Shown: in pieces, positions 1 to 64,000 of the stretch
How positions within the stretch are numbered: position 1 is the stretch's first letter
Layout: every line of letters starts with the position of its first letter
Source of the DNA: a bacterium
GTDB taxonomy: Bacteria; UBA8248
Direction: 5' to 3'
Length of the DNA: 64,000 bases
Assembly: GCA_022828125.1 (NCBI GenBank)
Contig: JAJEJD010000020.1
Coordinates: forward strand, 620,001-684,000
Notes under the pieces: model-generated
The model's input: only the letters and a program-made list of their open reading frames with translations
The model's database searches: none
What the model was told of the DNA's origin: nothing
Position numbers and translations under genes: made by a program

Positions 1-440
1 AGGACCTTGTCCTTGCTCGCCTCGGGTGGTTCGAAATTGATCTTCTCGACCTTCAAGAGCGCGAAATACCGCTCGCCCTCTTTCGGCTGGCGGATTTCAC
101 CGCTCACCGTGTCGCCGGTGCGAAGATCGAAGCGGCGGATCTGGCTCGGGGAAACGTAAATATCGTCCGGGCCGGGCAGGTAGTTGTATGCGGGCGAGCG
201 CAGGAACCCGAACCCGTCCGGCAGAATCTCGAGCACGCCCTCTCCGGTGATGGTTCCGCCACCACCGTTGCGGTCCTTGTCGGACTGCGCCTCGAGTATC
301 TTGTAAATCAGATCCTGTTTTCTGAGCCCGCTGGCGCTTTCGGCGCTGAACTCCTTGAGAATCTGGTTGAGTTCTCCGATCGTCTTCTTCTTCAGTTCCG
401 CCAGGTTCAAGCTGCGAGATTTTGTTTCTGGTGTTGACAT
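1..440 (-). CDS. rho: Transcription termination factor Rho, N-terminal part
   Basis: RNA-binding helicase that ends transcription at Rho-dependent sites. Only the first 146 codons are in the window; the gene runs off the left edge. Visible are a Rho N-terminal helical domain (about residues 10-50, with [14 protein letters not shown]), a short glycine-rich linker (DRNGGGG), and the start of the cold-shock-like RNA-binding domain with [14 protein letters not shown] and [10 protein letters not shown], both hallmarks of Rho. The start ATG at 438-440 has a GGAGAAGGGAG ribosome site just upstream. The leader is about 400 nt and a promoter lies just downstream of coaE. A long rho leader is known in some bacteria for autoregulation; here that is inference. 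Confidence 0.95.
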
Positions 441-843
441 AACTCCCTTCTCCTTGGTTGGGTGGGAACCTTTTACCGCCTGGAACGTGAGATGGCGCCT
501 TCTGGTCGCACCACTCGCCACATTCTGCGCGGGGAGACTTTTCCTCCTAGCCTCAAGCGGTAAAGTGGATGTAATGAAATTCCTTCATGTCAGATTCAAA
601 AGCGGGTTCTCATCGCCGAGTGTGAGGCGCGCATCCGGTGTTTTCAGAACCGGCCGGGGGCGCGCGCAAAACCCGCTGCCGGAATGATACTCTTCCGAGG
701 ACAGAAATATGACTGAGTACCCTCGTAGTTTCCAAGACAGATTTTTTCTCTTATCGAAATTTCCAAACCGTTGCGCATCAGATGGTGTTTGAATTTCAGG
801 GCGACGAAAACGTATCAGGAATAGAATTCAATAGTGTTTCAAA

Positions 844-872
844 AAAATAATCAGTTCAAACAAATTTGTCAA
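844..872 (-). promoter_or_regulatory. Sigma-70-type promoter of rho, with a long leader
   Basis: On the minus strand a perfect -35 TTGACA (867-872) is followed after 17 nt by TATTTT (844-849). It lies directly after the coaE stop and points at rho, whose ATG is about 400 bases away. The 441-878 interval holds no convincing gene. It is more AT-rich near the promoter and otherwise is the untranslated rho leader. Confidence 0.6.
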
Positions 873-878
873 CACTTT

Positions 879-1484
879 TTATTTCATACCCCTGGAAAGT
901 AATTTCATCAACTCCTCTACCTGCTTTCGGGTATCATCGATCGAGCCGCGATTGTCAATCACGTGATCCGCATACTTCACCTTTTCGGAAAGCGGCATCT
1001 GCGCATTCACGCGCCTTGCGGCTTCCTCTTCATTCATGCCGTTTCGCAGGCGCAACCGGCCGATCTGCTGGGATTCATCGCAATCGACGACCACCAGCGA
1101 GTCGAATCGCTTCCAGCTCCCCGACTCGATCATGACGGCGGCGTCCACGATCGCCACAGGCGTCCGTCCCTCCCGTTCGAGTTCTCTCAGCCGCCTGTCC
1201 TGCTCGGCGATGATTTCAGGATGCAGTATCCCCTCCAGAACTTTCTTTTTCGCCGGGTCTGAAAAAACGATCTCCCCGAGCGCGGCGCGGTTCAGGCTCT
1301 TTTCTTCGGTAAGGATTCCTTCGCCGAAAGCATCGACTATCGCCTCGAGAGCGCGAGACCCCGGAGCGACCGCCTCGCGCGCGATCAAGTCCGCGTCGAT
1401 CACCGGAACGCCCAGGTCCGTGAACATTCGGCTCACAGTGGATTTTCCGCTGGCGATTCCCCCGGTCAGGCCAACCTTGCGCAC
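879..1484 (-). CDS. coaE: Dephospho-CoA kinase
   Basis: Last step of coenzyme A synthesis: phosphorylates the 3'-OH of dephospho-CoA with ATP in the cytoplasm. The 201-residue length is normal for the family. The P-loop GGIASGKS is at residues 8-15, followed by the substrate-site motif DADLIAREAV near 30-40. The lid and CoA-binding parts contain LHPEII and RLRLRNGMNEEEA. It lies 55 nt downstream of the first DUF507 gene and upstream of rho on the same strand, so it is probably read with the DUF507 pair, while rho also has its own promoter. Confidence 0.95.
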   Translation of the reverse strand: MRKVGLTGGIASGKSTVSRMFTDLGVPVIDADLIAREAVAPGSRALEAIVDAFGEGILTEEKSLNRAALGEIVFSDPAKKKVLEGILHPEIIAEQDRRLRELEREGRTPVAIVDAAVMIESGSWKRFDSLVVVDCDESQQIGRLRLRNGMNEEEAARRVNAQMPLSEKVKYADHVIDNRGSIDDTRKQVEELMKLLSRGMK

Positions 1485-1538
1485 GTCACCGCTTTCCGTT
1501 TGTGGGAGGCGTCAAGTCAGGACCCCCGGTCGGGGAGA

Positions 1539-1814
1539 TCAAATGCCGCGTCGTTTGGCCTCTTGCTCATAGTGCTTGTTGAAGAGTATCTCCCAATCAC
1601 GGCTTCCCTCGACCAGCCTGCTGGAATAGGTGCTCAGAATTCTCCGCACCTCTTCTTCAATCTCGTCATCAATGATCAACTCGTTGCTGATGGCGCGCAG
1701 AACGTTCATGCGCAACTCTTCGGGCTCGACGAGAAAATCCACGTCCTCGCACTCTTCCATATCCTTGACGACCAGATTCGTCAGATGATTGATCTTCTCG
1801 CGGCTGAGTTTCAT
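1539..1814 (-). CDS. DUF507 family protein (copy 1)
   Basis: Small acidic, mostly helical protein of 91 residues that matches the DUF507 family (start MKLSREKINHL, then VVKDMEE, and a DDEIEEEVRRIL segment). The biochemical function of DUF507 is unknown; members are often found in pairs near housekeeping genes. The next gene upstream (1865-2146) is a divergent paralogue sharing the pattern of an N-terminal I..LAN/IVxxL helix and an acidic central turn. No signal peptide or membrane segment is visible. The start ATG at 1812-1814 is preceded by AAGGAGAGCG. Confidence 0.85.
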   Translation of the reverse strand: MKLSREKINHLTNLVVKDMEECEDVDFLVEPEELRMNVLRAISNELIIDDEIEEEVRRILSTYSSRLVEGSRDWEILFNKHYEQEAKRRGI

Positions 1815-1864
1815 GGCCGCGCTCTCCTTGTAATAAGAATGATCCGAAAAACTTCGCCATGCCG

Positions 1865-2146
1865 CTAAAGCACGAGGTTCCGCTCGCGCGCCAGCTTGGT
1901 TTTCACCATCGTGAACATACGGCTGTAGTCCACGTTGCCCCTGTCCATCTCCTCCTCGAAATCCCGCAGGATTTCCTTGACCTCGTCGTTCAAGCGGTCT
2001 TCCACCATCAGGTCCGCTTCGATGACGTGCGCTATCCGGGTCCGGAGCACCTCATGGTTCGAATCCTCGGACATCAATTCGCGACGAACCAGCCTCTCGA
2101 CGATCCTGTTTGCGATTCGCTCGATCATCTCTTTTCGCAATCTCAT
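1865..2146 (-). CDS. DUF507 family protein (copy 2)
   Basis: A 93-residue paralogue of the neighbouring DUF507 protein, 50 nt upstream of it on the same strand. It opens MRLRKEMIERIANRIVERL and has the central acidic stretch VEDRLNDEVKEILRDFEEEM, then a basic C-terminus. Both are charged, soluble and likely helical, so they could form a hetero-oligomer, but that is inference. The start has a GGGAGGGCCCGGT purine-rich leader. Function unknown. Confidence 0.85.
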   Translation of the reverse strand: MRLRKEMIERIANRIVERLVRRELMSEDSNHEVLRTRIAHVIEADLMVEDRLNDEVKEILRDFEEEMDRGNVDYSRMFTMVKTKLARERNLVL

Positions 2147-2169
2147 ACCGGGCCCTCCCCAACAATTTA

Positions 2170-3237
2170 TCAGGCCGGACTGGCTGCTTTTCTTCCGCGA
2201 CGGCCCCCGCGGTACTTCTTCAAGGCGGCTTCCAGATCCTGAGCGAACGCATCGCGCAATTCAGCCGGGGCCATCAACTCCGCCTCCTGACCGAAAGACA
2301 TCAGCCATCGCCTGAAACCCCATACGTCACTTACCCGAACCGTCACGTCGCGGCTCGGTTTGCCCGATCTCTTCAAAAGCGCCACTTCGCCGAACGCTTC
2401 TTTCATGAAGGCGACGACTGCATGAAGCGCCACGTCCTTCCCGAACCGGACTTTCACATTCAAACCATTATTCACCGCTTCGCGCAAGCACTCGGCCAGC
2501 AAAGCCTTCAAATCCAGGTCCAGCGGCATCTGAAAGGCCCCGGCCATGACGCGGACGCTCTCTATGCCCTCCAGGTGCCAGACGTCCAGGGCGTTTTTCT
2601 CGGATTCGCGCGCCAGCAGGTGATAGCTTCCGCCGTCGAAATGTAACAGATAGGGGTCCACCTTCCACCAGCGTTTTCGAATCTCGCCCGCGCGCGCCGC
2701 CAGGATTCGCGCAGGCCTTCCCTTCTCTATCGCCTCGCTCAGGACGCCGCCCACCCTGCGCTGCCGCCCGTGTTCCCTGAGCGCTCCCACGACCCCGGCG
2801 TAGCGCGGCTCCACTCCCTCCGCATAGGCGCGCAAAGCCGCAGGAACATAACTCCGCAACCGGCTGAAAACGCCGCCGACGCTGTCGCCGAGCGACTGCT
2901 CTCTCAATGGGCTGCTCGGCAAATCCCGCATCATGCACAGGGCGTAATACAACGACGCCCACTGAGAAGGTGAAAACGGCTTCGGAACCGAATCCACATA
3001 TTCCCGCAACAAACGATACCGCATCTTCCGGCCCGTGCGAACCCTCTCCAGCGGGAATCCCGCCTTGACCAGATGCGAAACGTCCCTCTGAAGCGTTCTC
3101 AAGCTCCACCTCTGGCCGTCGCCTTCGGCCGGCTCCTCGCTCAGGAGCGCCAGGAGTTCTTCGTAGGACCAGCTCTCTCCGCTCTCCAGAGCCCTGAGAA
3201 GCCGCCAGCGACGAATGAATTGATCCCGAAGCGCCAT
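2170..3237 (-). CDS. WYL-domain transcriptional regulator
   Basis: Predicted DNA-binding regulator of 355 residues. The N-terminal 75 residues form a winged helix (RRWRLLRALE, then LRTLQRDVSHLVKAGFPLE), the usual YafY/PafC type of arrangement. The middle to C-terminal part (about 200-330) is a WYL-like sensor, with VDPYLLHFDGGSYHLLA. The C-terminus is basic (KKYRGGRRGRK). I start it at the ATG at 3235-3237 because residues encoded further upstream overlap the PHP gene and look unlike protein. It ends 23 nt before DUF507 copy 2 and begins 10 nt after the PHP gene, so it is in an operon with both. Its ligand is unknown. Confidence 0.85.
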   Translation of the reverse strand: MALRDQFIRRWRLLRALESGESWSYEELLALLSEEPAEGDGQRWSLRTLQRDVSHLVKAGFPLERVRTGRKMRYRLLREYVDSVPKPFSPSQWASLYYALCMMRDLPSSPLREQSLGDSVGGVFSRLRSYVPAALRAYAEGVEPRYAGVVGALREHGRQRRVGGVLSEAIEKGRPARILAARAGEIRKRWWKVDPYLLHFDGGSYHLLARESEKNALDVWHLEGIESVRVMAGAFQMPLDLDLKALLAECLREAVNNGLNVKVRFGKDVALHAVVAFMKEAFGEVALLKRSGKPSRDVTVRVSDVWGFRRWLMSFGQEAELMAPAELRDAFAQDLEAALKKYRGGRRGRKAASPA

Positions 3238-3247
3238 GTGGCGTTCC

Positions 3248-4129
3248 TTATGTTGCCGCCCGGCGGGCTTTCGCCCGTTCCGACAATTCAAGCAACAAAC
3301 GCAGGGGCTGCGAATACTGCCCCAACCTATCCTGTTTGTGCGGGACGCCGTGACAATCGGAGCCTCCCGTGCACAAAAGCCCGCACTCCTCGGCCATTTT
3401 GCGGTAGTGGAACTGCGCATCCGCGTCTTGCGAGGGATGTTCCACCTCGACCCCCGCGAGTCCCGCTTCGGCCAGGGCGGGGACGATGTCGTCACACTCG
3501 CTCAACATCGGATGGGCCAGCGTGGCGGCTCCACCGGCGTCGTGAATGAGCTCCAGCGCGTCAAACGGAGTCAGGGTATTCAGCTCCACATAGCAAGGCG
3601 CGCTTTCGCCGATGTATTTCCCAAAAACCTCCTCGCGCGATCTGGCAAATCCTTTTTCGAGCATGTATGCGCCCAACTGCCCCCGGGTGATGCTCGGACT
3701 GTCCGCATAGGCGGCGAAAAAATCCTCCTTGTCCAAACGCAGACCGCAGCGGCCCAGCCTGTCGATCATCTCTCCCATCCTTTCCACCCTGGCGGAGCCG
3801 CGCGCTTTGATTTGCGCCGCCAGACGGGGCGCATCCGGCCGGATGAAATGGCCGAGCAGGTGCACGCTCCGGCCATCCTGGTCGCAAGTGAACTCGATGC
3901 CCGGAATGAACTCCATCCCCAGTCTTTCCGCCTCCGCGCCCGCGCGAGACAAGCCCGCGACCGTGTCGTGATCCGTGAGCGACATGACGCGAACCCCGGC
4001 GCGTTTCGCCCTGTGCATGAGTTTTTCGGGAGACTCCAACCCATCGGACATATTCGAATGGGTGTGAAGCTCCACGACCCTTTCATCGGGAGAGAGGCCG
4101 TTGAAATGAAAGTCATGCGGCATGGACAC
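3248..4129 (-). CDS. PHP-domain phosphoesterase (RNase AM / YciV type)
   Basis: Metal-dependent phosphoesterase of the polymerase-and-histidinol-phosphatase family, 293 residues. Metal ligands are visible in the expected order: HTH at 22-24, DHD at 53-55, Glu79, a His pair around 90-94, TLAHP, and SDCHG near the C-terminus. Length and motif order match the YciV/TrpH group, which in E. coli trims 5' ends of RNA or acts on 3',5'-nucleoside bisphosphates. The start is a GTG at 4127-4129; an ATG two codons later (4123) is equally possible with an AGGA box 10 nt before it. It lies directly downstream of tRNA-Gly. Confidence 0.88.
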   Translation of the reverse strand: MSMPHDFHFNGLSPDERVVELHTHSNMSDGLESPEKLMHRAKRAGVRVMSLTDHDTVAGLSRAGAEAERLGMEFIPGIEFTCDQDGRSVHLLGHFIRPDAPRLAAQIKARGSARVERMGEMIDRLGRCGLRLDKEDFFAAYADSPSITRGQLGAYMLEKGFARSREEVFGKYIGESAPCYVELNTLTPFDALELIHDAGGAATLAHPMLSECDDIVPALAEAGLAGVEVEHPSQDADAQFHYRKMAEECGLLCTGGSDCHGVPHKQDRLGQYSQPLRLLLELSERAKARRAAT

Positions 4130-4177
4130 GGATTCCTGGATGCGAGGGAAACGCCGGCTTCCGCCCGGCTCGATGAA

Positions 4178-4252
<75 letters not shown>

Positions 4253-4482
4253 CTACATACGAACGATAGGGCCATGCCGCCGACAGTGTCAAGGAAATGG
4301 GAGGTAAAATAATGCAAGCGGTGGGTAGTGTCTGCATTTGAATCTTCGGACCGACTGCGGGGCTCGCGCCCCGGTCCTACCGCATGGAGTGGATTGCGAG
4401 GTTGATTGAGAAGCAAGAAATCATGCTAGCATTCACCCAGGGAAAAGAGTGTTTGGGTCTCAGGAAAAGAGTTGGGATATTC

Positions 4483-5175
4483 ATGACTGTGGCAGTTGAA
4501 CCTCGCAGGATGGGTAATTACACCATCCCGGAAGCCTCCAAGTATATCCGTGCGCCTTATCCAACGATTTTAAGTTGGGTGAAAGGAGACCCGAAGTACC
4601 CTATTTTTCAAATTGACAAAAAAACCAACAGGTCCTTGTCTTTCTTGCATCTAACGGAGTTGTATTTACTTAATACGATCAGAAAAAAGCATCACATCAA
4701 ACCCAAAAACATTCATTTGGCCATCAAGTACTTGAAGCAACATGCGACAAATGAAGATGAGCGAATGTATCCTTTGGCCTCAAAAAGAATTTATGTGGAT
4801 ACGGATCAGAGGCACATATTCGTGAAAGAACTCGGCCTTGTTATAAATGCGAGCAAATCGGGCCAGACAACCATGCACGATCTCTTGGGGTTGGTTTTGC
4901 GTCGAATAGAATTCGATGAGTTCGGTATTCCGACAAGACTCTATCCGTTCATGGGAGGCGAAGCGACACCTGATTCAACCAAAAACATAGTAATAGACCC
5001 CAGGGTTTCTTTTGGGCGTCCAGTCATTCGCGGCACTGGAGCACCGATAAGCATCGTTGCGGAAAGGTATCAGTACGGAGAGTCGGAAATAAGGCTTTCG
5101 CGCGATTATAAATGTAGTGTCAAAGCCATCAAAGAAGCCATCCGATTTGAGTTATATTCCAAACCAAAATATTGA
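4483..5175 (+). CDS. VapB45-like antitoxin with C-terminal DUF433 domain
   Basis: Predicted antitoxin and autoregulator of about 230 residues. The N-terminal part has a winged-helix look (YTIPEASKYI, PTILSWVKGD). The C-terminal 55 residues are a DUF433 helix-turn-helix: VIDPRVSFGRPVIRGTGAPI, then VAERYQYGES. This architecture and its position before a PIN-like gene match the VapBC45 type of toxin-antitoxin module. I chose the ATG at 4483 because it gives the usual family length; ATGs at 4423 and 4510 are alternatives. Base composition is clearly more AT-rich than the flanking genes, which suggests transfer. The operon faces away from the adjacent tRNA-Gly. Confidence 0.72.
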   Translation: MTVAVEPRRMGNYTIPEASKYIRAPYPTILSWVKGDPKYPIFQIDKKTNRSLSFLHLTELYLLNTIRKKHHIKPKNIHLAIKYLKQHATNEDERMYPLASKRIYVDTDQRHIFVKELGLVINASKSGQTTMHDLLGLVLRRIEFDEFGIPTRLYPFMGGEATPDSTKNIVIDPRVSFGRPVIRGTGAPISIVAERYQYGESEIRLSRDYKCSVKAIKEAIRFELYSKPKY

Positions 5176-5575
5176 AAGTCCCGCTTTCTTCATTGACCGA
5201 CGTATTGGCGGGATTTATCTCGCAAACGGCATGAAAGCGGCTGGATATAGCTGTGTGGTTCATGACGATTTTTTTGAACAAGATGCGCCGGATGAAGAAT
5301 GGATCGAATTTGCCTCACAGAGAAATTGGGTAATTCTTACAAGAGACAATAGCGCCAGGCACAGAAGAACCTTTTTATCCTACGTGCAAATTTATTCAAG
5401 TCGAGTGTTTATAGCGAGAATGAGGAATGCTCATTCTGATTACATTCTACATTCTCTTGTACAAGGGAAAAATAAAATAGAGCATTTCCTGGAATCAAAC
5501 GACCCGCCATTCATTGCCGGCATCCAAAGTAACGGGGATATAAACAAGTACGAATTGCCAAATATTTCAAACTGA
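5117..5575 (+). CDS. PIN-like toxin (VapC45 / DUF5615-like)
   Basis: Predicted ribonuclease toxin of about 140-152 residues. Acidic residues of a PIN-like fold are visible in order: the FFID opening strand, VVHDDFF, PDEEWIEFA, and VILTRDN. They match the PIN-like group that follows DUF433 antitoxins. The start is uncertain. A GTG at 5117 overlaps the antitoxin gene by 59 nt, while a TTG at 5147 would give a shorter overlap. Overlapping genes of this kind are usual in toxin-antitoxin pairs and imply translational coupling. It shares the low GC content of its partner. The tail after about residue 120 has no recognised motif. Confidence 0.7.
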   Translation: MSKPSKKPSDLSYIPNQNIESPAFFIDRRIGGIYLANGMKAAGYSCVVHDDFFEQDAPDEEWIEFASQRNWVILTRDNSARHRRTFLSYVQIYSSRVFIARMRNAHSDYILHSLVQGKNKIEHFLESNDPPFIAGIQSNGDINKYELPNISN

Positions 5576-5601
5576 GACACTGCCAAACGGTGAACGCCTC
5601 G

Positions 5602-6450
5602 TTATCTCGCCAGCGTCCACTCCCGGTTTTCGTATCGAGAGCGGGATATTTCGAGCGCCCTCGCATTCTCGGCACTCGTCAGCGGATTCGGGAGAAAGCG
5701 AAAACCCGACACTTTCTCCAAACCCGCCTTCAGGGCTTCGGCCACCTCATGAAACGAAATTTCCTCGCCCAGAACCTCCCATAGACCGGCCGCGTGGGCA
5801 TTGCCTGAGAGCAGACGCTCGGCCCCCCTCGGTTTGAGGAGACTCGCCAGCCGCTCCTCGGAGGAACGGAGCAGGACGCTGCCGTGCTGCAACACCGCGC
5901 CGCCCTCGCGGCATTGCGCGCTGCCCACCATCTTTTTGCCGTCAATCGCAAGCTCCCACACCGACGCCGTGGCGAAACAGGAACCCTGCGAGGCATACGC
6001 GCTCCCGCTCGGGGGCGCCAGTTCGACCGGCGCCCCCAGGGCCGCCAGCCCTTCGGCCAGCCCCAGGCTGATCCTGCGGTAGGTTTCCTCAATCGCGTCA
6101 CCCAGCAGCGCCTGCGGGCCGGTGACGGAATACGTCAACTCGCAATCATGGAGCACCGCGCGCCCGCCGGTGAGCCTCCGGCAGATGTCGATTCCCTCTT
6201 CCTCAAGTCGTTCCAGGAAAATATCGCGCTCGGCGGCCTGTCCGCGGCCCAGGGAGATGGCCGGAGGCGACCAGGCGTAGACGCGAAAGGTAAGAGGCGC
6301 CTCCCCGGGAGGGCGGCCTTCTCTCAGGTGTGCCTGACAACTCTCGAACAACAACTCATCCACCGCCATGTTCCAGGCGGCGGTGGACTCGCCCGTGTTC
6401 AAGAAGCGCGCATGGGGGATTTCTCGTGGTTCAGGGTTTGCCGATTCCAT
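5602..6450 (-). CDS. lipM: Lipoyl(octanoyl) transferase, LipM-like
   Basis: Member of the biotin/lipoate protein ligase fold, 282 residues. It would move octanoate from acyl carrier protein to the lysine of GcvH. Seen are RRLTGGRAVLHD around 91-102, SCFATASVWEL with Cys158, and the lysine motif GKKMVGSAQ at 171-179. The cysteine before the GKK motif sits where LipM carries its acyl-thioester cysteine, so LipM fits better than the ATP-dependent ligase LplA, which lacks it. It starts 2 nt after the gcvP stop, so it is the last gene of the gcv operon and acts on that operon's own carrier protein. Confidence 0.8.
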   Translation of the reverse strand: MESANPEPREIPHARFLNTGESTAAWNMAVDELLFESCQAHLREGRPPGEAPLTFRVYAWSPPAISLGRGQAAERDIFLERLEEEGIDICRRLTGGRAVLHDCELTYSVTGPQALLGDAIEETYRRISLGLAEGLAALGAPVELAPPSGSAYASQGSCFATASVWELAIDGKKMVGSAQCREGGAVLQHGSVLLRSSEERLASLLKPRGAERLLSGNAHAAGLWEVLGEEISFHEVAEALKAGLEKVSGFRFLPNPLTSAENARALEISRSRYENREWTLAR

Positions 6451-6452
6451 TC

Positions 6453-9341
6453 TCAGGCGTAGTTTTCAACCGGCAGGCAAGAGCAGACCAGGTTCCTGTC
6501 TCCATAGGGGTTGTTCACCCGCTTGACGGGGGGCCAGTACTTCGCCGCGCGCACCCAGGGCAGCGGGAAAACGGCCTTCTCGCGCGAATAGGGGTGAGTC
6601 CATTCATCAGACGCGATGTCCGACGCCGTATGGGGCGCGTTCTTGAGCGCGTTGTCCTCCGCGCTCATGAGTCCGTCCGCGATCTCCTGAATATCGCGCC
6701 TGATGTCGATCATCGCGTCGCAGAAACGGTCCAGCTCTTCCCGCGACTCGCTCTCCGTCGGCTCGATCATCAAGGTTCCCGCCACCGGGAACGACATCGT
6801 GGGCGCATGGAAGCCGTAGTCCATCAGGCGTTTCGCGATGTCCTCGTTCGTCACGCCCGAGGCTTCCTGCAGGGGCCTGATGTCGATGATGCACTCATGC
6901 GCCACCATGCCGTTCGCCCCCTTGTACAGAACCTCATAGTGGGGCTCGAGCCTTCGGGCCACGTAATTCGCGTTCAGAATGGCCACCTGCGTCGCCTTGA
7001 CGAGGCCCTCCCCGCCCATCATGGCGATATACATCCAGGAGATGGGCAGAATTCCCGCGCTTCCCCAGGGCGCCGCGGAAATCGCATCCACGCCCGTCTC
7101 CGGCCCCACGCCCGGAACCACCGAATGTTTCGGCATATAGGGAGACAGATGCTTCACGACGCCGATGGGCCCCATGCCGGGTCCCCCGCCGCCGTGGGGG
7201 ATGCAGAACGTCTTGTGGAGGTTCATGTGGGAGACGTCAGGCCCGAACTCGCCGGGCTTGCAGATTCCCACCAGGGCGTTCAGGTTCGCGCCGTCCATGT
7301 ACACCTGCCCGCCGTTTTGATGGATGATCTCGCAAATCTCCACCACGCCTTCCTCGAAAACGCCGTGCGTCGAGGGATAGGTGATCATCAAGGCGGCGAG
7401 TTTTTCCGAAAACTTCTCGGCCTTCTCCTTGAGATCCGCGATGTCCACGTTCCCGTTCGCATCGCAATCGACCACCACCACCTCGAAACCGGCCATGACG
7501 GCGCTGGCGGGATTCGTCCCGTGGGCCGAACTGGGAATCAGGCAGATGTTCCGGTAGCCCTCGTTCTTGCTCTCATGGTACTTGCGAATAACCAGCAGGC
7601 CGGCGTATTCGCCCTGCGCGCCCGAGTTGGGCTGCATGGAGATGGAATCGAACCCCGTGCACTCGGCCAGCATGTGTTCCAGATCGGCGATGAAATCCCG
7701 GTATCCGCGCACCTGTTCCTCCGGCGCGAAGGGGTGGACTCCGCCGAATTCCGCCCACGTCACGGGAATCATCTCGGTGGTGGCGTTCAGCTTCATCGTG
7801 CATGAGCCGAGGGGGATCATCGAGCGCGTGAGCGCGATGTCCTTTTCCTGAAGGCGGTAGATGTAGCGCAGCATTTCATGTTCGGCGTGGCAGGAATTGA
7901 AAACGGGATGCGTCATGTAGGGAGAAGTTCTTCGCAAGGATTCCGGCACTCTCTCCGCCGCATTCGCCTCGACGTCATCGAACGAAATTTCCGCTGAGCC
8001 GTCTTCGGCGAAAACCTCCCAGAGCGCCTCGACCTCTCCTCTCCCGGTGGTCTCATCAAAAGCGATACCGACGGTATCCTCATCGAGCGCTCTCAGGTTC
8101 ATGCGGCGCTCCGCCGCTTTTTCGACGATGCGAGAAGCGCCTCCCGCGCCGACGCGCACCGACACGGTGTCGAAGAAAGAATCCGCCGCCAGGGAGAAGC
8201 CCATGCTTTCGAGGCCATCGGCCAGCGCGCAGGCCAGGCGGTGCGTTCTCTGTGCGATCCGCTTCACCCCGTCCGGGCCGTGGTAGACGCCGTACATGCT
8301 CGCGATGACGGCCAGAAGCACCTGTGCCGTACATATGTTGCTCGTGGCGCGCTCGCGGCGTATGTGCTGTTCTCTCGTCTGCAGGGACAGCCTCAGGGCG
8401 GGCTTTTCGTCCGCGTCGATCGAGACGCCGACGATGCGGCCCGGCATGGCGCGCTTGTACTGCTCCCTGGTCGCCAGATAGGCCGCATGCGGCCCGCCGA
8501 AGCCGAGCGGAACGCCGAAGCGCTGCGAATTGCCCACGACAACGTCCGCCCCGAACTCACCGGGCGGTTTCAAAAGCGCCAGAGCGAGAATATCCGCGGC
8601 GACGACGACGAGGGCGTCCGTCTCGTGCGCCTTGTCCGCGAAACCGGCGTAGTCGAATATCTCCCCGCCCGTCGCGGGATACTGAAGCAAGACGCCGAAG
8701 ACGTCCTCATCCAGCGCGCCGCCCCGATGATCGCCCACCACGACCTCGATATCCTGAGGCTCCGCTCTCGTGCGCACCACCTCGATGGTCTGGGGGTGGC
8801 AGTCTTTCGAGATGAAGAACTTGCGCCCCTTGTTCCTGCTCACGTTCATCGCCATGGTCATCGCCTCGGCGGCGGCCGTACCCTCATCCAGCAAGGAGGC
8901 GTTGGCGATCTCCATGCCGGTGAGGTCCATGATCATGGTCTGGAAATTGAGCAGCGCCTCCATGCGCCCCTGCGAGATTTCCGGCTGATAGGGCGTGTAC
9001 GCCGTGTACCAGCCCGGATTCTCCAGAATGTTGCGGAGAACCACCGTCGGGGTGTGGCAATCCGAATACCCCATGCCGAGCATGGACTTGAACACCTCGT
9101 TCCGGGCCGCGAAAGAACCCAGATCGGCCAGCGCCCGCTGCTCGGTCCTGGGCGCGGCGAGATTCAGCTTCGTATCAGAAATGATGGATGAGGGAATGGC
9201 TTTTTCGACCAGATCGCCCAAGGAGTCCAGACCGACTTCTGATAGCATGGCCGCGATGTCCGCATCGCCCGGCGCGATGTGGCGATGAATGAATTCCCCC
9301 CGATTCTCGAGATTCTCAAGAGACAAGCGAGATTCCGGCAT
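6453..9341 (-). CDS. gcvP: Glycine dehydrogenase (decarboxylating), P protein
   Basis: PLP enzyme of the glycine cleavage system. It decarboxylates glycine and passes the aminomethyl group to lipoyl-GcvH. At 962 residues it is the single-chain form found in most proteobacteria, not the split GcvPA/GcvPB type. The N-terminal half contains FIHRHIAP and [12 protein letters not shown]. The C-terminal half holds the cofactor lysine in [19 protein letters not shown] at about residue 700. The start ATG at 9339-9341 leads into [14 protein letters not shown]. It follows gcvH by about 107 nt and is followed at once by the lipM-like gene. Confidence 0.97.
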
Positions 9342-9448
9342 GAATGCGCCCCTTCAAGTTATGGGGATTCAGGCGGACACCATGTTTCCGCTCCGGCTCA
9401 CGGGAGATGAAAACCCTCTTACAGAGTGAAGGGAAAGGCCGGTTCGGA

Positions 9449-9838
9449 CTAACCGCTTTCCTCCTCGACGTACGCCCGGTACGAATCGGCTTCCAGGAGA
9501 TCGCTCAACTCCGACTCGTCTTTCATCTCCACGCGAATCATCCAACCGTCTTCATAGGGCTCGGAGTTCACGAGTTCGGGCTGATCTTCGAGCGTGGTGT
9601 TCGCCTCGACGACGACGCCCGAGACCGGCGCGAAAAGGTCCGATACCGCCTTGACGCTCTCCACGACGCCGAACGTGTTGTTCGCCTCCACCTCCGTGCC
9701 GCCTTCGGGCAGTTCGACGTACACCACGTCTCCCAGTTCCGATTGGGCGAAATCCGTGATCCCGATCACCGCGATGTTTCCCTCTACTCTCACCCACTCA
9801 TGCTCTCTGGAATATTTGAGGCCGCTCGGTAGTTCCAT
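9449..9838 (-). CDS. gcvH: Glycine cleavage system H protein
   Basis: Lipoyl carrier protein of glycine cleavage, 129 residues, normal length. Lys63 within [11 protein letters not shown] is the lipoylation site. Upstream are [13 protein letters not shown] and [10 protein letters not shown], typical of the family. It carries the aminomethyl group between GcvP and GcvT. The gene lies 72 nt downstream of gcvT. The lipM-like enzyme at the operon end probably modifies it. The C-terminus ends in EEESG, slightly acidic. Confidence 0.97.
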
Positions 9839-9910
9839 GCTCCTGAATGCCTCCCTTTTGGATAACGGCAGCTTTTTATGAGTCGTTATGAGAAAACGGA
9901 ATTCATTCCG

Positions 9911-11026
9911 TCAGCTTTTCCTGTAAAAAGGCGTCTTCACAATCTGCGCCCTTCTGGCCTTGCCGCGAATGTCGATTTCGAGCGCGGCGCCCACATCCGC
10001 ATTCGCCGCAGGAACGTAGCCTATCCCGATGGCTTTGCCAAGAGAGGGGCTCATCGTCCCGCTCGTCACCTCGCCGGCCTCCTCGCCCTCGATCAGGATG
10101 GGCGCTCCATGACGAGGAATACCACGATCCACCATCTCGAATCCAACCAGTTTTCGCTTTATCCCCTCGGCCTTTAAGGCCAGCAGTTTCTCGCGGCCGA
10201 TGAAATCCCCCGCCTTGTACCTCACCACCCAGCCCAGGCCCGCTTCGAGCGGATGGGTGGACTCATCGATGTCGTTTCCGTACAGGGCGTATTTCATCTC
10301 GGTGCGCAGGGTATCCCGCGCGCCCAGGCCGCAGGGCTTGAGGCCCTCGCTCCCGCCCTCGCTTATGAGCGCATCCCAGAGCGCGGGCGCATCGGCCGAT
10401 TTGCAGTAGAGCTCGAAGCCGTCCTCTCCGGTATACCCCGTGCGGGAGACCAGAACTTCACACCCCGCCACGTCCTTATACCGCGCCCCGTAATAGGGGA
10501 TGGCTTCGAGGTCTCCTCCGCCCGGAATCAGTTTCGCGAGAACAGGTTCCGCCCTGGGGCCCTGCAGGGCGAGGAGGCCCGTCTCCTCGCTCACGTTTTC
10601 GAACGCGCAGTCCTCGGCGTGGTGGGAGGCCATCCATTCCCAGTCCTTTTCGATGTTGGCCGCGTTCACGACGGCCATGTAGCGCTCCTCTTCGAGCCGG
10701 TAGACCGTGAGGTCGTCCACGATTCCGCCCGCCTCCCGGCACATGGCCGCATAGAGGACGCCGCCCACATCGAGCCGCCTGACGTTGTTCGTGACCATCT
10801 TGTGGATGAAGGCGCCCGCCTCTTTTCCGCGCGCCTCGAACTCGCCCATGTGGCTCACGTCGAACAGGCCGGCGGCTTCGCGCACCGCGTTGTGCTCGTC
10901 GATGACGCCCGTATACTGGACGGGCATCTCGTAGCCCGCGAAGGGAACCATCTTGGCGCCTGCGGCCTTGTGGGTTTCATAGAGGGAGGTTCTGCGCAGT
11001 TCCTGATCGGCGTTCGTCATGGACAA
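9911..11026 (-). CDS. gcvT: Aminomethyltransferase, T protein
   Basis: Transfers the methylene group from aminomethyl-GcvH to tetrahydrofolate and releases ammonia. The 371 residues include the N-terminal FAGYEMPVQYTG and FDVSHMGEFE motifs, SRTGYTGEDGFELY in the middle, and HPLEAGLGWVVR, all diagnostic of GcvT. It is the first gene of a gcvT-gcvH-gcvP-lipM operon. About 190 nt upstream is a near-perfect 30-bp palindrome that could be the operator. The start ATG is at 11024-11026; a second ATG follows two codons later. Confidence 0.97.
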   Translation of the reverse strand: MSMTNADQELRRTSLYETHKAAGAKMVPFAGYEMPVQYTGVIDEHNAVREAAGLFDVSHMGEFEARGKEAGAFIHKMVTNNVRRLDVGGVLYAAMCREAGGIVDDLTVYRLEEERYMAVVNAANIEKDWEWMASHHAEDCAFENVSEETGLLALQGPRAEPVLAKLIPGGGDLEAIPYYGARYKDVAGCEVLVSRTGYTGEDGFELYCKSADAPALWDALISEGGSEGLKPCGLGARDTLRTEMKYALYGNDIDESTHPLEAGLGWVVRYKAGDFIGREKLLALKAEGIKRKLVGFEMVDRGIPRHGAPILIEGEEAGEVTSGTMSPSLGKAIGIGYVPAANADVGAALEIDIRGKARRAQIVKTPFYRKS

Positions 11027-11214
11027 CCTCTCTCAGCGGCTGAAATTTCGCCCTCCATGAGCCTTACCGCGTATCGGGATGAATTTCAAGAGGATTTTTC
11101 TTTCCACGCAGGGTTCATACCGCCCGTCATATCGACGAAGACAGGATATCGCGAAAGATTTCCGAACGAATTTCCAGGAAGCACCGTTCCCCGGCGAGGG
11201 AAAATTTGTTCGCA

Positions 11215-11244
11215 TGTATGCCGGACATATATGTCTGACATACA
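11215..11244. promoter_or_regulatory. 30-bp imperfect palindrome upstream of gcvT (candidate operator)
   Basis: The outer arms TGTATG and CATACA enclose a perfect 12-bp core GACATATATGTC. Only two pairs of the 15 fail to match. It lies 189 bp from the gcvT start in the 300-bp interval 11027-11326, which holds no gene. The symmetry fits a dimeric repressor or activator site. Which protein binds it cannot be told from the sequence. Confidence 0.5.
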
Positions 11245-11326
11245 CTCCCTTCGGCAAGTCGGAATCCCGTTGCCGTCATTGCAGGGTTTTTCACAGGCCC
11301 GATGAAGGAAGGTTTCCCTGCCGCCC

Positions 11327-11779
11327 TCAGCCGTCCCCGGGAGCGGGCGGCGCGGCGGTGCGGCGGATGAGTTCCTTGAGCGCCTCCATGTTCTCGTGGT
11401 GCTGATCTTTTTGATCTTCGCGCTGTGCAGCGAGCGCGCTCATGGTGGCGCGGTGCTGATCTTTGTGCTCCTCGCGCTGGGCAGCGAGCGCCTCCATGTT
11501 CTCCCGGTGGGAGCGCTCCATCGCCTCCATGGATTCGCGGTGACGGGTGTCAAGCGCCTTCATGGTTTCGCGGTGCTGGGCGTCGCGGTGACGCGCGGCC
11601 TGGCGCATGAAGTAGAGGCCGTAGGCGATCAGGGAGCACTGCGCGGCCCCCACGAGCGCAGCGACCCACACCGAGGCCTGCTGCGCCGCGAGGGACGCTT
11701 TCTGGATGGCCAGGGACGCTTCCTGCAGCGCGAGTGTGGATTCTTGTATGGCGAGACTTGCGGCTTCGTATTCCGTCAT
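11327..11779 (-). CDS. Hypothetical membrane-anchored protein with His-rich repeats
   Basis: No family recognised. About 150 residues in three parts. First comes an N-terminal alanine/serine-rich helix with a seven-residue period (SLAIQES, TLALQEA, SLAIQKA, SLAAQQA). One hydrophobic membrane segment follows (WVAALVGAAQCSLIAYGLYF). The tail is a long charged, histidine-rich helix built from units beginning HRETM, HRESM, HRENM, HRATM, HHENM. The first spacings are 11 residues, then 18. This suggests a coiled coil attached to the membrane. I chose the ATG at 11777-11779, which has a GGGGGAA box 8 nt upstream; a GTG five codons earlier is possible. It stands alone upstream of gcvT on the same strand. 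Confidence 0.7.
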   Translation of the reverse strand: MTEYEAASLAIQESTLALQEASLAIQKASLAAQQASVWVAALVGAAQCSLIAYGLYFMRQAARHRDAQHRETMKALDTRHRESMEAMERSHRENMEALAAQREEHKDQHRATMSALAAQREDQKDQHHENMEALKELIRRTAAPPAPGDG

Positions 11780-11892
11780 TCGGTTTTCCCCCACGTTAGT
11801 GGGTCCTCAGACACCTGACTCTAATGCGCCGCCGCGCATTTCGTCAAGACGGATCCCGGCCGGCGGGGGAGCGAGGTCGAGCCGGCTGATCC

Positions 11893-12333
11893 CTAGCGTT
11901 GATACTTGATGAACGGCGTGAGGTTCGCCACGCGATCGTAGAGCACCCGGGCGGTCTCGTTGAAGTCCTGCGTGAGCCAGTAGACCGACGGCGCGCCCCG
12001 CTCATCGGCCGCCGCATAGACCGCTTCGATCAGCGCGCGGCCCACGCCCCCGCCGCGAAAGGCGGGAGCGGTGTAGAGGTCCTGGAGATAGCATACGTCC
12101 TCAAGCCGCCAGTTGTGCGGGTGAAAAATGTAGTGGACCAGACCCGCCGCCTGCCCGTCCCTGAGCGCGAGCAGTCCGTTCTGCTGCGGGCGGGCCGGGT
12201 CCAGAAGGCGGGCGAAGGTCGTCCGGTAGACCGCTTCGGGTACGCCGGATTCGTAGAACTCCAGATAGGCGGTCCACAGGCGGCGCCAATCGGATTCGTC
12301 GGCGGCGGTGATGGGGCGAATGGTGAGCGTCAT
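11893..12333 (-). CDS. GNAT family N-acetyltransferase
   Basis: Acetyl-CoA-dependent acetyltransferase of 146 residues. It opens with the usual strand TIRPITAADES. Motif A, which binds the CoA pyrophosphate, is visible as LYTAPAFRGGGVGRALIEAV (about 86-105). The C-terminal part has ETARVLYDRVA, a typical GNAT helix. The substrate is unknown; the family covers amines, antibiotics and protein N-termini. An AGAGG box precedes the ATG at 12331-12333. It is divergent from the Bcr/CflA exporter gene, which starts about 200 bp away. Confidence 0.88.
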   Translation of the reverse strand: MTLTIRPITAADESDWRRLWTAYLEFYESGVPEAVYRTTFARLLDPARPQQNGLLALRDGQAAGLVHYIFHPHNWRLEDVCYLQDLYTAPAFRGGGVGRALIEAVYAAADERGAPSVYWLTQDFNETARVLYDRVANLTPFIKYQR

Positions 12334-12536
12334 AAAAACCTCTTGCGCTATACAGGAAATGATAAAGGCGAGGCATTATAAGTTTCGGGCTGTAGCAGTC
12401 AAGATTTTCTGGACTTCAGGCTCGTCCGCCGCGTTTCGCCCCTGAGCATGCGAAAGATGCCGCGCGCAAGCGCTTGCCGGGCGGATCGTGGTAGAGTCGA
12501 CGCGGATTCAAACGGCATCGAGCCCCGGGAGGAAAA

Positions 12537-13769
12537 ATGAGCAAAACGTCCACCGGACCCGCCCTTCGTCCCGGCGAATTCGTTCCCCTCGTCGCCCTTC
12601 TGATGTCGCTCGTCGCACTCTCTATTGACGCGATACTGCCGGCGCTGCCCGTGATAGGCCACGACCTCGGGGCGCCGCGCCGAAACGACGTCCAGTTCGT
12701 CGTCACGGCCGTGCTCCTGGGGCTCGGCCTCGGGCAGATCGTTTTCGGCCCCCTCTCCGACAGGATCGGACGCAAGCCCGCCATCAATACCGGCCTCGTT
12801 CTGTTCATGTCGGGATGCGTCATGAGCATCTTCGCATCCACTTTCGAGGTGATGATCGCGGGCCGCGTGCTGCAGGGGGTCGGAATCGCGGGGCCGCGCA
12901 TCGTGACCGTCGCCCTGGTGCGCGATCAGTACGAAGGACGCCGGATGGCTCGCCTCATGTCGTTTGCGATGGCCGTGTTCATCCTCGTTCCCACCGTCGC
13001 GCCCGCCCTCGGGCTGGGGATACTGTGGCTGGGCGGCTGGCGCGCGATATTCGTCACCTTCTTCATCACCGCCGCGTTCACGCTCGCGTGGTTTTCGCTT
13101 CGCCAGCCGGAAACCCTGCCCCCCGCCCGTCGGCGGCCCCTCTCCCCGCGCGCCATCGGCGGCGCCGTCCTGGAGGTGCTGCGGATCCGGGCCGCGCTCG
13201 GATATACCGTGGCCACCGGATGCGTGTTCGCGCCGTTCGTGGCCTATTTGAGCTCCGCCCAGCAAATCTTCCAGGAGGCCTACAATACCGGCGCACTCTT
13301 CCCGGCCTATTTCGGCGTCCTGGCGCTCGCTTTCGGCGGCGCCTCGCTCGTGAACGGGTGGCTCGTCATGAAGTACGGGATGCGGCGGCTCTCGAGGAGG
13401 GCGACGGTATCCATGACGCTGATCTCGGTCGTCGGCCTGGCGCCGGTCTTCGCCTTCGAGGGACTTCCGCCCCTCTGGCTGTTCATGACCTACCTGCTCC
13501 TCGTCTTTCTCTGCATCGGACTGCTTTTCGGAAACCTCAATGCGCTCGCCATGGAACCCATCGGCCACATCGCCGGCGTGGGAGCGGGCGTGGTCGCCAC
13601 GCTCTCCACCTTCATCTCGGTGCCGTTCGGCGCAATCGTGGGCCATGGTTTCGACGGCACCATGTACGCCCTGATCGCCGCTTTCGGCGTCTTCGGCGCA
13701 GGGACCTACGCCGCCATGAGATGGGCCGAGGGAGGCGCAGAGCGCAGCCGGGATGCCGACGCCCGATAG
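12537..13769 (+). CDS. Bcr/CflA family MFS drug exporter
   Basis: Twelve-segment major-facilitator protein of 410 residues, inner membrane, expected to export drugs or metabolites by proton antiport. The first helix has LSIDAILPALP, and the loop between helices 2 and 3 has the MFS motif GPLSDRIGRKP. Motif C-like residues lie around FILVPTVAPALG. A GGGAGG box precedes the ATG. The last 30-40 codons are repeated as a broken copy at 21371-21497. The next frame downstream is a half EamA transporter 38 nt away. Confidence 0.92.
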   Translation: MSKTSTGPALRPGEFVPLVALLMSLVALSIDAILPALPVIGHDLGAPRRNDVQFVVTAVLLGLGLGQIVFGPLSDRIGRKPAINTGLVLFMSGCVMSIFASTFEVMIAGRVLQGVGIAGPRIVTVALVRDQYEGRRMARLMSFAMAVFILVPTVAPALGLGILWLGGWRAIFVTFFITAAFTLAWFSLRQPETLPPARRRPLSPRAIGGAVLEVLRIRAALGYTVATGCVFAPFVAYLSSAQQIFQEAYNTGALFPAYFGVLALAFGGASLVNGWLVMKYGMRRLSRRATVSMTLISVVGLAPVFAFEGLPPLWLFMTYLLLVFLCIGLLFGNLNALAMEPIGHIAGVGAGVVATLSTFISVPFGAIVGHGFDGTMYALIAAFGVFGAGTYAAMRWAEGGAERSRDADAR

Positions 13770-13807
13770 TCATCACAAGCAAGCTGTCACGGGCCGGACC
13801 TCGGAGG

Positions 13808-14278
13808 ATGGCGCGGCAACGACCCGCCGGGACGATAAAAGACTTTATCCTGGGCGTCGGGTTGGCGTTGCTCAGTGGACTCAGTTTCGGAATGGCCACG
13901 GCAATGGCGAAAACAGTGGTAGTGGGGTTCGCTTCGCCGAATTACGCGAACCTGTACGCCAACACCATCGCCGTCCTGGTCTACTCACCGCTCCTGAAAG
14001 GGAGAGAGGCCAGAGCCGAGATCCGAAGTTGGTCTCCCCGGACATGGGGACTCTTGTTTTTGGCGGGTTCAAGTGCAAGCATGGGAGTAACCTTCACGTA
14101 TCTGGCCCTGGCGAACGCGCCGTTAATCTTCGTGTCTCCACTGGCGCAGTCGAGGCCATTGTTCGTCGTCTTCATTTCGTGGCTGTTTCTCCAGACGTAT
14201 GAGGCGGTGAATGCGCGTGTTGCGGCGGGAGCGGTAGCGGTTGTGGCCGGAACCGCCATGTTGATCGTCTGGCAGTAG
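13808..14278 (+). pseudogene. Half-length EamA/DMT transporter, probably a 5'-truncated remnant
   Basis: Encodes 156 residues with about five hydrophobic segments (ILGVGLALLSGLSFGMATA, WGLLFLAGSSASMGVTF, VAAGAVAVVAGTAMLIVW). This equals one EamA domain, while normal drug/metabolite transporters have two (about 300 residues). The sequence resembles the C-terminal half, including the SPLAQSRPLFVVFISWLFL segment. A GGAGG sits directly against the ATG, too close to be a good ribosome site. It lies just after the duplicated end of the Bcr/CflA gene, at a probable recombination point. It could still be a small dimeric transporter; I favour a remnant. Confidence 0.6.
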
Positions 14279-14456
14279 CGATTACGGAGGTAGGGGGAGA
14301 ATTTTCAGTTTCGGCTCCGCTGATGAATCCGCATGGGAGAGATTCTTAAAGAGTTGTAAAATGCTCGTTCGTAATGGATAGACGGCTCCGATTGAAATCT
14401 TCCCGATTCTCACGCTCATGGTCCTGCACCCCTATGGACCGGATGGAGGATATGCC

Positions 14457-16178
14457 GTGAAAAAAAAACGTGTCGCCGTCGAGACCACCGCCGAGGCCTA
14501 CCTGACGTTGTTGGCCGATCGCGGGATTGAGTATTTTTTCGGCAACGGCGGGACGGATTTCCCCTCGATTATCGAAGGGCTGGCCAAACTTCGAGCGGAA
14601 GGAAGGCCTTGTCCGATTCCCATCCTGGCCCCCCACGAAATGCTCGCAGTGAGCATGTCGCACGGCTACACCATGGTGACCGGGCGGCCCCAACTCGTCA
14701 TGGTCCACGTATCGGTGGGAACGGCGAACTCTCTCATCGGTCTCATCAACGCCAACAGGCTCAACGTCCCGATGCTCTTCACGGCGGGGCGCACGCCCAT
14801 CACGGAGTCGGGCATGCTCGGGAGCCGCAACGTGTACATCCACTGGGCGCAGGAGAGCTTCGACCAGGGCGCGATGGTCCGCGAGTTCGTGAAGTGGGAC
14901 TATGAACTGCGAAACTTCGAACAGCTCGAAACGGTGGTCGATCGCGCGCTCGGCATTTCCGCTTCCCATCCCAGGGGGCCTGTCTATCTCGTCTTGCCGC
15001 GCGAGGTGCTGGCCGCTCCCCAAAAGGAGTTTTCCTACTGGGAAGAACCCCGCACGACCCGTCCCGCCCGCCTCTTCCCCGATCTCGATGCGATCGGCGC
15101 TGCGGCCAAGATGCTGGCCGAGGCGAGCCATCCCGTGCTCCACGTCGGTATGATGGGGAGCGACCCGGAGGCGGTTCCCGAGTTGATCGCACTCGCCGAA
15201 TTGGGCGCTTTTCCGGTCGTCGAGGACCGGTTCAGGGAGTTCGTGAACTTTCCCTCGAATCATCCGCTGCACCAGGGGTATGCGCTGTGGGAGCATTTCC
15301 CGAAGGCCGACGCCATCCTGACCATCGAATCGACCGTTCCCTGGATACCCTCGCAGGTGCAGCCGAGACCCGAGACCCGCTTCATTCAGTTGGCCGTCGA
15401 CCCGAATTTTTCCCGCTATCCCATTCGGGGGTTCCCCGTCGATTTATCGATTCAGTCGGAGTCGGCGCCTGCGCTCGCCGCGCTGAGAGAGGCGCTTCGC
15501 CCACTGATGGCGAGCAGGGAAACCGAGATCGCCGAACGCCGCGAGTCGCTCGAGAAATCTCACGCCGCTCAGCGCGCCCAATGGAGGGAAGAAGCCGAAA
15601 ATGCTTCTACGAGCAACCCGATAGAATACGTCTGGCTCGCGCGCTGCATCAACGACGCGCTGGGAGAGGATGACATTCTCGTGAACGAATACGACATGGT
15701 CGGGACCCAACTCACGCGCACCAGGCCCGGCACTTACTTCGATCATCCACCCGCCGCCGGCCTGGGCTGGGGCTTCGGAGCGGCGCTGGGCGCCAAACTC
15801 GCCGCGAAGGACCAGACCGTCGTCGCGACGCTGGGGGACGGCTCATACGTCTTCAGCAATCCCGCCGCCTGCCATTTCGCGTCGAACGCGCACGGCATTC
15901 CGGTGCTGGTGGTCGTTTTCAACAACCGGACCTGGGGCTCCGTGAAGCGCAATGCGCGGGCGATTTACCCGGACGGATGGGCCGTGGGCCAGGATGATTT
16001 TCCCTTCACCGCGCTTGAACCCTCGCCCGATTTCGAGAAGATATGCGAGGCCTGCGGCGGTTACGGAGAGCGGGTCGAGGCGCCGGAGCAGATCAAGCCC
16101 GCGCTTGAGCGCGCCCTCCACGCCGTTCGCGTGGAAGGCAGGCAGGCGCTTTTGAACGTCATCTGCGCCAGGCCCTAG
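14457..16178 (+). CDS. Thiamine-diphosphate-dependent enzyme (acetolactate-synthase-like)
   Basis: ThDP enzyme of 573 residues with the three-domain order of the acetolactate synthase/benzoylformate decarboxylase group. The catalytic glutamate is Glu61 (LAPHEMLAVSMSHGY). The ThDP-Mg motif begins at LGDGSYVFSNPAA and closes with VVVFNNRTW about 25 residues later. The start is a GTG at 14457 with GGAGGA 8 nt upstream. It precedes a DHDPS-like aldolase and an ABC importer, so it probably belongs to a catabolic set for a keto acid. The substrate cannot be read from the sequence. No small regulatory subunit lies nearby, so it is unlikely to be the biosynthetic acetolactate synthase. Confidence 0.85.
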   Translation: MKKKRVAVETTAEAYLTLLADRGIEYFFGNGGTDFPSIIEGLAKLRAEGRPCPIPILAPHEMLAVSMSHGYTMVTGRPQLVMVHVSVGTANSLIGLINANRLNVPMLFTAGRTPITESGMLGSRNVYIHWAQESFDQGAMVREFVKWDYELRNFEQLETVVDRALGISASHPRGPVYLVLPREVLAAPQKEFSYWEEPRTTRPARLFPDLDAIGAAAKMLAEASHPVLHVGMMGSDPEAVPELIALAELGAFPVVEDRFREFVNFPSNHPLHQGYALWEHFPKADAILTIESTVPWIPSQVQPRPETRFIQLAVDPNFSRYPIRGFPVDLSIQSESAPALAALREALRPLMASRETEIAERRESLEKSHAAQRAQWREEAENASTSNPIEYVWLARCINDALGEDDILVNEYDMVGTQLTRTRPGTYFDHPPAAGLGWGFGAALGAKLAAKDQTVVATLGDGSYVFSNPAACHFASNAHGIPVLVVVFNNRTWGSVKRNARAIYPDGWAVGQDDFPFTALEPSPDFEKICEACGGYGERVEAPEQIKPALERALHAVRVEGRQALLNVICARP

Positions 16179-16459
16179 CGAACCGCTCGACCGCGGCGTG
16201 CGGAATCCGCTCCCGGGATGGGATACGACCCGCCGGGAAGCGGGCCCACCATCGAACGAGAGAGTGCGCATTTTTCTCTGTAAAATCGGCTGTGAGGATT
16301 GACAACGAACCCGCGAGTATAGATGCTGAATTACTCGCAAGAGTACGAGTCCCTTGAACAGCAGTATCGTTCCGGCGCAACCGGGTTTCTTCCGAAGGCG
16401 GAAAAGCCTGCGCGCCTCTTGCCCACCTTCCGACGCGCGCTTGGGCGGAAGGAGGAACG

Positions 16460-16693
16460 ATGGATTTCTCCCTGAGCGAAGAACAAAAGGCGCTCCAAAA
16501 ACTCGCGCGTTTTTCCCGGGTGAAGGTGCAGGGCTGCATGCGCGCCTACCCGGTCGAAAAATACCTGCGCAACGTAATTCCGCCTCTCCACGGCGCCGGG
16601 AGCAACCACATATACCGCATCAAGATGTGTTCACGAATGACCGGCCTGCCTGCGGAACGGGTCATGCCGTCGGAATATGCCGTTTCTCGATAG
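16460..16693 (+). pseudogene. Acyl-CoA dehydrogenase remnant (internal deletion)
   Basis: The frame opens MDFSLSEEQKALQKLAR, the classical start of an acyl-CoA dehydrogenase. It then jumps straight to GCMRAYPVEKYLRNVI and HIYRIKM, the pieces normally found near the C-terminal end, about 330 residues later. The active-site segment between them and the IYEGT motif are missing or changed (HGAGSNHI). At 77 codons it cannot fold as the enzyme. A good GGAGGAACG ribosome site remains. It sits between the ThDP gene and the DHDPS-like gene. The 281 bp before it (16179-16459) hold no gene I can support. Confidence 0.75.
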
Positions 16694-16738
16694 CGTTTAT
16701 TGGCAACCCGCCACCACTTTTTGAGGAGAAGACAAGAA

Positions 16739-17710
16739 ATGGAATACACCAAATCGGAAGCGAAAGCGTATTGCAGGGAGCACATGACGGGCGTCTGGGC
16801 CGCGCTCACGACGCCATTTACGCCCGAGGGCGAACTGGACGAGGAGGGCCTTCGCCAGATCGTCCGCACCTGCATCGACGATCTCAAGATCGACGGGTTT
16901 TTCTGCAACGGGCTGATGGGCGAGTACTGGTCGCTCTCGCCCGAGGAGAGAAAGCGCGTGCAGCACATCGTCTGCGAGGAGAGCCGCGGCGGTGCTCAGA
17001 CCATCCCCCACACGCCGCACATCAACATCAAAGAAGCGGTGGAGCTAACGAAACACGCCGAGGAGGTGGGAGCGGACTACGCCATCATGATCAACCCGAT
17101 CTACGGCGCGCACGATGACGATGAGATTTTCCTCTACTTCAAGACGATTTGCGACCAGATAGACATCGGCCTCTCGCTGTTCAACCAGCCCAAGTCGGGC
17201 ACCACGCTCAGCCCCGAACTCATCGAGCGGCTCTGTACGCTCGAGAACATCTGCTGCATCAAGAACGCCGTCCCCAGCATGGCGCACCAGAGCGAGGTGC
17301 GCAGCCGCGTGGGAGACGAGATCGTCGTCTGCGACCCGAACGAGGAGAACTTCCTCGTGAGCCTCCTGCACCTGGGAATGCAGGTGCACATGTCCTCGCC
17401 CCTGCCGTATCTCTTCCAGGTGCCGGGCTACACGCCGATCCGCGATTACTACGAGGCCGCGATGGCGGGCGACGTGGAGAAGGCCTGGCAGATCAACTAC
17501 TCGCTCGAACCCCTGCGCACGGTGCGCAAGAAATATTTCACGACGGGTCCGAACGGACGAACGACGGCGTATCTGAAGGAATGGACGAAGCTGCTCGGCC
17601 TGCCGGCGGGCGAGCCTCGCCCGCCCATCGTGCCGCTCACGCAGCGCGAAAAAGACGCCTTCCGGAAAGACCTCGAGGCGACGGGCCTGCTCGATAAGGT
17701 AAAGAATTAG
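16739..17710 (+). CDS. DHDPS/N-acetylneuraminate lyase family aldolase
   Basis: Class I aldolase-type TIM barrel of 323 residues. The family G-x-x-GE motif appears as NGLMGEYWSLSPEER (58-71) and the Schiff-base lysine is Lys175 in CCIKNAVPS. The proton-relay tyrosine of true DHDPS (YNxP) is replaced by Phe148 in LFNQP. A true dapA occurs at 37.6 kb, so this is a different, probably catabolic enzyme. The start ATG at 16739 has GAGGAG 12 nt upstream; codons further upstream are not supported. A terminator follows directly. Confidence 0.85.
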   Translation: MEYTKSEAKAYCREHMTGVWAALTTPFTPEGELDEEGLRQIVRTCIDDLKIDGFFCNGLMGEYWSLSPEERKRVQHIVCEESRGGAQTIPHTPHINIKEAVELTKHAEEVGADYAIMINPIYGAHDDDEIFLYFKTICDQIDIGLSLFNQPKSGTTLSPELIERLCTLENICCIKNAVPSMAHQSEVRSRVGDEIVVCDPNEENFLVSLLHLGMQVHMSSPLPYLFQVPGYTPIRDYYEAAMAGDVEKAWQINYSLEPLRTVRKKYFTTGPNGRTTAYLKEWTKLLGLPAGEPRPPIVPLTQREKDAFRKDLEATGLLDKVKN

Positions 17711-17722
17711 AGCGGAAGCGAA

Positions 17723-17764
17723 GATGCCTTTGGGGTGGATTTTCACCCCACGGCGTCTTTTTTC
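17723..17764 (+). terminator. Rho-independent terminator after the DHDPS-like gene
   Basis: GATGCC ... GGCGTC outer arms and a GGGGT/ACCCC inner stem form a hairpin, followed by a run of six T. It separates the aldolase gene from the ABC importer genes. Confidence 0.75.
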
Positions 17765-17857
17765 GAGAAAGTAGCGCAAAGCGGGAAGACAGATGTTGCA
17801 GAAAGGGAAATCTTTCACTTTCACGCTGTTCGCAGCACCCCGAATGGAGGGACCACT

Positions 17858-19441
17858 ATGCTGCCAATGCTAATTACCGTTTTGTCCATCCTGTTTCTGG
17901 CTTTCAGCCCCGCAACTGACGCCCAGGGCGCCAAAAGGGGAGGCACTCTGAAAGTCGCCATCGAGGGGGAAGCCGTCAACCTCGACCCGCTCGGAGTCGG
18001 TTTTGGACGCAAGGTGTACCGCGAGGCGATCGGGTCCGGCCTGGTCCGCCTTGACGGGAACTTCAACGTCGTCGGTGACCTGGCGAAAAGCTGGGAAATC
18101 TCAGACGAAGGACGCGTCATCACCTTCAAGCTGCACCCGGGCGGCACCTATCACGACGGCACGCCGCTCGATGCGGCGTCGGTCAAATGGAACTTCGATA
18201 TCATCAGCGGCAAGGTCGTCCCGACGTGGGTCAAGGAACTGAAGAAGAAGAGCCCGAAATACAAGTGGCGCAACATATTCCTCGGCTACCTCTTTCACAT
18301 CAACAAGGTGGAAGTGCTCGACAAGTACACCGTTCGCATTCACCAGAACGACGTCGGCAAGGCGATGACGCTCGACGCCATGTCCGCGGCCTTCTCACGG
18401 TTCGTGCTGGTTTCCCCCAAGTCGTACGACATGAACATCGAGAAGTTCAGGCGCCACCCGGTGATGAGCGGCCCGTACAAGTTCGTCGAGTGGAAGCGCA
18501 ATCGGCATTTCTTCGCCGAGCGGCACAAGGGATACTTCAGAAAGGGCCTGCCCTACCTCGACCGGATCGAGTTCTACTTCATGGCGGACGCGAACCAGCG
18601 CATGAACGCCCTCGCCGCCGGCGAGATAGACATCATCAACAACCTTCCGATTCCACTGTACGCGACGGCGAAGAAGACGTCCGGCGTGAAGGTGCTCGTC
18701 GGCCCCCAGACCATGAACTACGCCTTTCCGATCAACGGCCAGAGGGCCCCGTGGAAGGACAAGCGGGTTCGAAGGGCGCTTTCCTGCTTCGGCGTGGACC
18801 GCGCCCAGATCGTCAAGACCGCGCTGCGCGGACTCGCCAAGCCGTGGGTGAGCTACTCGCCCGCGGGTGCGAAGGACGCGCTCGACCTCACCGCCGAGTG
18901 CCCCTACGACCCCGCCAAGGCCAAGGCGCTGCTCAAGGAAGCCGGCTACGGACCGGGCGGCAAACCGCTCAAGGTCACCCTGACCACCAACAACTCCGAT
19001 CCGGCCCACATCGAGGTGTCCCAGGCGCTCAAGCTGCAATTCGCCAAGCTCGGCGCCGCCATGGACATCCGCGTCGTGGACTACGCCACCTGGAACCGCG
19101 CCTTCGTGCGTCAGAGAAAGCTCCAGCTCACGCTTCAGAACACGCTTTCCTCGCGCACGGCGAACAGCAACTCGCATACCATTCACTCGAAATCGGGGAT
19201 TGACTACTACAACATGAAGGACACCGAGATTGACCGGCTGCTCGATCTCTGGCGCTCCACCATCGATCCGCAAAAGCAGATCGGCATCAGCCACAAGCTC
19301 CAGCGCTACATATTGGCGCAGGGGTATTACCCGAACATCGCGAGCTTCTCCTTCCTGCAGGCCACGAGGTCCGACGTGAAGGGCTTCACGAACCTGGGCA
19401 AGATGATGCTCGATTACACGTCCGTGTGGCTTGACCGCTAA
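17858..19441 (+). CDS. ABC transporter substrate-binding protein, family 5 (peptide/nickel type)
   Basis: Periplasmic binding protein of 527 residues. A signal peptide is visible at 1-22 (LITVLSILFLAFSPATDAQG). Then come the family-5 motifs GGTLKVAIEGE, DLAKSWEISDEGRVITFKL and GTPLDAASVKWNFD. The ATG at 17858-17860 has a GGAGGG box and opens straight into the signal peptide, so longer starts are unlikely. It is the first gene of an importer followed by two permeases. Family-5 ligands include peptides, opines, sugars and metals; the ligand here is unknown. Confidence 0.92.
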   Translation: MLPMLITVLSILFLAFSPATDAQGAKRGGTLKVAIEGEAVNLDPLGVGFGRKVYREAIGSGLVRLDGNFNVVGDLAKSWEISDEGRVITFKLHPGGTYHDGTPLDAASVKWNFDIISGKVVPTWVKELKKKSPKYKWRNIFLGYLFHINKVEVLDKYTVRIHQNDVGKAMTLDAMSAAFSRFVLVSPKSYDMNIEKFRRHPVMSGPYKFVEWKRNRHFFAERHKGYFRKGLPYLDRIEFYFMADANQRMNALAAGEIDIINNLPIPLYATAKKTSGVKVLVGPQTMNYAFPINGQRAPWKDKRVRRALSCFGVDRAQIVKTALRGLAKPWVSYSPAGAKDALDLTAECPYDPAKAKALLKEAGYGPGGKPLKVTLTTNNSDPAHIEVSQALKLQFAKLGAAMDIRVVDYATWNRAFVRQRKLQLTLQNTLSSRTANSNSHTIHSKSGIDYYNMKDTEIDRLLDLWRSTIDPQKQIGISHKLQRYILAQGYYPNIASFSFLQATRSDVKGFTNLGKMMLDYTSVWLDR

Positions 19442-19462
19442 ACCAGCGCGGATGGGGAAGAT

Positions 19463-20410
19463 ATGAGGGCGTATATCATCCGCCGCATCTTGTTGCTGAT
19501 TCCGACGCTGCTCGGAATCACGATGGTGGTCTTCCTGACGATCCAGTCGATTCCGGGCGACCCCATCGAGGCCTACCTCGGCGAGTTCTACGAGGAGGAC
19601 GTTGCGACGGCGTTGCGGAGCCACTATGGCCTGGACCGCCCCATCCATGTGCAATACGTGCTATGGCTCGGCCGGCTGGTCCGGGGGGACTGGGGAAAGG
19701 AAGTCCTCTCGGGCCTGCCGGTCCTCGACCAGATACTCGAACACCTTCCCGTGAGCCTCGAACTCATCCTCGGGGCCATGATCGTGGCCCTGATGGTGGC
19801 GATTCCTGCAGGAATCATTTCCTCCGTTCGCCCCTACACGCCGAGTGACTATACCGCCATGACGGGTGCGATGGTCGGCATTTCCACGCCCGAGTTTTTC
19901 GGCGGAATCATGCTCGTATTGTTCTTTTCGCTGGGTCTGGGCGTATTTCCGGTGCAGGGCTACAAACCCTGGTCGGCAGGCGCGGGCGAGCACCTCTCCC
20001 ACATGGCGCTGCCCATACTTACCCTCGGGCTCACCCGGGGCGCCATCCTCACGCGCCTCGTCCGCGGGTGCATGCTCGAGGTGATCGGGCAGGACTACGT
20101 GAACACGGCCCGCTCGAAAGGTGCCGTCGAGTTCGTCGTCATACTCAGGCATGCCTTCAAGAACGCCCTGATTCCCGTTGTCACGGTGATGGGCCTGCAG
20201 GTAGGCTTCCTCGTCGGAGGAACCATCATCGTCGAAACGATTTTTTCCGTTCCCGGCCTGGGGCAGTACGGAATCAACGCCATTTCGAGCAGGGACTACC
20301 CGGCCGTGATGGGCTTTATTCTGGTGTCCTCTTCCATTTTCGTGCTGGCGAACCTGACGGTGGATGTTCTCTACGCCTATCTCAATCCGAGAATCCGCTA
20401 TGAGAACTGA
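19463..20410 (+). CDS. ABC transporter permease, DppB type
   Basis: Inner-membrane permease of 315 residues, six membrane segments. It opens IIRRILLLIPTLLGITMVVF, typical of DppB/OppB. The ATPase-contact loop is visible near 215-230 (DYVNTARSKGAVEFVVI). It begins 21 nt after the binding-protein gene, and its last 11 nt overlap the next permease gene, so they are co-translated. Confidence 0.93.
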   Translation: MRAYIIRRILLLIPTLLGITMVVFLTIQSIPGDPIEAYLGEFYEEDVATALRSHYGLDRPIHVQYVLWLGRLVRGDWGKEVLSGLPVLDQILEHLPVSLELILGAMIVALMVAIPAGIISSVRPYTPSDYTAMTGAMVGISTPEFFGGIMLVLFFSLGLGVFPVQGYKPWSAGAGEHLSHMALPILTLGLTRGAILTRLVRGCMLEVIGQDYVNTARSKGAVEFVVILRHAFKNALIPVVTVMGLQVGFLVGGTIIVETIFSVPGLGQYGINAISSRDYPAVMGFILVSSSIFVLANLTVDVLYAYLNPRIRYEN

Positions 20411-21350
20411 GCCGGGCCGGCGCGAACCCGCAGTCGCATCCACCGGGCAGGTCGACGGGAAACCCGCATCGGTTCTCGAGTCGTCCTACCGCAACGGCGG
20501 GGAAATCGATCATCAAAACATGCTCTCGCTGTTCTGGCGCAGCCTGCGCCGGAGCAAGACGGCCGTCGCCGGGCTCGTCATCGTGGTCGTCCTCGTCCTG
20601 GTCGCCCTCTCGGCCGACGTTATCGCCCCGAATTCTTATGAGGACCCCGCCGGGCCGGGCCTGATGCCCCCTTCCCTGAAATTTCCGTTCGGAACGGACC
20701 CGCTGGGCCGCGACATTTTCTCGCGCGTCATCTACGGCACCCGCGTCACGCTTTTCGTGGGTCTCGGGTCCATCGTTCTGGCGGTTGTTCTGGGTATTCC
20801 GCTCGGAGTCTGCGCGGGATATTACGGGAGCTGGTTCGATCTGATCTCCATGCGGTTTATGGATCTCATCCTCGCCTTTCCCACTTTTTTGCTCGCCATC
20901 GTCATCATGGTTATTCTCGGACCGAGTACTGCCAACGTGGTGTTGGCGCTCGCCGTCGTGCGCATTCCCATCTTCGCGCGCGTCGTGCGGGGGAGCGTTC
21001 TGGCCGTCAAGGAGCAGGAGTTCGTCGAGGGCGCCCGGAGCGTCTCGGCTTCTGACTTCCGCCTGCTCTTCCTGCACGTTCTGCCGAACTGCCTCGCCCC
21101 GCTTATCGTGTCGGCCACCATCTCCATCGCGTTCGCCATCCTGCTCGAGGCGAACCTCTCGTTTCTGGGTCTGGGCTCTCAGCCGCCGACGCCTTCGTGG
21201 GGCTTCGACCTCAAGCAGAATCTGACCTCGCTCGCCGTGCGGCCGTTCAACGTGGTCGCGCCGGGGCTGGCGATCATGGCGACGGTGCTCGGCTTCAACC
21301 TTTTCGGCGACGGACTGCGCGACGCTCTGGACCCAAAAACGCGCAAGTAA
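20400..21350 (+). CDS. ABC transporter permease, DppC type
   Basis: Second inner-membrane permease, 316 residues. After a hydrophilic start of about 45 residues, the OppC/DppC N-terminal helix (AVAGLVIVVVLVLVALSADV) and the GTDPLGRDIFSRVIYGTRVT motif are clear. The EAA-type loop reads EFVEGARSVSASDFRLLF. The ATG overlaps the dppB-like stop by 11 nt. No DppD/DppF ATPase genes follow. Instead, 20 bp after the stop begins a fragment of a Bcr/CflA exporter gene. ATPases must come from elsewhere, or the operon has lost its end. Confidence 0.92.
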   Translation: MRTEPGRREPAVASTGQVDGKPASVLESSYRNGGEIDHQNMLSLFWRSLRRSKTAVAGLVIVVVLVLVALSADVIAPNSYEDPAGPGLMPPSLKFPFGTDPLGRDIFSRVIYGTRVTLFVGLGSIVLAVVLGIPLGVCAGYYGSWFDLISMRFMDLILAFPTFLLAIVIMVILGPSTANVVLALAVVRIPIFARVVRGSVLAVKEQEFVEGARSVSASDFRLLFLHVLPNCLAPLIVSATISIAFAILLEANLSFLGLGSQPPTPSWGFDLKQNLTSLAVRPFNVVAPGLAIMATVLGFNLFGDGLRDALDPKTRK

Positions 21351-21370
21351 AAATTGCGTGAGCTTCCGTA

Positions 21371-21497
21371 TTCGGCGCTCCCGGGCCATCGTTTCGATGG
21401 AACCATGTACGCGCTGATCGCCGCATTCGGGATCTTCGGCGCAGGGACCTACGCCGCCATGAGATGGGCCGAGGGGGCGGGGGCGCAGGGCGCTTGA
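21371..21497 (+). pseudogene. 3'-end fragment of a second Bcr/CflA exporter gene
   Basis: From 21383 to 21473 the DNA matches 13640-13730 at 84 of 91 positions with no gaps. In frame it gives GHRFDGTMYALIAAFGIFG and then AMRWAEGAG, the exact C-terminus of the exporter at 12537-13769, and ends at its own TGA (21495-21497). Nothing of the first 370 residues remains. The two copies bracket 7.6 kb containing the EamA half gene, the ThDP enzyme, the aldolase and the ABC importer. Confidence 0.85.
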
Positions 21498-21590
21498 CGC
21501 CCTCATCACGAGAAAGCGCCCCGAACCCTCATTCTGAGCAGGCGCCCTCCTCGACTTCGTTCGCGGCAGGCTCCGCCGTTGCCCGACACT

Positions 21591-21669
21591 CCTCACCCTG
21601 GGTAGCGGCGAAGCCGCGTATCGAAGGGCGTTCCCTCGATACGGCCCTTCGGGCCTACTCGGGATGAGG
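21591..21669. repeat. Long palindromic (REP-like) element
   Basis: The outer arms CCTCACCCTGGGTAG and CTACTCGGGATGAGG pair with three mismatches. The inner arms CGTATCGAAGGG and CCTCGATACG pair as well, giving a hairpin of nearly 80 nt. A related half-unit (CCTCATTCTGAGCAGG) begins near 21526. Such palindromes are usually dispersed in many copies; only this one is visible here. It is part of the 1-kb geneless interval 21351-22376. That interval also has G/C-run hairpins around 21720-21790 and nothing else I can call a gene. Confidence 0.55.
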
Positions 21670-22027
21670 TTCTTTTGCGTCTCCCATCCTGGCGGCCCTC
21701 TCTCGACTGGAAAAGCACCCCCCCCTACCCCCCTTGTCAGGGGGGTAAAAGCGATGCCCCCGACGAGGGGTTTTTCAACAGCCCCTCTTGGTCGCGGTCG
21801 ACCCTCATCGGCCGGGTTTGATTCCGCACCCTCCGCCCGGGTCTTCATCCCTCGCGCGACGGCGCGCATTTGCCCGCATCTGCGTTCATCGCGCCTGCGG
21901 GAACCCGGACGCGCGCGCCGGGTTCGTCCCGCATTTGCCCGCATTTCCCGCCCGCGCGGATTCGGGGGATTCGGGTATGATGGCGGAGCCGATCGCTTCG
22001 CTCGAAGATAAGGAATTTCCGAAAAAT

Positions 22028-22067
22028 TCGATAAATATCGATAAATTGACGGGGTTTTTCGATAAAT
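22028..22067. repeat. Three TCGATAAAT direct repeats, helically phased
   Basis: Copies of the 9-mer TCGATAAAT start at 22028, 22038 and 22059. Spacings of 10 and 21 bp put all three on the same face of the DNA. They lie in an AT-rich patch 310 bp upstream of the duplicated-domain gene at 22377, within otherwise GC-rich DNA. They could be an operator or remains of an iteron-like site. Confidence 0.4.
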
Positions 22068-22376
22068 TGCCGACAAATTTTTTCACAGGATATGACGCCG
22101 CGGAATCGGGGCGCAGGGGAATTCTGCCATGGTCTTTAAGTCCATCGATAACGGCAAATGCGCGCAAATGCGAAGTTTTTCGTACCCTCACCGCGCAGGT
22201 CGACGCCTGGGTGAACAAACCGGCTTTCATTTTTTTCATAAGTGCTATCTTATTTCAATTCAATAGTTTAGGAGATCGGATTCCATCGCCTGGGAACAAT
22301 CCATAGCAAGGCGACCCGGTTTGGTGATATAATGGCGTCATCATATCCGGGAGTCATTTCGCAAGAGGAAACCGCA

Positions 22377-23018
22377 ATGCCCAGACGCCACAAGGTACGG
22401 AAATTCAAGCCCTATCTCATGCGCTACCTCCATTCGGCCGACCCGAACTACGAGCCGGTGCTCATGGATTTGCTTGATCACGAGCACCTGATCTACGACG
22501 AGAGCACCGTCGGCGAGGGGGCCGAGTCGACCCGCGGAGAGCGTCTTCCCCACATGTGGCACGTTGTTTTTACGGAACTTACGGACATTCTCACCCCCTT
22601 CCACATCGAGCAGCTCTTCGAGCGCCTGGAGAAGGACTTCGCCGCCACGTGCCGAATCATGCGCGAGATGTCCGACCCGCAGCCGTTGGAAAAAGAACCC
22701 GAATTCAGGCATTACCTCATGCGCTACATGAACTCGAACGACCCGAACTACGAGCCGGTGCTCAGAGACATTCTCGAGCACGAACACGAGAGATACGACG
22801 CCATCACGGCGAGCGAAGAGGTTGATTTCCAGCGTGGCGATCACGGAACGCTCGCCTGGCAGGCGGTATATAACCAACTCTGCAGCGTCATTTCGCCCGG
22901 GCGAATTGCAGAGTTGTTCGACAAGCTGGAAAGGGATTTTTCGGCCACCTGCGCGCTTTTCCACGAGATGGCCGAGGCCGAAAAACTCATACAGGAAGAA
23001 GAGGGCGGACCCGGCTAG
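22377..23018 (+). CDS. Uncharacterised protein with two 86-residue repeats
   Basis: No known family recognised. The 213-residue protein is two copies of one module at about 13-98 and 113-198, offset by exactly 100 residues. Shared motifs are YLMRY, DPNYEPVL, a D-x-L-[DE]-HEH signature, [LI]xxLFxxLE[KR]DF and ATC followed by EM. The conserved HEH, the single Cys in each copy and many acidic residues could bind a metal, but that is inference. There is no signal peptide. The start is the ATG at 22377 with AGAGGAAA upstream. It stands alone; the glyoxalase-like gene follows 125 nt later. Confidence 0.78.
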   Translation: MPRRHKVRKFKPYLMRYLHSADPNYEPVLMDLLDHEHLIYDESTVGEGAESTRGERLPHMWHVVFTELTDILTPFHIEQLFERLEKDFAATCRIMREMSDPQPLEKEPEFRHYLMRYMNSNDPNYEPVLRDILEHEHERYDAITASEEVDFQRGDHGTLAWQAVYNQLCSVISPGRIAELFDKLERDFSATCALFHEMAEAEKLIQEEEGGPG

Positions 23019-23143
23019 ACCCGGCTGCAAGCCCCTTGCCGCTCCCGGCCGCAATCCTTACAATCCAAGGCTCATCAAGCCGACAGACAACCGGACACCT
23101 CATTAAATCAGAGGTTTACAGCTAATCGAGAGGGGAATCCCGC

Positions 23144-23530
23144 ATGGCCAGATACTCATACGACCACCTTCACTTCAGGAGCGAAGACCCGCACGCCGCC
23201 CGTGATTTCTGGATCGACATGTTCGGCGCCACCGTCGTGGAGGAGCGGAAGCTCGGGGGTGCACCGTCGTTCAACATGGAGCTGAACGGCATGGTGTTCC
23301 TCGTCTCGGGCCGGGCGGAGGGAGAAGACCCCGTGCGCACGGGTTCCGAACCCCGCTATGGCCTTGATCATTTCGGGCTCCGGGTCGACGACATGGACGA
23401 GGCGCAAAAAGAACTGACCGAGAAGGGCGCGGAGTGGATTTGCGAACCCTGGGAAATACGCCCGGGCGTGAAGATCGCCTTCATCAAGGGTCCCGACAAC
23501 ATCAGCATCGAGATGGCCCAGCGCGGCTGA
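23144..23530 (+). CDS. VOC (glyoxalase/bleomycin-resistance) family protein
   Basis: A 128-residue protein of two beta-alpha-beta-beta-beta units. It opens YSYDHLHFRSEDP, the usual first strand with a metal-site histidine. The second unit has YGLDHFGLRVDD, and a C-terminal NISIEMAQ supplies the glutamate. So H, H and E ligands are in the expected places, as in dioxygenases and lyases of this fold. The substrate is unknown. The ATG at 23144 follows GAGAGGGGAA. An intradiol dioxygenase gene lies downstream on the same strand, but 190 bp away. Confidence 0.88.
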   Translation: MARYSYDHLHFRSEDPHAARDFWIDMFGATVVEERKLGGAPSFNMELNGMVFLVSGRAEGEDPVRTGSEPRYGLDHFGLRVDDMDEAQKELTEKGAEWICEPWEIRPGVKIAFIKGPDNISIEMAQRG

Positions 23531-23722
23531 TTTCCTCACTTCGGTCGACATCAATCTGCAGGGACGGTCATGCCGGCATAGCATTGTTTTCATTCACTCT
23601 CAGGCGATGCCGAACTTATTGTCCGCTGGATGCGACACGTGTGAATTTCGAGAACTGGCATATGCGCGCTCAGAAGTGGTAATCTTGCCTGAGAAACGTA
23701 TCCCGCCGCCGGGGATTCCGTC

Positions 23723-24409
23723 ATGGAGAAATGGAACAGACGAGAGCTGCTGAAACACTCCCTGCTCGGCCTGACCGCGCTCGGCACGGGCGCATTCGCG
23801 CTCAGGGAAACCCTCGCTCCCACGCCCGCTTATGGAGACTTGGGGGAATACGGAAAATTTCTCACCGCGCAAGGCGAAAAGCCGGATGAGGCTCCGCCTC
23901 CAGCACGAGAACCGACTGACTCGGACTCCATGGGACCCTATTACAAGGAAGGGGCTCCTTTCCGCGGCTATCTGATGCCCCAGGACGCACCGGGTACGCC
24001 GATGATCATCCGCGGCCGCGTCTATGGACATGACACCCGGAAAACAATCGAGGGCGCGACCATCGACGTGTGGCAGGCGGATGACAGCGGCAGCTACCAC
24101 GGCATGGACGAGAAGGAGAATTATCTCTACAGGGCGCGTATGCTCACCTCGCGGCACGGCCTTTATCAGTTCGAAACCGTGCATCCGGGACGATACGGCT
24201 TCGGCTTCTGGGCGAGGCCGTCACACATTCATTTCTATATCCGTCACCCTGATTACCAGCCCCTGGTGACGCAACTGTATTTCCGGGGCGACCCGAGACT
24301 GGGCGACCATGAACGCGCGAGGCCCTCTTTGATCATCCCGCTCAGGAAAATTTCCCTGGGAAAAACGTTTGAGTTGGGAAATTTCAATATCGTTCTGGTA
24401 CGGAAATGA
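23723..24409 (+). CDS. Intradiol ring-cleavage dioxygenase-like protein with twin-arginine signal
   Basis: Fe(III) dioxygenase fold, 228 residues. All four iron ligands of catechol/protocatechuate dioxygenases are in place: Tyr125 (DSGSYHG), Tyr158 (HPGRYGFG), and His168 and His170 (RPSHIHF). It opens with NRRELLKHSLLGLTALGTGA, a twin-arginine type export signal, so the protein probably acts folded in the periplasm. Exported intradiol dioxygenases are less well studied than the cytoplasmic beta-ketoadipate enzymes. Their substrates may be lignin- or humic-derived catechols; that is inference. No partner subunit is nearby. Confidence 0.87.
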   Translation: MEKWNRRELLKHSLLGLTALGTGAFALRETLAPTPAYGDLGEYGKFLTAQGEKPDEAPPPAREPTDSDSMGPYYKEGAPFRGYLMPQDAPGTPMIIRGRVYGHDTRKTIEGATIDVWQADDSGSYHGMDEKENYLYRARMLTSRHGLYQFETVHPGRYGFGFWARPSHIHFYIRHPDYQPLVTQLYFRGDPRLGDHERARPSLIIPLRKISLGKTFELGNFNIVLVRK

Positions 24410-24449
24410 GGAAAACCGCACGTTTTCAATACCTTGAAACGCTCCGCTC

Positions 24450-25766
24450 TCAGCCGTAGAGCGCTGCTTGAAGTTGCTCTCGCATTTTCTCGGGCGCCAC
24501 TCCAAAAGCGCGCAGCGTATCCTCCGCCTCATGAATGACCCGGTCGATATCCTCATAGATTTTGTACGTCTTCGTGTAGTCCGGATATTCGAACCCCATC
24601 GCCTGGCCGAGAATCGTCATGAAATTCTCGATTTCGAAGGATTCATCCTTTTCCAGACCGCATAGTTCACGGTGACAACTGTGATAAACGGTGAGCAGCG
24701 AATCCACCCTGGCGCGGCGCGCCGAGTCGAACAGTTTCTCGCGCATCGCCGCTTTCGCCTCCGGAATGACGAGCGTGGGGCACTGATAGGCATGATCCGC
24801 TAACTGTTCAATCTCCACGAATTCAAGACCGGGAACCGCTCGGAGGATTTTCACCACATTTTCCTCTACGCCATCGCTCCCCCCATGCAGATGCACGGCC
24901 ACGCGCTTTTCCACTTTTTGCGTGAATTCTCCCCTCAAAGTTTCCAGATTATCCACCAGATATTGCGTGATGTGGACAAAGGGCAGGATTTCCTCCTCGC
25001 TCGATTTCTGCTCACCCGCCATGGGGAGAACAGGCTTGCCGGTGTAGAGGTGTTGGTATTCGGAGTATTGCATCTGGCAAGTGGGGCAAAACGTGATGAC
25101 TTTCTCGGGCGCGTATGATTTAAAATAATCCAGGGAGCGCGCGCCCATCGTCGCTCCCGCTTCCAGATCCCCGCGCCTGATGTGGTTGATGCCGCAACAA
25201 TGGCCCACGCCGCCGGCCACCTCATAGTCCAGCTCCAGCCGATCGAAAACATCGATGCAGGAGAGGAGGATATGGGGCGTCTGGAGGATGTTACACCCAA
25301 AGTAAAACACCGCGTCCACTTTGCTCGCTTTCGACCCCCGCACAGCGGTGAGATTCCTGAACAGCTCGGGCTCGAGTTGCAGCGCGGCCATGAAGCGAAT
25401 CTTCCGGCTCAGATCCTGAAAATACGACCGGCTGGCCTCTTGGATGTCCTCTTTCTCTGATTCGATATTCTGCAGCTTGAGCTTGGCGTAGGTGAGCATT
25501 TCACGCGGGTTGACGTCCTCCGGGCAGGCCTCGATGCAAACTCCGCTTTTTTGACAAGACTTGGCCCACAATGCTCCTTCCGGTTCATGAGGACGATTGT
25601 TGATAATGTTGATGACGGATTTCGTCACCCCCTCTGGGTCTGCGCCTTTCGCTCCCGAATACGAAACCATCGGGCAGACCTCGTAACACTTCCCGCAATG
25701 CGTACAGGCTTCGGTGATATGGGAGATTCGCTCTTCCATGAAACTCTGGTAGGCCGTAGTTTCCAT
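24450..25766 (-). CDS. (Fe-S)-binding oxidoreductase, HdrC/GlpC-like with CCG domains
   Basis: 438 residues. One complete ferredoxin motif CTHCGKCYEVCP is at 21-32. The second one reads CQKSGVCIEACP at 71-82, with Ser74 replacing a cysteine, so it may hold a 3Fe-4S cluster. A first CCG domain (YFGCN, GHCCGINHI, FCPTCQMQY) is intact. The second is degenerate: VHLHGG, then YHSCHRELCG. It probably passes electrons for a flavin dehydrogenase. The TcuA-like gene starts divergently 280 bp away, which makes it a candidate partner. The ATG at 25764-25766 has an AAGGAG box. A heterodisulfide reductase role is unlikely without HdrA. Confidence 0.83.
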   Translation of the reverse strand: METTAYQSFMEERISHITEACTHCGKCYEVCPMVSYSGAKGADPEGVTKSVINIINNRPHEPEGALWAKSCQKSGVCIEACPEDVNPREMLTYAKLKLQNIESEKEDIQEASRSYFQDLSRKIRFMAALQLEPELFRNLTAVRGSKASKVDAVFYFGCNILQTPHILLSCIDVFDRLELDYEVAGGVGHCCGINHIRRGDLEAGATMGARSLDYFKSYAPEKVITFCPTCQMQYSEYQHLYTGKPVLPMAGEQKSSEEEILPFVHITQYLVDNLETLRGEFTQKVEKRVAVHLHGGSDGVEENVVKILRAVPGLEFVEIEQLADHAYQCPTLVIPEAKAAMREKLFDSARRARVDSLLTVYHSCHRELCGLEKDESFEIENFMTILGQAMGFEYPDYTKTYKIYEDIDRVIHEAEDTLRAFGVAPEKMREQLQAALYG

Positions 25767-26045
25767 GGTTCTCCTTAATGAAAGTGAGGAGAAAATTCTA
25801 TGGGAGCCGACCGGCATGGTCAACCAACCAGATGACGGCAGGAACCGCACTTATCGAGATAGCGCGATGTCGTGAATAGCCGTCTCATCCCGGGAGTTTT
25901 TGACCCTACCCTTTCAATATGTTAGTTAAGAGCCAGTTTTCCTGACTCCTTGAGTGACGGAAAATCCTCATGGAAACGGTCTCATCCCTACATCCGCGCA
26001 AACATGATTTGCTTTTTACGGAAAGCTTCGAGGAGGTTTTGAGAA

Positions 26046-27554
26046 ATGCCGAATGCTACGGAGAAATACGATGTCGTCGTCGTGGGTTGCGGCAACGCCG
26101 CACTGTGCGCGTCGCTTGCGGCGCGAGACCAGGGGGCAAGGGTATTGGTGCTCGAAAAAGCGCCCGAGGCATGGCGTGGCGGCAATTCGGCTTTTTCAGG
26201 GGGCTTGTTCCGTTTCGCCTTTAACAACATTGAAGACATCTACTCACTCGTACCGGACCTTTCCGACGCCGAGAAAGAGAACATCGAGATCGACCCCTAC
26301 ACGTCGGAAAAATTCTTTGACGATCTCGCCCTCCTGACCGAATACCAGACAGACGGCGACCTGGCCTCCGTCCTTATCCACGAGTCGTTCCCGACCCTGA
26401 AATGGATGCAGTCGAAGGGCTTGCGGCTCATTCTGGCAAGCGGTCGGCAGGCGTTCAAGGTCGACGGCAAGATGCGCTTCTGGGGCGGTCTGGTTCTCGA
26501 GATCGTGGGCGGCGGACGCGGCCTCATCGATTCACTCCTCGATGCCGCAAACAACGCCGGGGTCGAGATCCGCTACGCATCGAAGGCGATGCGTCTCATC
26601 ACGGACCCGATGGGCGGCGTGACAGGCGTCGAAGTCAAAGGCCCCGACGGCCCTTACGAAATCGAGACGCACGGTGTGGTGCTGGCGTCGGGTGGTTTCG
26701 AGGCGAACGCCGAGATGCGCTGCCGCTACCTGGGTCCGGGCTGGGAACTCGCTAAAGTGCGCGGCACCCCCTACAACACGGGTGACGGCATCAAGATGGC
26801 GCTCGATATCGGAGCGCAGCCCTACGGCAACTGGAGCGGCTGCCACGCCGTCGCCTGGGATTTGAACGCCCCGCCCTTCGGCGACCTCACGGTAGGAGAG
26901 TCCTATCAGAAACACTCCTATCCGTTCGGCATCATCGTGAACATCGAGGGCAAGCGCTTCGTGGATGAGGGAGCCGATTTCAGGAACTACACTTACGCCA
27001 AATATGGCCGGAACATCCTCCAGCAGCCTCAGCGGGCCGCCTTTCAGATATTCGATCAGAAAACGGTCCATATGCTGCGCGACGAATATCGCATCCGAGA
27101 AGTCACCAAGGCCGAGGCCGACACGCTGGAAGAACTTGCCGGACAACTCGAGATCAATGTCGATGAATTCGTCAAAACCGTTCAGGAATACAACGCCGCC
27201 ATACAGCCGGGCGAATACAACCCGACGATCAAAGACGGCAAATGTACACAGGGTATCGACCCCCCGAAATCGAACTGGGCGCTTCCCATCGACGAGCCGC
27301 CCTATCTCGGCTTCGCCGTCACCACGGGCATCACGTTCACCTTCGGCGGCATCCGCGTAACGCCCAAATCGGAAGTCATGAATACGGAAAACGAGATCAT
27401 CCCCGGGCTCTTCGCCGCGGGCGAACTCGTGGGCGGCGTCTACTATTTCAACTACCCGGGAGGCGCAGGGCTGACCCTGGGCTCCGTCTACGGCAAGTTG
27501 GCGGGCACCGCGGCGGGACAGCGCGCCGCCGAGGCGAATGCGGACACCGCGTAA
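26046..27554 (+). CDS. FAD-dependent dehydrogenase, tricarballylate dehydrogenase (TcuA)-like
   Basis: FAD flavoprotein of the fumarate reductase/succinate dehydrogenase family, 502 residues. The dinucleotide fold DVVVVGCGNAALCASLAA lies near the N-terminus. The C-terminal FAD segment is visible as PGLFAAGELVGGVYYFNYPGG and the substrate-side motif as TFGGIRVTP. The GCGNAA pattern and GGNSAFSGG point to TcuA, which oxidises tricarballylate to cis-aconitate. The actual substrate may be another carboxylate or steroid. It lacks heme or its own electron exit, so the divergent Fe-S gene may serve. A GAGGAGG box precedes the ATG. Confidence 0.85.
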   Translation: MPNATEKYDVVVVGCGNAALCASLAARDQGARVLVLEKAPEAWRGGNSAFSGGLFRFAFNNIEDIYSLVPDLSDAEKENIEIDPYTSEKFFDDLALLTEYQTDGDLASVLIHESFPTLKWMQSKGLRLILASGRQAFKVDGKMRFWGGLVLEIVGGGRGLIDSLLDAANNAGVEIRYASKAMRLITDPMGGVTGVEVKGPDGPYEIETHGVVLASGGFEANAEMRCRYLGPGWELAKVRGTPYNTGDGIKMALDIGAQPYGNWSGCHAVAWDLNAPPFGDLTVGESYQKHSYPFGIIVNIEGKRFVDEGADFRNYTYAKYGRNILQQPQRAAFQIFDQKTVHMLRDEYRIREVTKAEADTLEELAGQLEINVDEFVKTVQEYNAAIQPGEYNPTIKDGKCTQGIDPPKSNWALPIDEPPYLGFAVTTGITFTFGGIRVTPKSEVMNTENEIIPGLFAAGELVGGVYYFNYPGGAGLTLGSVYGKLAGTAAGQRAAEANADTA

Positions 27555-27652
27555 ATCTCCCTTCCGGGGAAGACGAGGCGGCCCTCTTCAGGCTCAAGCG
27601 ACGGGCTACGAGAAACCCCCCGGCGGCTATGGCCTGTTTCAAGCCATGAGAC

Positions 27653-28207
27653 TTAATCCGTAACGCCGCTCAACGAGACCGACTCGCCATTCAAGTTCAC
27701 GGTGCTTTTCAGCGGAACGGCGTCCGTCACCATTTGTTCGGCGAAACATCCCTGCTTCGCGTTCTTGATGACCGCCAGAATCTTCTCGGCCGGTTCATCG
27801 GATTCCACTTCAAAGTGCGTGCGGACTTCATTGCATCCGGCATTCACCGTTCCCTTGAGAACGGAACCCCGTAAGAAATAATCGAAATCCACGTGCACCT
27901 TGGCGTGCGTGAAGGACACTTTCATCATATGCGCGTACCGCGCAAGCTGGGTTAGGAGTCAGAACCCCACCCCCATGGCAATGTAGCAAAGCGGTTGGGG
28001 ATAGGAATCTTCTCCGCCGATGCGGGGCGGCTCATCGCAATACACTTCGAAGTGTCTGTGCGTCCCCAGCTTGAGTTGACCCTTTCCCTCTATCGTTTCG
28101 GTGTCGGCGGACATGGTGAAGGCATAGCCCTGTGTGGGGAGTTCGGGTTTGTCGATGGCACGCTCACCGGGAACGGTGCTGTCTTTACGCGGATCGAGAG
28201 GTTCCAC
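27653..28207 (-). CDS. OsmC-like peroxiredoxin, probable selenoprotein (in-frame TGA)
   Basis: Thiol-dependent peroxidase fold. Read through one in-frame TGA (27959-27961), the two flanking frames join without shift into a 184-residue OsmC-like protein. Upstream lies DEPPRIGGEDSYPQPL, downstream LLTQLARYA. The TGA falls exactly where the family has its first redox cysteine (consensus ALGAC). The second cysteine is present as QGCFAEQ at Cys154. A perfect hairpin with a G-U loop follows 15-29 nt later. I infer selenocysteine at residue 83. The start is a GTG at 28205-28207 with AAAGGAG 9 nt upstream; an ATG eight codons earlier lacks a ribosome site. A simple nonsense mutation is the alternative. 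Confidence 0.75.
27930..27961 (-). promoter_or_regulatory. Candidate bacterial SECIS element with its UGA codon
   Basis: On the minus strand the UGA (27959-27961) is followed 14 nt later by TGCGCG, a 3-nt loop GTA, and CGCGCA (27930-27944), a perfect 6-bp stem. The loop begins with G then U, as bacterial SECIS elements require, and lies about 20 nt from the UGA, inside the usual 16-37 nt window. Confidence 0.65.
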
Positions 28208-28326
28208 TTGTCTTGTCTCCTTTGGTGTCATAAGAATGGCGGAAGAAAGACGTTATTATGCACGCAAGGGCGGTGCAGGAGAACCGCCGGAGCACTCGTT
28301 TTCTCGTGATTAAAAGGGGCTTTTTT

Positions 28327-29286
28327 GTGAACCGAATCGCCGTGCCAGACGACTACCCTTCCGTTTTCACCGGCAGTTCCGCCGAGGCCCGGCTGCGGGA
28401 AATCGGGGATGCGGAAATCCATACCTCAAACCCGCAAACGTCCGAAGAGCTGCTAAAACGCGTTACCGGGGCCGACGGCATCATCAACATCCGGGCTTTT
28501 TGCAAATTCGACGCGGATTTTTTCTCGAATTGCGACGGTCTCAAGGTACTTTCGATCTGGGGCACGGGGACGGATCACGTCGATTTGGACGCAGCCGGGA
28601 ACGCGGGCGTCATCGTATCGAACACACCCGGCGTGGCCGCCGTTTCCGTGGCCGAACATACGCTGGCCCTGATGATGGCGGCGGCGCGTCAGATACCCGG
28701 AAACGATTCCGCCATGCGGGCCGGCGAGTGGCCACGGGGACAGATGACGCAATTGCACGGAAAAACGCTCGGCCTCATCGGCCTTGGCGCCATCGGCCGC
28801 CAGACGGCCCGCATCGCCGCCGGGGTCGGAATGAAGCTCATCGCCTGGACGTTTCACCCGGACGATGATTTCGCTGCGGAGGTAGGACTCGAGTTCGTCG
28901 ATTTGAACACTTTGTATGAACGGGCCGATGTCATCTCGATACACGTACGGCAATCGGCGGACACCATCGGCATGGTCGCCGCCGAGGCATTCTCCCGCAT
29001 GGGGCCGGATACCATTTTGGTGAATACCGCGCGGGGGCCCATAGTAGATGAAGAGGCGCTCATAGCGGCATTGGAAAGCGGGGCTTTGGCTGCGGCAGGT
29101 CTCGACGTATTCGATCAGGAGCCTCTGCCCCCGAACCATCCGATCGGAAAACTGAACAACGTGGTTCTCTCCCCGCACAATGCAGGCATCACGCCCGAGG
29201 TTACCGAAGCGGGACTTCTGATGTCGGTGGAAAACATTGCCGCCGCACTCTCGGGCAACCCGCAAAATGTGGTGAATCCATCATGA
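28327..29286 (+). CDS. D-2-hydroxyacid dehydrogenase (phosphoglycerate dehydrogenase-like)
   Basis: NAD-dependent dehydrogenase of about 319 residues. The Rossmann motif is GLIGLGAIGRQTARIAAGVG. Catalytic residues are in NTARGPIVDEEAL (Arg), DVFDQEPLP (Glu) and LSPHNAGITPE (His). It has no ACT or ASB regulatory domain, so a role in serine synthesis is not assured. The start is a GTG at 28327 with an AGGGG box. It is divergent from the OsmC-like gene, 120 bp apart. A second enzyme of this family is at 30139-31101. Confidence 0.85.
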   Translation: MNRIAVPDDYPSVFTGSSAEARLREIGDAEIHTSNPQTSEELLKRVTGADGIINIRAFCKFDADFFSNCDGLKVLSIWGTGTDHVDLDAAGNAGVIVSNTPGVAAVSVAEHTLALMMAAARQIPGNDSAMRAGEWPRGQMTQLHGKTLGLIGLGAIGRQTARIAAGVGMKLIAWTFHPDDDFAAEVGLEFVDLNTLYERADVISIHVRQSADTIGMVAAEAFSRMGPDTILVNTARGPIVDEEALIAALESGALAAAGLDVFDQEPLPPNHPIGKLNNVVLSPHNAGITPEVTEAGLLMSVENIAAALSGNPQNVVNPS

Positions 29287-29404
29287 TTTGCTATAATAAG
29301 GCATATAGATAGACTGTTATTTTCGCTTGGAGTCCTTCGAACCGAATCAATAGTGGCATGAATTTTCCTCCGATTCTTTCGCCCGAACGAATAAGGAGAA
29401 GAAA

Positions 29405-30085
29405 ATGAGTCCTACAGGAAGGGCCTGCGTAGCGGAAGCCATCGGTACGTTCGCGCTGTGCTTTATCGGCGCGGGCGCAATCATCTTGAATCAGAAGACA
29501 GGCGGAGCCGTAGGTTTAATCGGCATCGCTTTGGCCCATGGGTTAATCCTCTCGGTCATGATTTCCGCGATGGGACACGTCTCGGGAGGTCATTTCAATC
29601 CTGCGGTCACCATCGGCTTCATGGTGACCAAGAAGACAGACGGCGGCACGGGCATTTCCTACATCATCAGCCAACTCGTGGGCGGAACCGTGGCCGGCAT
29701 CCTGTTGAGAATCATCTTTGCCGCCGACGTCTGGCAAAAGGTGAACCTGGGAACACCGACGCTGGCGAGTGACGTGAGCTTCGGCATGGGGATTCTGATC
29801 GAAATCATCCTCACGTTCTTCCTCGTTACCGCTATCTGGGGCTCCGCCGTGGACGACAGGCACCCCGACGTGGGCGGCTTCGCGATCGGTCTCACCATCG
29901 CCGCAGACATTCTGATGGGAGGCCCGCTAACGGGAGCATCCATGAATCCGGCCCGCACGTTCGGCCCCGCACTGGCCGGAGGCGGTTTCGACGGTATCAA
30001 CCATCTCGTGTATTGGATAGGGCCCATCATCGGCGGCGTGGCGGCGGCGCTGGTATACAACAACATATTGATCAAAAAAGAGTAA
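29405..30085 (+). CDS. MIP family channel (aquaporin-like)
   Basis: Six-segment water or small-solute channel, 226 residues. Both NPA boxes are present: GGHFNPAVT near 61-69 and ASMNPARTFGPAL near 178-190. The C-terminal loop after the second NPA is short and aquaporin-like rather than the long glycerol-facilitator type. The GAGAAGAAA ribosome site precedes the ATG. It lies between two hydroxyacid dehydrogenase genes, so transport of a small acid or alcohol is conceivable, but the fold alone cannot show that. A TATAAT at 29292-29297 may be its -10 box; no clear -35 goes with it. Confidence 0.92.
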   Translation: MSPTGRACVAEAIGTFALCFIGAGAIILNQKTGGAVGLIGIALAHGLILSVMISAMGHVSGGHFNPAVTIGFMVTKKTDGGTGISYIISQLVGGTVAGILLRIIFAADVWQKVNLGTPTLASDVSFGMGILIEIILTFFLVTAIWGSAVDDRHPDVGGFAIGLTIAADILMGGPLTGASMNPARTFGPALAGGGFDGINHLVYWIGPIIGGVAAALVYNNILIKKE

Positions 30086-30122
30086 AGAAAAAACCGCCCC
30101 GGCACTCGTCAACTGCCGGGGC
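30086..30122 (-). terminator. Rho-independent terminator of the 31-35 kb importer operon
   Basis: GCCCCGGCA and TGCCGGGGC pair over 9 bp around a CTCGTCAAC loop. On the minus strand it is followed by GGTTTTTTCTTT, so it ends the hydroxyacid dehydrogenase transcript. On the plus strand it lacks a T run but may still slow the aquaporin transcript. Confidence 0.8.
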
Positions 30123-30138
30123 GTCCGCGTCCGGTTAC

Positions 30139-31101
30139 TTACGCGTCTTCTCTGACAACGTTGCTGGGTGAATCCCTTAAAAATGCTTCGATGTTCGCTA
30201 CCGGCACGTCGCGGAACCTCGCATACGTGCCATCTGTAATCCACGCCGAATGCGGCGTGATGATGACGTTATCCAAAGAACGATAAATTGAATCTTCCGG
30301 CAACGGCTCGAAGGGCTCGAAAACGTCGAGACCGGCTCCTGCGATGTGTCTGTTTCTCAAGGCGTCCAGCAGCGCATCCTCATCCACATACTGAGCGCGC
30401 GCCGTATTGATAAAAAACGCCGTCTCTTTCATCTGCGCGAATTTCTCTCTCGTCATGAAGGGTGCTGCGCCCGCCGGCAAATGAAGTAGGAGCGATACCA
30501 CGTCGGACGCGAGGCATTCCTCGACGGTAGCCGCTTCCGCCCCCTCCGCCTGCGCGCGCTCGGGCGTCATCGAAGGAGAACATGTGATGACCCGAATACC
30601 GAAACCCAAGGCCATCCGGCAAACCAGGCGAGCGATGTGACCAAAACCGATGAGTCCCAATGTCTTTCCGGCAAGTTCGACTCCCTGATCCTGGGGCCAG
30701 CCGCCCTCTCTCATGGCGGGGAACATGAGCGGAATTCTTTTCGCCAATGCCAGGATCAGCATCATCGTGTGCTCGGCCACCGAAGAGGCGCTTGCTGCAG
30801 GCGTCGTGCTCACCACAATCCCGCGCTCGTTCGCGCGAGCCATGTCGATCATGCGCGGGCGCGTGCCCATCACGGAAATCATCTTGAGATGGGGAATGTG
30901 ATCCAGCAAATCGTTTGTCTTGAAGTCGGTCTGATACCTGGTCGTCAGGATGATTTCCGCGTCTCTCAGGCGCTCGCGGAGCAACTCTTCGCTTTCAGCG
31001 TTGTCGGTGTAATAGTGGACATCGCCCAGGGCGCGCAAGCGCCCGAGGGCTTCAGAGCCTTCAAACAAACGGAAACAATCGTCGGGAATAACGATTTGCA
31101 T
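30139..31101 (-). CDS. D-2-hydroxyacid dehydrogenase family protein
   Basis: NAD(P)-dependent dehydrogenase of 320 residues. The catalytic set is present: INTARAQYVDED (Arg), LDVFEPFEPLP (Glu) and ITPHSAWI (His). The nucleotide fold reads LGLIGFGHIARL, where the third glycine of GxGxxG is an alanine, a tolerated but unusual change. It starts 10 nt after the ABC ATPase gene, so it is the last gene of the importer operon. It may process the imported compound, perhaps a hydroxy or keto acid. The substrate is unknown. Confidence 0.85.
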   Translation of the reverse strand: MQIVIPDDCFRLFEGSEALGRLRALGDVHYYTDNAESEELLRERLRDAEIILTTRYQTDFKTNDLLDHIPHLKMISVMGTRPRMIDMARANERGIVVSTTPAASASSVAEHTMMLILALAKRIPLMFPAMREGGWPQDQGVELAGKTLGLIGFGHIARLVCRMALGFGIRVITCSPSMTPERAQAEGAEAATVEECLASDVVSLLLHLPAGAAPFMTREKFAQMKETAFFINTARAQYVDEDALLDALRNRHIAGAGLDVFEPFEPLPEDSIYRSLDNVIITPHSAWITDGTYARFRDVPVANIEAFLRDSPSNVVREDA

Positions 31102-31111
31102 CGATAAGGGT

Positions 31112-32191
31112 TTAACTGTCGCTCACGAGAATGACCGCCGCTTTTTCGATGGTCAAGCGGACCTTGCTGCCCACGCCAAAGAATTGGTGCGGGTCGCCGA
31201 TGACGCGAAGCGGCTCTTCCAGACCCGGCACCTTCACGAGGTAATCCACCGTACTGCCGAAATAATAGCCGCGCGTCACCTCGCCATCGAGCACGTTCTG
31301 GGCATCCGCGCCGCCCACGTCGGCATTCTCGGCATGAACATGAATGCGGTGGGGCCTGATGGAAACAAGTTCTCCCGTTTTTCCGCCGTCTGCGTTCATC
31401 ATGAACTTTGCGCCGTCATTAGCCTCAAAAAGTTCCGGGGAACTAATCTTTCCTGGAATCGAGTTCGTCACGCCGACGAATTCAGCCACGAACTTCGTCG
31501 CCGGAATGTCGTATATATCCGACGGCTTACCCACTTGCTCGATCTTCCCGCTGTTCATGACGCAGATTCTGTCACTGGTGACCATGGCTTCGGCCTGGTC
31601 GTGGGTCACGTATATGCTGGTAATGTTGAACTCATCGTGCAGGCGCCTGATCTCGAAGCGCATCTCCTCGCGCAGGTTGGCGTCAAGGTTCGAGAGCGGC
31701 TCATCCAGCAGCAATACGGCAGGCTCGACCACGAGGGCGCGGGCCAGCGCCACGCGCTGTTGCTGGCCGCCAGAGAGCTCCGACGGGTACCGGGCGCCCA
31801 GATGATCCATCTGCACGACGGAAAGCAGGCTTTTCACGCGCTTGTCCGCTTCGGCACCCGTGATACCCCGGAATTTCAACCCATAGCCCACGTTCTGTGA
31901 GACTGTTTTGTGCGGCCAGATGGCGTAGCTCTGAAAAATCATGCTCATGTTGCGACGCTCGGGCGGAATGACGCTGTTGGCGTTCGATACGACATCCCCA
32001 TCCATGACGATTTCCCCGGCGTTCGGATCGATGAAGCCCGCTACGAGGCGCAGAGTCGTCGTCTTGCCACAACCAGATGGTCCCAAAAGAGAGATCAACT
32101 CCCCGTGTTCGATGTGCAGATCGATTTCATCCACCGCCCGAACGTCGGTGCCGAATATTTTCAACAGGCCTTTTAAGTCCAAGACAGCCAA
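31112..32191 (-). CDS. ABC transporter ATP-binding protein, PotA/FbpC type
   Basis: Cytoplasmic ATPase of 359 residues. Walker A GPSGCGKTT is near 38, the Q loop is FQSYAIWPH, the signature is ELSGGQQQRVALARAL, Walker B is VLLLDEPLSNLD and the switch is YVTHDQAEA. The C-terminal 120 residues form a TOBE-like regulatory domain (VSIRPHRIHVH). This subgroup powers importers of iron(III), spermidine or 2-aminoethylphosphonate. It follows the permease gene by 16 nt. Confidence 0.93.
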   Translation of the reverse strand: MAVLDLKGLLKIFGTDVRAVDEIDLHIEHGELISLLGPSGCGKTTTLRLVAGFIDPNAGEIVMDGDVVSNANSVIPPERRNMSMIFQSYAIWPHKTVSQNVGYGLKFRGITGAEADKRVKSLLSVVQMDHLGARYPSELSGGQQQRVALARALVVEPAVLLLDEPLSNLDANLREEMRFEIRRLHDEFNITSIYVTHDQAEAMVTSDRICVMNSGKIEQVGKPSDIYDIPATKFVAEFVGVTNSIPGKISSPELFEANDGAKFMMNADGGKTGELVSIRPHRIHVHAENADVGGADAQNVLDGEVTRGYYFGSTVDYLVKVPGLEEPLRVIGDPHQFFGVGSKVRLTIEKAAVILVSDS

Positions 32192-32207
32192 CGTAAATCT
32201 CCCTTAT

Positions 32208-33953
32208 CTATCCAGCGGAACGCATGAAGTCCCTGCCTACCAGGCGGAAACCGACTGCAATCGCCACCAAAGTAATGAGCAAGAGCAAGACGCCTAAGGC
32301 CGATATGGGACCCAACAGCGTTTCTTCATAGAAATCGACGATGACGACCGAGATGACCTTCGTATTCGTCGTCCAAAGCAAAACCGAGGCGCTCAATTCT
32401 CTGAGAGAAGGCATGAACACCAGTATCCATGACGCGATGACGGCCGTCTTGAACAAGGGCACAGTCACGTCCTTAAACACCTGGAGTCGATTCGCACCCA
32501 TGATGCGGCAACTCTCCTCGAGTTCGGGATGGATGCTCGTCAGGCCCGCGTTCGACGTCTGGTAGGCCAATGGCAGGTATTTGGTGAGATACGCCAGGAA
32601 CATGATCCAAAGCGTTCCATACAGAACGAAGGGCTGTTTCGTATAGGCCGCGAACAGACCCACCGCCAGGACGATGCCAGGTATCCCGATGGGCGCGGTC
32701 GCCATGAATCCAATATATTCATGGCCCCTGATGAGTTTGCGCTGCGCAATGAAAGCGGAAATCGCGGCTACTATGGTGGCGCCGGTCGCCGCCATAATGG
32801 CGAGCATAATGGTATTGTATATGGACTCTCTCACTGCATCGTTAGTCAAGATGAAATGATAATTCCATAAAGTGAGATTTGACCATACCAGTCCGCCGCC
32901 CAGGTTTTTCATGAACGACGTGGTCAGCAAAGCCATCGCAGGCAGCACAATCGCGCATACGAGCGGGATCATGCAGAGCACGAATATCGGGATTCGCCAA
33001 ACGCCCAGCTTTTGCGGCCGCCTCTGCCCTCCCTTGCCGCCGACGGTAGCGTAGCCCCTGCGGCCCAAAACAATTCCTCTCGTCCAGACCATGCCAACCG
33101 CCAAAATAAGCATGGGCATCGCGTAGGCCGAAGCCAAACCGAGCAGGTCATCTTCTGATACCATGAAAGCGCGAAGCTGGGTGGTCATTGTGTGCTGGCC
33201 GGCGGGAATCGCCAATACAGCCGGGATGCCGAAAAGAATCATCGCTTCGAGCGCCGCCAGAATAAAACCCGCGAACAGAGAGGGCGCCACGAGCGGCAAC
33301 GTAATGCTGAACATGGTGTGGAACGTACCGCCGCCCGCCACGTTGGCCGCGTCTTCCACGTCCGATGAGATATTGTTCAGACCCGCTAAAACCACGATGA
33401 AGACAAGTGGAAACGTGTATAGCGACATGGCGAATATGACGCCCTTCATCGTGAAAATGTCGAACAGATAAAACTCATCACTCAATCCAAATAACCCGCG
33501 AATCCATTTATTCAGCCAACCTTCGTTTTGCCCCGCCAGGAATATCCAGGCAATAGCGCCCAAAAAGGGAGGAGTCACGAAAGAAGCCAAAATGCCGTTC
33601 CTGATCAAATTCGGGAAAGGGATGTCCGTTCGGCTGACCACCCAGGCCATCACCGCTCCCACCACCAGGGATATTGAGCCGACGGAGATGGCGAGCATCA
33701 TCGTGATGTACATCGGCTTGTAGTATTCATCGGTTTCGAATGCGTCGATATAGTTCTGGAAGGTGAAGCCACCCGCCTCATCCTCGGAAACGAAGAAACT
33801 TTCCTTGAATAGCTGGAAGATGGGGTTCGCCACCAGGATAATTAGAAGGATAAGCAGAACTACCCAAACAATGACGGTATAATCGAATTTCTTGGTGGCT
33901 GAGGGTTCGCCTCCCGATATCATTCCGGGTAGCTGTTGTGCATCTTGCGTCAT
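32208..33953 (-). CDS. ABC transporter permease, fused FbpB type
   Basis: Inner-membrane permease of 581 residues with two BPD_transp_1 halves in one chain, about 12 membrane segments. The first half has an EAA-type loop at VEDAANVAGGGTFHTMFSITLP, here cut short. The second has ELEESCRIMGANRLQVFKDV. Fused permeases of this length are usual in FbpB/PhnU-type importers. The ATG at 33951-33953 is preferred: an AAGGAAAA box precedes it and the codons further upstream add an unlikely basic stretch. The genes for the binding protein, permease and ATPase are all on the minus strand. Confidence 0.9.
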   Translation of the reverse strand: MTQDAQQLPGMISGGEPSATKKFDYTVIVWVVLLILLIILVANPIFQLFKESFFVSEDEAGGFTFQNYIDAFETDEYYKPMYITMMLAISVGSISLVVGAVMAWVVSRTDIPFPNLIRNGILASFVTPPFLGAIAWIFLAGQNEGWLNKWIRGLFGLSDEFYLFDIFTMKGVIFAMSLYTFPLVFIVVLAGLNNISSDVEDAANVAGGGTFHTMFSITLPLVAPSLFAGFILAALEAMILFGIPAVLAIPAGQHTMTTQLRAFMVSEDDLLGLASAYAMPMLILAVGMVWTRGIVLGRRGYATVGGKGGQRRPQKLGVWRIPIFVLCMIPLVCAIVLPAMALLTTSFMKNLGGGLVWSNLTLWNYHFILTNDAVRESIYNTIMLAIMAATGATIVAAISAFIAQRKLIRGHEYIGFMATAPIGIPGIVLAVGLFAAYTKQPFVLYGTLWIMFLAYLTKYLPLAYQTSNAGLTSIHPELEESCRIMGANRLQVFKDVTVPLFKTAVIASWILVFMPSLRELSASVLLWTTNTKVISVVIVDFYEETLLGPISALGVLLLLITLVAIAVGFRLVGRDFMRSAG

Positions 33954-34069
33954 ATGCGCATTTTTCCTTATCGACGTTAAGAAATTCTCAACCTTCTCCA
34001 CACATCTAAACAATGAAGCGGAAGCGGTTTCTCGATTTACGCAAGAAACCGCTCCCGCTCATACTTGAT

Positions 34070-35083
34070 TTACACGCCGAAGAGCTTCTTGAACATCTTG
34101 CGCGTCGGCTTGTTTTTCTTCTTCAGTTCCGCCCCGCCAATGGCCATCAGGTTGATGTCCTTGAGCGCCGGCAATGCCTTGGGATACTTCACATCGGGGT
34201 TGCCCACATAGAGGAAGTAGTCCGCCAGAAGCTGCATGGTCTCCATGCTGAATAGGTAATCGGTGAACACGCGCGCGGCGTTGGGGTTCGGCGCCTTCGT
34301 GAATACGCCGTTCGGCGAAGTCACCAGGGCCAGGCCTGCAGGTGGAACGATGGGCTTGAGTGGCTCGCCTTTCTCGATTAGCTTGAGCAGCGAATATGAG
34401 GTCGTGCCCGCTCCCAGCCAAGATTCCCCGCGCGCTACGAGAGGGATGCCGCCGGCCGCAGATTGCACGATTTTAGGCTTTTGCTTGGCCATTGCCTTAT
34501 AATAATCCCAACCGAATTTGTTCACGATGTTGATCATGCCGTTCGTGACAAACCCGCTGTAGCTCGGGTGCGAGTGAACGATTTTGCCCTTCCATTTGGG
34601 GTCGAGGAAATCCTTGTACGTTTTCGGCGCATCCTCCGCTTTGATTTTCTTGGTGTTGTAAAAAGGCATCAACACGCCCGCGCGGAGAATCGTCCAGTAA
34701 TTGTCCTTGGTGACGAACTTCTCGTTGAAGTTGTCCGTTCCGGCAGGTTTGTAAGGCGTGATGATTTTCTTGGCTTTGAGGTTCAGGAAATGCCCGAGGT
34801 TCGACGTGTGCACCACGTCGGCGACATAAATGCCGCCTTTGCGCTCTTGCAGATAACGACGGTAGAGCTTGCCCGAGCCGTCGCGGTGAAGAACGCACTG
34901 AACGCCCATTTTTTTCTTGTTGAAGTTGTTGCAAATATGCTGCGCGATATTCAGCGTGATAGAGGAATACCAGGTAACTTTCCCCTCTTTCTTTGCGGCG
35001 CGCATGGTCGCATCATCCGCGGCGAACGCCGGTGCGCTCAACAGAACCACCGCCAACAGACCAGCAATAATTCCTTTTAGCAT
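34070..35083 (-). CDS. ABC transporter substrate-binding protein, iron/phosphonate (FbpA/PhnS) class
   Basis: Periplasmic binding protein of 337 residues. The signal peptide spans residues 1-21 (LLAVVLLSAPAFA then ADDA). The mature part opens with KKEGKVTWYSSI, the hallmark of this class, followed by GSGKLYRRYLQE and YADVVHTSNLG-like stretches. The ATG at 35081-35083 has a GAGGAG box. The strong promoter at 35203-35230 lies upstream. Tyrosines near the C-terminus used by ferric-binding FbpA are not obvious, so an organic ligand is as likely as iron. Confidence 0.88.
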   Translation of the reverse strand: MLKGIIAGLLAVVLLSAPAFAADDATMRAAKKEGKVTWYSSITLNIAQHICNNFNKKKMGVQCVLHRDGSGKLYRRYLQERKGGIYVADVVHTSNLGHFLNLKAKKIITPYKPAGTDNFNEKFVTKDNYWTILRAGVLMPFYNTKKIKAEDAPKTYKDFLDPKWKGKIVHSHPSYSGFVTNGMINIVNKFGWDYYKAMAKQKPKIVQSAAGGIPLVARGESWLGAGTTSYSLLKLIEKGEPLKPIVPPAGLALVTSPNGVFTKAPNPNAARVFTDYLFSMETMQLLADYFLYVGNPDVKYPKALPALKDINLMAIGGAELKKKNKPTRKMFKKLFGV

Positions 35084-35202
35084 TTTTGTTCTCCTCTGCT
35101 CGTTAAGTAGCAATTCAAAAGACTGCGAAGAAACCCTCTCTTCAAAATACACTCGGTTTAGATGCAGCAAGCAAATTACATTCTGTTTTGAAGGTAAGGC
35201 GA

Positions 35203-35230
35203 ATCATATCAAAACTGCGCGTATCGTCAA
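35203..35230 (-). promoter_or_regulatory. Sigma-70-type promoter of the importer operon
   Basis: On the minus strand TTGACG (35225-35230) is followed after 16 nt by TATGAT (35203-35208). It lies about 120 nt upstream of the binding-protein start in the gap after the MFS gene and should drive the operon from 35.1 to 30.1 kb. Confidence 0.65.
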
Positions 35231-35295
35231 GCAGACGCAATTGCGCCCTGGAACTCCACATAAAGAACGCTTGGAAATATTCAAGTCCGTGAAAC

Positions 35296-36549
35296 CTATG
35301 CTTCACCCTCTTGAAGTTTGCTTCTGGCGATAAAACGCCGGGCGACGAAAATGGTGGCAATCCCTCCCAGAATAGCCGCGACTCCCGGCCCGATGAACGC
35401 CCAATCCCAATTTACGGGGAGAGCACCATCGCCCGAGTCGTTGCTCATGTCCAGGAATTTCCCCACCACCATGGGCGAGAGGGAACCCAGCAGAAAACCC
35501 AAACCCGACTGGATTCCCAATGCGGAGCCGAGGTGGCGTCTGGGCGTGAGTTCCGTGGTCAGCACCACCAGTACGGGAGCGTCCACGTGCATGACGATCA
35601 CCCACACCAGGCACAGAATCTGCAATACGGCGAAAGGCACCCCGAACGCGAGCCCGATGGAAACCGAAATGAGACCGCTCAGAAAAAGACTTGCGATTAT
35701 CGTGGGCGGTCTGCCGATGCGGTCGGCAAACCAGCCGCCGATGAGCTTCGAAACAGCGCTCAGCCCGATGATCAGGGCGGCGGCTGAGGACGCGACCTGG
35801 AGGGCGCTCTCGCGTGTCTCGGTTCCCGCCGCCACCAGGGAGGCTGCCAGAAAGGTGACAATCCAGCCCCTGAACGCGAATACCTCCCACCTGTGCGCGC
35901 CCACAACGCCCATGAGCACCCACACGGGAGTCGGCAGCCTGGGGAGCTCAAATCCGGCATCTCCATCCCCTCTCGGCGAGGGCAGAGGCGGGAGCAAAAA
36001 CAGCATGGCAAGAAAACCAATTGCAGGCCCCAGAGACGTCAACGCGAACGCCGTGCGCCATTCGAAATTCGCAACGAGCGCGCCCGTCACATAGATCGAG
36101 GTGGCGACGCCCACGGTGTAAAAAAACGTATATACCCCCACCATGCGAGCACGCTTACCTTCCGGAGCGTACTCCGCCACCAGCCGAAGCGCAGGCGCAT
36201 AGGTACCGGCCAGACCTATACCTGTGAGACCTCGAAACACCGAAGCGCTGATGAAGCCATCCGCCAGGAGTGGAAACATGAAATTCAGGAGCATCAGCCA
36301 AAGGCTTGAGACCAGATATATCTTTTTCGCGCTCATGTAGTCCGTTGCTGTCGCCAGCACGGCCGAGGCGAGGATGTAGCCCACGTAAAACGCCGTATAA
36401 ATCGTGCCGGCCTGCACGTTCGTGAGGTTCCATTCCGCCTTGAACAACGGAAGCGCCGCCACATAATTCGCATAGACGAACATCATCGGCACCTGCGCCG
36501 CGCAAATCGCCCAAAGCCAATGGGTTGATGTTCCCTCGCGCTTTTTCAT
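35296..36549 (-). CDS. MFS transporter
   Basis: Twelve-segment major-facilitator carrier of 417 residues. The loop between helices 2 and 3 reads ATATDYMSAKK, a weak version of the usual G-x3-D-x5-RRxx motif; the second one, GGWFADRIGRPP, is good. The layout resembles anion/cation or organic-acid symporters rather than drug exporters. The ATG at 36547-36549 has AGAGG upstream. It lies upstream of the ABC importer genes on the same strand, but the importer has its own promoter. It is divergent from the amidohydrolase gene, 150 bp apart. Confidence 0.88.
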   Translation of the reverse strand: MKKREGTSTHWLWAICAAQVPMMFVYANYVAALPLFKAEWNLTNVQAGTIYTAFYVGYILASAVLATATDYMSAKKIYLVSSLWLMLLNFMFPLLADGFISASVFRGLTGIGLAGTYAPALRLVAEYAPEGKRARMVGVYTFFYTVGVATSIYVTGALVANFEWRTAFALTSLGPAIGFLAMLFLLPPLPSPRGDGDAGFELPRLPTPVWVLMGVVGAHRWEVFAFRGWIVTFLAASLVAAGTETRESALQVASSAAALIIGLSAVSKLIGGWFADRIGRPPTIIASLFLSGLISVSIGLAFGVPFAVLQILCLVWVIVMHVDAPVLVVLTTELTPRRHLGSALGIQSGLGFLLGSLSPMVVGKFLDMSNDSGDGALPVNWDWAFIGPGVAAILGGIATIFVARRFIARSKLQEGEA

Positions 36550-36699
36550 ACGAATCCTCTGGTTCCAAAATGAGAAAGAGGATAAAGGATTCAATACTCT
36601 CTGGCGAGGGAGCGGGCGTTCCCCCTCCCGACTATCCGAAAACGAGTATCCTGATGTAATCTGCGTTCATAATAGATTCCAATTCCACGGAGTTTGCGG

Positions 36700-37578
36700 A
36701 TGCCGAAACCAATCATTGATTTCAGAGTCTCATGTCCCATTCCCGAGGGTCTGGACAGATACCTGAAACCGACGGGCCGCTTGGTGGATTACGCCAAACA
36801 TTACGGGGACAGGGTTTTTGGCAATACGGAAGAACACCGCTATATGAAGCCGGAGGAGTTCGTCGCCTTTCTGGATGAGCAAGGGGTGGACAAGGCCGTA
36901 ATCAAGACTTCCGACATGACGACATTATTGGGCACGAAATTTCCCGCTGAAGTTTTGCACGAATACATCAGGGATTATCCGAATCGCCTCATCGGAACTG
37001 CCGGGTGCGACCCGTTTCGCGGCATGGACGCGCTGCGCGAACTGGAACGCGACGTAAAGGAATACGGACTCCGGGGCGTCAACATGGGGCCATGGGAGCT
37101 CGGGCTTCATGCGAACGACAAGAAATTCTATCCCGTTTACGCGAAATGCGTGGAGTTGGACATCCCCGTCTTGCTTCACACTTCGATGAACCTCTCGAGC
37201 TCGAACCTGCTCGATTACGGGCGTCCGATCTACCTGGACGAGGTAGCGAGAGATTTTCCAGAGCTTCGTATCGTGGCGGTCCACGGAGGCTGGCCTTGGG
37301 TACTGGAGATGATCGCCGTGAGCTGGCGGCACCCCAATCTGTACATCGAAGTCAGCGGCACCATGCCCAAATACATCGCCACGCCCGACACCGGCTGGGA
37401 GCCATTGATTCGCTACGGAAGCACTGTGCTCAAGAACAAGATTCTCTGGGCCTCGAACTGGCCGATGATCAGTCCTAGGGAAAGCCTGGCCGAGTTCGAC
37501 AAGTTCCCGCTGAAAGACGACGTGAAACAACGCTGGTTCGGCGGAAACGCTCTCAAGGTTTTGGGACTGGAAGAGTAA
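36700..37578 (+). CDS. Amidohydrolase-2 fold protein with altered metal site
   Basis: TIM-barrel protein of the amidohydrolase_2 family, 292 residues. Family landmarks are PNRLIGTAGCDP, a VLLHTS strand, VAVHGGWPW and ILWASNWPM. But the N-terminal HxH metal motif is replaced by FRV (residues 7-10 read DFRV), and the last aspartate is Asn in ASNWP. The enzyme may use no metal, as 2-pyrone-4,6-dicarboxylate lactonase does, or may be inactive. The ATG at 36700 has GGAG 8 nt upstream. A bidirectional terminator follows. Its substrate may relate to the divergent transporter genes. Confidence 0.82.
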   Translation: MPKPIIDFRVSCPIPEGLDRYLKPTGRLVDYAKHYGDRVFGNTEEHRYMKPEEFVAFLDEQGVDKAVIKTSDMTTLLGTKFPAEVLHEYIRDYPNRLIGTAGCDPFRGMDALRELERDVKEYGLRGVNMGPWELGLHANDKKFYPVYAKCVELDIPVLLHTSMNLSSSNLLDYGRPIYLDEVARDFPELRIVAVHGGWPWVLEMIAVSWRHPNLYIEVSGTMPKYIATPDTGWEPLIRYGSTVLKNKILWASNWPMISPRESLAEFDKFPLKDDVKQRWFGGNALKVLGLEE

Positions 37579-37590
37579 GCATCAAAAGAC

Positions 37591-37627
37591 GAAAAAAGGC
37601 GGGAACTTCAGCCGCTCCCGCCTTTTC
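37591..37627. terminator. Bidirectional terminator between amidohydrolase gene and dapA
   Basis: AAGGCGGGA and TCCCGCCTT pair over 9 bp, flanked by an A run on the left and TTTTCGTT on the right. It serves the two convergent genes. Confidence 0.85.
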
Positions 37628-37654
37628 GTTCTGATGCTGTCGTTCCGAGATTGT

Positions 37655-38548
37655 CTACGTCGCCGCCACCGCTTCTTCGACCAAACCGTATTCCCGGGCG
37701 AACGCCTCCAGCTTTGCCATATTGGCGTCAGACGGCGAGCAAAGCGGCAGCCTGTATTCCAGCGCAATCCGCCCCATGATGGCCAAGGTCGCCTTCGCCG
37801 GAATCGGATTCGTCTCGCAGAACATCATGTGGTTGAGTTCCCACATCTTGTAGTGCAACGCTTTCGCCGTGGCGGTATCTCCGTCGAGCTGGGCCTGACA
37901 CATCCGGGCCACGTCCGCAGGCGCCACGTTCGCCGTAACCGAAATCGTGCCCACACCGCCCATCGCCATCATGGGCAGCGTGACGAAATCATCGCCTGAA
38001 AGCACGATGAAATCGTCCGGCACGCGGGAAATGATGTTGCAGCAATTCGCCAGATCCCCGGTCGCTTCCTTGATGCCCACAATGTTGGGAATCTCCGAGA
38101 GGCGCGCCACCGTGTCGGGGGCTATCTGCACCACCGTGCGGCCCGGCACGTTGTAGAGAACGATCGGGATATCGGCTGATTCCGCAATGGCCCGGAAATG
38201 TTGATACAGGCCTTCCTGCGTAGGCTTGTTGTAGTAAGGAGCCACCAGGAGCGCGCCGGCCGCGCCGGCCCGCATGGCGTACTGGGTGCGCTGAACGGCC
38301 TCCGCGGTGCTGTTCGAACCCGAGCCGGCGATGACGGGGATCCTTCCGTTTACCTGCTCGATCACCAACTCCACGACCCGATCGTGCTCTTCATGGCTCA
38401 GCGTGGCGGACTCTCCCGTGGTTCCACACGCCACAATACCGTGCGTTCCATTTTCAACATGAAATTCCACCAGAGAGCGAATACCCTCTTCGTCGAGCTT
38501 TCCGTCGCGGAACGGAGTTACCATCGCGACATAAGAACCCTTAAACAT
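37655..38548 (-). CDS. dapA: 4-hydroxy-tetrahydrodipicolinate synthase
   Basis: First committed step of lysine and diaminopimelate synthesis: condenses pyruvate with aspartate semialdehyde. The 297 residues show all family marks: GTTGESATLSHEEH, the YNVPGRT motif with the relay tyrosine, and the Schiff-base lysine in IVGIKEATG. That contrasts with the variant paralogue at 16739-17710. The ATG at 38546-38548 follows GAAGGAGGTC, an ideal ribosome site. The gene is alone on this strand. Confidence 0.96.
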   Translation of the reverse strand: MFKGSYVAMVTPFRDGKLDEEGIRSLVEFHVENGTHGIVACGTTGESATLSHEEHDRVVELVIEQVNGRIPVIAGSGSNSTAEAVQRTQYAMRAGAAGALLVAPYYNKPTQEGLYQHFRAIAESADIPIVLYNVPGRTVVQIAPDTVARLSEIPNIVGIKEATGDLANCCNIISRVPDDFIVLSGDDFVTLPMMAMGGVGTISVTANVAPADVARMCQAQLDGDTATAKALHYKMWELNHMMFCETNPIPAKATLAIMGRIALEYRLPLCSPSDANMAKLEAFAREYGLVEEAVAAT

Positions 38549-38807
38549 GAGAAGACCTCCTTCTCCTTCCGCCTGTGCGGCAAAAAAGAATGTCATACCC
38601 CATTTTCAGACAGGGCACGCTTGACGTGCGTCACCTTTGTGTACAGAAAATTCGTCAATACCCCTTTGGTAGCGCAAATCCTATCAGAGCAACCGAGCGG
38701 ACGCAAGAAATGGAATTTTAGGATGCCTCGCAGACAGAGTTTCTCGCCGTCATAAGCAGGGATATGAACATCCGAGCAGGGCTCCTACCGACCCATTATT
38801 TTCCACT

Positions 38808-38836
38808 TTGACAAGCACATGGAAAAAGTCTTTAAT
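38808..38836 (+). promoter_or_regulatory. Sigma-70-type promoter of the D,D-carboxypeptidase gene
   Basis: Perfect TTGACA (38808-38813), 17-nt spacer, TTTAAT (38831-38836), about 80 nt before the dacA-like start. It lies in the 370-bp gap 38549-38918, which has no other feature I can support. Confidence 0.65.
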
Positions 38837-38918
38837 TGATTCAAGTTCAAGAGGATCGTATTCTCCCTTTGGATCCTTCACCAACTCGCCCAGATCGACA
38901 GGAATCTAAGGAAAGCGC

Positions 38919-40103
38919 ATGTTATCCGCTTTGGGTCACCATCGGCGATCCCGTTTAACCGTCATTACAGCCTTCATCTTCTTATTCACATTTTCTCTCA
39001 TGCTCGACGTCGATTCGGCTTCCGCGCGCCGAAAACGAGCCCGCAAAAAACCCATTCCCTATCGCTCGATCCTGCTGATTGAAGCGAACACGGGACGGGT
39101 CCTGAAAGCACGCAATGAACGGCTTCCCACAAAACCCGCTTCCATCGTGAAAATGATGACGGCGTTAATCGCCATGGAACAAATTAGCAGAAACATCATC
39201 CACCTCGACGATATCATCACAACCAGCAGAAGCGCCTCCCGGATCGGGGGCCAGCAGGTGTATTTGAAGCAAGGGGAAAAATTTACCCTGAGAGACTTGA
39301 TGAAATCCATCATCATCAGCTCTGCAAACGATTCATCCTACGCCGTGGCGGAACACATCGCCGGAGACGCCGAAGCCTTCGTCGATATGATGAACCAGCG
39401 CGCCAGGGAACTCGGCATGACGAACACCCGTTTCGTCAACGTCAACGGGCTTCCGCCGGGCGGAAAAAAGCCGACCAATCAGATGAGCGCGCGCGACGCC
39501 GGCATTCTTGCCCGCGAGTTGATCAAGTATCCGCTCATCATGAAGTGGAGCACCACCAAGAACGCTCCTTTCAGGAACGGGAGCTTCATCCTGACCAACA
39601 CGAACACTCTCCTCGGGCGGTTTCGCGGGATGGATGGCCTCAAAACAGGTTATCACCGAAAGGCGGGATTCAGCATTGTCGCCACAGCCAAACGCAAAAA
39701 CCTGAGACTCATCGCCGTCGTAATGGGGTCGAGCCACTCCAGACACCGATTCAAAGAGGCCAAGCGTCTGCTCGCATGGGGATTCAACCAATACCGCTGG
39801 ATCGATTTGGGCAAGACCCAAAAACCGAAACGCCGGCAAATCAAGGTGCTGAAGGGCCAGAAACGGACGGTACGCATCCGGCTCAAGGAAAATGTCGAGG
39901 CATTGGTAAGAAGGAATGAAGAAAAACGTATCTCCATGAAACTGGACTTGCCCGAAGAGGTAACCGCACCCGTCCGCGCCGGCCAGAAGGTGGGCCGCGT
40001 CACGTATGAACTGGGAGGCAACAAAATCGGCGGGACCGACCTCGTGGCCGCTGAACCGGTCAAAAAATTAGGCTTTTTCCAATCTTTGTTCCGATTCCGC
40101 TAA
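38919..40103 (+). CDS. dacA: D-alanyl-D-alanine carboxypeptidase (PBP5/6 type)
   Basis: Penicillin-binding protein that trims the terminal D-Ala from peptidoglycan stem peptides in the periplasm. The 394 residues start with an export signal (ITAFIFLFTFSLMLDVDSASA). The catalytic motifs are complete: SIVK at 75-78, SAN in SSANDSS, and KTG in DGLKTGYHRKAGFS. A PBP5-like C-terminal beta domain follows. There is no clear C-terminal amphipathic anchor, since it ends FFQSLFRFR. The promoter at 38808-38836 is close upstream. Confidence 0.93.
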   Translation: MLSALGHHRRSRLTVITAFIFLFTFSLMLDVDSASARRKRARKKPIPYRSILLIEANTGRVLKARNERLPTKPASIVKMMTALIAMEQISRNIIHLDDIITTSRSASRIGGQQVYLKQGEKFTLRDLMKSIIISSANDSSYAVAEHIAGDAEAFVDMMNQRARELGMTNTRFVNVNGLPPGGKKPTNQMSARDAGILARELIKYPLIMKWSTTKNAPFRNGSFILTNTNTLLGRFRGMDGLKTGYHRKAGFSIVATAKRKNLRLIAVVMGSSHSRHRFKEAKRLLAWGFNQYRWIDLGKTQKPKRRQIKVLKGQKRTVRIRLKENVEALVRRNEEKRISMKLDLPEEVTAPVRAGQKVGRVTYELGGNKIGGTDLVAAEPVKKLGFFQSLFRFR

Positions 40104-40121
40104 ACGCACGTATCCAAACAA

Positions 40122-41345
40122 CTACTCTTGTTGAATCTCACTCTCCCTGCCCATAAAAGGCAAGGCGACCGCCATGAACACGAGCATCACCACCTCGGAA
40201 TCGCCAAAGTTGTATTCGAACATCCCTGCGCTTAAAAAACCTGCAGCCACGGCCAAACCACCCACCATGCGAAATCGCGTCCCAAACGACGCGTCTCTCG
40301 TATCTCGAATTCGCCTGCTCACCAGGACGAAATATCCGATCCAGACCCAAATCCAAGCGCCCAGAGCAAAAACTCCCCGCTCGGCAGCCAAGTGAATGAT
40401 GTTGTTGTGCAAATGGGCCGGGGGTTTCGAGGCCGCATCGGGGTTCGCATAGCGGGCGTAATTGTCTTTGATTTGCCCGGGGCCAAAACCCAAAAATTTT
40501 TTATCCGCGAACATTTTGATGCCGCCCTTCCACATGTCGATCCGCTCCACTGCCGTCTTGTCCCGTGGATTCACCATGCTCTTCACGCGCTGGCGAATGG
40601 AATGCGGCGCGATGAATATCACCAGTACCGCCACCAGCGCCAAACACAAACCCACCTTCTTGCGCCCACTCGCGACGGCTACAACCGCCGTTCCAACGAC
40701 AAGTCCGATCCAGGCGCTGCGACTCAATGTCGTCATCAATGCAGAGAGGATGAGGAGAACCGACGCATAGACCCATATGCTCTTGCGTACCCGAGTCGGC
40801 ACGAAGATGTACGAAAGCGCCAGAAGGCCGGTTACAAGCAGAAAACCGCCGAGCGTCATGTATATGCTGAAAAAGCCCGAAGGGCGATTCGCCAGCGACA
40901 ATACTCCCTGCAGCGATACGGCGCCCAGGGCATACAAGGCGATACAGATCGTGGCCACCAAGAGCGCTTTCACCAACCAAATCGCTTCCCGGTCGTCCCG
41001 GATGACGTTCACGGCCAAATAAAAAATCATGATCTGCGTCAATTCTCTCGACTTGATCAGGCTGTTGAGCGAATCAGGTGCATGAAAGGCGCTGGCGAGT
41101 GTAAATAGCGCGAAAAAAAGCCAAGGCATCCACAACGGAAATTTCTGGGTCAGCAAGGGAGCCGCCTTGGTCATGGAAGCCAGCCAAGCCGCCACGGCGG
41201 TGAACACGCATATTTGAGCGAGCGATATCGAAAAAGGGGCTGTGACGGCGAAACCAAGAAGCCCGCCGAACGCCACCCGAGACGCCGGTGAACGCCCCCT
41301 GAATCGCTCTTCCAGTTCCGGGAAATAGACTCTTAGCTTGTGCAT
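40122..41345 (-). CDS. O-antigen ligase family protein (WaaL-like)
   Basis: Inner-membrane protein of 407 residues with about ten hydrophobic segments. A large periplasmic loop before the last segments contains RIDMWKGGIKMFADKKFLGFGPGQIK and HNNIIHLAAERG, the pattern of the O-antigen ligase/polymerase (Wzy_C) family. It would join an undecaprenyl-linked polymer to lipid A-core. No O-antigen biosynthesis genes are visible nearby, so the polymer is unknown. It lies downstream of the msbA-waaE-heptose genes on the same strand, with a 301-bp gap to msbA. Confidence 0.85.
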   Translation of the reverse strand: MHKLRVYFPELEERFRGRSPASRVAFGGLLGFAVTAPFSISLAQICVFTAVAAWLASMTKAAPLLTQKFPLWMPWLFFALFTLASAFHAPDSLNSLIKSRELTQIMIFYLAVNVIRDDREAIWLVKALLVATICIALYALGAVSLQGVLSLANRPSGFFSIYMTLGGFLLVTGLLALSYIFVPTRVRKSIWVYASVLLILSALMTTLSRSAWIGLVVGTAVVAVASGRKKVGLCLALVAVLVIFIAPHSIRQRVKSMVNPRDKTAVERIDMWKGGIKMFADKKFLGFGPGQIKDNYARYANPDAASKPPAHLHNNIIHLAAERGVFALGAWIWVWIGYFVLVSRRIRDTRDASFGTRFRMVGGLAVAAGFLSAGMFEYNFGDSEVVMLVFMAVALPFMGRESEIQQE

Positions 41346-41646
41346 GAAGTTGTTCTCTCAGCTCAGAGCCGAATGCACCTGGTTGTTTTTTCCAAACGCA
41401 GTCTACGATTCCTCAATGTGGATCGAATCAGGGCAACCTTCACGAGAGCATTCCTCCGGCGAGACGGCATCCATGTGAATAATTTCCGCTCATTTCCTGA
41501 TAATAGATGGAACGAAGACCAGAAAACGGAAACTCAAACTCATGATTGTATGATAACGCCGGGATATAACTTTACATTCCAACTTCAGATTCAGGACGCG
41601 AGATTCACCTTTTCGGCCGGTCGTATTGGCCCTCGAGCGAATAATC
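41346..41646. other. Intergenic gap between msbA and the WaaL-like gene
   Basis: No complete gene. On the minus strand a GTG at 41443, with CGGAGGAA upstream, opens MKVALIRSTLRNRR and stops after 26 codons (41363). MKVALIR is a common start of family-4 glycosyltransferases such as WaaG, so a decayed first exon-like stub of one is possible but weak. The rest shows nothing I can name. Confidence 0.3.
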
Positions 41647-43434
41647 TTACGACATGGTTCCGCCATGCGCTGCGCTTTTGATTTCATCGGAAAGGGACGT
41701 TTCCTCGCTCACAAACTGCATTTCGTAGAGTCTTTGGTACAAGCCGCCTCGCTTCATCAACTCATCGTGCTTCCCCCTCTCCACGATACGCCCCCCGTCG
41801 AGTACGATGATCGAGTCGGCGTTTCGGACCGTGGAGAGTCTGTGAGCCACCACGAACGTGGTGCGCTCCTTCATCAAAGGCTCCAGGGCTTCTTGAATCA
41901 ACTGCTCGCTCTCCGTGTCGAGCGCGCTCGTGGCTTCATCGAGCAGCAAAATAGATGGATCCCTCAAAATCGCGCGCGCAATGGCGATGCGCTGTCGTTC
42001 ACCGCCGGACAGGCGTACTCCCTCCTCACCCAGCATGGTTTCATACCCGTTTTCAAGCTCCATAATGAAATCATGGGCGTTGGCCGCTTTCGCCGCCGAG
42101 ATGATTTCTTCACGGTTGACGGGCCTTTTCTCCCCATAGGCGATGTTGTTCGCCGCCGTATCGTTGAACAGAATCACCTGCTGGGTCACCACGGCGATCT
42201 GGGCGCGCAGGCTGCTCAGTGAATACCGGGACGCCTCTTTCCCGTCGAAGGAGATGCTCCCCCGGGCGGGCAGGTAAAAACGCGGTATCAAATCCAGCAA
42301 CGTGCTTTTCCCCGCGCCGCTCATCCCCACGACGGCCAGCGTACAGCCTGCCGGCACTTCTACGTTGATATCCTCGAGCGTCGCCTCGTCCGAATAGGAA
42401 AAATGAACGTCCTCGAATCGAATATGCCGGGAAAGCCGCTCCATCTCCTCGCCATCTGGATTCTTGTCCTCTGGATCATGCTCATCCAGGACCTCGAAAA
42501 CCGACTGGGCGCCCGCTATCCCTTCCACCAGGCTATGAAACACCCGGGTGAAGGATTTCAGCGGGTTGTAGGCCATGCCGAGGGCGACGGCGAAACTTAT
42601 CAGCTTTCCCGGATCCATACTTCCAAAGATAACCGCCTGGGCGCCGAACCACAGAATGCCCGCTCCCATCAGACCACCGATGATCTCCACCATGGGCGGC
42701 GCCAGCGAACGAACGCGCATGGCACGCATGATGGTGTCGAAAAAGGAGCGGGTGGCGCGCATGAAACGCCCTCCCTCCTCTACTTCGGTTCCAAACGCCT
42801 TGACGACGCGAATGCCCGCGTAGGTTTCCTTCATCAGGTTGCTCATGTCCCCCATGCGCTCCTGACTCCTCCGCGTGATCTGGCGAATCTTCTCCCCCAT
42901 CGTCACGACCAGAATCGCCACCAGCGGGATGAGCACGACGAATATCAGCGCCATTTTGGGGCTCTGGTAAATCGCTACGCCCAACAAAGCGATAAAGGTG
43001 AACCCGTGCCGAAGCAATTCCCGTACGGACTCCGTCGCTGCATGCTGCATCAAGGAGATGTCGTATATGACTTTCGACATCAGCTCTCCGGTCGTCTTCG
43101 CTTCGAAAAACCGAAGAGGCAAATTCAGGAGATGCCTGTGAAGCTCGTTTCTGACATCTTTCACCACATGCTGACCGACCCAGAGCATGAAATAGTTCTG
43201 GCAGTAAGCGGCGATGCCTTTCACCAGATAGACAACGACGAGGGACAGGCAGATCAAAAAGACGATATCGGCTCGTTTCGAGATCAAAATATCATTGATG
43301 ACATGCTGAACGAGGTAGGCAGGATACGCATTCAGACCGCCCACAACGATCGTGCAGGCGACGGCGACGCCGAACCGAAACCGGTAGGGACGCAAGTATT
43401 GCAGGAGCCTGAGATACACGCGGGTGCGGCTCAT
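41647..43434 (-). CDS. msbA: Lipid A export ABC transporter, permease plus ATPase
   Basis: Half-size ABC exporter that flips Kdo-lipid A or core-lipid A across the inner membrane, 595 residues. Six membrane segments in the first 320 residues are followed by the ATPase: Walker A GMSGAGKSTLLDL, signature RLSGGERQRIAIARAI and Walker B ILLLDEATSALD. The family-typical opening is YLRPYRFRFGVAVACT. It follows the waaE-like gene by 204 nt. Its lipid A clients are made by the genes at 51-59 kb. Confidence 0.93.
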   Translation of the reverse strand: MSRTRVYLRLLQYLRPYRFRFGVAVACTIVVGGLNAYPAYLVQHVINDILISKRADIVFLICLSLVVVYLVKGIAAYCQNYFMLWVGQHVVKDVRNELHRHLLNLPLRFFEAKTTGELMSKVIYDISLMQHAATESVRELLRHGFTFIALLGVAIYQSPKMALIFVVLIPLVAILVVTMGEKIRQITRRSQERMGDMSNLMKETYAGIRVVKAFGTEVEEGGRFMRATRSFFDTIMRAMRVRSLAPPMVEIIGGLMGAGILWFGAQAVIFGSMDPGKLISFAVALGMAYNPLKSFTRVFHSLVEGIAGAQSVFEVLDEHDPEDKNPDGEEMERLSRHIRFEDVHFSYSDEATLEDINVEVPAGCTLAVVGMSGAGKSTLLDLIPRFYLPARGSISFDGKEASRYSLSSLRAQIAVVTQQVILFNDTAANNIAYGEKRPVNREEIISAAKAANAHDFIMELENGYETMLGEEGVRLSGGERQRIAIARAILRDPSILLLDEATSALDTESEQLIQEALEPLMKERTTFVVAHRLSTVRNADSIIVLDGGRIVERGKHDELMKRGGLYQRLYEMQFVSEETSLSDEIKSAAHGGTMS

Positions 43435-43638
43435 CCGTCATTCTCCGTAAAAATCGACTCCGGCGTCATTTGAACCACCTCGAACGGCGCGCCTGCCCGG
43501 CTCGCTCCGCTCCCTGGCTCGCCGTACGGCCACCCGATTGGCAGAATCTCTCGCCCGAGCCCACCAAGTGAGGCAGCCTCGGGGAGGAATCCCTTCTCTC
43601 GTCCGCCCATGCCCGAGAATGCTTCCGTATGAACAACG

Positions 43639-44463
43639 TTAAGGGCGTTCACGTCTTCCACACAGCTCCCACAAAAAGGCTGCGCGCATGAACACATAAT
43701 AAGCGGAGCCCGCAGATACCCATAACCCGTTCACGCCATCCAGAAGACCCATCTTCAAGACGTAGCTTTTGAAAAAACGCCAAAGAGGCCGGATGACGAA
43801 ATCGGCTATCCCGGGTTGCACCCCCCTGGAAAATAAATCTTCCGCCGATAACCTGGCGTATTTCACCTGTCTTTGGAAGAAATCGAAAAGCGAGTCATAG
43901 CTGTAGTGTTCCAAGGAGGACGAAAATGCACCCATTCGCCCTTTCACCACCACGGATTCGTGAACACTTTTCTCGTTAAATGCTCCGGCATCGCGCCGGA
44001 ATAATCGAAGCTGGTAATCCGGCCAAAGATCTCCGTGGCGGAGCCAGCGACCGAAGAATATGTTCTTTCGGGGCACACGATACCCCTCTGCAGGAGCATC
44101 GTCAGACAAAACGGAGAGAATTTCCTCGGCAAGCCCGGGACTTACGCATTCATCCGCATCCAGACTCAATATCCAGGAATGACTCGCTTTCGAGATGGCG
44201 AAATTTTTCTGCGCCGCATATCCTTCCCAGGGATGCCGGATGAGCAGCGCGCCGCGTTTTCGGCATATTTCCTGCGTGCCGTCCGTACTTCCGGCGTCCA
44301 CGACGATAATTTCATCCGCCCAGGAAACGCTGTCGATACATGCGCCGATGCGTTCCGCCTCATTGTGGGCGACAATCGTGACGCTAATCGGTTCCCTTAC
44401 CGATTCGGAGACCGGCTCCTTTCCCGTATCGGCTTCGGCAGACGTTTCCGCCAAGCCGGACAC
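43639..44463 (-). CDS. Family-2 glycosyltransferase, WaaE/KdtX-like
   Basis: Inverting glycosyltransferase of about 274 residues that adds a sugar to LPS core heptose in related bacteria. It has the GT-A opening ISVTIVAHNEAERI, VDAGSTDGTQEI, and the metal motif ILSLDADE. The C-terminal part with FFQRQVKYARLSA and FKSYVLKMGLLDG is characteristic of the WaaE group. The start is a GTG at 44461-44463. The AGGGGAAGGG ribosome site is inside the end of the Trm112 gene, whose stop is only 4 nt away. An upstream ATG would overlap that gene by 32 nt. Confidence 0.87.
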   Translation of the reverse strand: MSGLAETSAEADTGKEPVSESVREPISVTIVAHNEAERIGACIDSVSWADEIIVVDAGSTDGTQEICRKRGALLIRHPWEGYAAQKNFAISKASHSWILSLDADECVSPGLAEEILSVLSDDAPAEGYRVPRKNIFFGRWLRHGDLWPDYQLRLFRRDAGAFNEKSVHESVVVKGRMGAFSSSLEHYSYDSLFDFFQRQVKYARLSAEDLFSRGVQPGIADFVIRPLWRFFKSYVLKMGLLDGVNGLWVSAGSAYYVFMRAAFLWELCGRRERP

Positions 44464-44467
44464 TTTT

Positions 44468-44665
44468 CTAGCCCTTCCCCTGGGTTTTCTCCCACTCATC
44501 AAGCGGGATGGCTTCGTCCACGAGCATGATCGGGATGCCGTCTTCGATTTTATAGACCAGCCCCGATTCCCGGGCGATCAGATAATTCCCGTCCCCGCTC
44601 AATTCAAGGGGTGTCTTGGTGACGGGGCACGCCAATATCTCCAACAACTCTTTATCCACGCTCAT
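44468..44665 (-). CDS. Trm112 family protein (YcaR-like)
   Basis: Small protein of 65 residues. It has the family opening LLEILACPVTKTPLEL and the closing GLVYKIEDGIPIMLVDEA. YcaR proteins sit beside lipid A and Kdo genes in many Gram-negative bacteria. They resemble the zinc-binding methyltransferase activator Trm112, but as here the second Cys of the CPxC pair is Thr. The function is unproven. It is tightly followed by the WaaE-like gene, whose ribosome site is inside this reading frame. Confidence 0.88.
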   Translation of the reverse strand: MSVDKELLEILACPVTKTPLELSGDGNYLIARESGLVYKIEDGIPIMLVDEAIPLDEWEKTQGKG

Positions 44666-44808
44666 CTTCCGCTTATCTCCAAATTTCAGTCAAAACGATA
44701 AATTGACCAGAAACCATCAGATCGTTCATCACATCGCGCCAAAAACGGAAACAGCGCCCGCTTCTTTCACGAGAAACTCTTTTAGTTTCGCATATTTCGC
44801 CATGTTTT

Positions 44809-45858
44809 TCATGGGGCCGCTTGAAGCCGGTTCAGCGCGTCTATCGCTTCTTCGACCCTCACGCGCTCCAGGCACTCGATATCCGGGCATTTTCTCGCGT
44901 AACAACCGCTGCAGGCGAGACGACGATGCAAAACCAGATTTCCCCCACCCCACGGGCCGTTCCTCACGGGTTCCGTAGGTCCCATGATCGCCAGACACTT
45001 TACCCCCATGGCGGCGGCGAGATGGAGGGGACCCGAGTCGCCGCCCACAAAACAAGAACCGCGCCGAATCAAGGCCATCATTTCACGGACGCTCGTCGCA
45101 GGCGCGACAAAAGGCTGCGTTTTCATGGCGTCCGTCACCTCATCCACCATCCTTTCCTCTCCAGGACCCCAGATGAAGAGAACTTCCCCCCTGTCTTCCT
45201 CTTGCCAGTGATCGGCGAGTTGCGCGAAGCGGACCGTGTCCCAGCGTTTCGTCACCCAACCGCCTCCGGGGTGAATCACCAACAAAAGGCGACCGTCCCG
45301 GCGCCCCAGGCCGTCCAAACAGTTTTCCGCCTTCTCCCTCTCTTCTTGCGTTTCATGAAGCGGAAAGCGGTATTGCTCCTCAGGCGGAACCGGCAAACCC
45401 AACGGCTCGAGAAGAGATAAATTCTTCTCCACCACGTGGTGGGGGTTCTCCGGGGGCAGTACGTGATGCGTCGTGAAAAGTACGTTCATTCCCTCCCGGC
45501 AAAAACGATGCTCGAACCCGATGCGAAGGGGCGCTCCCGACGCCCGTGCCAGAAAACCGCTCTTGATCAGCCCCTGGGCGTCGATCGCCACGTCGGCGTC
45601 TACGTTCCTGACCGCCAGCAAGTCGCGCCCAAGAGCAGCGAAACCGGCGGAGAGTACATTTTTCCGCCAAGCCTTGGTATCGACAGTCAAGATTTCATCG
45701 ATATCGGGATTTCCGAGAAGCACTTGCAGTGGGACCGGTTCGACCGCCCAGGTGATATGAGAATCAGGCCGCGCATCCTTGATGGCCGACGCCAGAGGGA
45801 GGGTATGAACGACGTCGCCTATCGCTCCCAGACGGATGATGAGGAATCGCTCACCCAT
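44809..45858 (-). CDS. Lipopolysaccharide heptosyltransferase, WaaC-like (GT9)
   Basis: Transfers heptose from ADP-heptose to Kdo2-lipid A. At 349 residues it matches GT9. The N-terminus FLIIRLGAIGDVVHTLPLA, the nucleotide-sugar site HPGGGWVTKRWDTVRF, and GGDSGPLHLAAAMG are all present. The opening RLGAIGDVV resembles heptosyltransferase I. A GxSGCxxRKCP-like cysteine cluster near the C-terminus (CSGCYARKCPDIEC) is common in the family. It overlaps the small 39-codon gene upstream by 8 nt, so it is translationally coupled. Confidence 0.9.
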   Translation of the reverse strand: MGERFLIIRLGAIGDVVHTLPLASAIKDARPDSHITWAVEPVPLQVLLGNPDIDEILTVDTKAWRKNVLSAGFAALGRDLLAVRNVDADVAIDAQGLIKSGFLARASGAPLRIGFEHRFCREGMNVLFTTHHVLPPENPHHVVEKNLSLLEPLGLPVPPEEQYRFPLHETQEEREKAENCLDGLGRRDGRLLLVIHPGGGWVTKRWDTVRFAQLADHWQEEDRGEVLFIWGPGEERMVDEVTDAMKTQPFVAPATSVREMMALIRRGSCFVGGDSGPLHLAAAMGVKCLAIMGPTEPVRNGPWGGGNLVLHRRLACSGCYARKCPDIECLERVRVEEAIDALNRLQAAP

Positions 45859-45970
45859 CCGGGGCCGCTCTCCCGATGTTCTTGCCGTCTTCGCGCAATT
45901 TCTCCAGACCCTGATTCAGGGAATCCACTCGCATCCATTTACGCCGATAGTCCTTTTCCTGGATGCTCAC
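45851..45970 (-). CDS. 39-residue small protein between hldA and the heptosyltransferase gene
   Basis: Highly charged 39-residue frame opening MSIQEKDYRRKWMR and ending GRAAPDG. The GTG start overlaps the hldA stop (GTGA), with a strong GAGGGG box 8 nt upstream. The stop overlaps the start of the heptosyltransferase (ATGGGTGA). Interlocking on both sides plus a good ribosome site argue for real translation. The sequence looks like a short amphipathic helix (LNQGLEKLRED). The function is unknown. It could be only a device that couples the two neighbours. I do not recognise a family. Confidence 0.55.
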   Translation of the reverse strand: MSIQEKDYRRKWMRVDSLNQGLEKLREDGKNIGRAAPDG

Positions 45971-46959
45971 GCACTTTCCCCCTCGAACGTCGCCAGGAGT
46001 TCATGGGGCTCCACGACCGTCGTTCCCGCCTTCATCACCGCCAGGCCCGCCGCGCGGTTCGCGATTTCCGCCGCCTCGCGCATCGAAGCGCCCGCAGCCA
46101 GTGAGAGCGTGAACGTCGCGATCACCGTATCCCCCGCTCCGGTCACGTCGAGCACCTGATCCGACCCGTAGATGGGAATATCCGTTCTTGGCGAATCTCC
46201 CTCAAAGAGACTCATCCCCTTGTCTCCCCGGGTGAGCAGGACCGCCCGGACGCCCGTTGTTTCAAGCAAAGAAGCCCCCGCCTCGTCGAGACGCTCTTCA
46301 TCGGGCCAATACCCGAGCAACCCCGCCACCTCCTCCTCATTCGGCGTTACGGCCGTGACTCCAAGAAACGAATCCCCGGCATAGCGGCTGTCCACCGTGA
46401 CGATGATTTCGGCGGGCAATTTCCGAACCGCCTCTTTCACGCCTTTCGTCACGACGCCCAGGCCGTAGTCCGAGATCAAAAGCGCATCCAGACCGTCATT
46501 CGCCATTCGCTCCAATTCACTGACGAGTTGAGATTCAAGCATTTCACTCAAGTCCAGTTGCTTTTCGTGATCCACCCGGATCACTTGCTGACGTTTGGTG
46601 TTTCGCCCCCCCGCCATGATGCGCGTCTTCGTGGGGGTGAGGCGCTCTGAATCCGTCAACAAAAGTCCGGTGTCGATTCGGCGTCTCTCCATTACACGGC
46701 GGAGTTCCTCGCCCGCTGCATCGGCCCCCAACGCGCCGATGGCCCGCACGTTCCCGCCCAGGGCCGCTGCGTTCATCGCCGCATTGCCACCGCCCCCGGG
46801 AGCGGTCTCGCGGCGGATGAAATCCAGAACAAGAACCGGCGCCTCCCGGCTGATGCGCGAGGTGGCGCCATGGATGAATTCATCCGCGATGAAATCCCCC
46901 AGCACGGCCATGCGGATGGACGGGAATCTTTGAATATATTCTCTGAGTGGAGAATTCAT
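45967..46959 (-). CDS. hldA: D-glycero-beta-D-manno-heptose-7-phosphate kinase
   Basis: Kinase of the ADP-heptose pathway, PfkB/ribokinase fold, 330 residues. The opening is VLGDFIADEFIHGATSRISR. The conserved glycine loop is PGGGGNAAMNAAALG. The C-terminal signature with the catalytic aspartate is DVTGAGDTVIATFTLSL. Only the kinase half is present; the cytidylyl/adenylyltransferase half fused in HldE is missing. HldC (RfaE2) and HldD must be elsewhere. Its start is 1 nt from the gmhB stop. Confidence 0.92.
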   Translation of the reverse strand: MNSPLREYIQRFPSIRMAVLGDFIADEFIHGATSRISREAPVLVLDFIRRETAPGGGGNAAMNAAALGGNVRAIGALGADAAGEELRRVMERRRIDTGLLLTDSERLTPTKTRIMAGGRNTKRQQVIRVDHEKQLDLSEMLESQLVSELERMANDGLDALLISDYGLGVVTKGVKEAVRKLPAEIIVTVDSRYAGDSFLGVTAVTPNEEEVAGLLGYWPDEERLDEAGASLLETTGVRAVLLTRGDKGMSLFEGDSPRTDIPIYGSDQVLDVTGAGDTVIATFTLSLAAGASMREAAEIANRAAGLAVMKAGTTVVEPHELLATFEGESA

Positions 46960-46960
46960 G

Positions 46961-47563
46961 TCAGCGATTCCCGCCCTCGTTCAAAATGATTTCCACCGCG
47001 TGATAGGCGTCTTGCGCCACGAAATCCGGCTGGCGGGGCCACTGTTCTCCACGAAGCTCTCTTTCTCCCCGCCCGTACCCCGTGAGCACGAGGCCAGACT
47101 GACAACCCGCACGCCAGCCTGCCTCCAAATCGGAATACTTGTCCCCCAGCATGACGGATTTTTCCAAATCGACGCCGTGCTCCGCCGCCGCCTTGAGAAT
47201 CATGCCGGGAAATGGTTTCCGCATCTTGCAGTCGAGCGCATATTCCGGGTCGTCTCCGTTCGGAACGTGCGGGCAATAGTAGATGGCGTCGAGCCGCGCG
47301 CTCTTGCCGCCCAGTTCATCCTCGAGCTTGCGATGCACCCTCTCGATCATGGATTCGGAGAAGTAACCCCGCGCCACGCCGGCCTGATTCGTGATCAGGA
47401 TGGCGAGCCACCCCGCCTCGTTCACCTTGCGCACGGCCGCTGCCGCCCTGGGAAGGAGTTCATACACGTCGAGATGGGTGACGTAGCCCACGTCCCGGTT
47501 CAGGGTTCCGTCCCTGTCGAAAAATACCGCTGGTTTCTTTGCGGCGCCTGCCTCAGTTTCCAT
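46961..47563 (-). CDS. gmhB: Heptose 1,7-bisphosphate 7-phosphatase
   Basis: HAD-family phosphatase of ADP-heptose synthesis, 200 residues. Motif I is FFDRDGTLNRDVGYVTH, followed by TNQAGVARGYF. The structural zinc loop reads YYCPHVPNGD and then DCKMRKPFPGM. In E. coli GmhB the last ligand is a cysteine (CDCRKP); here it is Met. So one of four zinc ligands is lost, or zinc binds differently. The gene overlaps waaF by 11 nt upstream and touches hldA downstream. Confidence 0.92.
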   Translation of the reverse strand: METEAGAAKKPAVFFDRDGTLNRDVGYVTHLDVYELLPRAAAAVRKVNEAGWLAILITNQAGVARGYFSESMIERVHRKLEDELGGKSARLDAIYYCPHVPNGDDPEYALDCKMRKPFPGMILKAAAEHGVDLEKSVMLGDKYSDLEAGWRAGCQSGLVLTGYGRGERELRGEQWPRQPDFVAQDAYHAVEIILNEGGNR

Positions 47564-48635
47564 CCTTTGCGATCCTCAATTTTTCGTTCAACAACCCGAC
47601 GACCTCACGCGCCACCTCCTCGGGCGTAATTCGTCCCATGCAATCGTGATGGCCGAGAGGACACGTTCTCGCAAAACACGGGCTGCAATCGAGAGCCTTG
47701 TGGATGACCCTGCTCCGGTGCCCTCTCGGGCCTGTTCGACGATAGTCCGTGGGTCCGAACAGCGCAATCGTCGCGGTTTTTACGAGCGCGGCCACATGCA
47801 GCGGACCCGTATCGCCAGAGATGAACACGTCCAGACGAGACAGCAGGGCGGGCAGGGTCTCCAGAGTATCCTTTCCGGCTAGATTTACCGCTCGCCCCCC
47901 GGACATCGCGTTCAATTGCCCGGCAAGTTCGATCTCATCCGGCCCGCCCAATATGAAAACCTGCGCTACCCCGCTATCCACGAGCCGGTGAATGAGTTTT
48001 TTGAAATGCTCCAGCGGCCACGTCTTGGACTCGCCGAAAAAAGCTCCGGGATGAATCCCTACCGAAGGCGCGTTGTCCATCGCGCGATACGGGTTCAGCA
48101 GATTCTCCGCGAATTGTTGCGCTTCCGGTGTAATGCAGAAATCATCGACCTGCGCCCGGGTTTCATGTCCTTGCGCCTCTAGCAGATAGAGATATCGATC
48201 CACCAGATGCGTAGTACCCTGCGGAGGAGCCACCCGGTCGCTCAACAACCAGCCCCGGCTGTCGGTTTCATACCCGATTCGCCGCCTTGCTCCTATCCAT
48301 TTCGTCATCAGGGCCGCACGAAAGCTGTTGGGCAGAATCCACGCATAATCCACAGTCTCGCCTCTCAGCATTCGTTTCAGGGAAAAGAAGCCGAACCATT
48401 TCCCCGCACCGAGCGGCAAGACCCGATCGATCCAGGGAAAACTGCGGAGCAGCCCGGAAGTCCAGGGCCCCGCCACCGCCATCAGCCTCGCCCGGGGATG
48501 CGCCCTCCTCAATGACGAAAAGAAAGGAGCGGACATGGCCGTGTCACCAATCCATGTGGGCGCTACTACGAGGTGCAACTCCTCCCGATGGGCATCGCCG
48601 GACAAACTCGATTCCTCCCCGATGCGCTTGCGCAC
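47553..48635 (-). CDS. waaF: Lipopolysaccharide heptosyltransferase II
   Basis: GT9 enzyme, 360 residues, that adds the second heptose of the inner core. It has VVAPTWIGDTAMSAPFFSSL at the N-terminus, the WILPNSFRAALM segment that marks WaaF, and ISGDTGPLHVAALV in the nucleotide-sugar domain. A cysteine pattern CSPCFARTCP-GHHDCM lies near the end. The start is a GTG at 48633-48635 with a weak ribosome site. A TTG ten codons later, behind GGGGAGGAA, is a plausible alternative. It heads a minus-strand operon waaF-gmhB-hldA-small gene-heptosyltransferase. Confidence 0.92.
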   Translation of the reverse strand: MRKRIGEESSLSGDAHREELHLVVAPTWIGDTAMSAPFFSSLRRAHPRARLMAVAGPWTSGLLRSFPWIDRVLPLGAGKWFGFFSLKRMLRGETVDYAWILPNSFRAALMTKWIGARRRIGYETDSRGWLLSDRVAPPQGTTHLVDRYLYLLEAQGHETRAQVDDFCITPEAQQFAENLLNPYRAMDNAPSVGIHPGAFFGESKTWPLEHFKKLIHRLVDSGVAQVFILGGPDEIELAGQLNAMSGGRAVNLAGKDTLETLPALLSRLDVFISGDTGPLHVAALVKTATIALFGPTDYRRTGPRGHRSRVIHKALDCSPCFARTCPLGHHDCMGRITPEEVAREVVGLLNEKLRIAKDGN

Positions 48636-48796
48636 CTTGAGTCACGGGGAAATGCAACGAAAACCGCCCTTTTTTCAACGCTATCAACCGATGTGATGGT
48701 CGTCAATGAGCAGAAAAACACGTTTTGCATTCCGGCAAACGCTCATATAGTGTGATGTAAGCGTATCTTGAGCACCCGACTTCCAGAGGATTCCCT

Positions 48797-50014
48797 TTGA
48801 AGACATTGCACCGATATATCCTGGGCGAGTTGGTGTCCTATCTGCTCATCTCCTTGTTTTTCCTTACATTCGTGCTCCTGCTTCACAGAATGTTTCAATT
48901 CACGGATTTGGTGGTGAACCGCGGAGTGCCAATTTCAATCGTGGCGCAGTTTCTTGTCGCCGCATTGCCCGTCCTGCTCCTCATCACCTTGCCCATGTCC
49001 ACGCTTATCGCGAGCATCATGGCGTTCAGCCGCCTTTCGAGCGATAGCGAATCCCTGGCGATGACAGCCTCCGGCATGACCTTCTACTCTCAGCTCATCC
49101 CCGTAGGGGTCGTGGGGGCAGCCACCGCCCTCCTGAGCGGATTCCTCATGATGTTCGGGCTTCCCTGGAGCCAAAACACCACTTTGGAAGTCCGCCAACA
49201 GATGCTCCATAGCCAAGTCGCTACATTTGATCTGCGAGAGCAGGTTTTTCATGACGGTTTCGATGGAATCATGTTCTACGTGCGAGAAATCGAATCGTCG
49301 GGCAAGGTGATGAAAGGCATCATGATTTCAGACACCACAGAGGCCGGGACGAACCGGGTTATCTTTGCCGACCGCGGCATGTTGTTCAAATCCTCATCAT
49401 CACCGAAAGTATGGCTGCGCCTCGTCAGGGGAACCGTCCATACGGTCAGCGACACGGAGAAGGCTTCGGGCAAGAAAATCAGCGCGAATGACGGCTCTTC
49501 TCTCCCTAGAAACAACTATCAAATCACGCGCTTCGAGAGCCACGACCTCAATTTCGATCTCACGAAAACCATCGGCAAAACGAAAGCGCTTCGCAGAAGC
49601 CTGCGAGCTTTTCCTCTCGATGAGCTCAGAAACAAGTTGAAAGAACACGAGCCGGGAACAAGCAGGTACAACGCCATTCTTGTGGAGTTGCACAAAAAAT
49701 TCGCGGTGCCCTTCACTTGCCTCATTCTGGCTTTGCTGGGAGCGCCTCTCGGCGTACAGAACAGACGCTCGGGACGCCACGGCGGGTTTGCCCTGAGCCT
49801 GGGTGTTCTGATCCTCTATTACCTGCTCGTCACCTTCGCCGAGGGCGTGGCAGAAAGTGGGCAAATCAGCGCTGCCGTCGCCGTCTGGAGTCCGAACATA
49901 TTATTGGCTCTCCTCGCGGGATACACGATACGAACCGCAGGGTTGCGCAACACGGTCGACATTTGGGGTCTGCTCCTCAAACCTTTCTCTCCCTTCATCC
50001 GAAGCAAATCATAA
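48797..50014 (+). CDS. lptF: LPS export ABC transporter permease LptF
   Basis: YjgP/YjgQ-family inner-membrane subunit of the Lpt machine that extracts LPS, 405 residues. It has three membrane segments at each end and a periplasmic jellyroll between. The opening LHRYILGELVSYLLISLFFL and the RFESHDLNFDL segment near residue 255 are typical. The start is TTG at 48797-48799 with AGAGGA upstream. A possible promoter, TTGCAT-17-TAGTGT at 48725-48753, lies before it. lptG follows 9 nt downstream. The cytoplasmic LptB ATPase is not in the window. Confidence 0.88.
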   Translation: MKTLHRYILGELVSYLLISLFFLTFVLLLHRMFQFTDLVVNRGVPISIVAQFLVAALPVLLLITLPMSTLIASIMAFSRLSSDSESLAMTASGMTFYSQLIPVGVVGAATALLSGFLMMFGLPWSQNTTLEVRQQMLHSQVATFDLREQVFHDGFDGIMFYVREIESSGKVMKGIMISDTTEAGTNRVIFADRGMLFKSSSSPKVWLRLVRGTVHTVSDTEKASGKKISANDGSSLPRNNYQITRFESHDLNFDLTKTIGKTKALRRSLRAFPLDELRNKLKEHEPGTSRYNAILVELHKKFAVPFTCLILALLGAPLGVQNRRSGRHGGFALSLGVLILYYLLVTFAEGVAESGQISAAVAVWSPNILLALLAGYTIRTAGLRNTVDIWGLLLKPFSPFIRSKS

Positions 50015-50023
50015 ATACCCGCC

Positions 50024-51112
50024 ATGACCATATTGAGCCGCTACATCCTCATGCAGTTTTTGAGAATGGCGTTTCTTTGTCAGGCGGGAGCCATCACCCT
50101 CTTCCTTACGGCGGAGTTTATCGAGCGCATCGATGATTTTATCGAAGAGAACGCGACCCTGGCCGATGCAACCCTGTATTTTCTGTACAAGATACCCCAT
50201 CTCGTTTTCCTCTCCGTTCCGCTCACCGTTCTGATGGCGAGTACGTTCACGCTTATTCTTTTCTCCAAAGAAAACGAGGTTCTCGCCATGCGCACAGGGG
50301 GCTTAAGTCTCTACCGCATCATCGCGCCCATTCTCATCGCCAGTCTGGGAATCAGCCTCCTCACCTTCCTGGCGAATGAATACATCGTTCCATTCGCCAA
50401 CAAACGCGGAGAATACATTCGGCGGGTCAATATCCAAAAAACCGGCTTGCGCACGCATGCCCAGAGAAACAAAATCTGGTATCGCTCGGGAAACAACACC
50501 ATCTGGCAAATCACGCACTATGATCCATCTTCGGAAAAAATGAGAGGCGTTACCCTGTACCGGATGGACCGGCAAAACCGCCTGACACAACGCATCGATG
50601 CAGATGAGGTGGTTTGGCTTCCCGGAGAAAAACATTGGGAATTCCACAAAGGCGTGATCCACGACTTTGCGGGCAGGGGGAAAATCCAACAACAAACTTT
50701 CAAGAAAAAAATTTTGGGGCTTACGGAAAAACCGGAAGATTTCCAACAAGCCGGCAGAAACCCGGAGACGATGAATTACCAGGAACTCGGCCGCTACATC
50801 GAAGACTTGCGCAAAAGCGGCGCGAACCCCACCCGCTACGTCGTAGACATGTGGGCCAAAATTTCTGCGCCGTTCATCAGCTTCGTATTGGCGATTGTGG
50901 GTGTGCCTTTCTCCATTCGAAGCAGCAGAAGCGGAGGAGTCGCCCTGGGGGTCGCCATCGCCATCGGAATCGGCGCCATCTACCTCGTTCTTTTCCATGC
51001 AAGTCTATCGTTCGGACATGCCGGACGCCTCCCGCCCGCCCTGGCAGCCTGGGGGCCAAATGCGATTTTCCTTGCGGGAGGGGCTTATTTTCTCGCCTCC
51101 GTCAGGGGATAA
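50024..51112 (+). CDS. lptG: LPS export ABC transporter permease LptG
   Basis: Second permease of the LptBFG complex, 362 residues, same fold as LptF. It opens TILSRYILMQFLRMAFLCQ, has the periplasmic motif HYDPSSEKMRGVTLYRMD, and ends with LPPALAAWGPNAIFLAGGAYF. The order lptF then lptG and a spacing of 9 nt indicate an operon. It converges with lpxK, 14 nt away, and no terminator is visible between them. Confidence 0.88.
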   Translation: MTILSRYILMQFLRMAFLCQAGAITLFLTAEFIERIDDFIEENATLADATLYFLYKIPHLVFLSVPLTVLMASTFTLILFSKENEVLAMRTGGLSLYRIIAPILIASLGISLLTFLANEYIVPFANKRGEYIRRVNIQKTGLRTHAQRNKIWYRSGNNTIWQITHYDPSSEKMRGVTLYRMDRQNRLTQRIDADEVVWLPGEKHWEFHKGVIHDFAGRGKIQQQTFKKKILGLTEKPEDFQQAGRNPETMNYQELGRYIEDLRKSGANPTRYVVDMWAKISAPFISFVLAIVGVPFSIRSSRSGGVALGVAIAIGIGAIYLVLFHASLSFGHAGRLPPALAAWGPNAIFLAGGAYFLASVRG

Positions 51113-51126
51113 CGCGCCCACTCCAC

Positions 51127-52212
51127 TCAGGACGAAAACAGCTCTTTCTCGATCAAGGCGGATAAATTCATCTCTTCATCGATCTTCATCACCACGCGAA
51201 GGACACGATGCGGCGCATTACTCAACAGAGGAGACAGCTTCACCGCATCCTTCTCCGTGGTGAGAATGAAATCAGCCCCGGTCTTCTGCATGGACGAAAC
51301 GAGCCGCACGCCGTCCGCCAAAGCATAATGGGCATGATCGGGATATTCGTGATGCGCCATGACTTCCACATCCAGCGATTCAAGCATTTTTTCGAAACCA
51401 TACGGATTTCCCAGGCCGCTGACGGCAACGACCCTGGCGCCCCTCAATTCATCCGGTGAGCCCGTGTTCTCGCCTCGGGAATCCAGGAGCGCATCGGGCT
51501 CAAGGTGGCCCGTGAACACCGGAATATCCGGTACAAGAGACTGAATTTCCTCTCTCGGACGGCCGGCGCATTCGCCCGTCAGCAAAACGGCGTCCGCGCG
51601 CCTTAGGGCCGAAACCGGCTCCCGGAGAACACCTGCGGGAACCACCTTGCCGTTTCCAAAAGGCGAATCTCCGCGCAATACCACCACGTCCATATCCCGG
51701 TGAAGCGCGAGGTGTTGAAACCCATCGTCGAGCACGACAACGTCCGCTCCGAATTCCTCGACCGCCTTCTTCGCCACAAAAGACCGCTCCGCACCCGTCA
51801 ACACGAGGAGGCCGGGATAGCGGCGGGCAAGCATCGCCGCCTCATCCGCGGCCGGCGGGGCGGCCATCAGGCTTCCCTTCCCGTCGCCCACAACCATCAC
51901 ATCCTTGGGTCTTCCGCCATAACCCCTGCTCACCACGGCGGGCTTCCGACCGTTCAAGATTAGTTTTTCCACCAGCCAGGCGACCGTGGGCGTTTTCCCC
52001 GTCCCCCCCAGGGCGAGGTTTCCAATCGAAATAACAGGTGCGGGAATTTTCGAGACATTGGCTTTTTCGGCTTCATAACGCCTGCGTCGATTCGCCATCG
52101 CAGCGCCATAGAGACTTCCCAGGGGGACGAGGCTCTTCGCCAACATGCGGGACCAGGCCGGGGACGAGGGGTTGCCCTCCCAGGCCTGCAGGACTGCGCG
52201 CCGAAAACTCAC
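51127..52212 (-). CDS. lpxK: Tetraacyldisaccharide 4'-kinase
   Basis: Phosphorylates the 4' position of the lipid A disaccharide at the inner membrane, 361 residues. The P-loop is NLALGGTGKTPTVAWLVEKL near 68-86, followed by SRGYGGRPKDV and the DDGFQH motif. The start is a GTG that overlaps the waaA stop by 4 nt (GTGA). Normal length. Confidence 0.95.
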   Translation of the reverse strand: MSFRRAVLQAWEGNPSSPAWSRMLAKSLVPLGSLYGAAMANRRRRYEAEKANVSKIPAPVISIGNLALGGTGKTPTVAWLVEKLILNGRKPAVVSRGYGGRPKDVMVVGDGKGSLMAAPPAADEAAMLARRYPGLLVLTGAERSFVAKKAVEEFGADVVVLDDGFQHLALHRDMDVVVLRGDSPFGNGKVVPAGVLREPVSALRRADAVLLTGECAGRPREEIQSLVPDIPVFTGHLEPDALLDSRGENTGSPDELRGARVVAVSGLGNPYGFEKMLESLDVEVMAHHEYPDHAHYALADGVRLVSSMQKTGADFILTTEKDAVKLSPLLSNAPHRVLRVVMKIDEEMNLSALIEKELFSS

Positions 52213-53480
52213 GCGGCGCCCTCATTCGATTCCGCCAGGACTTGAGCGATATATTCCGCGGTTCGCTCGGAAGCGCCCTGGTTATTCTGCACTACCCGAC
52301 GGGCCGCTTCACCTGCGCGCTTTCGGGTTACCGGATCGTCCAGCCATTTCATGACGGCCGTCTCCAGATTCTCCCGCCCACTCAGTTGAATCGCGCCGCC
52401 TTGCTTCACCATCTCGCGCGTGACCTCGGCGAAATTTTCCATGTGGGGGCCGCACAGGCATGGCACCGCCCAGCGCGCCGCTTCTATCGGGTTCTGGCCG
52501 CCATGGGGAATAAAACTTCCACCGATGATCGCCATCGTTGCGCACCCGTATGCATCCGCCAGTTCTCCCATCACATCCAGGATGACTGCCTGATGCTCAC
52601 CGCCCGTATCTTTTATCCGGCTCCACCGTACGGGAGAAATGCCTGCGTCTCGGAGGTCCGCTTCCACCTGGGCTACCCTTTCCAGGTGACGAGGCGCGAG
52701 AAGCAGGCCCACTCCCGGTATATTCCGGTGAACGGATGACAGTACCTCTCCAATCAGCTTCTCTTCTCCCAGGTGCGTGCTGCCGGCCACGATGACGTGT
52801 CGGCACGCGCCCAAGCCATACACTCCATGCGGGGGCTCCCGAGGCGGCGCAGGCGCGTCGAATTTGACATTCCCGGAGACTCGCACGGAAGTTGCGCCCA
52901 AATCCGAGAACCGCTCGGCGTCCCCTTCTCCGCGCGCCAGTACGTCTTTGAACCTCTTGAGGAGCGTAGAAAAGAAACACTGAAACCGCTTGTATTTCTG
53001 ATACGACCGCTCGGAAAGCCTCCCGTTGACGATGGATACGGGGATATTCCGCCTTGCCGCCTCCGCTACGAGATTCGGCCATATCTCCGTCTCTATGAGC
53101 GCGATCATGGACGGCCGGATGCGCCTCAATGCGGAGCGAACAATTATAGGAAAATCCAGGGGCAAGTAGATGAGTTGCTCGACTCCCGATATTTTTCCGG
53201 CCTCGTTTCTTCCCGTTCGCGTCACCGTGGAAAGAACGATTTTGAGTTCCGGCTTCTTTTTCAAAAGCACGGGTATCAGAATAGCAGCCACGCCCACTTC
53301 CCCCACGGAAACGGCGTGCAGCCAAAGACGCCTCCCCTCCGCATCGGGCAACTCGGGCGGAAACCCGAACCTCTCACGAACGGCTCGCAAGTCGAACCCC
53401 CGAAGCCACAGGCGAATCAGAAAATAAACGAGCAATACGGGCGAGATGAGAAGAATGACGAGGTTGTAAAGAAACAGCAT
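52209..53480 (-). CDS. waaA: 3-deoxy-D-manno-octulosonic acid transferase
   Basis: Adds Kdo to lipid IVA, inner membrane, 423 residues. An N-terminal membrane anchor (VILLISPVLLVYFLIRLWL) is followed by the catalytic-base motif LHAVSVGEVG. The second domain carries VAGSTHLGEEKLI and GGSFIPHGGQNPIEAA. How many Kdo units it adds cannot be read. It is upstream of lpxK in the same operon. Confidence 0.95.
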   Translation of the reverse strand: MLFLYNLVILLISPVLLVYFLIRLWLRGFDLRAVRERFGFPPELPDAEGRRLWLHAVSVGEVGVAAILIPVLLKKKPELKIVLSTVTRTGRNEAGKISGVEQLIYLPLDFPIIVRSALRRIRPSMIALIETEIWPNLVAEAARRNIPVSIVNGRLSERSYQKYKRFQCFFSTLLKRFKDVLARGEGDAERFSDLGATSVRVSGNVKFDAPAPPREPPHGVYGLGACRHVIVAGSTHLGEEKLIGEVLSSVHRNIPGVGLLLAPRHLERVAQVEADLRDAGISPVRWSRIKDTGGEHQAVILDVMGELADAYGCATMAIIGGSFIPHGGQNPIEAARWAVPCLCGPHMENFAEVTREMVKQGGAIQLSGRENLETAVMKWLDDPVTRKRAGEAARRVVQNNQGASERTAEYIAQVLAESNEGAA

Positions 53481-53487
53481 AATCGGT

Positions 53488-54219
53488 TCACTTCCCCGCC
53501 GCGTTCTTCAGGTGGTGCTGCACCTCTTCATTCGCATGAATGAGCCGCCTTTCGACTTCTGTGCGCTTCGCCTCCAACACCCCCTTGTCCCGGGTTCGCG
53601 GCACTTCCAGAGGTTCCCCGCAACAAAAAGCGATTCTCCCGAAGGGCAGGGGCAAAATCGTCTTGTCCCAAGTGGGGATGGTGAAAAAGCGCGATGCCGC
53701 GAAAGCGACCGGGCAAATTGGATATCCTGTGAGGCTCGCCAGAGTGATGACGCCCATTTTTACCTTCTGAGGCGGGCCCTTTGGACCATCCGGCGTGATG
53801 ACGAGTTGATGCTTCCCTTGCTTCGCCACCCTGACCATCTGCCGAACCGCAGCAACTCCGCCTTTATCCCTCCCGTCCAACACAGAGGAAGAGCCTCTCA
53901 CGCAATGGGTATCGAGCCGGGCCATCACCTGAGCGAGTATTTCTCCGTCCTGGCTTCTACTCGCCATACATGTGCGGTGAGAATGATATGTATTAAAGAA
54001 GCAGGGCAGCCCCAAATGACGATGCCAGAGCGCCCAGATAAATTTTTCATCACGCTTGCGGCTCATCTTTTCATTCGATTCCGTTTTCGGCACGATTATC
54101 GACGAAGTGGCATAGACCGCTTTCAGGTAGCCCGCGATGATCAGGCCTCCCAGCCACGCCGAAAGCGGCGCATCGGGATTCCGGCCCCATTCATCATAGG
54201 CGATGGAATCTTCATTCAT
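53488..54219 (-). CDS. DUF374 lysophospholipid-acyltransferase-like protein
   Basis: 243 residues in the acyltransferase-like DUF374 family. A hydrophobic segment lies near 20-40. Motif I reads WALWHRHLGLP (a changed form of HxxxxD), then RGSSSVLDGRDKGG and VITPDGPKGPP. Family members stand between lpxB and waaA in many genomes and may add an acyl chain to lipid A, as LpxL does; no clear LpxL gene is in the window. The ATG at 54217-54219 is 2 nt after the lpxB stop. Confidence 0.85.
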   Translation of the reverse strand: MNEDSIAYDEWGRNPDAPLSAWLGGLIIAGYLKAVYATSSIIVPKTESNEKMSRKRDEKFIWALWHRHLGLPCFFNTYHSHRTCMASRSQDGEILAQVMARLDTHCVRGSSSVLDGRDKGGVAAVRQMVRVAKQGKHQLVITPDGPKGPPQKVKMGVITLASLTGYPICPVAFAASRFFTIPTWDKTILPLPFGRIAFCCGEPLEVPRTRDKGVLEAKRTEVERRLIHANEEVQHHLKNAAGK

Positions 54220-54220
54220 G

Positions 54221-55399
54221 CTACGCGTCCTGCGCTTCAACACCGAGTTCCGCCGCGATGTGCGCCGCGGCGCATTCATAGGGGTCTACCCCTTCCAGGG
54301 CGTTTTGAATCCTCTCGAACGCCCGGACTTGCCCGGCTCTCACGTCATTATTTAGAAGCACTTCCCTCAAGGCATCTGCAATGGGTTGCGCGCGCACCTG
54401 CTTTTGAAACAACTCGGGAACCGCCTCATGGCCGGACAACAAATTCACAAGGCTGATGAAATCCACCTGAAGCAAAAAATACCTGACCAGCGTATACGAA
54501 AAGATATCCCCGGCATACAGAACGACCATCGGCACACCCAGCAGAGCCGTCTCGAGAGATGCCGTGCCGCTCGCCACGACCACGGCGTCGGCCGCGCGAA
54601 TCACTTGTTTCGCATCACCTCTCACGACCCTTATCTCGATGCCGGACGACTTCAAGCGGCTCGCAACGTAGCCCTCCGGCAACGAAATCGCCTCTGAAAT
54701 CAAAAAGCGCACCCCCGGCGTCTGCGCATGGATAATCTTCAGCGCATCCATCATGGCATCCACGTGAGAATCGATTTCCTTGAGGCGACTGCCCGGAAGA
54801 AGCGAGATCACCTTGTCGCTCATCGATAAGCCCAGTGAGCACCGGGCGCTTTCCCTGGAAGGCGCATCTCGAAGTTCATGGGCGACGGGATTGCCGATGA
54901 ACACGGCATTTCCGCCCAATTCGTTAAAAATCCGAGGCTCGAACGGAAATATGTTCAGGGCCAGTTCGAAAACATCCGCAATGATGCGGGCGCGGCCTTT
55001 CCACCAGGCCCACACCTGGGGGGTGATGAAATATATGCACTTGGGCGGTTGCGGCAGTTTGCGCACCGCGCGCGCGCACGAAAGGTTAAAGCCCGGATAA
55101 TCCACAAAAATCACCGCCTTCGGCTTGTGATCCGCGATCCTCCTCAACAAATCTTTTTTGATCTTTCTCAGCTTGGGATAAATGCGGGGGATGCCTGCGA
55201 AACCAACGATGGATATGTCGCCGATGTCGTGAATCAAATCGACTCCCGCCTCGGCCATCAATTGCCCACCCATCCCGGATAACTGGAGGTCGGGTATCCT
55301 GGCGGCTAGCGCTTTCACCAGATTCGCAGCGTGAACGTCTCCGGACGGTTCTCCGGCGAGCACCACGACGTCGTTCGCCGAGCGCTCATTCGATCTCAT
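54221..55399 (-). CDS. lpxB: Lipid-A-disaccharide synthase
   Basis: Joins UDP-diacylglucosamine and lipid X, 392 residues, GT19. It opens VVVLAGEPSGDVHAANLV. FVDYPGFNLSCARAVRK, FITPQVWAWWKGRARII and LPGSRLKEIDSHV are classical LpxB motifs. The C-terminal donor site has VVASGTASLETALLGVPMVV. It overlaps lpxI by 14 nt. Confidence 0.96.
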   Translation of the reverse strand: MRSNERSANDVVVLAGEPSGDVHAANLVKALAARIPDLQLSGMGGQLMAEAGVDLIHDIGDISIVGFAGIPRIYPKLRKIKKDLLRRIADHKPKAVIFVDYPGFNLSCARAVRKLPQPPKCIYFITPQVWAWWKGRARIIADVFELALNIFPFEPRIFNELGGNAVFIGNPVAHELRDAPSRESARCSLGLSMSDKVISLLPGSRLKEIDSHVDAMMDALKIIHAQTPGVRFLISEAISLPEGYVASRLKSSGIEIRVVRGDAKQVIRAADAVVVASGTASLETALLGVPMVVLYAGDIFSYTLVRYFLLQVDFISLVNLLSGHEAVPELFQKQVRAQPIADALREVLLNNDVRAGQVRAFERIQNALEGVDPYECAAAHIAAELGVEAQDA

Positions 55400-56216
55400 T
55401 TTCCGACCAGCCGACTACGCAGATTCCGGTCGCGTCGGCTTCCCGAATCAAGCGCTCGCGATCGATGAGAAAAGTTCGCTCAGCCTCCAGGATCAACCCC
55501 GAAGCGCCGCCTTCGCGCATCACCTGCAAGGTCTCGGGTCCCACCGTAGGCACATCGTAGCGCATGTCCTGCTCGGGACGGGCCACCTTGCAGACAACAG
55601 CCCCTTTCCCGGCGAGAGCACATCCCCTGCGAATCGCCTCGTTCGTACCCTCGATACCCTCCACCGCGACTACCGTCCCCTTTTGAACCACCACGGTCTG
55701 GCCGATGTCCAAGGCCGCGACGCTCCGGGCCATCCGGAACGCATATTCCGCGTCTTTTCGTTGGTTTTGGCGTAACTTTTTTTTCGTGATGCTCCCGCGC
55801 GGGGCAATGAGATGCTCGAGAAATTCTGTTTGTGGCATCACCTTCATCCCGTTCTCTTCCACAAACTCGATTACGGCATCCATGACCGTTGTATCGGCCG
55901 TATTCCTGGCATTCTTCATGAAGCGCAGAACCGTCAAATCGAAGCGCAAAGATTGGAACAAGACACTTTTCTCCACCTTTCCCACGAGCCCTATTTCCGC
56001 AACATCCTCATCGCTGAAGAACCGGATGATTTTATTCGGCTGGGTGGGAGGGATGTGGGTGATGGAATCCGCCTCTCCTGACAGCGTTTCCTCGATTTCA
56101 GCGGACAAAGCCACCACGGACACGCGCTTGCCCCGTTTTTTCGCACTGGATACAAACTCGGACGGCAACCTGCCCGAACCTGCAACGAGGCCTATTCTTT
56201 CCAGGGAATCCGGCAT
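55386..56216 (-). CDS. lpxI: UDP-2,3-diacylglucosamine pyrophosphatase LpxI
   Basis: Hydrolyses UDP-2,3-diacylglucosamine to lipid X, 276 residues (DUF1009). It is the alternative to LpxH used by alphaproteobacteria and several other lineages. It opens IGLVAGSGRLPSEF; the C-terminal domain contains GIEGTNEAIRRG and RYDVPTVGPETL with the metal-binding Asp. The ATG at 56214-56216 gives the expected length. No LpxH-like gene is visible, so this is probably the working enzyme. Confidence 0.93.
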   Translation of the reverse strand: MPDSLERIGLVAGSGRLPSEFVSSAKKRGKRVSVVALSAEIEETLSGEADSITHIPPTQPNKIIRFFSDEDVAEIGLVGKVEKSVLFQSLRFDLTVLRFMKNARNTADTTVMDAVIEFVEENGMKVMPQTEFLEHLIAPRGSITKKKLRQNQRKDAEYAFRMARSVAALDIGQTVVVQKGTVVAVEGIEGTNEAIRRGCALAGKGAVVCKVARPEQDMRYDVPTVGPETLQVMREGGASGLILEAERTFLIDRERLIREADATGICVVGWSENEIE

Positions 56217-56224
56217 GGTGAATT

Positions 56225-57196
56225 CTAGTGAGTTGAGGGCATGGTATTTTTCAGCATCTCTACGACGCGCAGGGCAATCTCCAAAGACCGCAATTCTTTC
56301 TCCGGATCGGAAACAACATCCCGGAGTTGTGCCGATTGCAGGAAATGCCGCAACTCCAACTGGAGCGGATTGCCTTTGTGGACGAAAACCCTCTCCACCT
56401 GGAATTGCTCGCGGTATTTGAGCTCCTCCCGGGTCAACTGGTGCTCGCTTACGGCCTGTCGATGAATTCTCAGTTCCTGGTCCGCGTAATCGAGGGTAAT
56501 GAACGCGTCGGGTTGCGATACGGAAAGCGTCCTGATCTTGTTCTGCGTCACACGGCTTGCGGTCAGACTCGCCACGCACCCACCCTCGAAGCAAATCTGC
56601 ACATTCGCCACGTCGTCCCGATCGGACAGAACACTCGATCCGGTAGCCGAGAGCAAATCAATTTCCTCATCCACGAGCCGCAAAACGATGTCCAGATCAT
56701 GAATCATCAAGTCTAGCACGACGCCGTCTTCTCTCACTCTCGGCGAGAAGGGCCCCAGTCTGCGGCATTCAACCAGGGTGGGCGCATCAACGATGTTGCC
56801 CAACTCCTGAACAGCCCCGTTGAACCGCTCCACGTGGCCGATGTGAAGAACCAGATTGTTTTCAGTGGCCAGGTCGAACAATTTCCTGGCATCTTCCATC
56901 GTAGTACAAATGGGCTTTTCCACCAGAACATGGATGCCATTCTCCAGGAAGATCCGTGACACCGCAAAATGCTGCAAGGTGGGTACGGCGATGGTAACCG
57001 CATCTACAAGACCGATCAGATCGGCGGGATCGGAGAACGCCTCCGCACCATATCTGTCGGCCAGTTCTTGAGCACGACTGGGAACCAGGTCACAAACAGC
57101 CGCCAAATTTACGTCCGAAAGCTCGGAGAGCGCAGCCACATGATAACTGCCCATATGGCCGACGCCGACAACGCCAACTCGCAGAGAATCCAGCAT
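56225..57196 (-). CDS. Gfo/Idh/MocA family oxidoreductase
   Basis: NAD(P)-dependent sugar oxidoreductase, 323 residues. The Rossmann motif VGVVGVGHMGSYHVAALSEL is at the N-terminus and the family EKPICTTMEDARKLFDLA motif near 90-110. The C-terminal domain has VLDLMIHDLDIVLRLVDE. It is inserted between lpxA and lpxI. In lineages with GnnA/GnnB, a homologous oxidoreductase at this place makes 3-keto-UDP-GlcNAc for amide-linked lipid A. No GnnB aminotransferase follows, so this role is unproven. Confidence 0.87.
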   Translation of the reverse strand: MLDSLRVGVVGVGHMGSYHVAALSELSDVNLAAVCDLVPSRAQELADRYGAEAFSDPADLIGLVDAVTIAVPTLQHFAVSRIFLENGIHVLVEKPICTTMEDARKLFDLATENNLVLHIGHVERFNGAVQELGNIVDAPTLVECRRLGPFSPRVREDGVVLDLMIHDLDIVLRLVDEEIDLLSATGSSVLSDRDDVANVQICFEGGCVASLTASRVTQNKIRTLSVSQPDAFITLDYADQELRIHRQAVSEHQLTREELKYREQFQVERVFVHKGNPLQLELRHFLQSAQLRDVVSDPEKELRSLEIALRVVEMLKNTMPSTH

Positions 57197-57225
57197 GGGC
57201 TCTTAACCTCGCAAAAAACTTACAC

Positions 57226-58008
57226 TTACACGCGGCCTTGGTAGATGCCGTTCTTCGAATTCCGCACGAATTCTACCACGGATTGAATTTCCGCTCCTAA
57301 CGGCGCCTGCGCTTCTATTTCCTCTATTTTCTGCGCCATCGTGCCCGGCCCGTTGAAAAGGATTCCATATGCACGCTTTATTGCCGCTCTCACTTCGGCC
57401 GAAACGCCCCTTCTGCGCAAACCGACCACATTCAGTCCGACCACGCGAAAAGGAGCACCCGCCATCTTGACGAAGGGAGGCACATCCTTCCTCACCGCAA
57501 TAGGACCCACCAGTATCACGCCTTCCCCGATTCGCATGCGCTGATGAACGCCGATGAAGTTGGAGATGAAGCTGTTGTCCCCCACTTCCGCATGCCCTCC
57601 CAGTGAGCAATGGTTCACCAGGATCACCTCATCACCTACACGGCAGTCATGGCCCACATGCGCCCCAACCATGATGTAGCATTTCCGGCCGATTACCGTA
57701 TTTTGACCCTGGTGCATCGAACGATGGATGGTCGCCGTTTCGCGGATAATTGTTTCCGCTCCGATTTCCACCCCGCCCGAATCCGACTGCAAACCAACGA
57801 CCTGCGCTTCCAGACCGATGACGGCATTCGGAAAAATCCGGCACCCCTCCCCTACGACGGCAGGGCCCTGAATGGTTGCGTTCTGTCCGATTTCGCAACC
57901 GTCCCGGAGAATCACGTTTGGGCCCACAAAAGCCCCCGGGCCGATTTTCAAATCCCGCCCGAGTTGTGCTTCCGGGTCGATATGCGAGGTGGGAGCTATA
58001 TCGTTCAA
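57226..58008 (-). CDS. lpxA: UDP-N-acetylglucosamine acyltransferase
   Basis: First step of lipid A synthesis: 3-O-acylation of UDP-GlcNAc. The 260 residues form a left-handed beta helix of hexapeptide repeats (IGPGAFVGPNVILRDG). The catalytic histidine is in GAHVGHDCRVGDEVILVNHC. The C-terminal helical part contains VGLNVVGLRRRGVSAE. It follows fabZ by 3 nt. Confidence 0.96.
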   Translation of the reverse strand: MNDIAPTSHIDPEAQLGRDLKIGPGAFVGPNVILRDGCEIGQNATIQGPAVVGEGCRIFPNAVIGLEAQVVGLQSDSGGVEIGAETIIRETATIHRSMHQGQNTVIGRKCYIMVGAHVGHDCRVGDEVILVNHCSLGGHAEVGDNSFISNFIGVHQRMRIGEGVILVGPIAVRKDVPPFVKMAGAPFRVVGLNVVGLRRRGVSAEVRAAIKRAYGILFNGPGTMAQKIEEIEAQAPLGAEIQSVVEFVRNSKNGIYQGRV

Positions 58009-58011
58009 TGT

Positions 58012-58452
58012 TTACCGGGACCGGGGAACGGCGTAAGCGGAGAAAACACCTTCGGCGGCTATCTGACCCCCTGCAAATGCCCGCCCTTCGAACTTCCACA
58101 AAGTCCTTCTGTTTTTCAGGAGTTTCGCGTGCAACTCCAGCAAATCACCGGGAACGACGGGCCGTCTGAATTTCACCTGCTCGATGCCGGTGAAGAAAAA
58201 CTCGGCATCGGGTTCGACCATTTCCAGCTCGAACAGGCAAATCAAACCGGTCTGCGCCAACGCTTCGATGATCAAAACCCCCGGCATGATGGGATTACCG
58301 GGGAAATGACCCCTGAAGTAAGGTTCATCAATCGAAATCGTTTTCCGGGCTACGACAGATTTTTCTTCCGCATTCAGTGAGGTCACCTGATCGACGAAAA
58401 GAAACGGATCCCTGTGCGGGATTAATTCCTGTATCCGCCGGCTATCAATCAT
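58012..58452 (-). CDS. fabZ: 3-hydroxyacyl-ACP dehydratase
   Basis: Dehydrates 3-hydroxyacyl-ACP in fatty-acid synthesis and competes with LpxA/LpxD for the same substrate. 146 residues, hot-dog fold. It has [14 protein letters not shown], and the catalytic His and Glu in [20 protein letters not shown]. Its ATG overlaps the lpxD stop by 4 nt. Confidence 0.96.
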
Positions 58453-59456
58453 GATTCCAGTTCGCCAATCTTTCTTTCGAGTCGATTCACTCTATCCGAC
58501 AGCCTCGGCAGATTCTTCAACACCGCAATTCGCCTCCGCGCATCGCGAACTTCCGCCGCCGGGTTGTGCATATACACTTTCCCGCCTTCCAGGCTTTGCA
58601 GCACGCCGGTATCGGCTCCGAATTTCGCCCCATCGCCAATTTCGACATGATCCACCACCCCGACACGGCCGCCCATCATGACGCCCCGGCCGATTCTCAC
58701 ACTGCCCGCTATGCCCACCTGGCTCGCCAATATGCAATCCTCCCCAATCACGACGTTGTGCGCGATTTGCACCAGGTTGTCGATTTTCGTGCCGCGTCCG
58801 ATTCTCGTTTCCCGCAACGTAGCGCGATCTATCGTGGTGTTCGCCCCGATTTCCACGTCGTCTTCAATGACGACCCTCCCGGTCTGCGGGTACTTGAAAA
58901 TACGGCCCTCCTCATCGGGAATGTACCCGAACCCGTCCGCCCCGACGACGACTCCCGCATGAAGAATGACTCTCGCTCCGATTTCCACGTCGGCATACAA
59001 AACACAATTCGGGTGTATGAAACACCCCGAACCTATGTTCACGTTCTCGCCGACATGCACACCCGCCCCGATATAAGAACCATCGCCTACAGCCGCGCCG
59101 CCGGCAAGAGATGCAAATGGCCCGACATATGCGCCGTCTCCGATGTGGGCCGTATCGGAGATACTGGCCTGGGCATCAATCCCCGGCTGGAACTTCCGGG
59201 GCGGCCGGAACAGTGAAACCGCGCGAGCGAAAGACAACCGGGGGTTTTTGGTTGAAATCGAGGGGCGACCAGTTTCCAGACCCTGAGGGACGATGAGGGC
59301 GCCTGCGTCGGAATGCGTACTCAGTTTTTTCGCCGACTCCACGTAGCTCAAATCGTTCGGCGAAGCTCTTTCATACTCGGCCACGTCGTGTATATCGACG
59401 TTCCCGTCACCGATCAATTCCCCGCCAAGCAGATTGGCGATGTCCGCGAGAAGCAT
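58449..59456 (-). CDS. lpxD: UDP-3-O-(3-hydroxyacyl)glucosamine N-acyltransferase
   Basis: Third step of lipid A synthesis, N-acylation. The 335 residues start with an LpxD-specific domain ([20 protein letters not shown]). Hexapeptide repeats follow, with the catalytic His in [16 protein letters not shown] and the motif [15 protein letters not shown]. It starts 1 nt from the Skp-like stop. Normal length. Confidence 0.96.
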
Positions 59457-59457
59457 T

Positions 59458-60027
59458 TTATTTCTTCTTCTGGTCGTACAGCTTGATCACCCTCTCCGTA
59501 AGGTCCACTTTCGGGTTGACGAACAAAACACCGCCTGAGGCATTGTCTACGACGACGTCATAACCTTCGTTTTTTCCGATGTCCTCAACGATCACGCGAA
59601 CTTCCTTCAACACCTTCTCCGTGGCTATTCTTCGGCGATCCTGCAGGTCTCGTTCGCTCTCTCGCACCAATCGCCTCAAATTGTCCTGCTCGCGTGCGAG
59701 TTCCCTTCTTTGGGAACGCAAGTCGAACGCCTTGCGCTCTTTTTCCTCCTGGCGCCAAACCCCGCTTTTCTGCTCGATCTCCACCTGCAAGTCCCGCACC
59801 TTGTTCGCAAGTATGCTCAATTCGTCGCGCCTTTTCCGAATCGCGCTTTGAAGCCTGTTTCTCTCTCTCTCCAAAGACGAACTCGCGGCCCGGCCGCCTT
59901 TCGAAACCCGCAATACGCGCTGAATATTGACGACGCCGTATTTCACACCCGCCGATTCCGCATGACCCGCATAGCCGAAGGCGAGAAGCATTGAAAGGAT
60001 TAAAACAGATGAACCATGCCGCCTCAC
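59458..60027 (-). CDS. OmpH/Skp family periplasmic chaperone
   Basis: Periplasmic holdase for outer-membrane proteins, about 189 residues. A signal peptide ([20 protein letters not shown]) is followed by [16 protein letters not shown], a long charged coiled coil (residues about 50-130), and [21 protein letters not shown] near the end, a family hallmark. The start is unsure. I choose GTG at 60025-60027, 9 nt after GGGGAGG; the ATG at 60036 touches that box. It lies between bamA and lpxD. Confidence 0.88.
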
Positions 60028-60070
60028 TTCAGACATCCTCCCCATCAAAGGCCAAATCGGCACGCGCGAT

Positions 60071-62386
60071 CTAGAACGCGGCCCCGATTCCCAAATGCGC
60101 TTCCCTTCTGCGCTCGTCGTCTTTTCTGTCCAGCTTGTATCCGATATCGAGCCGCATGGGGCCGATAGGCGTCACGATGCGCAAGCCGATTCCGGCGCCG
60201 TACCTCAATTCCCCGAAATCGAAGGCATTATCCTCATCCCAGATGTTTCCCATGTCAAAGAAAACCGCGACCTGCGTCGGGCCGATGAAAGGATGCGTCA
60301 ATTCAACGGAGCCGAGAGCGGCGGAGAATCCGCCTATGGTTTCGCCCTGCGAATCCTTCGGCCCCAGGTCGTCGGAAGTGAACCCTCGAACGGTGTATCT
60401 TCTGGTGGCGTACAAACGACGGAACGCGGGCGCTTCGCCATCGAGCGGTTCGACAAAGCGAACATTGCCCCTCAAACTCAAGACCAAATCCCGCAAAACG
60501 CGGATTCGGAAACGCTCTCCGATGTTATAATACTGCCTGAATTCCGCTTCTGCGGTGAGAACGTCGACGTTTCCGCCCAAAGCCGATGAAGAAATCGTGG
60601 AGGCGATGCTCCAGTAAGTGCCGTCCGTCGGGAAAATGGGTCTGTTCAGGCTATCGTAGACCAGTCTCGGAATAATGCTGCTTTCGAGGAAAGTCTCCCC
60701 TTCCTGCTCGAGAATCGTGGAAATCGCATTGGCGGAAACGTTGCTGATTTCCGATTCCGCAATTTCATAGGAGAGGAAACCCCTCAAGAACTCCTGAAAT
60801 TCCCTGCCGACTGTTATCCGGGCGCCCTGCCTTTCGTTGTCGAACGTACTGTACTCCTGATCGACGAAAAAGAGGCTTCCCCCGAGCGAGTAGCCGGAGT
60901 CCCGGAAACTGGGGTCGAAGTATTCCGCAACCAAATCAAAGCGATCGGAAGAAATTCTGGTGAACAGGGAGCCGACCAGGCCCCTGCCGAACAGATTCGC
61001 TTCTCTCAATTCGCCTTGCCCGTAAAGGCCCTCGTCGCTATTGACGCCGAGGCCGCCCGTTATGGAGCCGGTCGGCTTCTCCTTCACCTCGATCTCGATA
61101 TCGAGGATTTCATCGTTGCCGGGACGCCGTTTTTCAACGACTTTCACCGTTTCGAAATAGTTCTTGCGTCTCAGACGCTGACGCGTCAAATCCAGTCCCT
61201 TTGCACTGTACAGAGACCCTTCGATAACGCGGACGTTGCGGCGAATCACGTTCTCGCGAGTGCGGGTATTGCCTTTTACCGCCACTTTCCCGATGTATAC
61301 CCTCCGCCCCTTGTTGATTCGCACCGTGATGTCGACCGTTTTCTTCTTATCGTCCGTTTTCGTGAAACTGTTTACGTCCACGAACGCATAGCCTCGGTTC
61401 GAGAATTGGCTCGTAATCGCGCGCACGTCGGAGAGCAGGCGGGTTTTGTTGAAAATATCGCCGACGAAAACGAGCATTTTCCGCCGAATCTCTTCTACGG
61501 GGATGACGTCCTCCCCGCCGCGAACCTCGATTTTGGCGACTCTGTACCGAAAGCCTTCGCGGACGGGAATCGTTATATCGATGCGGTTCCTCCCCCGGTC
61601 CTCGCGAATGACGGGCTGGCTGACCTGAACCTTGGCGTAGCCGCGGCTCTCGTACAGCAGGCGAATCCGCACCAGGTCCCTCTGCAGTTCCTCTTCGTTG
61701 AATATCCCCGAACTCGTGAGGAAAGAGAAAAAGCCCTTCTCGCTGGTTTCCATGACCTTGAGCAATTCTCTTCTGGAGACGTTCTCGTTGCCTTCGAAAT
61801 TGATCGAGCCGATGCTGACGCTTTCCCCCTCGTCGATCACCAGGGTGACGGCCACCGTATTCGGGCCGCTTTCCTTGAGAACCGCTTCTACGCGCGCGAA
61901 ATAATAGCCGCTTTCCTGATAGAGTTTTCGTACGTTACGGACGCTTTCTTTCAGGATGGATTCGTTGACGATGGTCTGAACCTTCACCGTCATGCGCTCG
62001 CGGATTTTCTCGAGGTCCAGGCTGCTGTTTCCGATGATTTCGATCTGGTTGATCGTGGGCTTTTCGCTGAGTTGATATATCACGCGGAGCCCCCCTTCCA
62101 GAGACTCCACTTGAGCTTTCACGTCCCGGAAGAATCCCAGTTTGTATATGGCTCGGACATCCGCGCGGATTTGCTTGACCAATTCTACGTTGGTGTAGTT
62201 TTGCCCCTCTTTCAGCCGGACATAAAAAAGAACGGTGGAACGGTCGACCCGGCGATTCCCTTTGACCTCGATGGCCCGTATCGTGATGGCCGGTGAGTCC
62301 GACTGCCCCCTCGCCTCCTGCGGAGCGGCAACAAGCGACACGACGGCCACGACGGCGCAGGCCAACACCTTCGCCGCACAACGCAT
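60071..62386 (-). CDS. bamA: Outer-membrane protein assembly factor BamA
   Basis: Central beta-barrel of the BAM complex, outer membrane, 771 residues. After the signal peptide (VLACAVVAVVSLVAAPQEARG) come five POTRA domains (about 30-420). The barrel contains the VRGF motif in RRYTVRGFTSDDLGP and ends in the C-terminal phenylalanine of GIGAAF, as outer-membrane barrels should. The ATG at 62384-62386 has GGGGGTGG upstream; earlier codons would add an unlikely leader. It is 52 nt downstream of clpC. Confidence 0.95.
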   Translation of the reverse strand: MRCAAKVLACAVVAVVSLVAAPQEARGQSDSPAITIRAIEVKGNRRVDRSTVLFYVRLKEGQNYTNVELVKQIRADVRAIYKLGFFRDVKAQVESLEGGLRVIYQLSEKPTINQIEIIGNSSLDLEKIRERMTVKVQTIVNESILKESVRNVRKLYQESGYYFARVEAVLKESGPNTVAVTLVIDEGESVSIGSINFEGNENVSRRELLKVMETSEKGFFSFLTSSGIFNEEELQRDLVRIRLLYESRGYAKVQVSQPVIREDRGRNRIDITIPVREGFRYRVAKIEVRGGEDVIPVEEIRRKMLVFVGDIFNKTRLLSDVRAITSQFSNRGYAFVDVNSFTKTDDKKKTVDITVRINKGRRVYIGKVAVKGNTRTRENVIRRNVRVIEGSLYSAKGLDLTRQRLRRKNYFETVKVVEKRRPGNDEILDIEIEVKEKPTGSITGGLGVNSDEGLYGQGELREANLFGRGLVGSLFTRISSDRFDLVAEYFDPSFRDSGYSLGGSLFFVDQEYSTFDNERQGARITVGREFQEFLRGFLSYEIAESEISNVSANAISTILEQEGETFLESSIIPRLVYDSLNRPIFPTDGTYWSIASTISSSALGGNVDVLTAEAEFRQYYNIGERFRIRVLRDLVLSLRGNVRFVEPLDGEAPAFRRLYATRRYTVRGFTSDDLGPKDSQGETIGGFSAALGSVELTHPFIGPTQVAVFFDMGNIWDEDNAFDFGELRYGAGIGLRIVTPIGPMRLDIGYKLDRKDDERRREAHLGIGAAF

Positions 62387-62438
62387 AAGACCACCCCCCG
62401 AGGAAAAAGGGGAAACAAGTTTCGATTTTGCAGTGAAA

Positions 62439-64000
62439 CTATAGGTCCTGGACACTGAGCACTTCCGTGTCTTCTTTCAGTTCGAATACCAATTCATCCC
62501 CGGCCAGCTTCGCCAGAATCGTCCCCCCGTCCTGGAATTTACCGTGCAAAACTTCTTCGCTGAGGGTGTCTTCGATGTGCTTTTGGATGACGCGGCGCAG
62601 AGGCCTCGCTCCATAGGCCGGTTCGAACCCCTGTCTGGCAATCCAGTCCTTGGCATCGTCGCTCAGTTCAATCGTCATTTCCTTTTCACTCAGCGTCTCG
62701 TTGACCTTGGCGATTTCGATATCCACGATTTTCAGGATGTCCTCGTGGGTCAACGGCCGGAAGATGATGACGTCGTCAATCCGGTTCAGAAACTCCGGGT
62801 TGAAGGTGCGCTTCAGTTCATCGCGAATGCTGTCCTTCATCTTGTCGAAGCCGAGGCCCGTGTCCACCTTCTGGAAGCCGAGGGACGTCCCTTTCTCGAT
62901 GGAGCGGGCCGCCAGATTCGAAGTCATGATGATGACGGTGTTCTTGAAGTCGATGTTGCGGCCATAGCTGTCGGTGAGCAAACCGTCGTCCATCACCTGG
63001 AGCAAAACGTGGTAGACATCGGGATGCGCCTTCTCGATTTCATCGAGCAGCACGACGGAGTAAGGCTTTCTCCGAACACGCTCGGTGAGCTGCCCCCCCT
63101 CCTCATAGCCGACGTACCCCGGAGGCGCTCCGGTGAGGCGGGAGACGTTGAATCTCTCCATGTATTCACTCATGTCGATGCGAATGAGGGCGTTCGGGTC
63201 GCCGAACATGAACTGGGCGAGCATTCTGGCCATCTCGGTCTTGCCCACGCCCGTGGGGCCCAGGAACAAGAAGCTGCCGATCGGTCGCTTCGGCCCCTTC
63301 AGGCCGGCGCGCGCCCGGCGAACCGCCTTCGTCAGGGCGCGCGTGGCTTCTTCCTGCCCGATGATATGGCTGTTCAACTCCTCTTCCATCCGGAGAAGAC
63401 GCTCGTTCTCCACTTCTCCGATGCGCTGCAGCGGAATCCCGGTCATCCGGCTGACGACGTAAGCCACGTCATCTTCGGTGACATACGGCTCCTCATCGGT
63501 TTGCCCCGCTTCCCACTCCGCCTTCAACTCGTCGAGCCTGCTTCTGTCCTGCTCCTCCTGGTCGCGCAACTCGACGGCCTTTTCAAAATCCTGTTTCTCG
63601 ATCATGTCCTTTTTGGTGCGAACCGTATCTTCAATCTGGCGCTGGAGATCCCGGATGTTGGTCGGGAACGTTTCTTTCTCGAGGCGAACCTTGCTGCACG
63701 CCTCATCGATGACGTCTATCGCCTTGTCCGGCAAGAAGCGATCCGACACGTACTGGGACGACAGGCGAACGGCGGAAACCAGCGCATCGTCCGTCAACTG
63801 CGCGCGGTGGTGTTTCTCATACTTGTCCCGGAGGCCCTTCAGTATGCTGACAGTGTCATCCACCGACGGCGGGTCCACCATAACCGTCTGGAAGCGCCGC
63901 TCCAAAGCGCCGTTTTTCTCGATATATTTCCGGTATTCATCCAGCGTGGTGGCGCCGATGCACTGGACTTCTCCGCGGCTGAGCGCGGGTTTCAACATGT
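62439..64000 (-). CDS. clpC: ATP-dependent Clp protease ATP-binding subunit ClpC (C-terminal part)
   Basis: AAA+ unfoldase. The window has the last 520 residues; the gene continues beyond the right edge. Seen are the end of the first AAA domain ([20 protein letters not shown]), a UVR/middle-domain segment ([15 protein letters not shown]), and the whole second AAA domain with Walker [13 protein letters not shown] and Walker [14 protein letters not shown]. The UVR-like segment and the lack of the long ClpB middle coiled coil mark ClpC rather than ClpB. No IGF/L loop is evident in the usual spot, so I cannot confirm ClpP docking. Confidence 0.9.

Follow-up and report, generated by a model that had tools for sequence, protein, structure and literature searches.

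In Ohr/OsmC proteins, the first of two redox residues attacks peroxide and the second resolves. OsmC-like selenoproteins with a UxxT motif, in which U denotes selenocysteine (Sec), were reported from the Sargasso Sea in 2005 (three sequences; PMC1088965) and from the Global Ocean Sampling in 2008 (five Sec sequences; PMC2398784), and a 2026 review lists OsmC-like selenoproteins with UxxT as the sole OsmC motif (PMC13188914). Because of the 2005 and 2008 reports, and because a curated NCBIfam model exists (NF041052), the kind of protein considered here is already known, and the gene described below adds a member to the family; an earlier note on this DNA, which drew on the sequence alone, had cited the marine examples correctly. 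A literature search found no paper treating both selenoproteins and Tectomicrobia. The gene almost certainly encodes a genuine OsmC-superfamily selenoprotein (NCBIfam OsmC_like_Se), with Sec insertion predicted from a fixed in-frame TGA, a conserved downstream hairpin and the Sec machinery of the same genome.

Results

On the minus strand of the window (the whole 64,000-nucleotide stretch analysed), an ATG at 28231 opens a frame of 90 codons that ends in ...YIAMGVGF at a TGA, beyond which the same frame continues (LLTQLARYAHMMK...) down to a stop at 27653. No obvious Shine-Dalgarno-like motif lies upstream of this ATG. The gene holds exactly one in-frame TGA, and its 192-residue read-through product scored 47.7 bits against Pfam OsmC (PF02566; cut-off 27.5), which places it in the superfamily, and 183 bits against NF041052 (cut-off 95; profile positions 2–144 of 144), which places it in the family. 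These scores bear out the proposal of the earlier note that two same-phase frames split by one TGA make up one OsmC protein, and its placement of the TGA between MGVGF and LLTQLARYA, at the first redox-Cys position, also held, as did its observation of an intact second cysteine in QGCFAEQ (residue 162). The main features are as follows.

27653..28231, minus strand: predicted OsmC-like selenoprotein gene, 192 amino acids with Sec at residue 91; orthologues in L066–L071 are 93–97% identical
27959..27961, minus strand: in-frame TGA, the predicted Sec codon (residue 91), in the motif GF-U-LLTQ (UxxT); present in all 94 distinct homologous sequences and all 72 above-cut-off matches of the phylum
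27930..27944, minus strand: putative SECIS-type hairpin UGCGCG-GUA-CGCGCA, 6 bp with a GUA triloop, G first; assigned from conservation and published criteria (PMC13188914 Fig. 2)
27746..27754, minus strand: QGC of QGCFAEQ, containing the second, presumably resolving, Cys162 (codon 27746–27748); invariant in the alignment and at the position of the second Cys in PDB 3cje

In a codon-usage scan of the window for TGAs both preceded and followed by coding-like sequence, the OsmC TGA was the top match, with four others marginally weaker. Those weaker TGAs, at window positions 12926, 51457, 56957 and 7995, possibly reflect antisense or shadow frames.

An AlphaFold2 model of the product (pLDDT 92) places U91 inside a long helix (residues 80–102) and C162 between helices 148–161 and 163–171, and its Foldseek matches are OsmC/Ohr structures, at identities of about 11–22%. 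The model bears on the suggestion that the upstream frame simply stops and translation restarts at an ATG at 27928, giving two non-covalent halves: an in-frame ATG (the Met of AHMMK) does lie about ten codons past the TGA, opening an ORF at 27653–27928, but a protein divided in this way would have its central helix cut, the intervening LLTQLARYA is strongly conserved as protein, and the hairpin shows conservation of its nucleotide sequence. We rejected two separate ORFs on these grounds, as a very improbable arrangement. With continuous translation through a Sec codon as the preferred reading, termination at the UGA without selenium may still occur as a by-product.

To place the TGA in a comparative context, homologues were collected within and beyond the phylum. 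Genes of NF041052 were found in all 18 genomes of the order, and a phylum-wide search returned the same 18 genomes, in which 72 of the 72 above-cut-off matches contained exactly one TGA. At the ULLT codon, the TGA was present in every one of 94 distinct sequences (own, relative and collection loci) from several bacterial groups; the relatives are labelled in the genome collection as Nitrospinota, Tectomicrobia, Nitrospinaceae, Betaproteobacteria/Burkholderiales and Dehalococcoidia, labels that include odd titles for some betaproteobacterial-looking metagenome-assembled genomes (MAGs), for example 'Bordetella parapertussis'. More distant Cys relatives carry Cys at the Sec column (L122, 'TTCIMTQL'; PDB 3cje, 'TGCVMTQI'), which marks the column as a Cys/Sec pair, and the second Cys of 3cje likewise aligns with Cys162; among the family sequences compared, no Cys member of NF041052 was found. 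The locus thus shows the hallmark by which bacterial selenoproteins are recognized, an in-frame UGA where homologues have Cys. It could be argued that this is an ordinary Cys-OsmC gene that has become a nonsense-mutated pseudogene or contains a sequencing error, as the TGA breaks the frame and is one substitution away from TGC or TGT. A pseudogene, however, would give scattered stops and frameshifts, whereas the same TGA recurs in all 94 distinct homologues and all 72 phylum matches with the downstream frame conserved; its conservation across independent assemblies refutes both forms of this exceedingly improbable explanation.

The hairpin begins 15 nt past the UGA, with its loop starting at 20 nt, and spans the 15–29 nt that the earlier note had given for it. 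Published constraints on bacterial SECIS (bSECIS) elements are a loop of 3–9 nt, a stem of 4–16 bp, a spacing of 16–37 nt and a minimum free energy of −7.5 kcal/mol or lower, with a G among the first two loop nucleotides, the next base commonly being G or U (PMC13188914); the hairpin agrees with every one of them (3-nt GUA loop with G first, 6 bp, 20 nt and −8.6 kcal/mol for the hairpin region). In a 47-nt fold its energy was not unusual, as 57 of 200 dinucleotide shuffles did at least as well (z = −0.45). Against recodings of the same peptide, weighted by the codon usage of the family, it was unusual, with 11 of 3,000 trials reaching the hairpin energy. As energy alone is not significant, support for the hairpin rests on comparison. 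An Rfam search of the gene region returned nothing relevant.

Comparison among homologues revealed constraint at the nucleotide level. At codons +6 to +9 past the TGA, observed versus expected synonymous entropies were 0.00 versus 1.57, 0.00 versus 2.01, 0.08 versus 0.96 and 0.50 versus 1.53 bits, and most of the codons flanking the hairpin varied much nearer to expectation. The Arg within the hairpin is encoded by CGG in 95 of 95 sequences, even though these genes use CGC most often for Arg. Stem pair 19–29 is C-G in 86 sequences, G-C in 4 and A-T in 3, with one mismatch, so that pairing is kept in 93 of 94, a level reached in none of 20,000 shuffles (which ignore sequence relatedness). One side of this pair falls at the second position of a codon in which Ala gives way to Gly, Glu or Lys; its partner, the free third position of a codon that always encodes Ala, tracks the changed residue. 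The changes fall in three separate sequence groups (the C5-type paralogue, L055/L057 and L129). Conservation across homologues is the decisive support for reading the hairpin as a putative SECIS-type element.

The assembly carrying the window (3.92 Mb in 32 contigs, 97% complete and 3.4% contaminated) encodes a full Sec apparatus on a single contig (C30): selA (575.9 bits), a full-length selB (384.5 bits) separated from selA by one hydrolase gene, selD (334.9 bits) and tRNA-Sec (75.9 bits; called by ARAGORN as tRNA-SeC with anticodon tca). SelB scored above the cut-off in 20 of the 25 more distant genomes with an OsmC-Se gene, with partial copies in others; at the threshold applied, 2 of the 25 gave no SelB match, plausibly owing to incomplete assemblies. 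Nearly all genomes compared are MAGs.

Two further observations concern selD. The gene itself (L148, G000:C30:4116-5078) has its own in-frame TGA, in MVKAGGUGSK (motif GGUG), followed by a downstream hairpin, and is of the known Sec type of SelD. A SelD/AIR-synthase-like gene (L037:8144-9409, G000:C5) lies just downstream of an OsmC-Se paralogue and scored 91 bits to selD, below the cut-off; this may be a paralogue of selD or encode a related enzyme.

An otherwise open frame interrupted only by UGA is also what a lineage would present if it had reassigned the codon, or read it through, as another amino acid such as Trp. Yet 16 of the 39 long ORFs of the window terminate in TGA, only a handful of window TGAs are flanked on each side by sequence that looks even weakly coding, the column holds Cys in the Cys relatives, the SECIS-like hairpin is conserved, and selA, selB, selC and selD are present. 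A changed code therefore has a negligible chance of being correct, and was rejected on the TGA scan and the ORFs ending in TGA.

The selenocysteine reading of the earlier note stood, supported by the Sec machinery, the fixed TGA and the conserved hairpin, with the residue number corrected from 83 to 91, counting from the ATG at 28231. That note had proposed aligning homologues and looking for selA, selB, selC and selD, and had held that a genome lacking selB or selC, or relatives with random stops and no hairpin conservation, would speak against it: the alignment gave TGA or Cys at the Sec column, all four genes were present (selB and tRNA-Sec among them), and the TGA is fixed at one column, with a hairpin that is conserved and covarying.

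Taken together with the OsmC fold, these features suggest how the protein might be made and might act. UGA codon 91 would be decoded as Sec by SelB and tRNA-Sec under the direction of the GUA-loop hairpin that closely follows it in the coding sequence. Sec91 would then take the place, within the central helix, of the peroxidatic Cys of OsmC/Ohr proteins, with Cys162 as its resolving partner: the selenolate of Sec91 would attack a hydroperoxide (or similar oxidized substrate) to give a selenenic acid, Cys162 would close a selenenyl-sulfide, and a dithiol donor would re-reduce the enzyme. By homology, the protein is most likely a thiol/selenol peroxidase or related oxidoreductase running such a cycle, and hydroperoxide reduction is its putative, somewhat favoured, reaction. 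A different use of the same fold, in selenol redox, persulfide or electrophile handling, would leave the identity of the selenoprotein intact and is a possible but less probable account of the reaction; the NF041052 clade is far from classical Ohr/OsmC (its best PDB relative by sequence is 3cje), and the neighbours of this paralogue are metabolic rather than stress genes (a 2-hydroxyacid dehydrogenase, an FAD oxidoreductase and an aquaporin), but the alignment shows no variation at either redox residue of the OsmC/Ohr pair. Clustered neighbourhoods of about 90 family members offered nothing diagnostic of the substrate; betaproteobacterial members have TctC nearby.

In betaproteobacterial MAGs, an OsmC-Se gene is closely preceded on its own strand by a GrdB-like gene containing a TGA in frame (SPVUPNCTC), an apparent two-selenoprotein operon. 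The GrdB-like genes are listed here.

L138:3577-4956: GrdB-like gene with in-frame TGA
L145:217-1464: GrdB-like gene with in-frame TGA
L130:3628-4935: GrdB-like gene with in-frame TGA

The gene in the window is one of eight OsmC genes in its genome, five of which have an in-frame TGA (four besides this one) and three of these belong to NF041052. A 3.9-Mb assembly from another genus of the same family (G015) contains eleven NF041052 TGA genes, one of them truncated at a contig end, which is an unusual degree of paralogue expansion for a single selenoprotein family. The two remaining TGA-bearing genes of the own genome represent further subfamilies, here called B and C.

L151, G000:C29:37485-37979: subfamily B OsmC gene, motif AGUGLYT; NF041052 59.6 bits, below cut-off
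L160, G000:C4:28131-28604: subfamily C, Ohr/OsmC-like gene, motif AGULTG; TIGR03562 28.5 bits, below cut-off; resembles PDB 1ukk

In subfamily B, the TGA is present in 7 of 7 close homologues (L151 and L152–L157), and a 7-bp stem, CGCTGCT-GGG-AGC(A/G)GCG, with its loop 17 nt past the TGA, occurs in the six extracted. In subfamily C, all 16 phylum genomes with a match have the TGA (L160 and L161–L175), and the hairpin GCGCGC-TGGAT-GCGCGY, with its loop 25 nt past the TGA, is found in 15 of the 16 and in a near-identical form in the remaining one; when a longer stretch of the own copy is folded, the pairing of lowest energy is slightly different. Neither the literature search nor NCBIfam/Pfam yielded a description of subfamilies B (UGLYT) or C (ULTG), and both may be undescribed, because the review that lists OsmC-like selenoproteins gives only the UxxT motif (PMC13188914). 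On balance, we think that Sec has probably become fixed in at least three separate OsmC subfamilies of the phylum (UxxT, B and C), in each case at the first redox position and with a conserved SECIS-type hairpin of its own, that UxxT has expanded to a maximum of 11 copies per genome, and that B and C are undescribed.

Discussion

This locus provides a clean, well-supported case, from a lineage not yet cultured, of a selenoprotein family that is rare, and links the marine OsmC-like selenoproteins, previously represented by a handful of metagenomic sequences, to genomes in which the Sec apparatus is complete. The fixation of Sec throughout the phylum, the lack of any Cys member among the family sequences compared and copy numbers of up to 11 suggest a dependence of these organisms on selenol-based OsmC chemistry. 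There is also a practical consequence, in that gene callers that read TGA as a stop will truncate all of these OsmC-Se genes.

Compared with described systems, the gene shares the Sec column and the second Cys with the 'OsmC-related (seleno)protein' model (NF041052), differs from it in nothing material and is thus a member. Like the marine UxxT selenoproteins (PMC1088965, PMC2398784), it combines an OsmC domain, a UxxT motif (here U-L-L-T), a predicted downstream SECIS and Cys homologues; whereas those are few metagenomic sequences, the gene here has several paralogues and comes from a nearly complete MAG that encodes the whole Sec machinery. With classical Ohr/OsmC peroxiredoxins (for example, Pseudomonas aeruginosa Ohr, PDB 1n2f) and with PDB 3cje, it shares the fold and the two redox-residue positions, but sequence identity is low and Sec is predicted to replace the first Cys.
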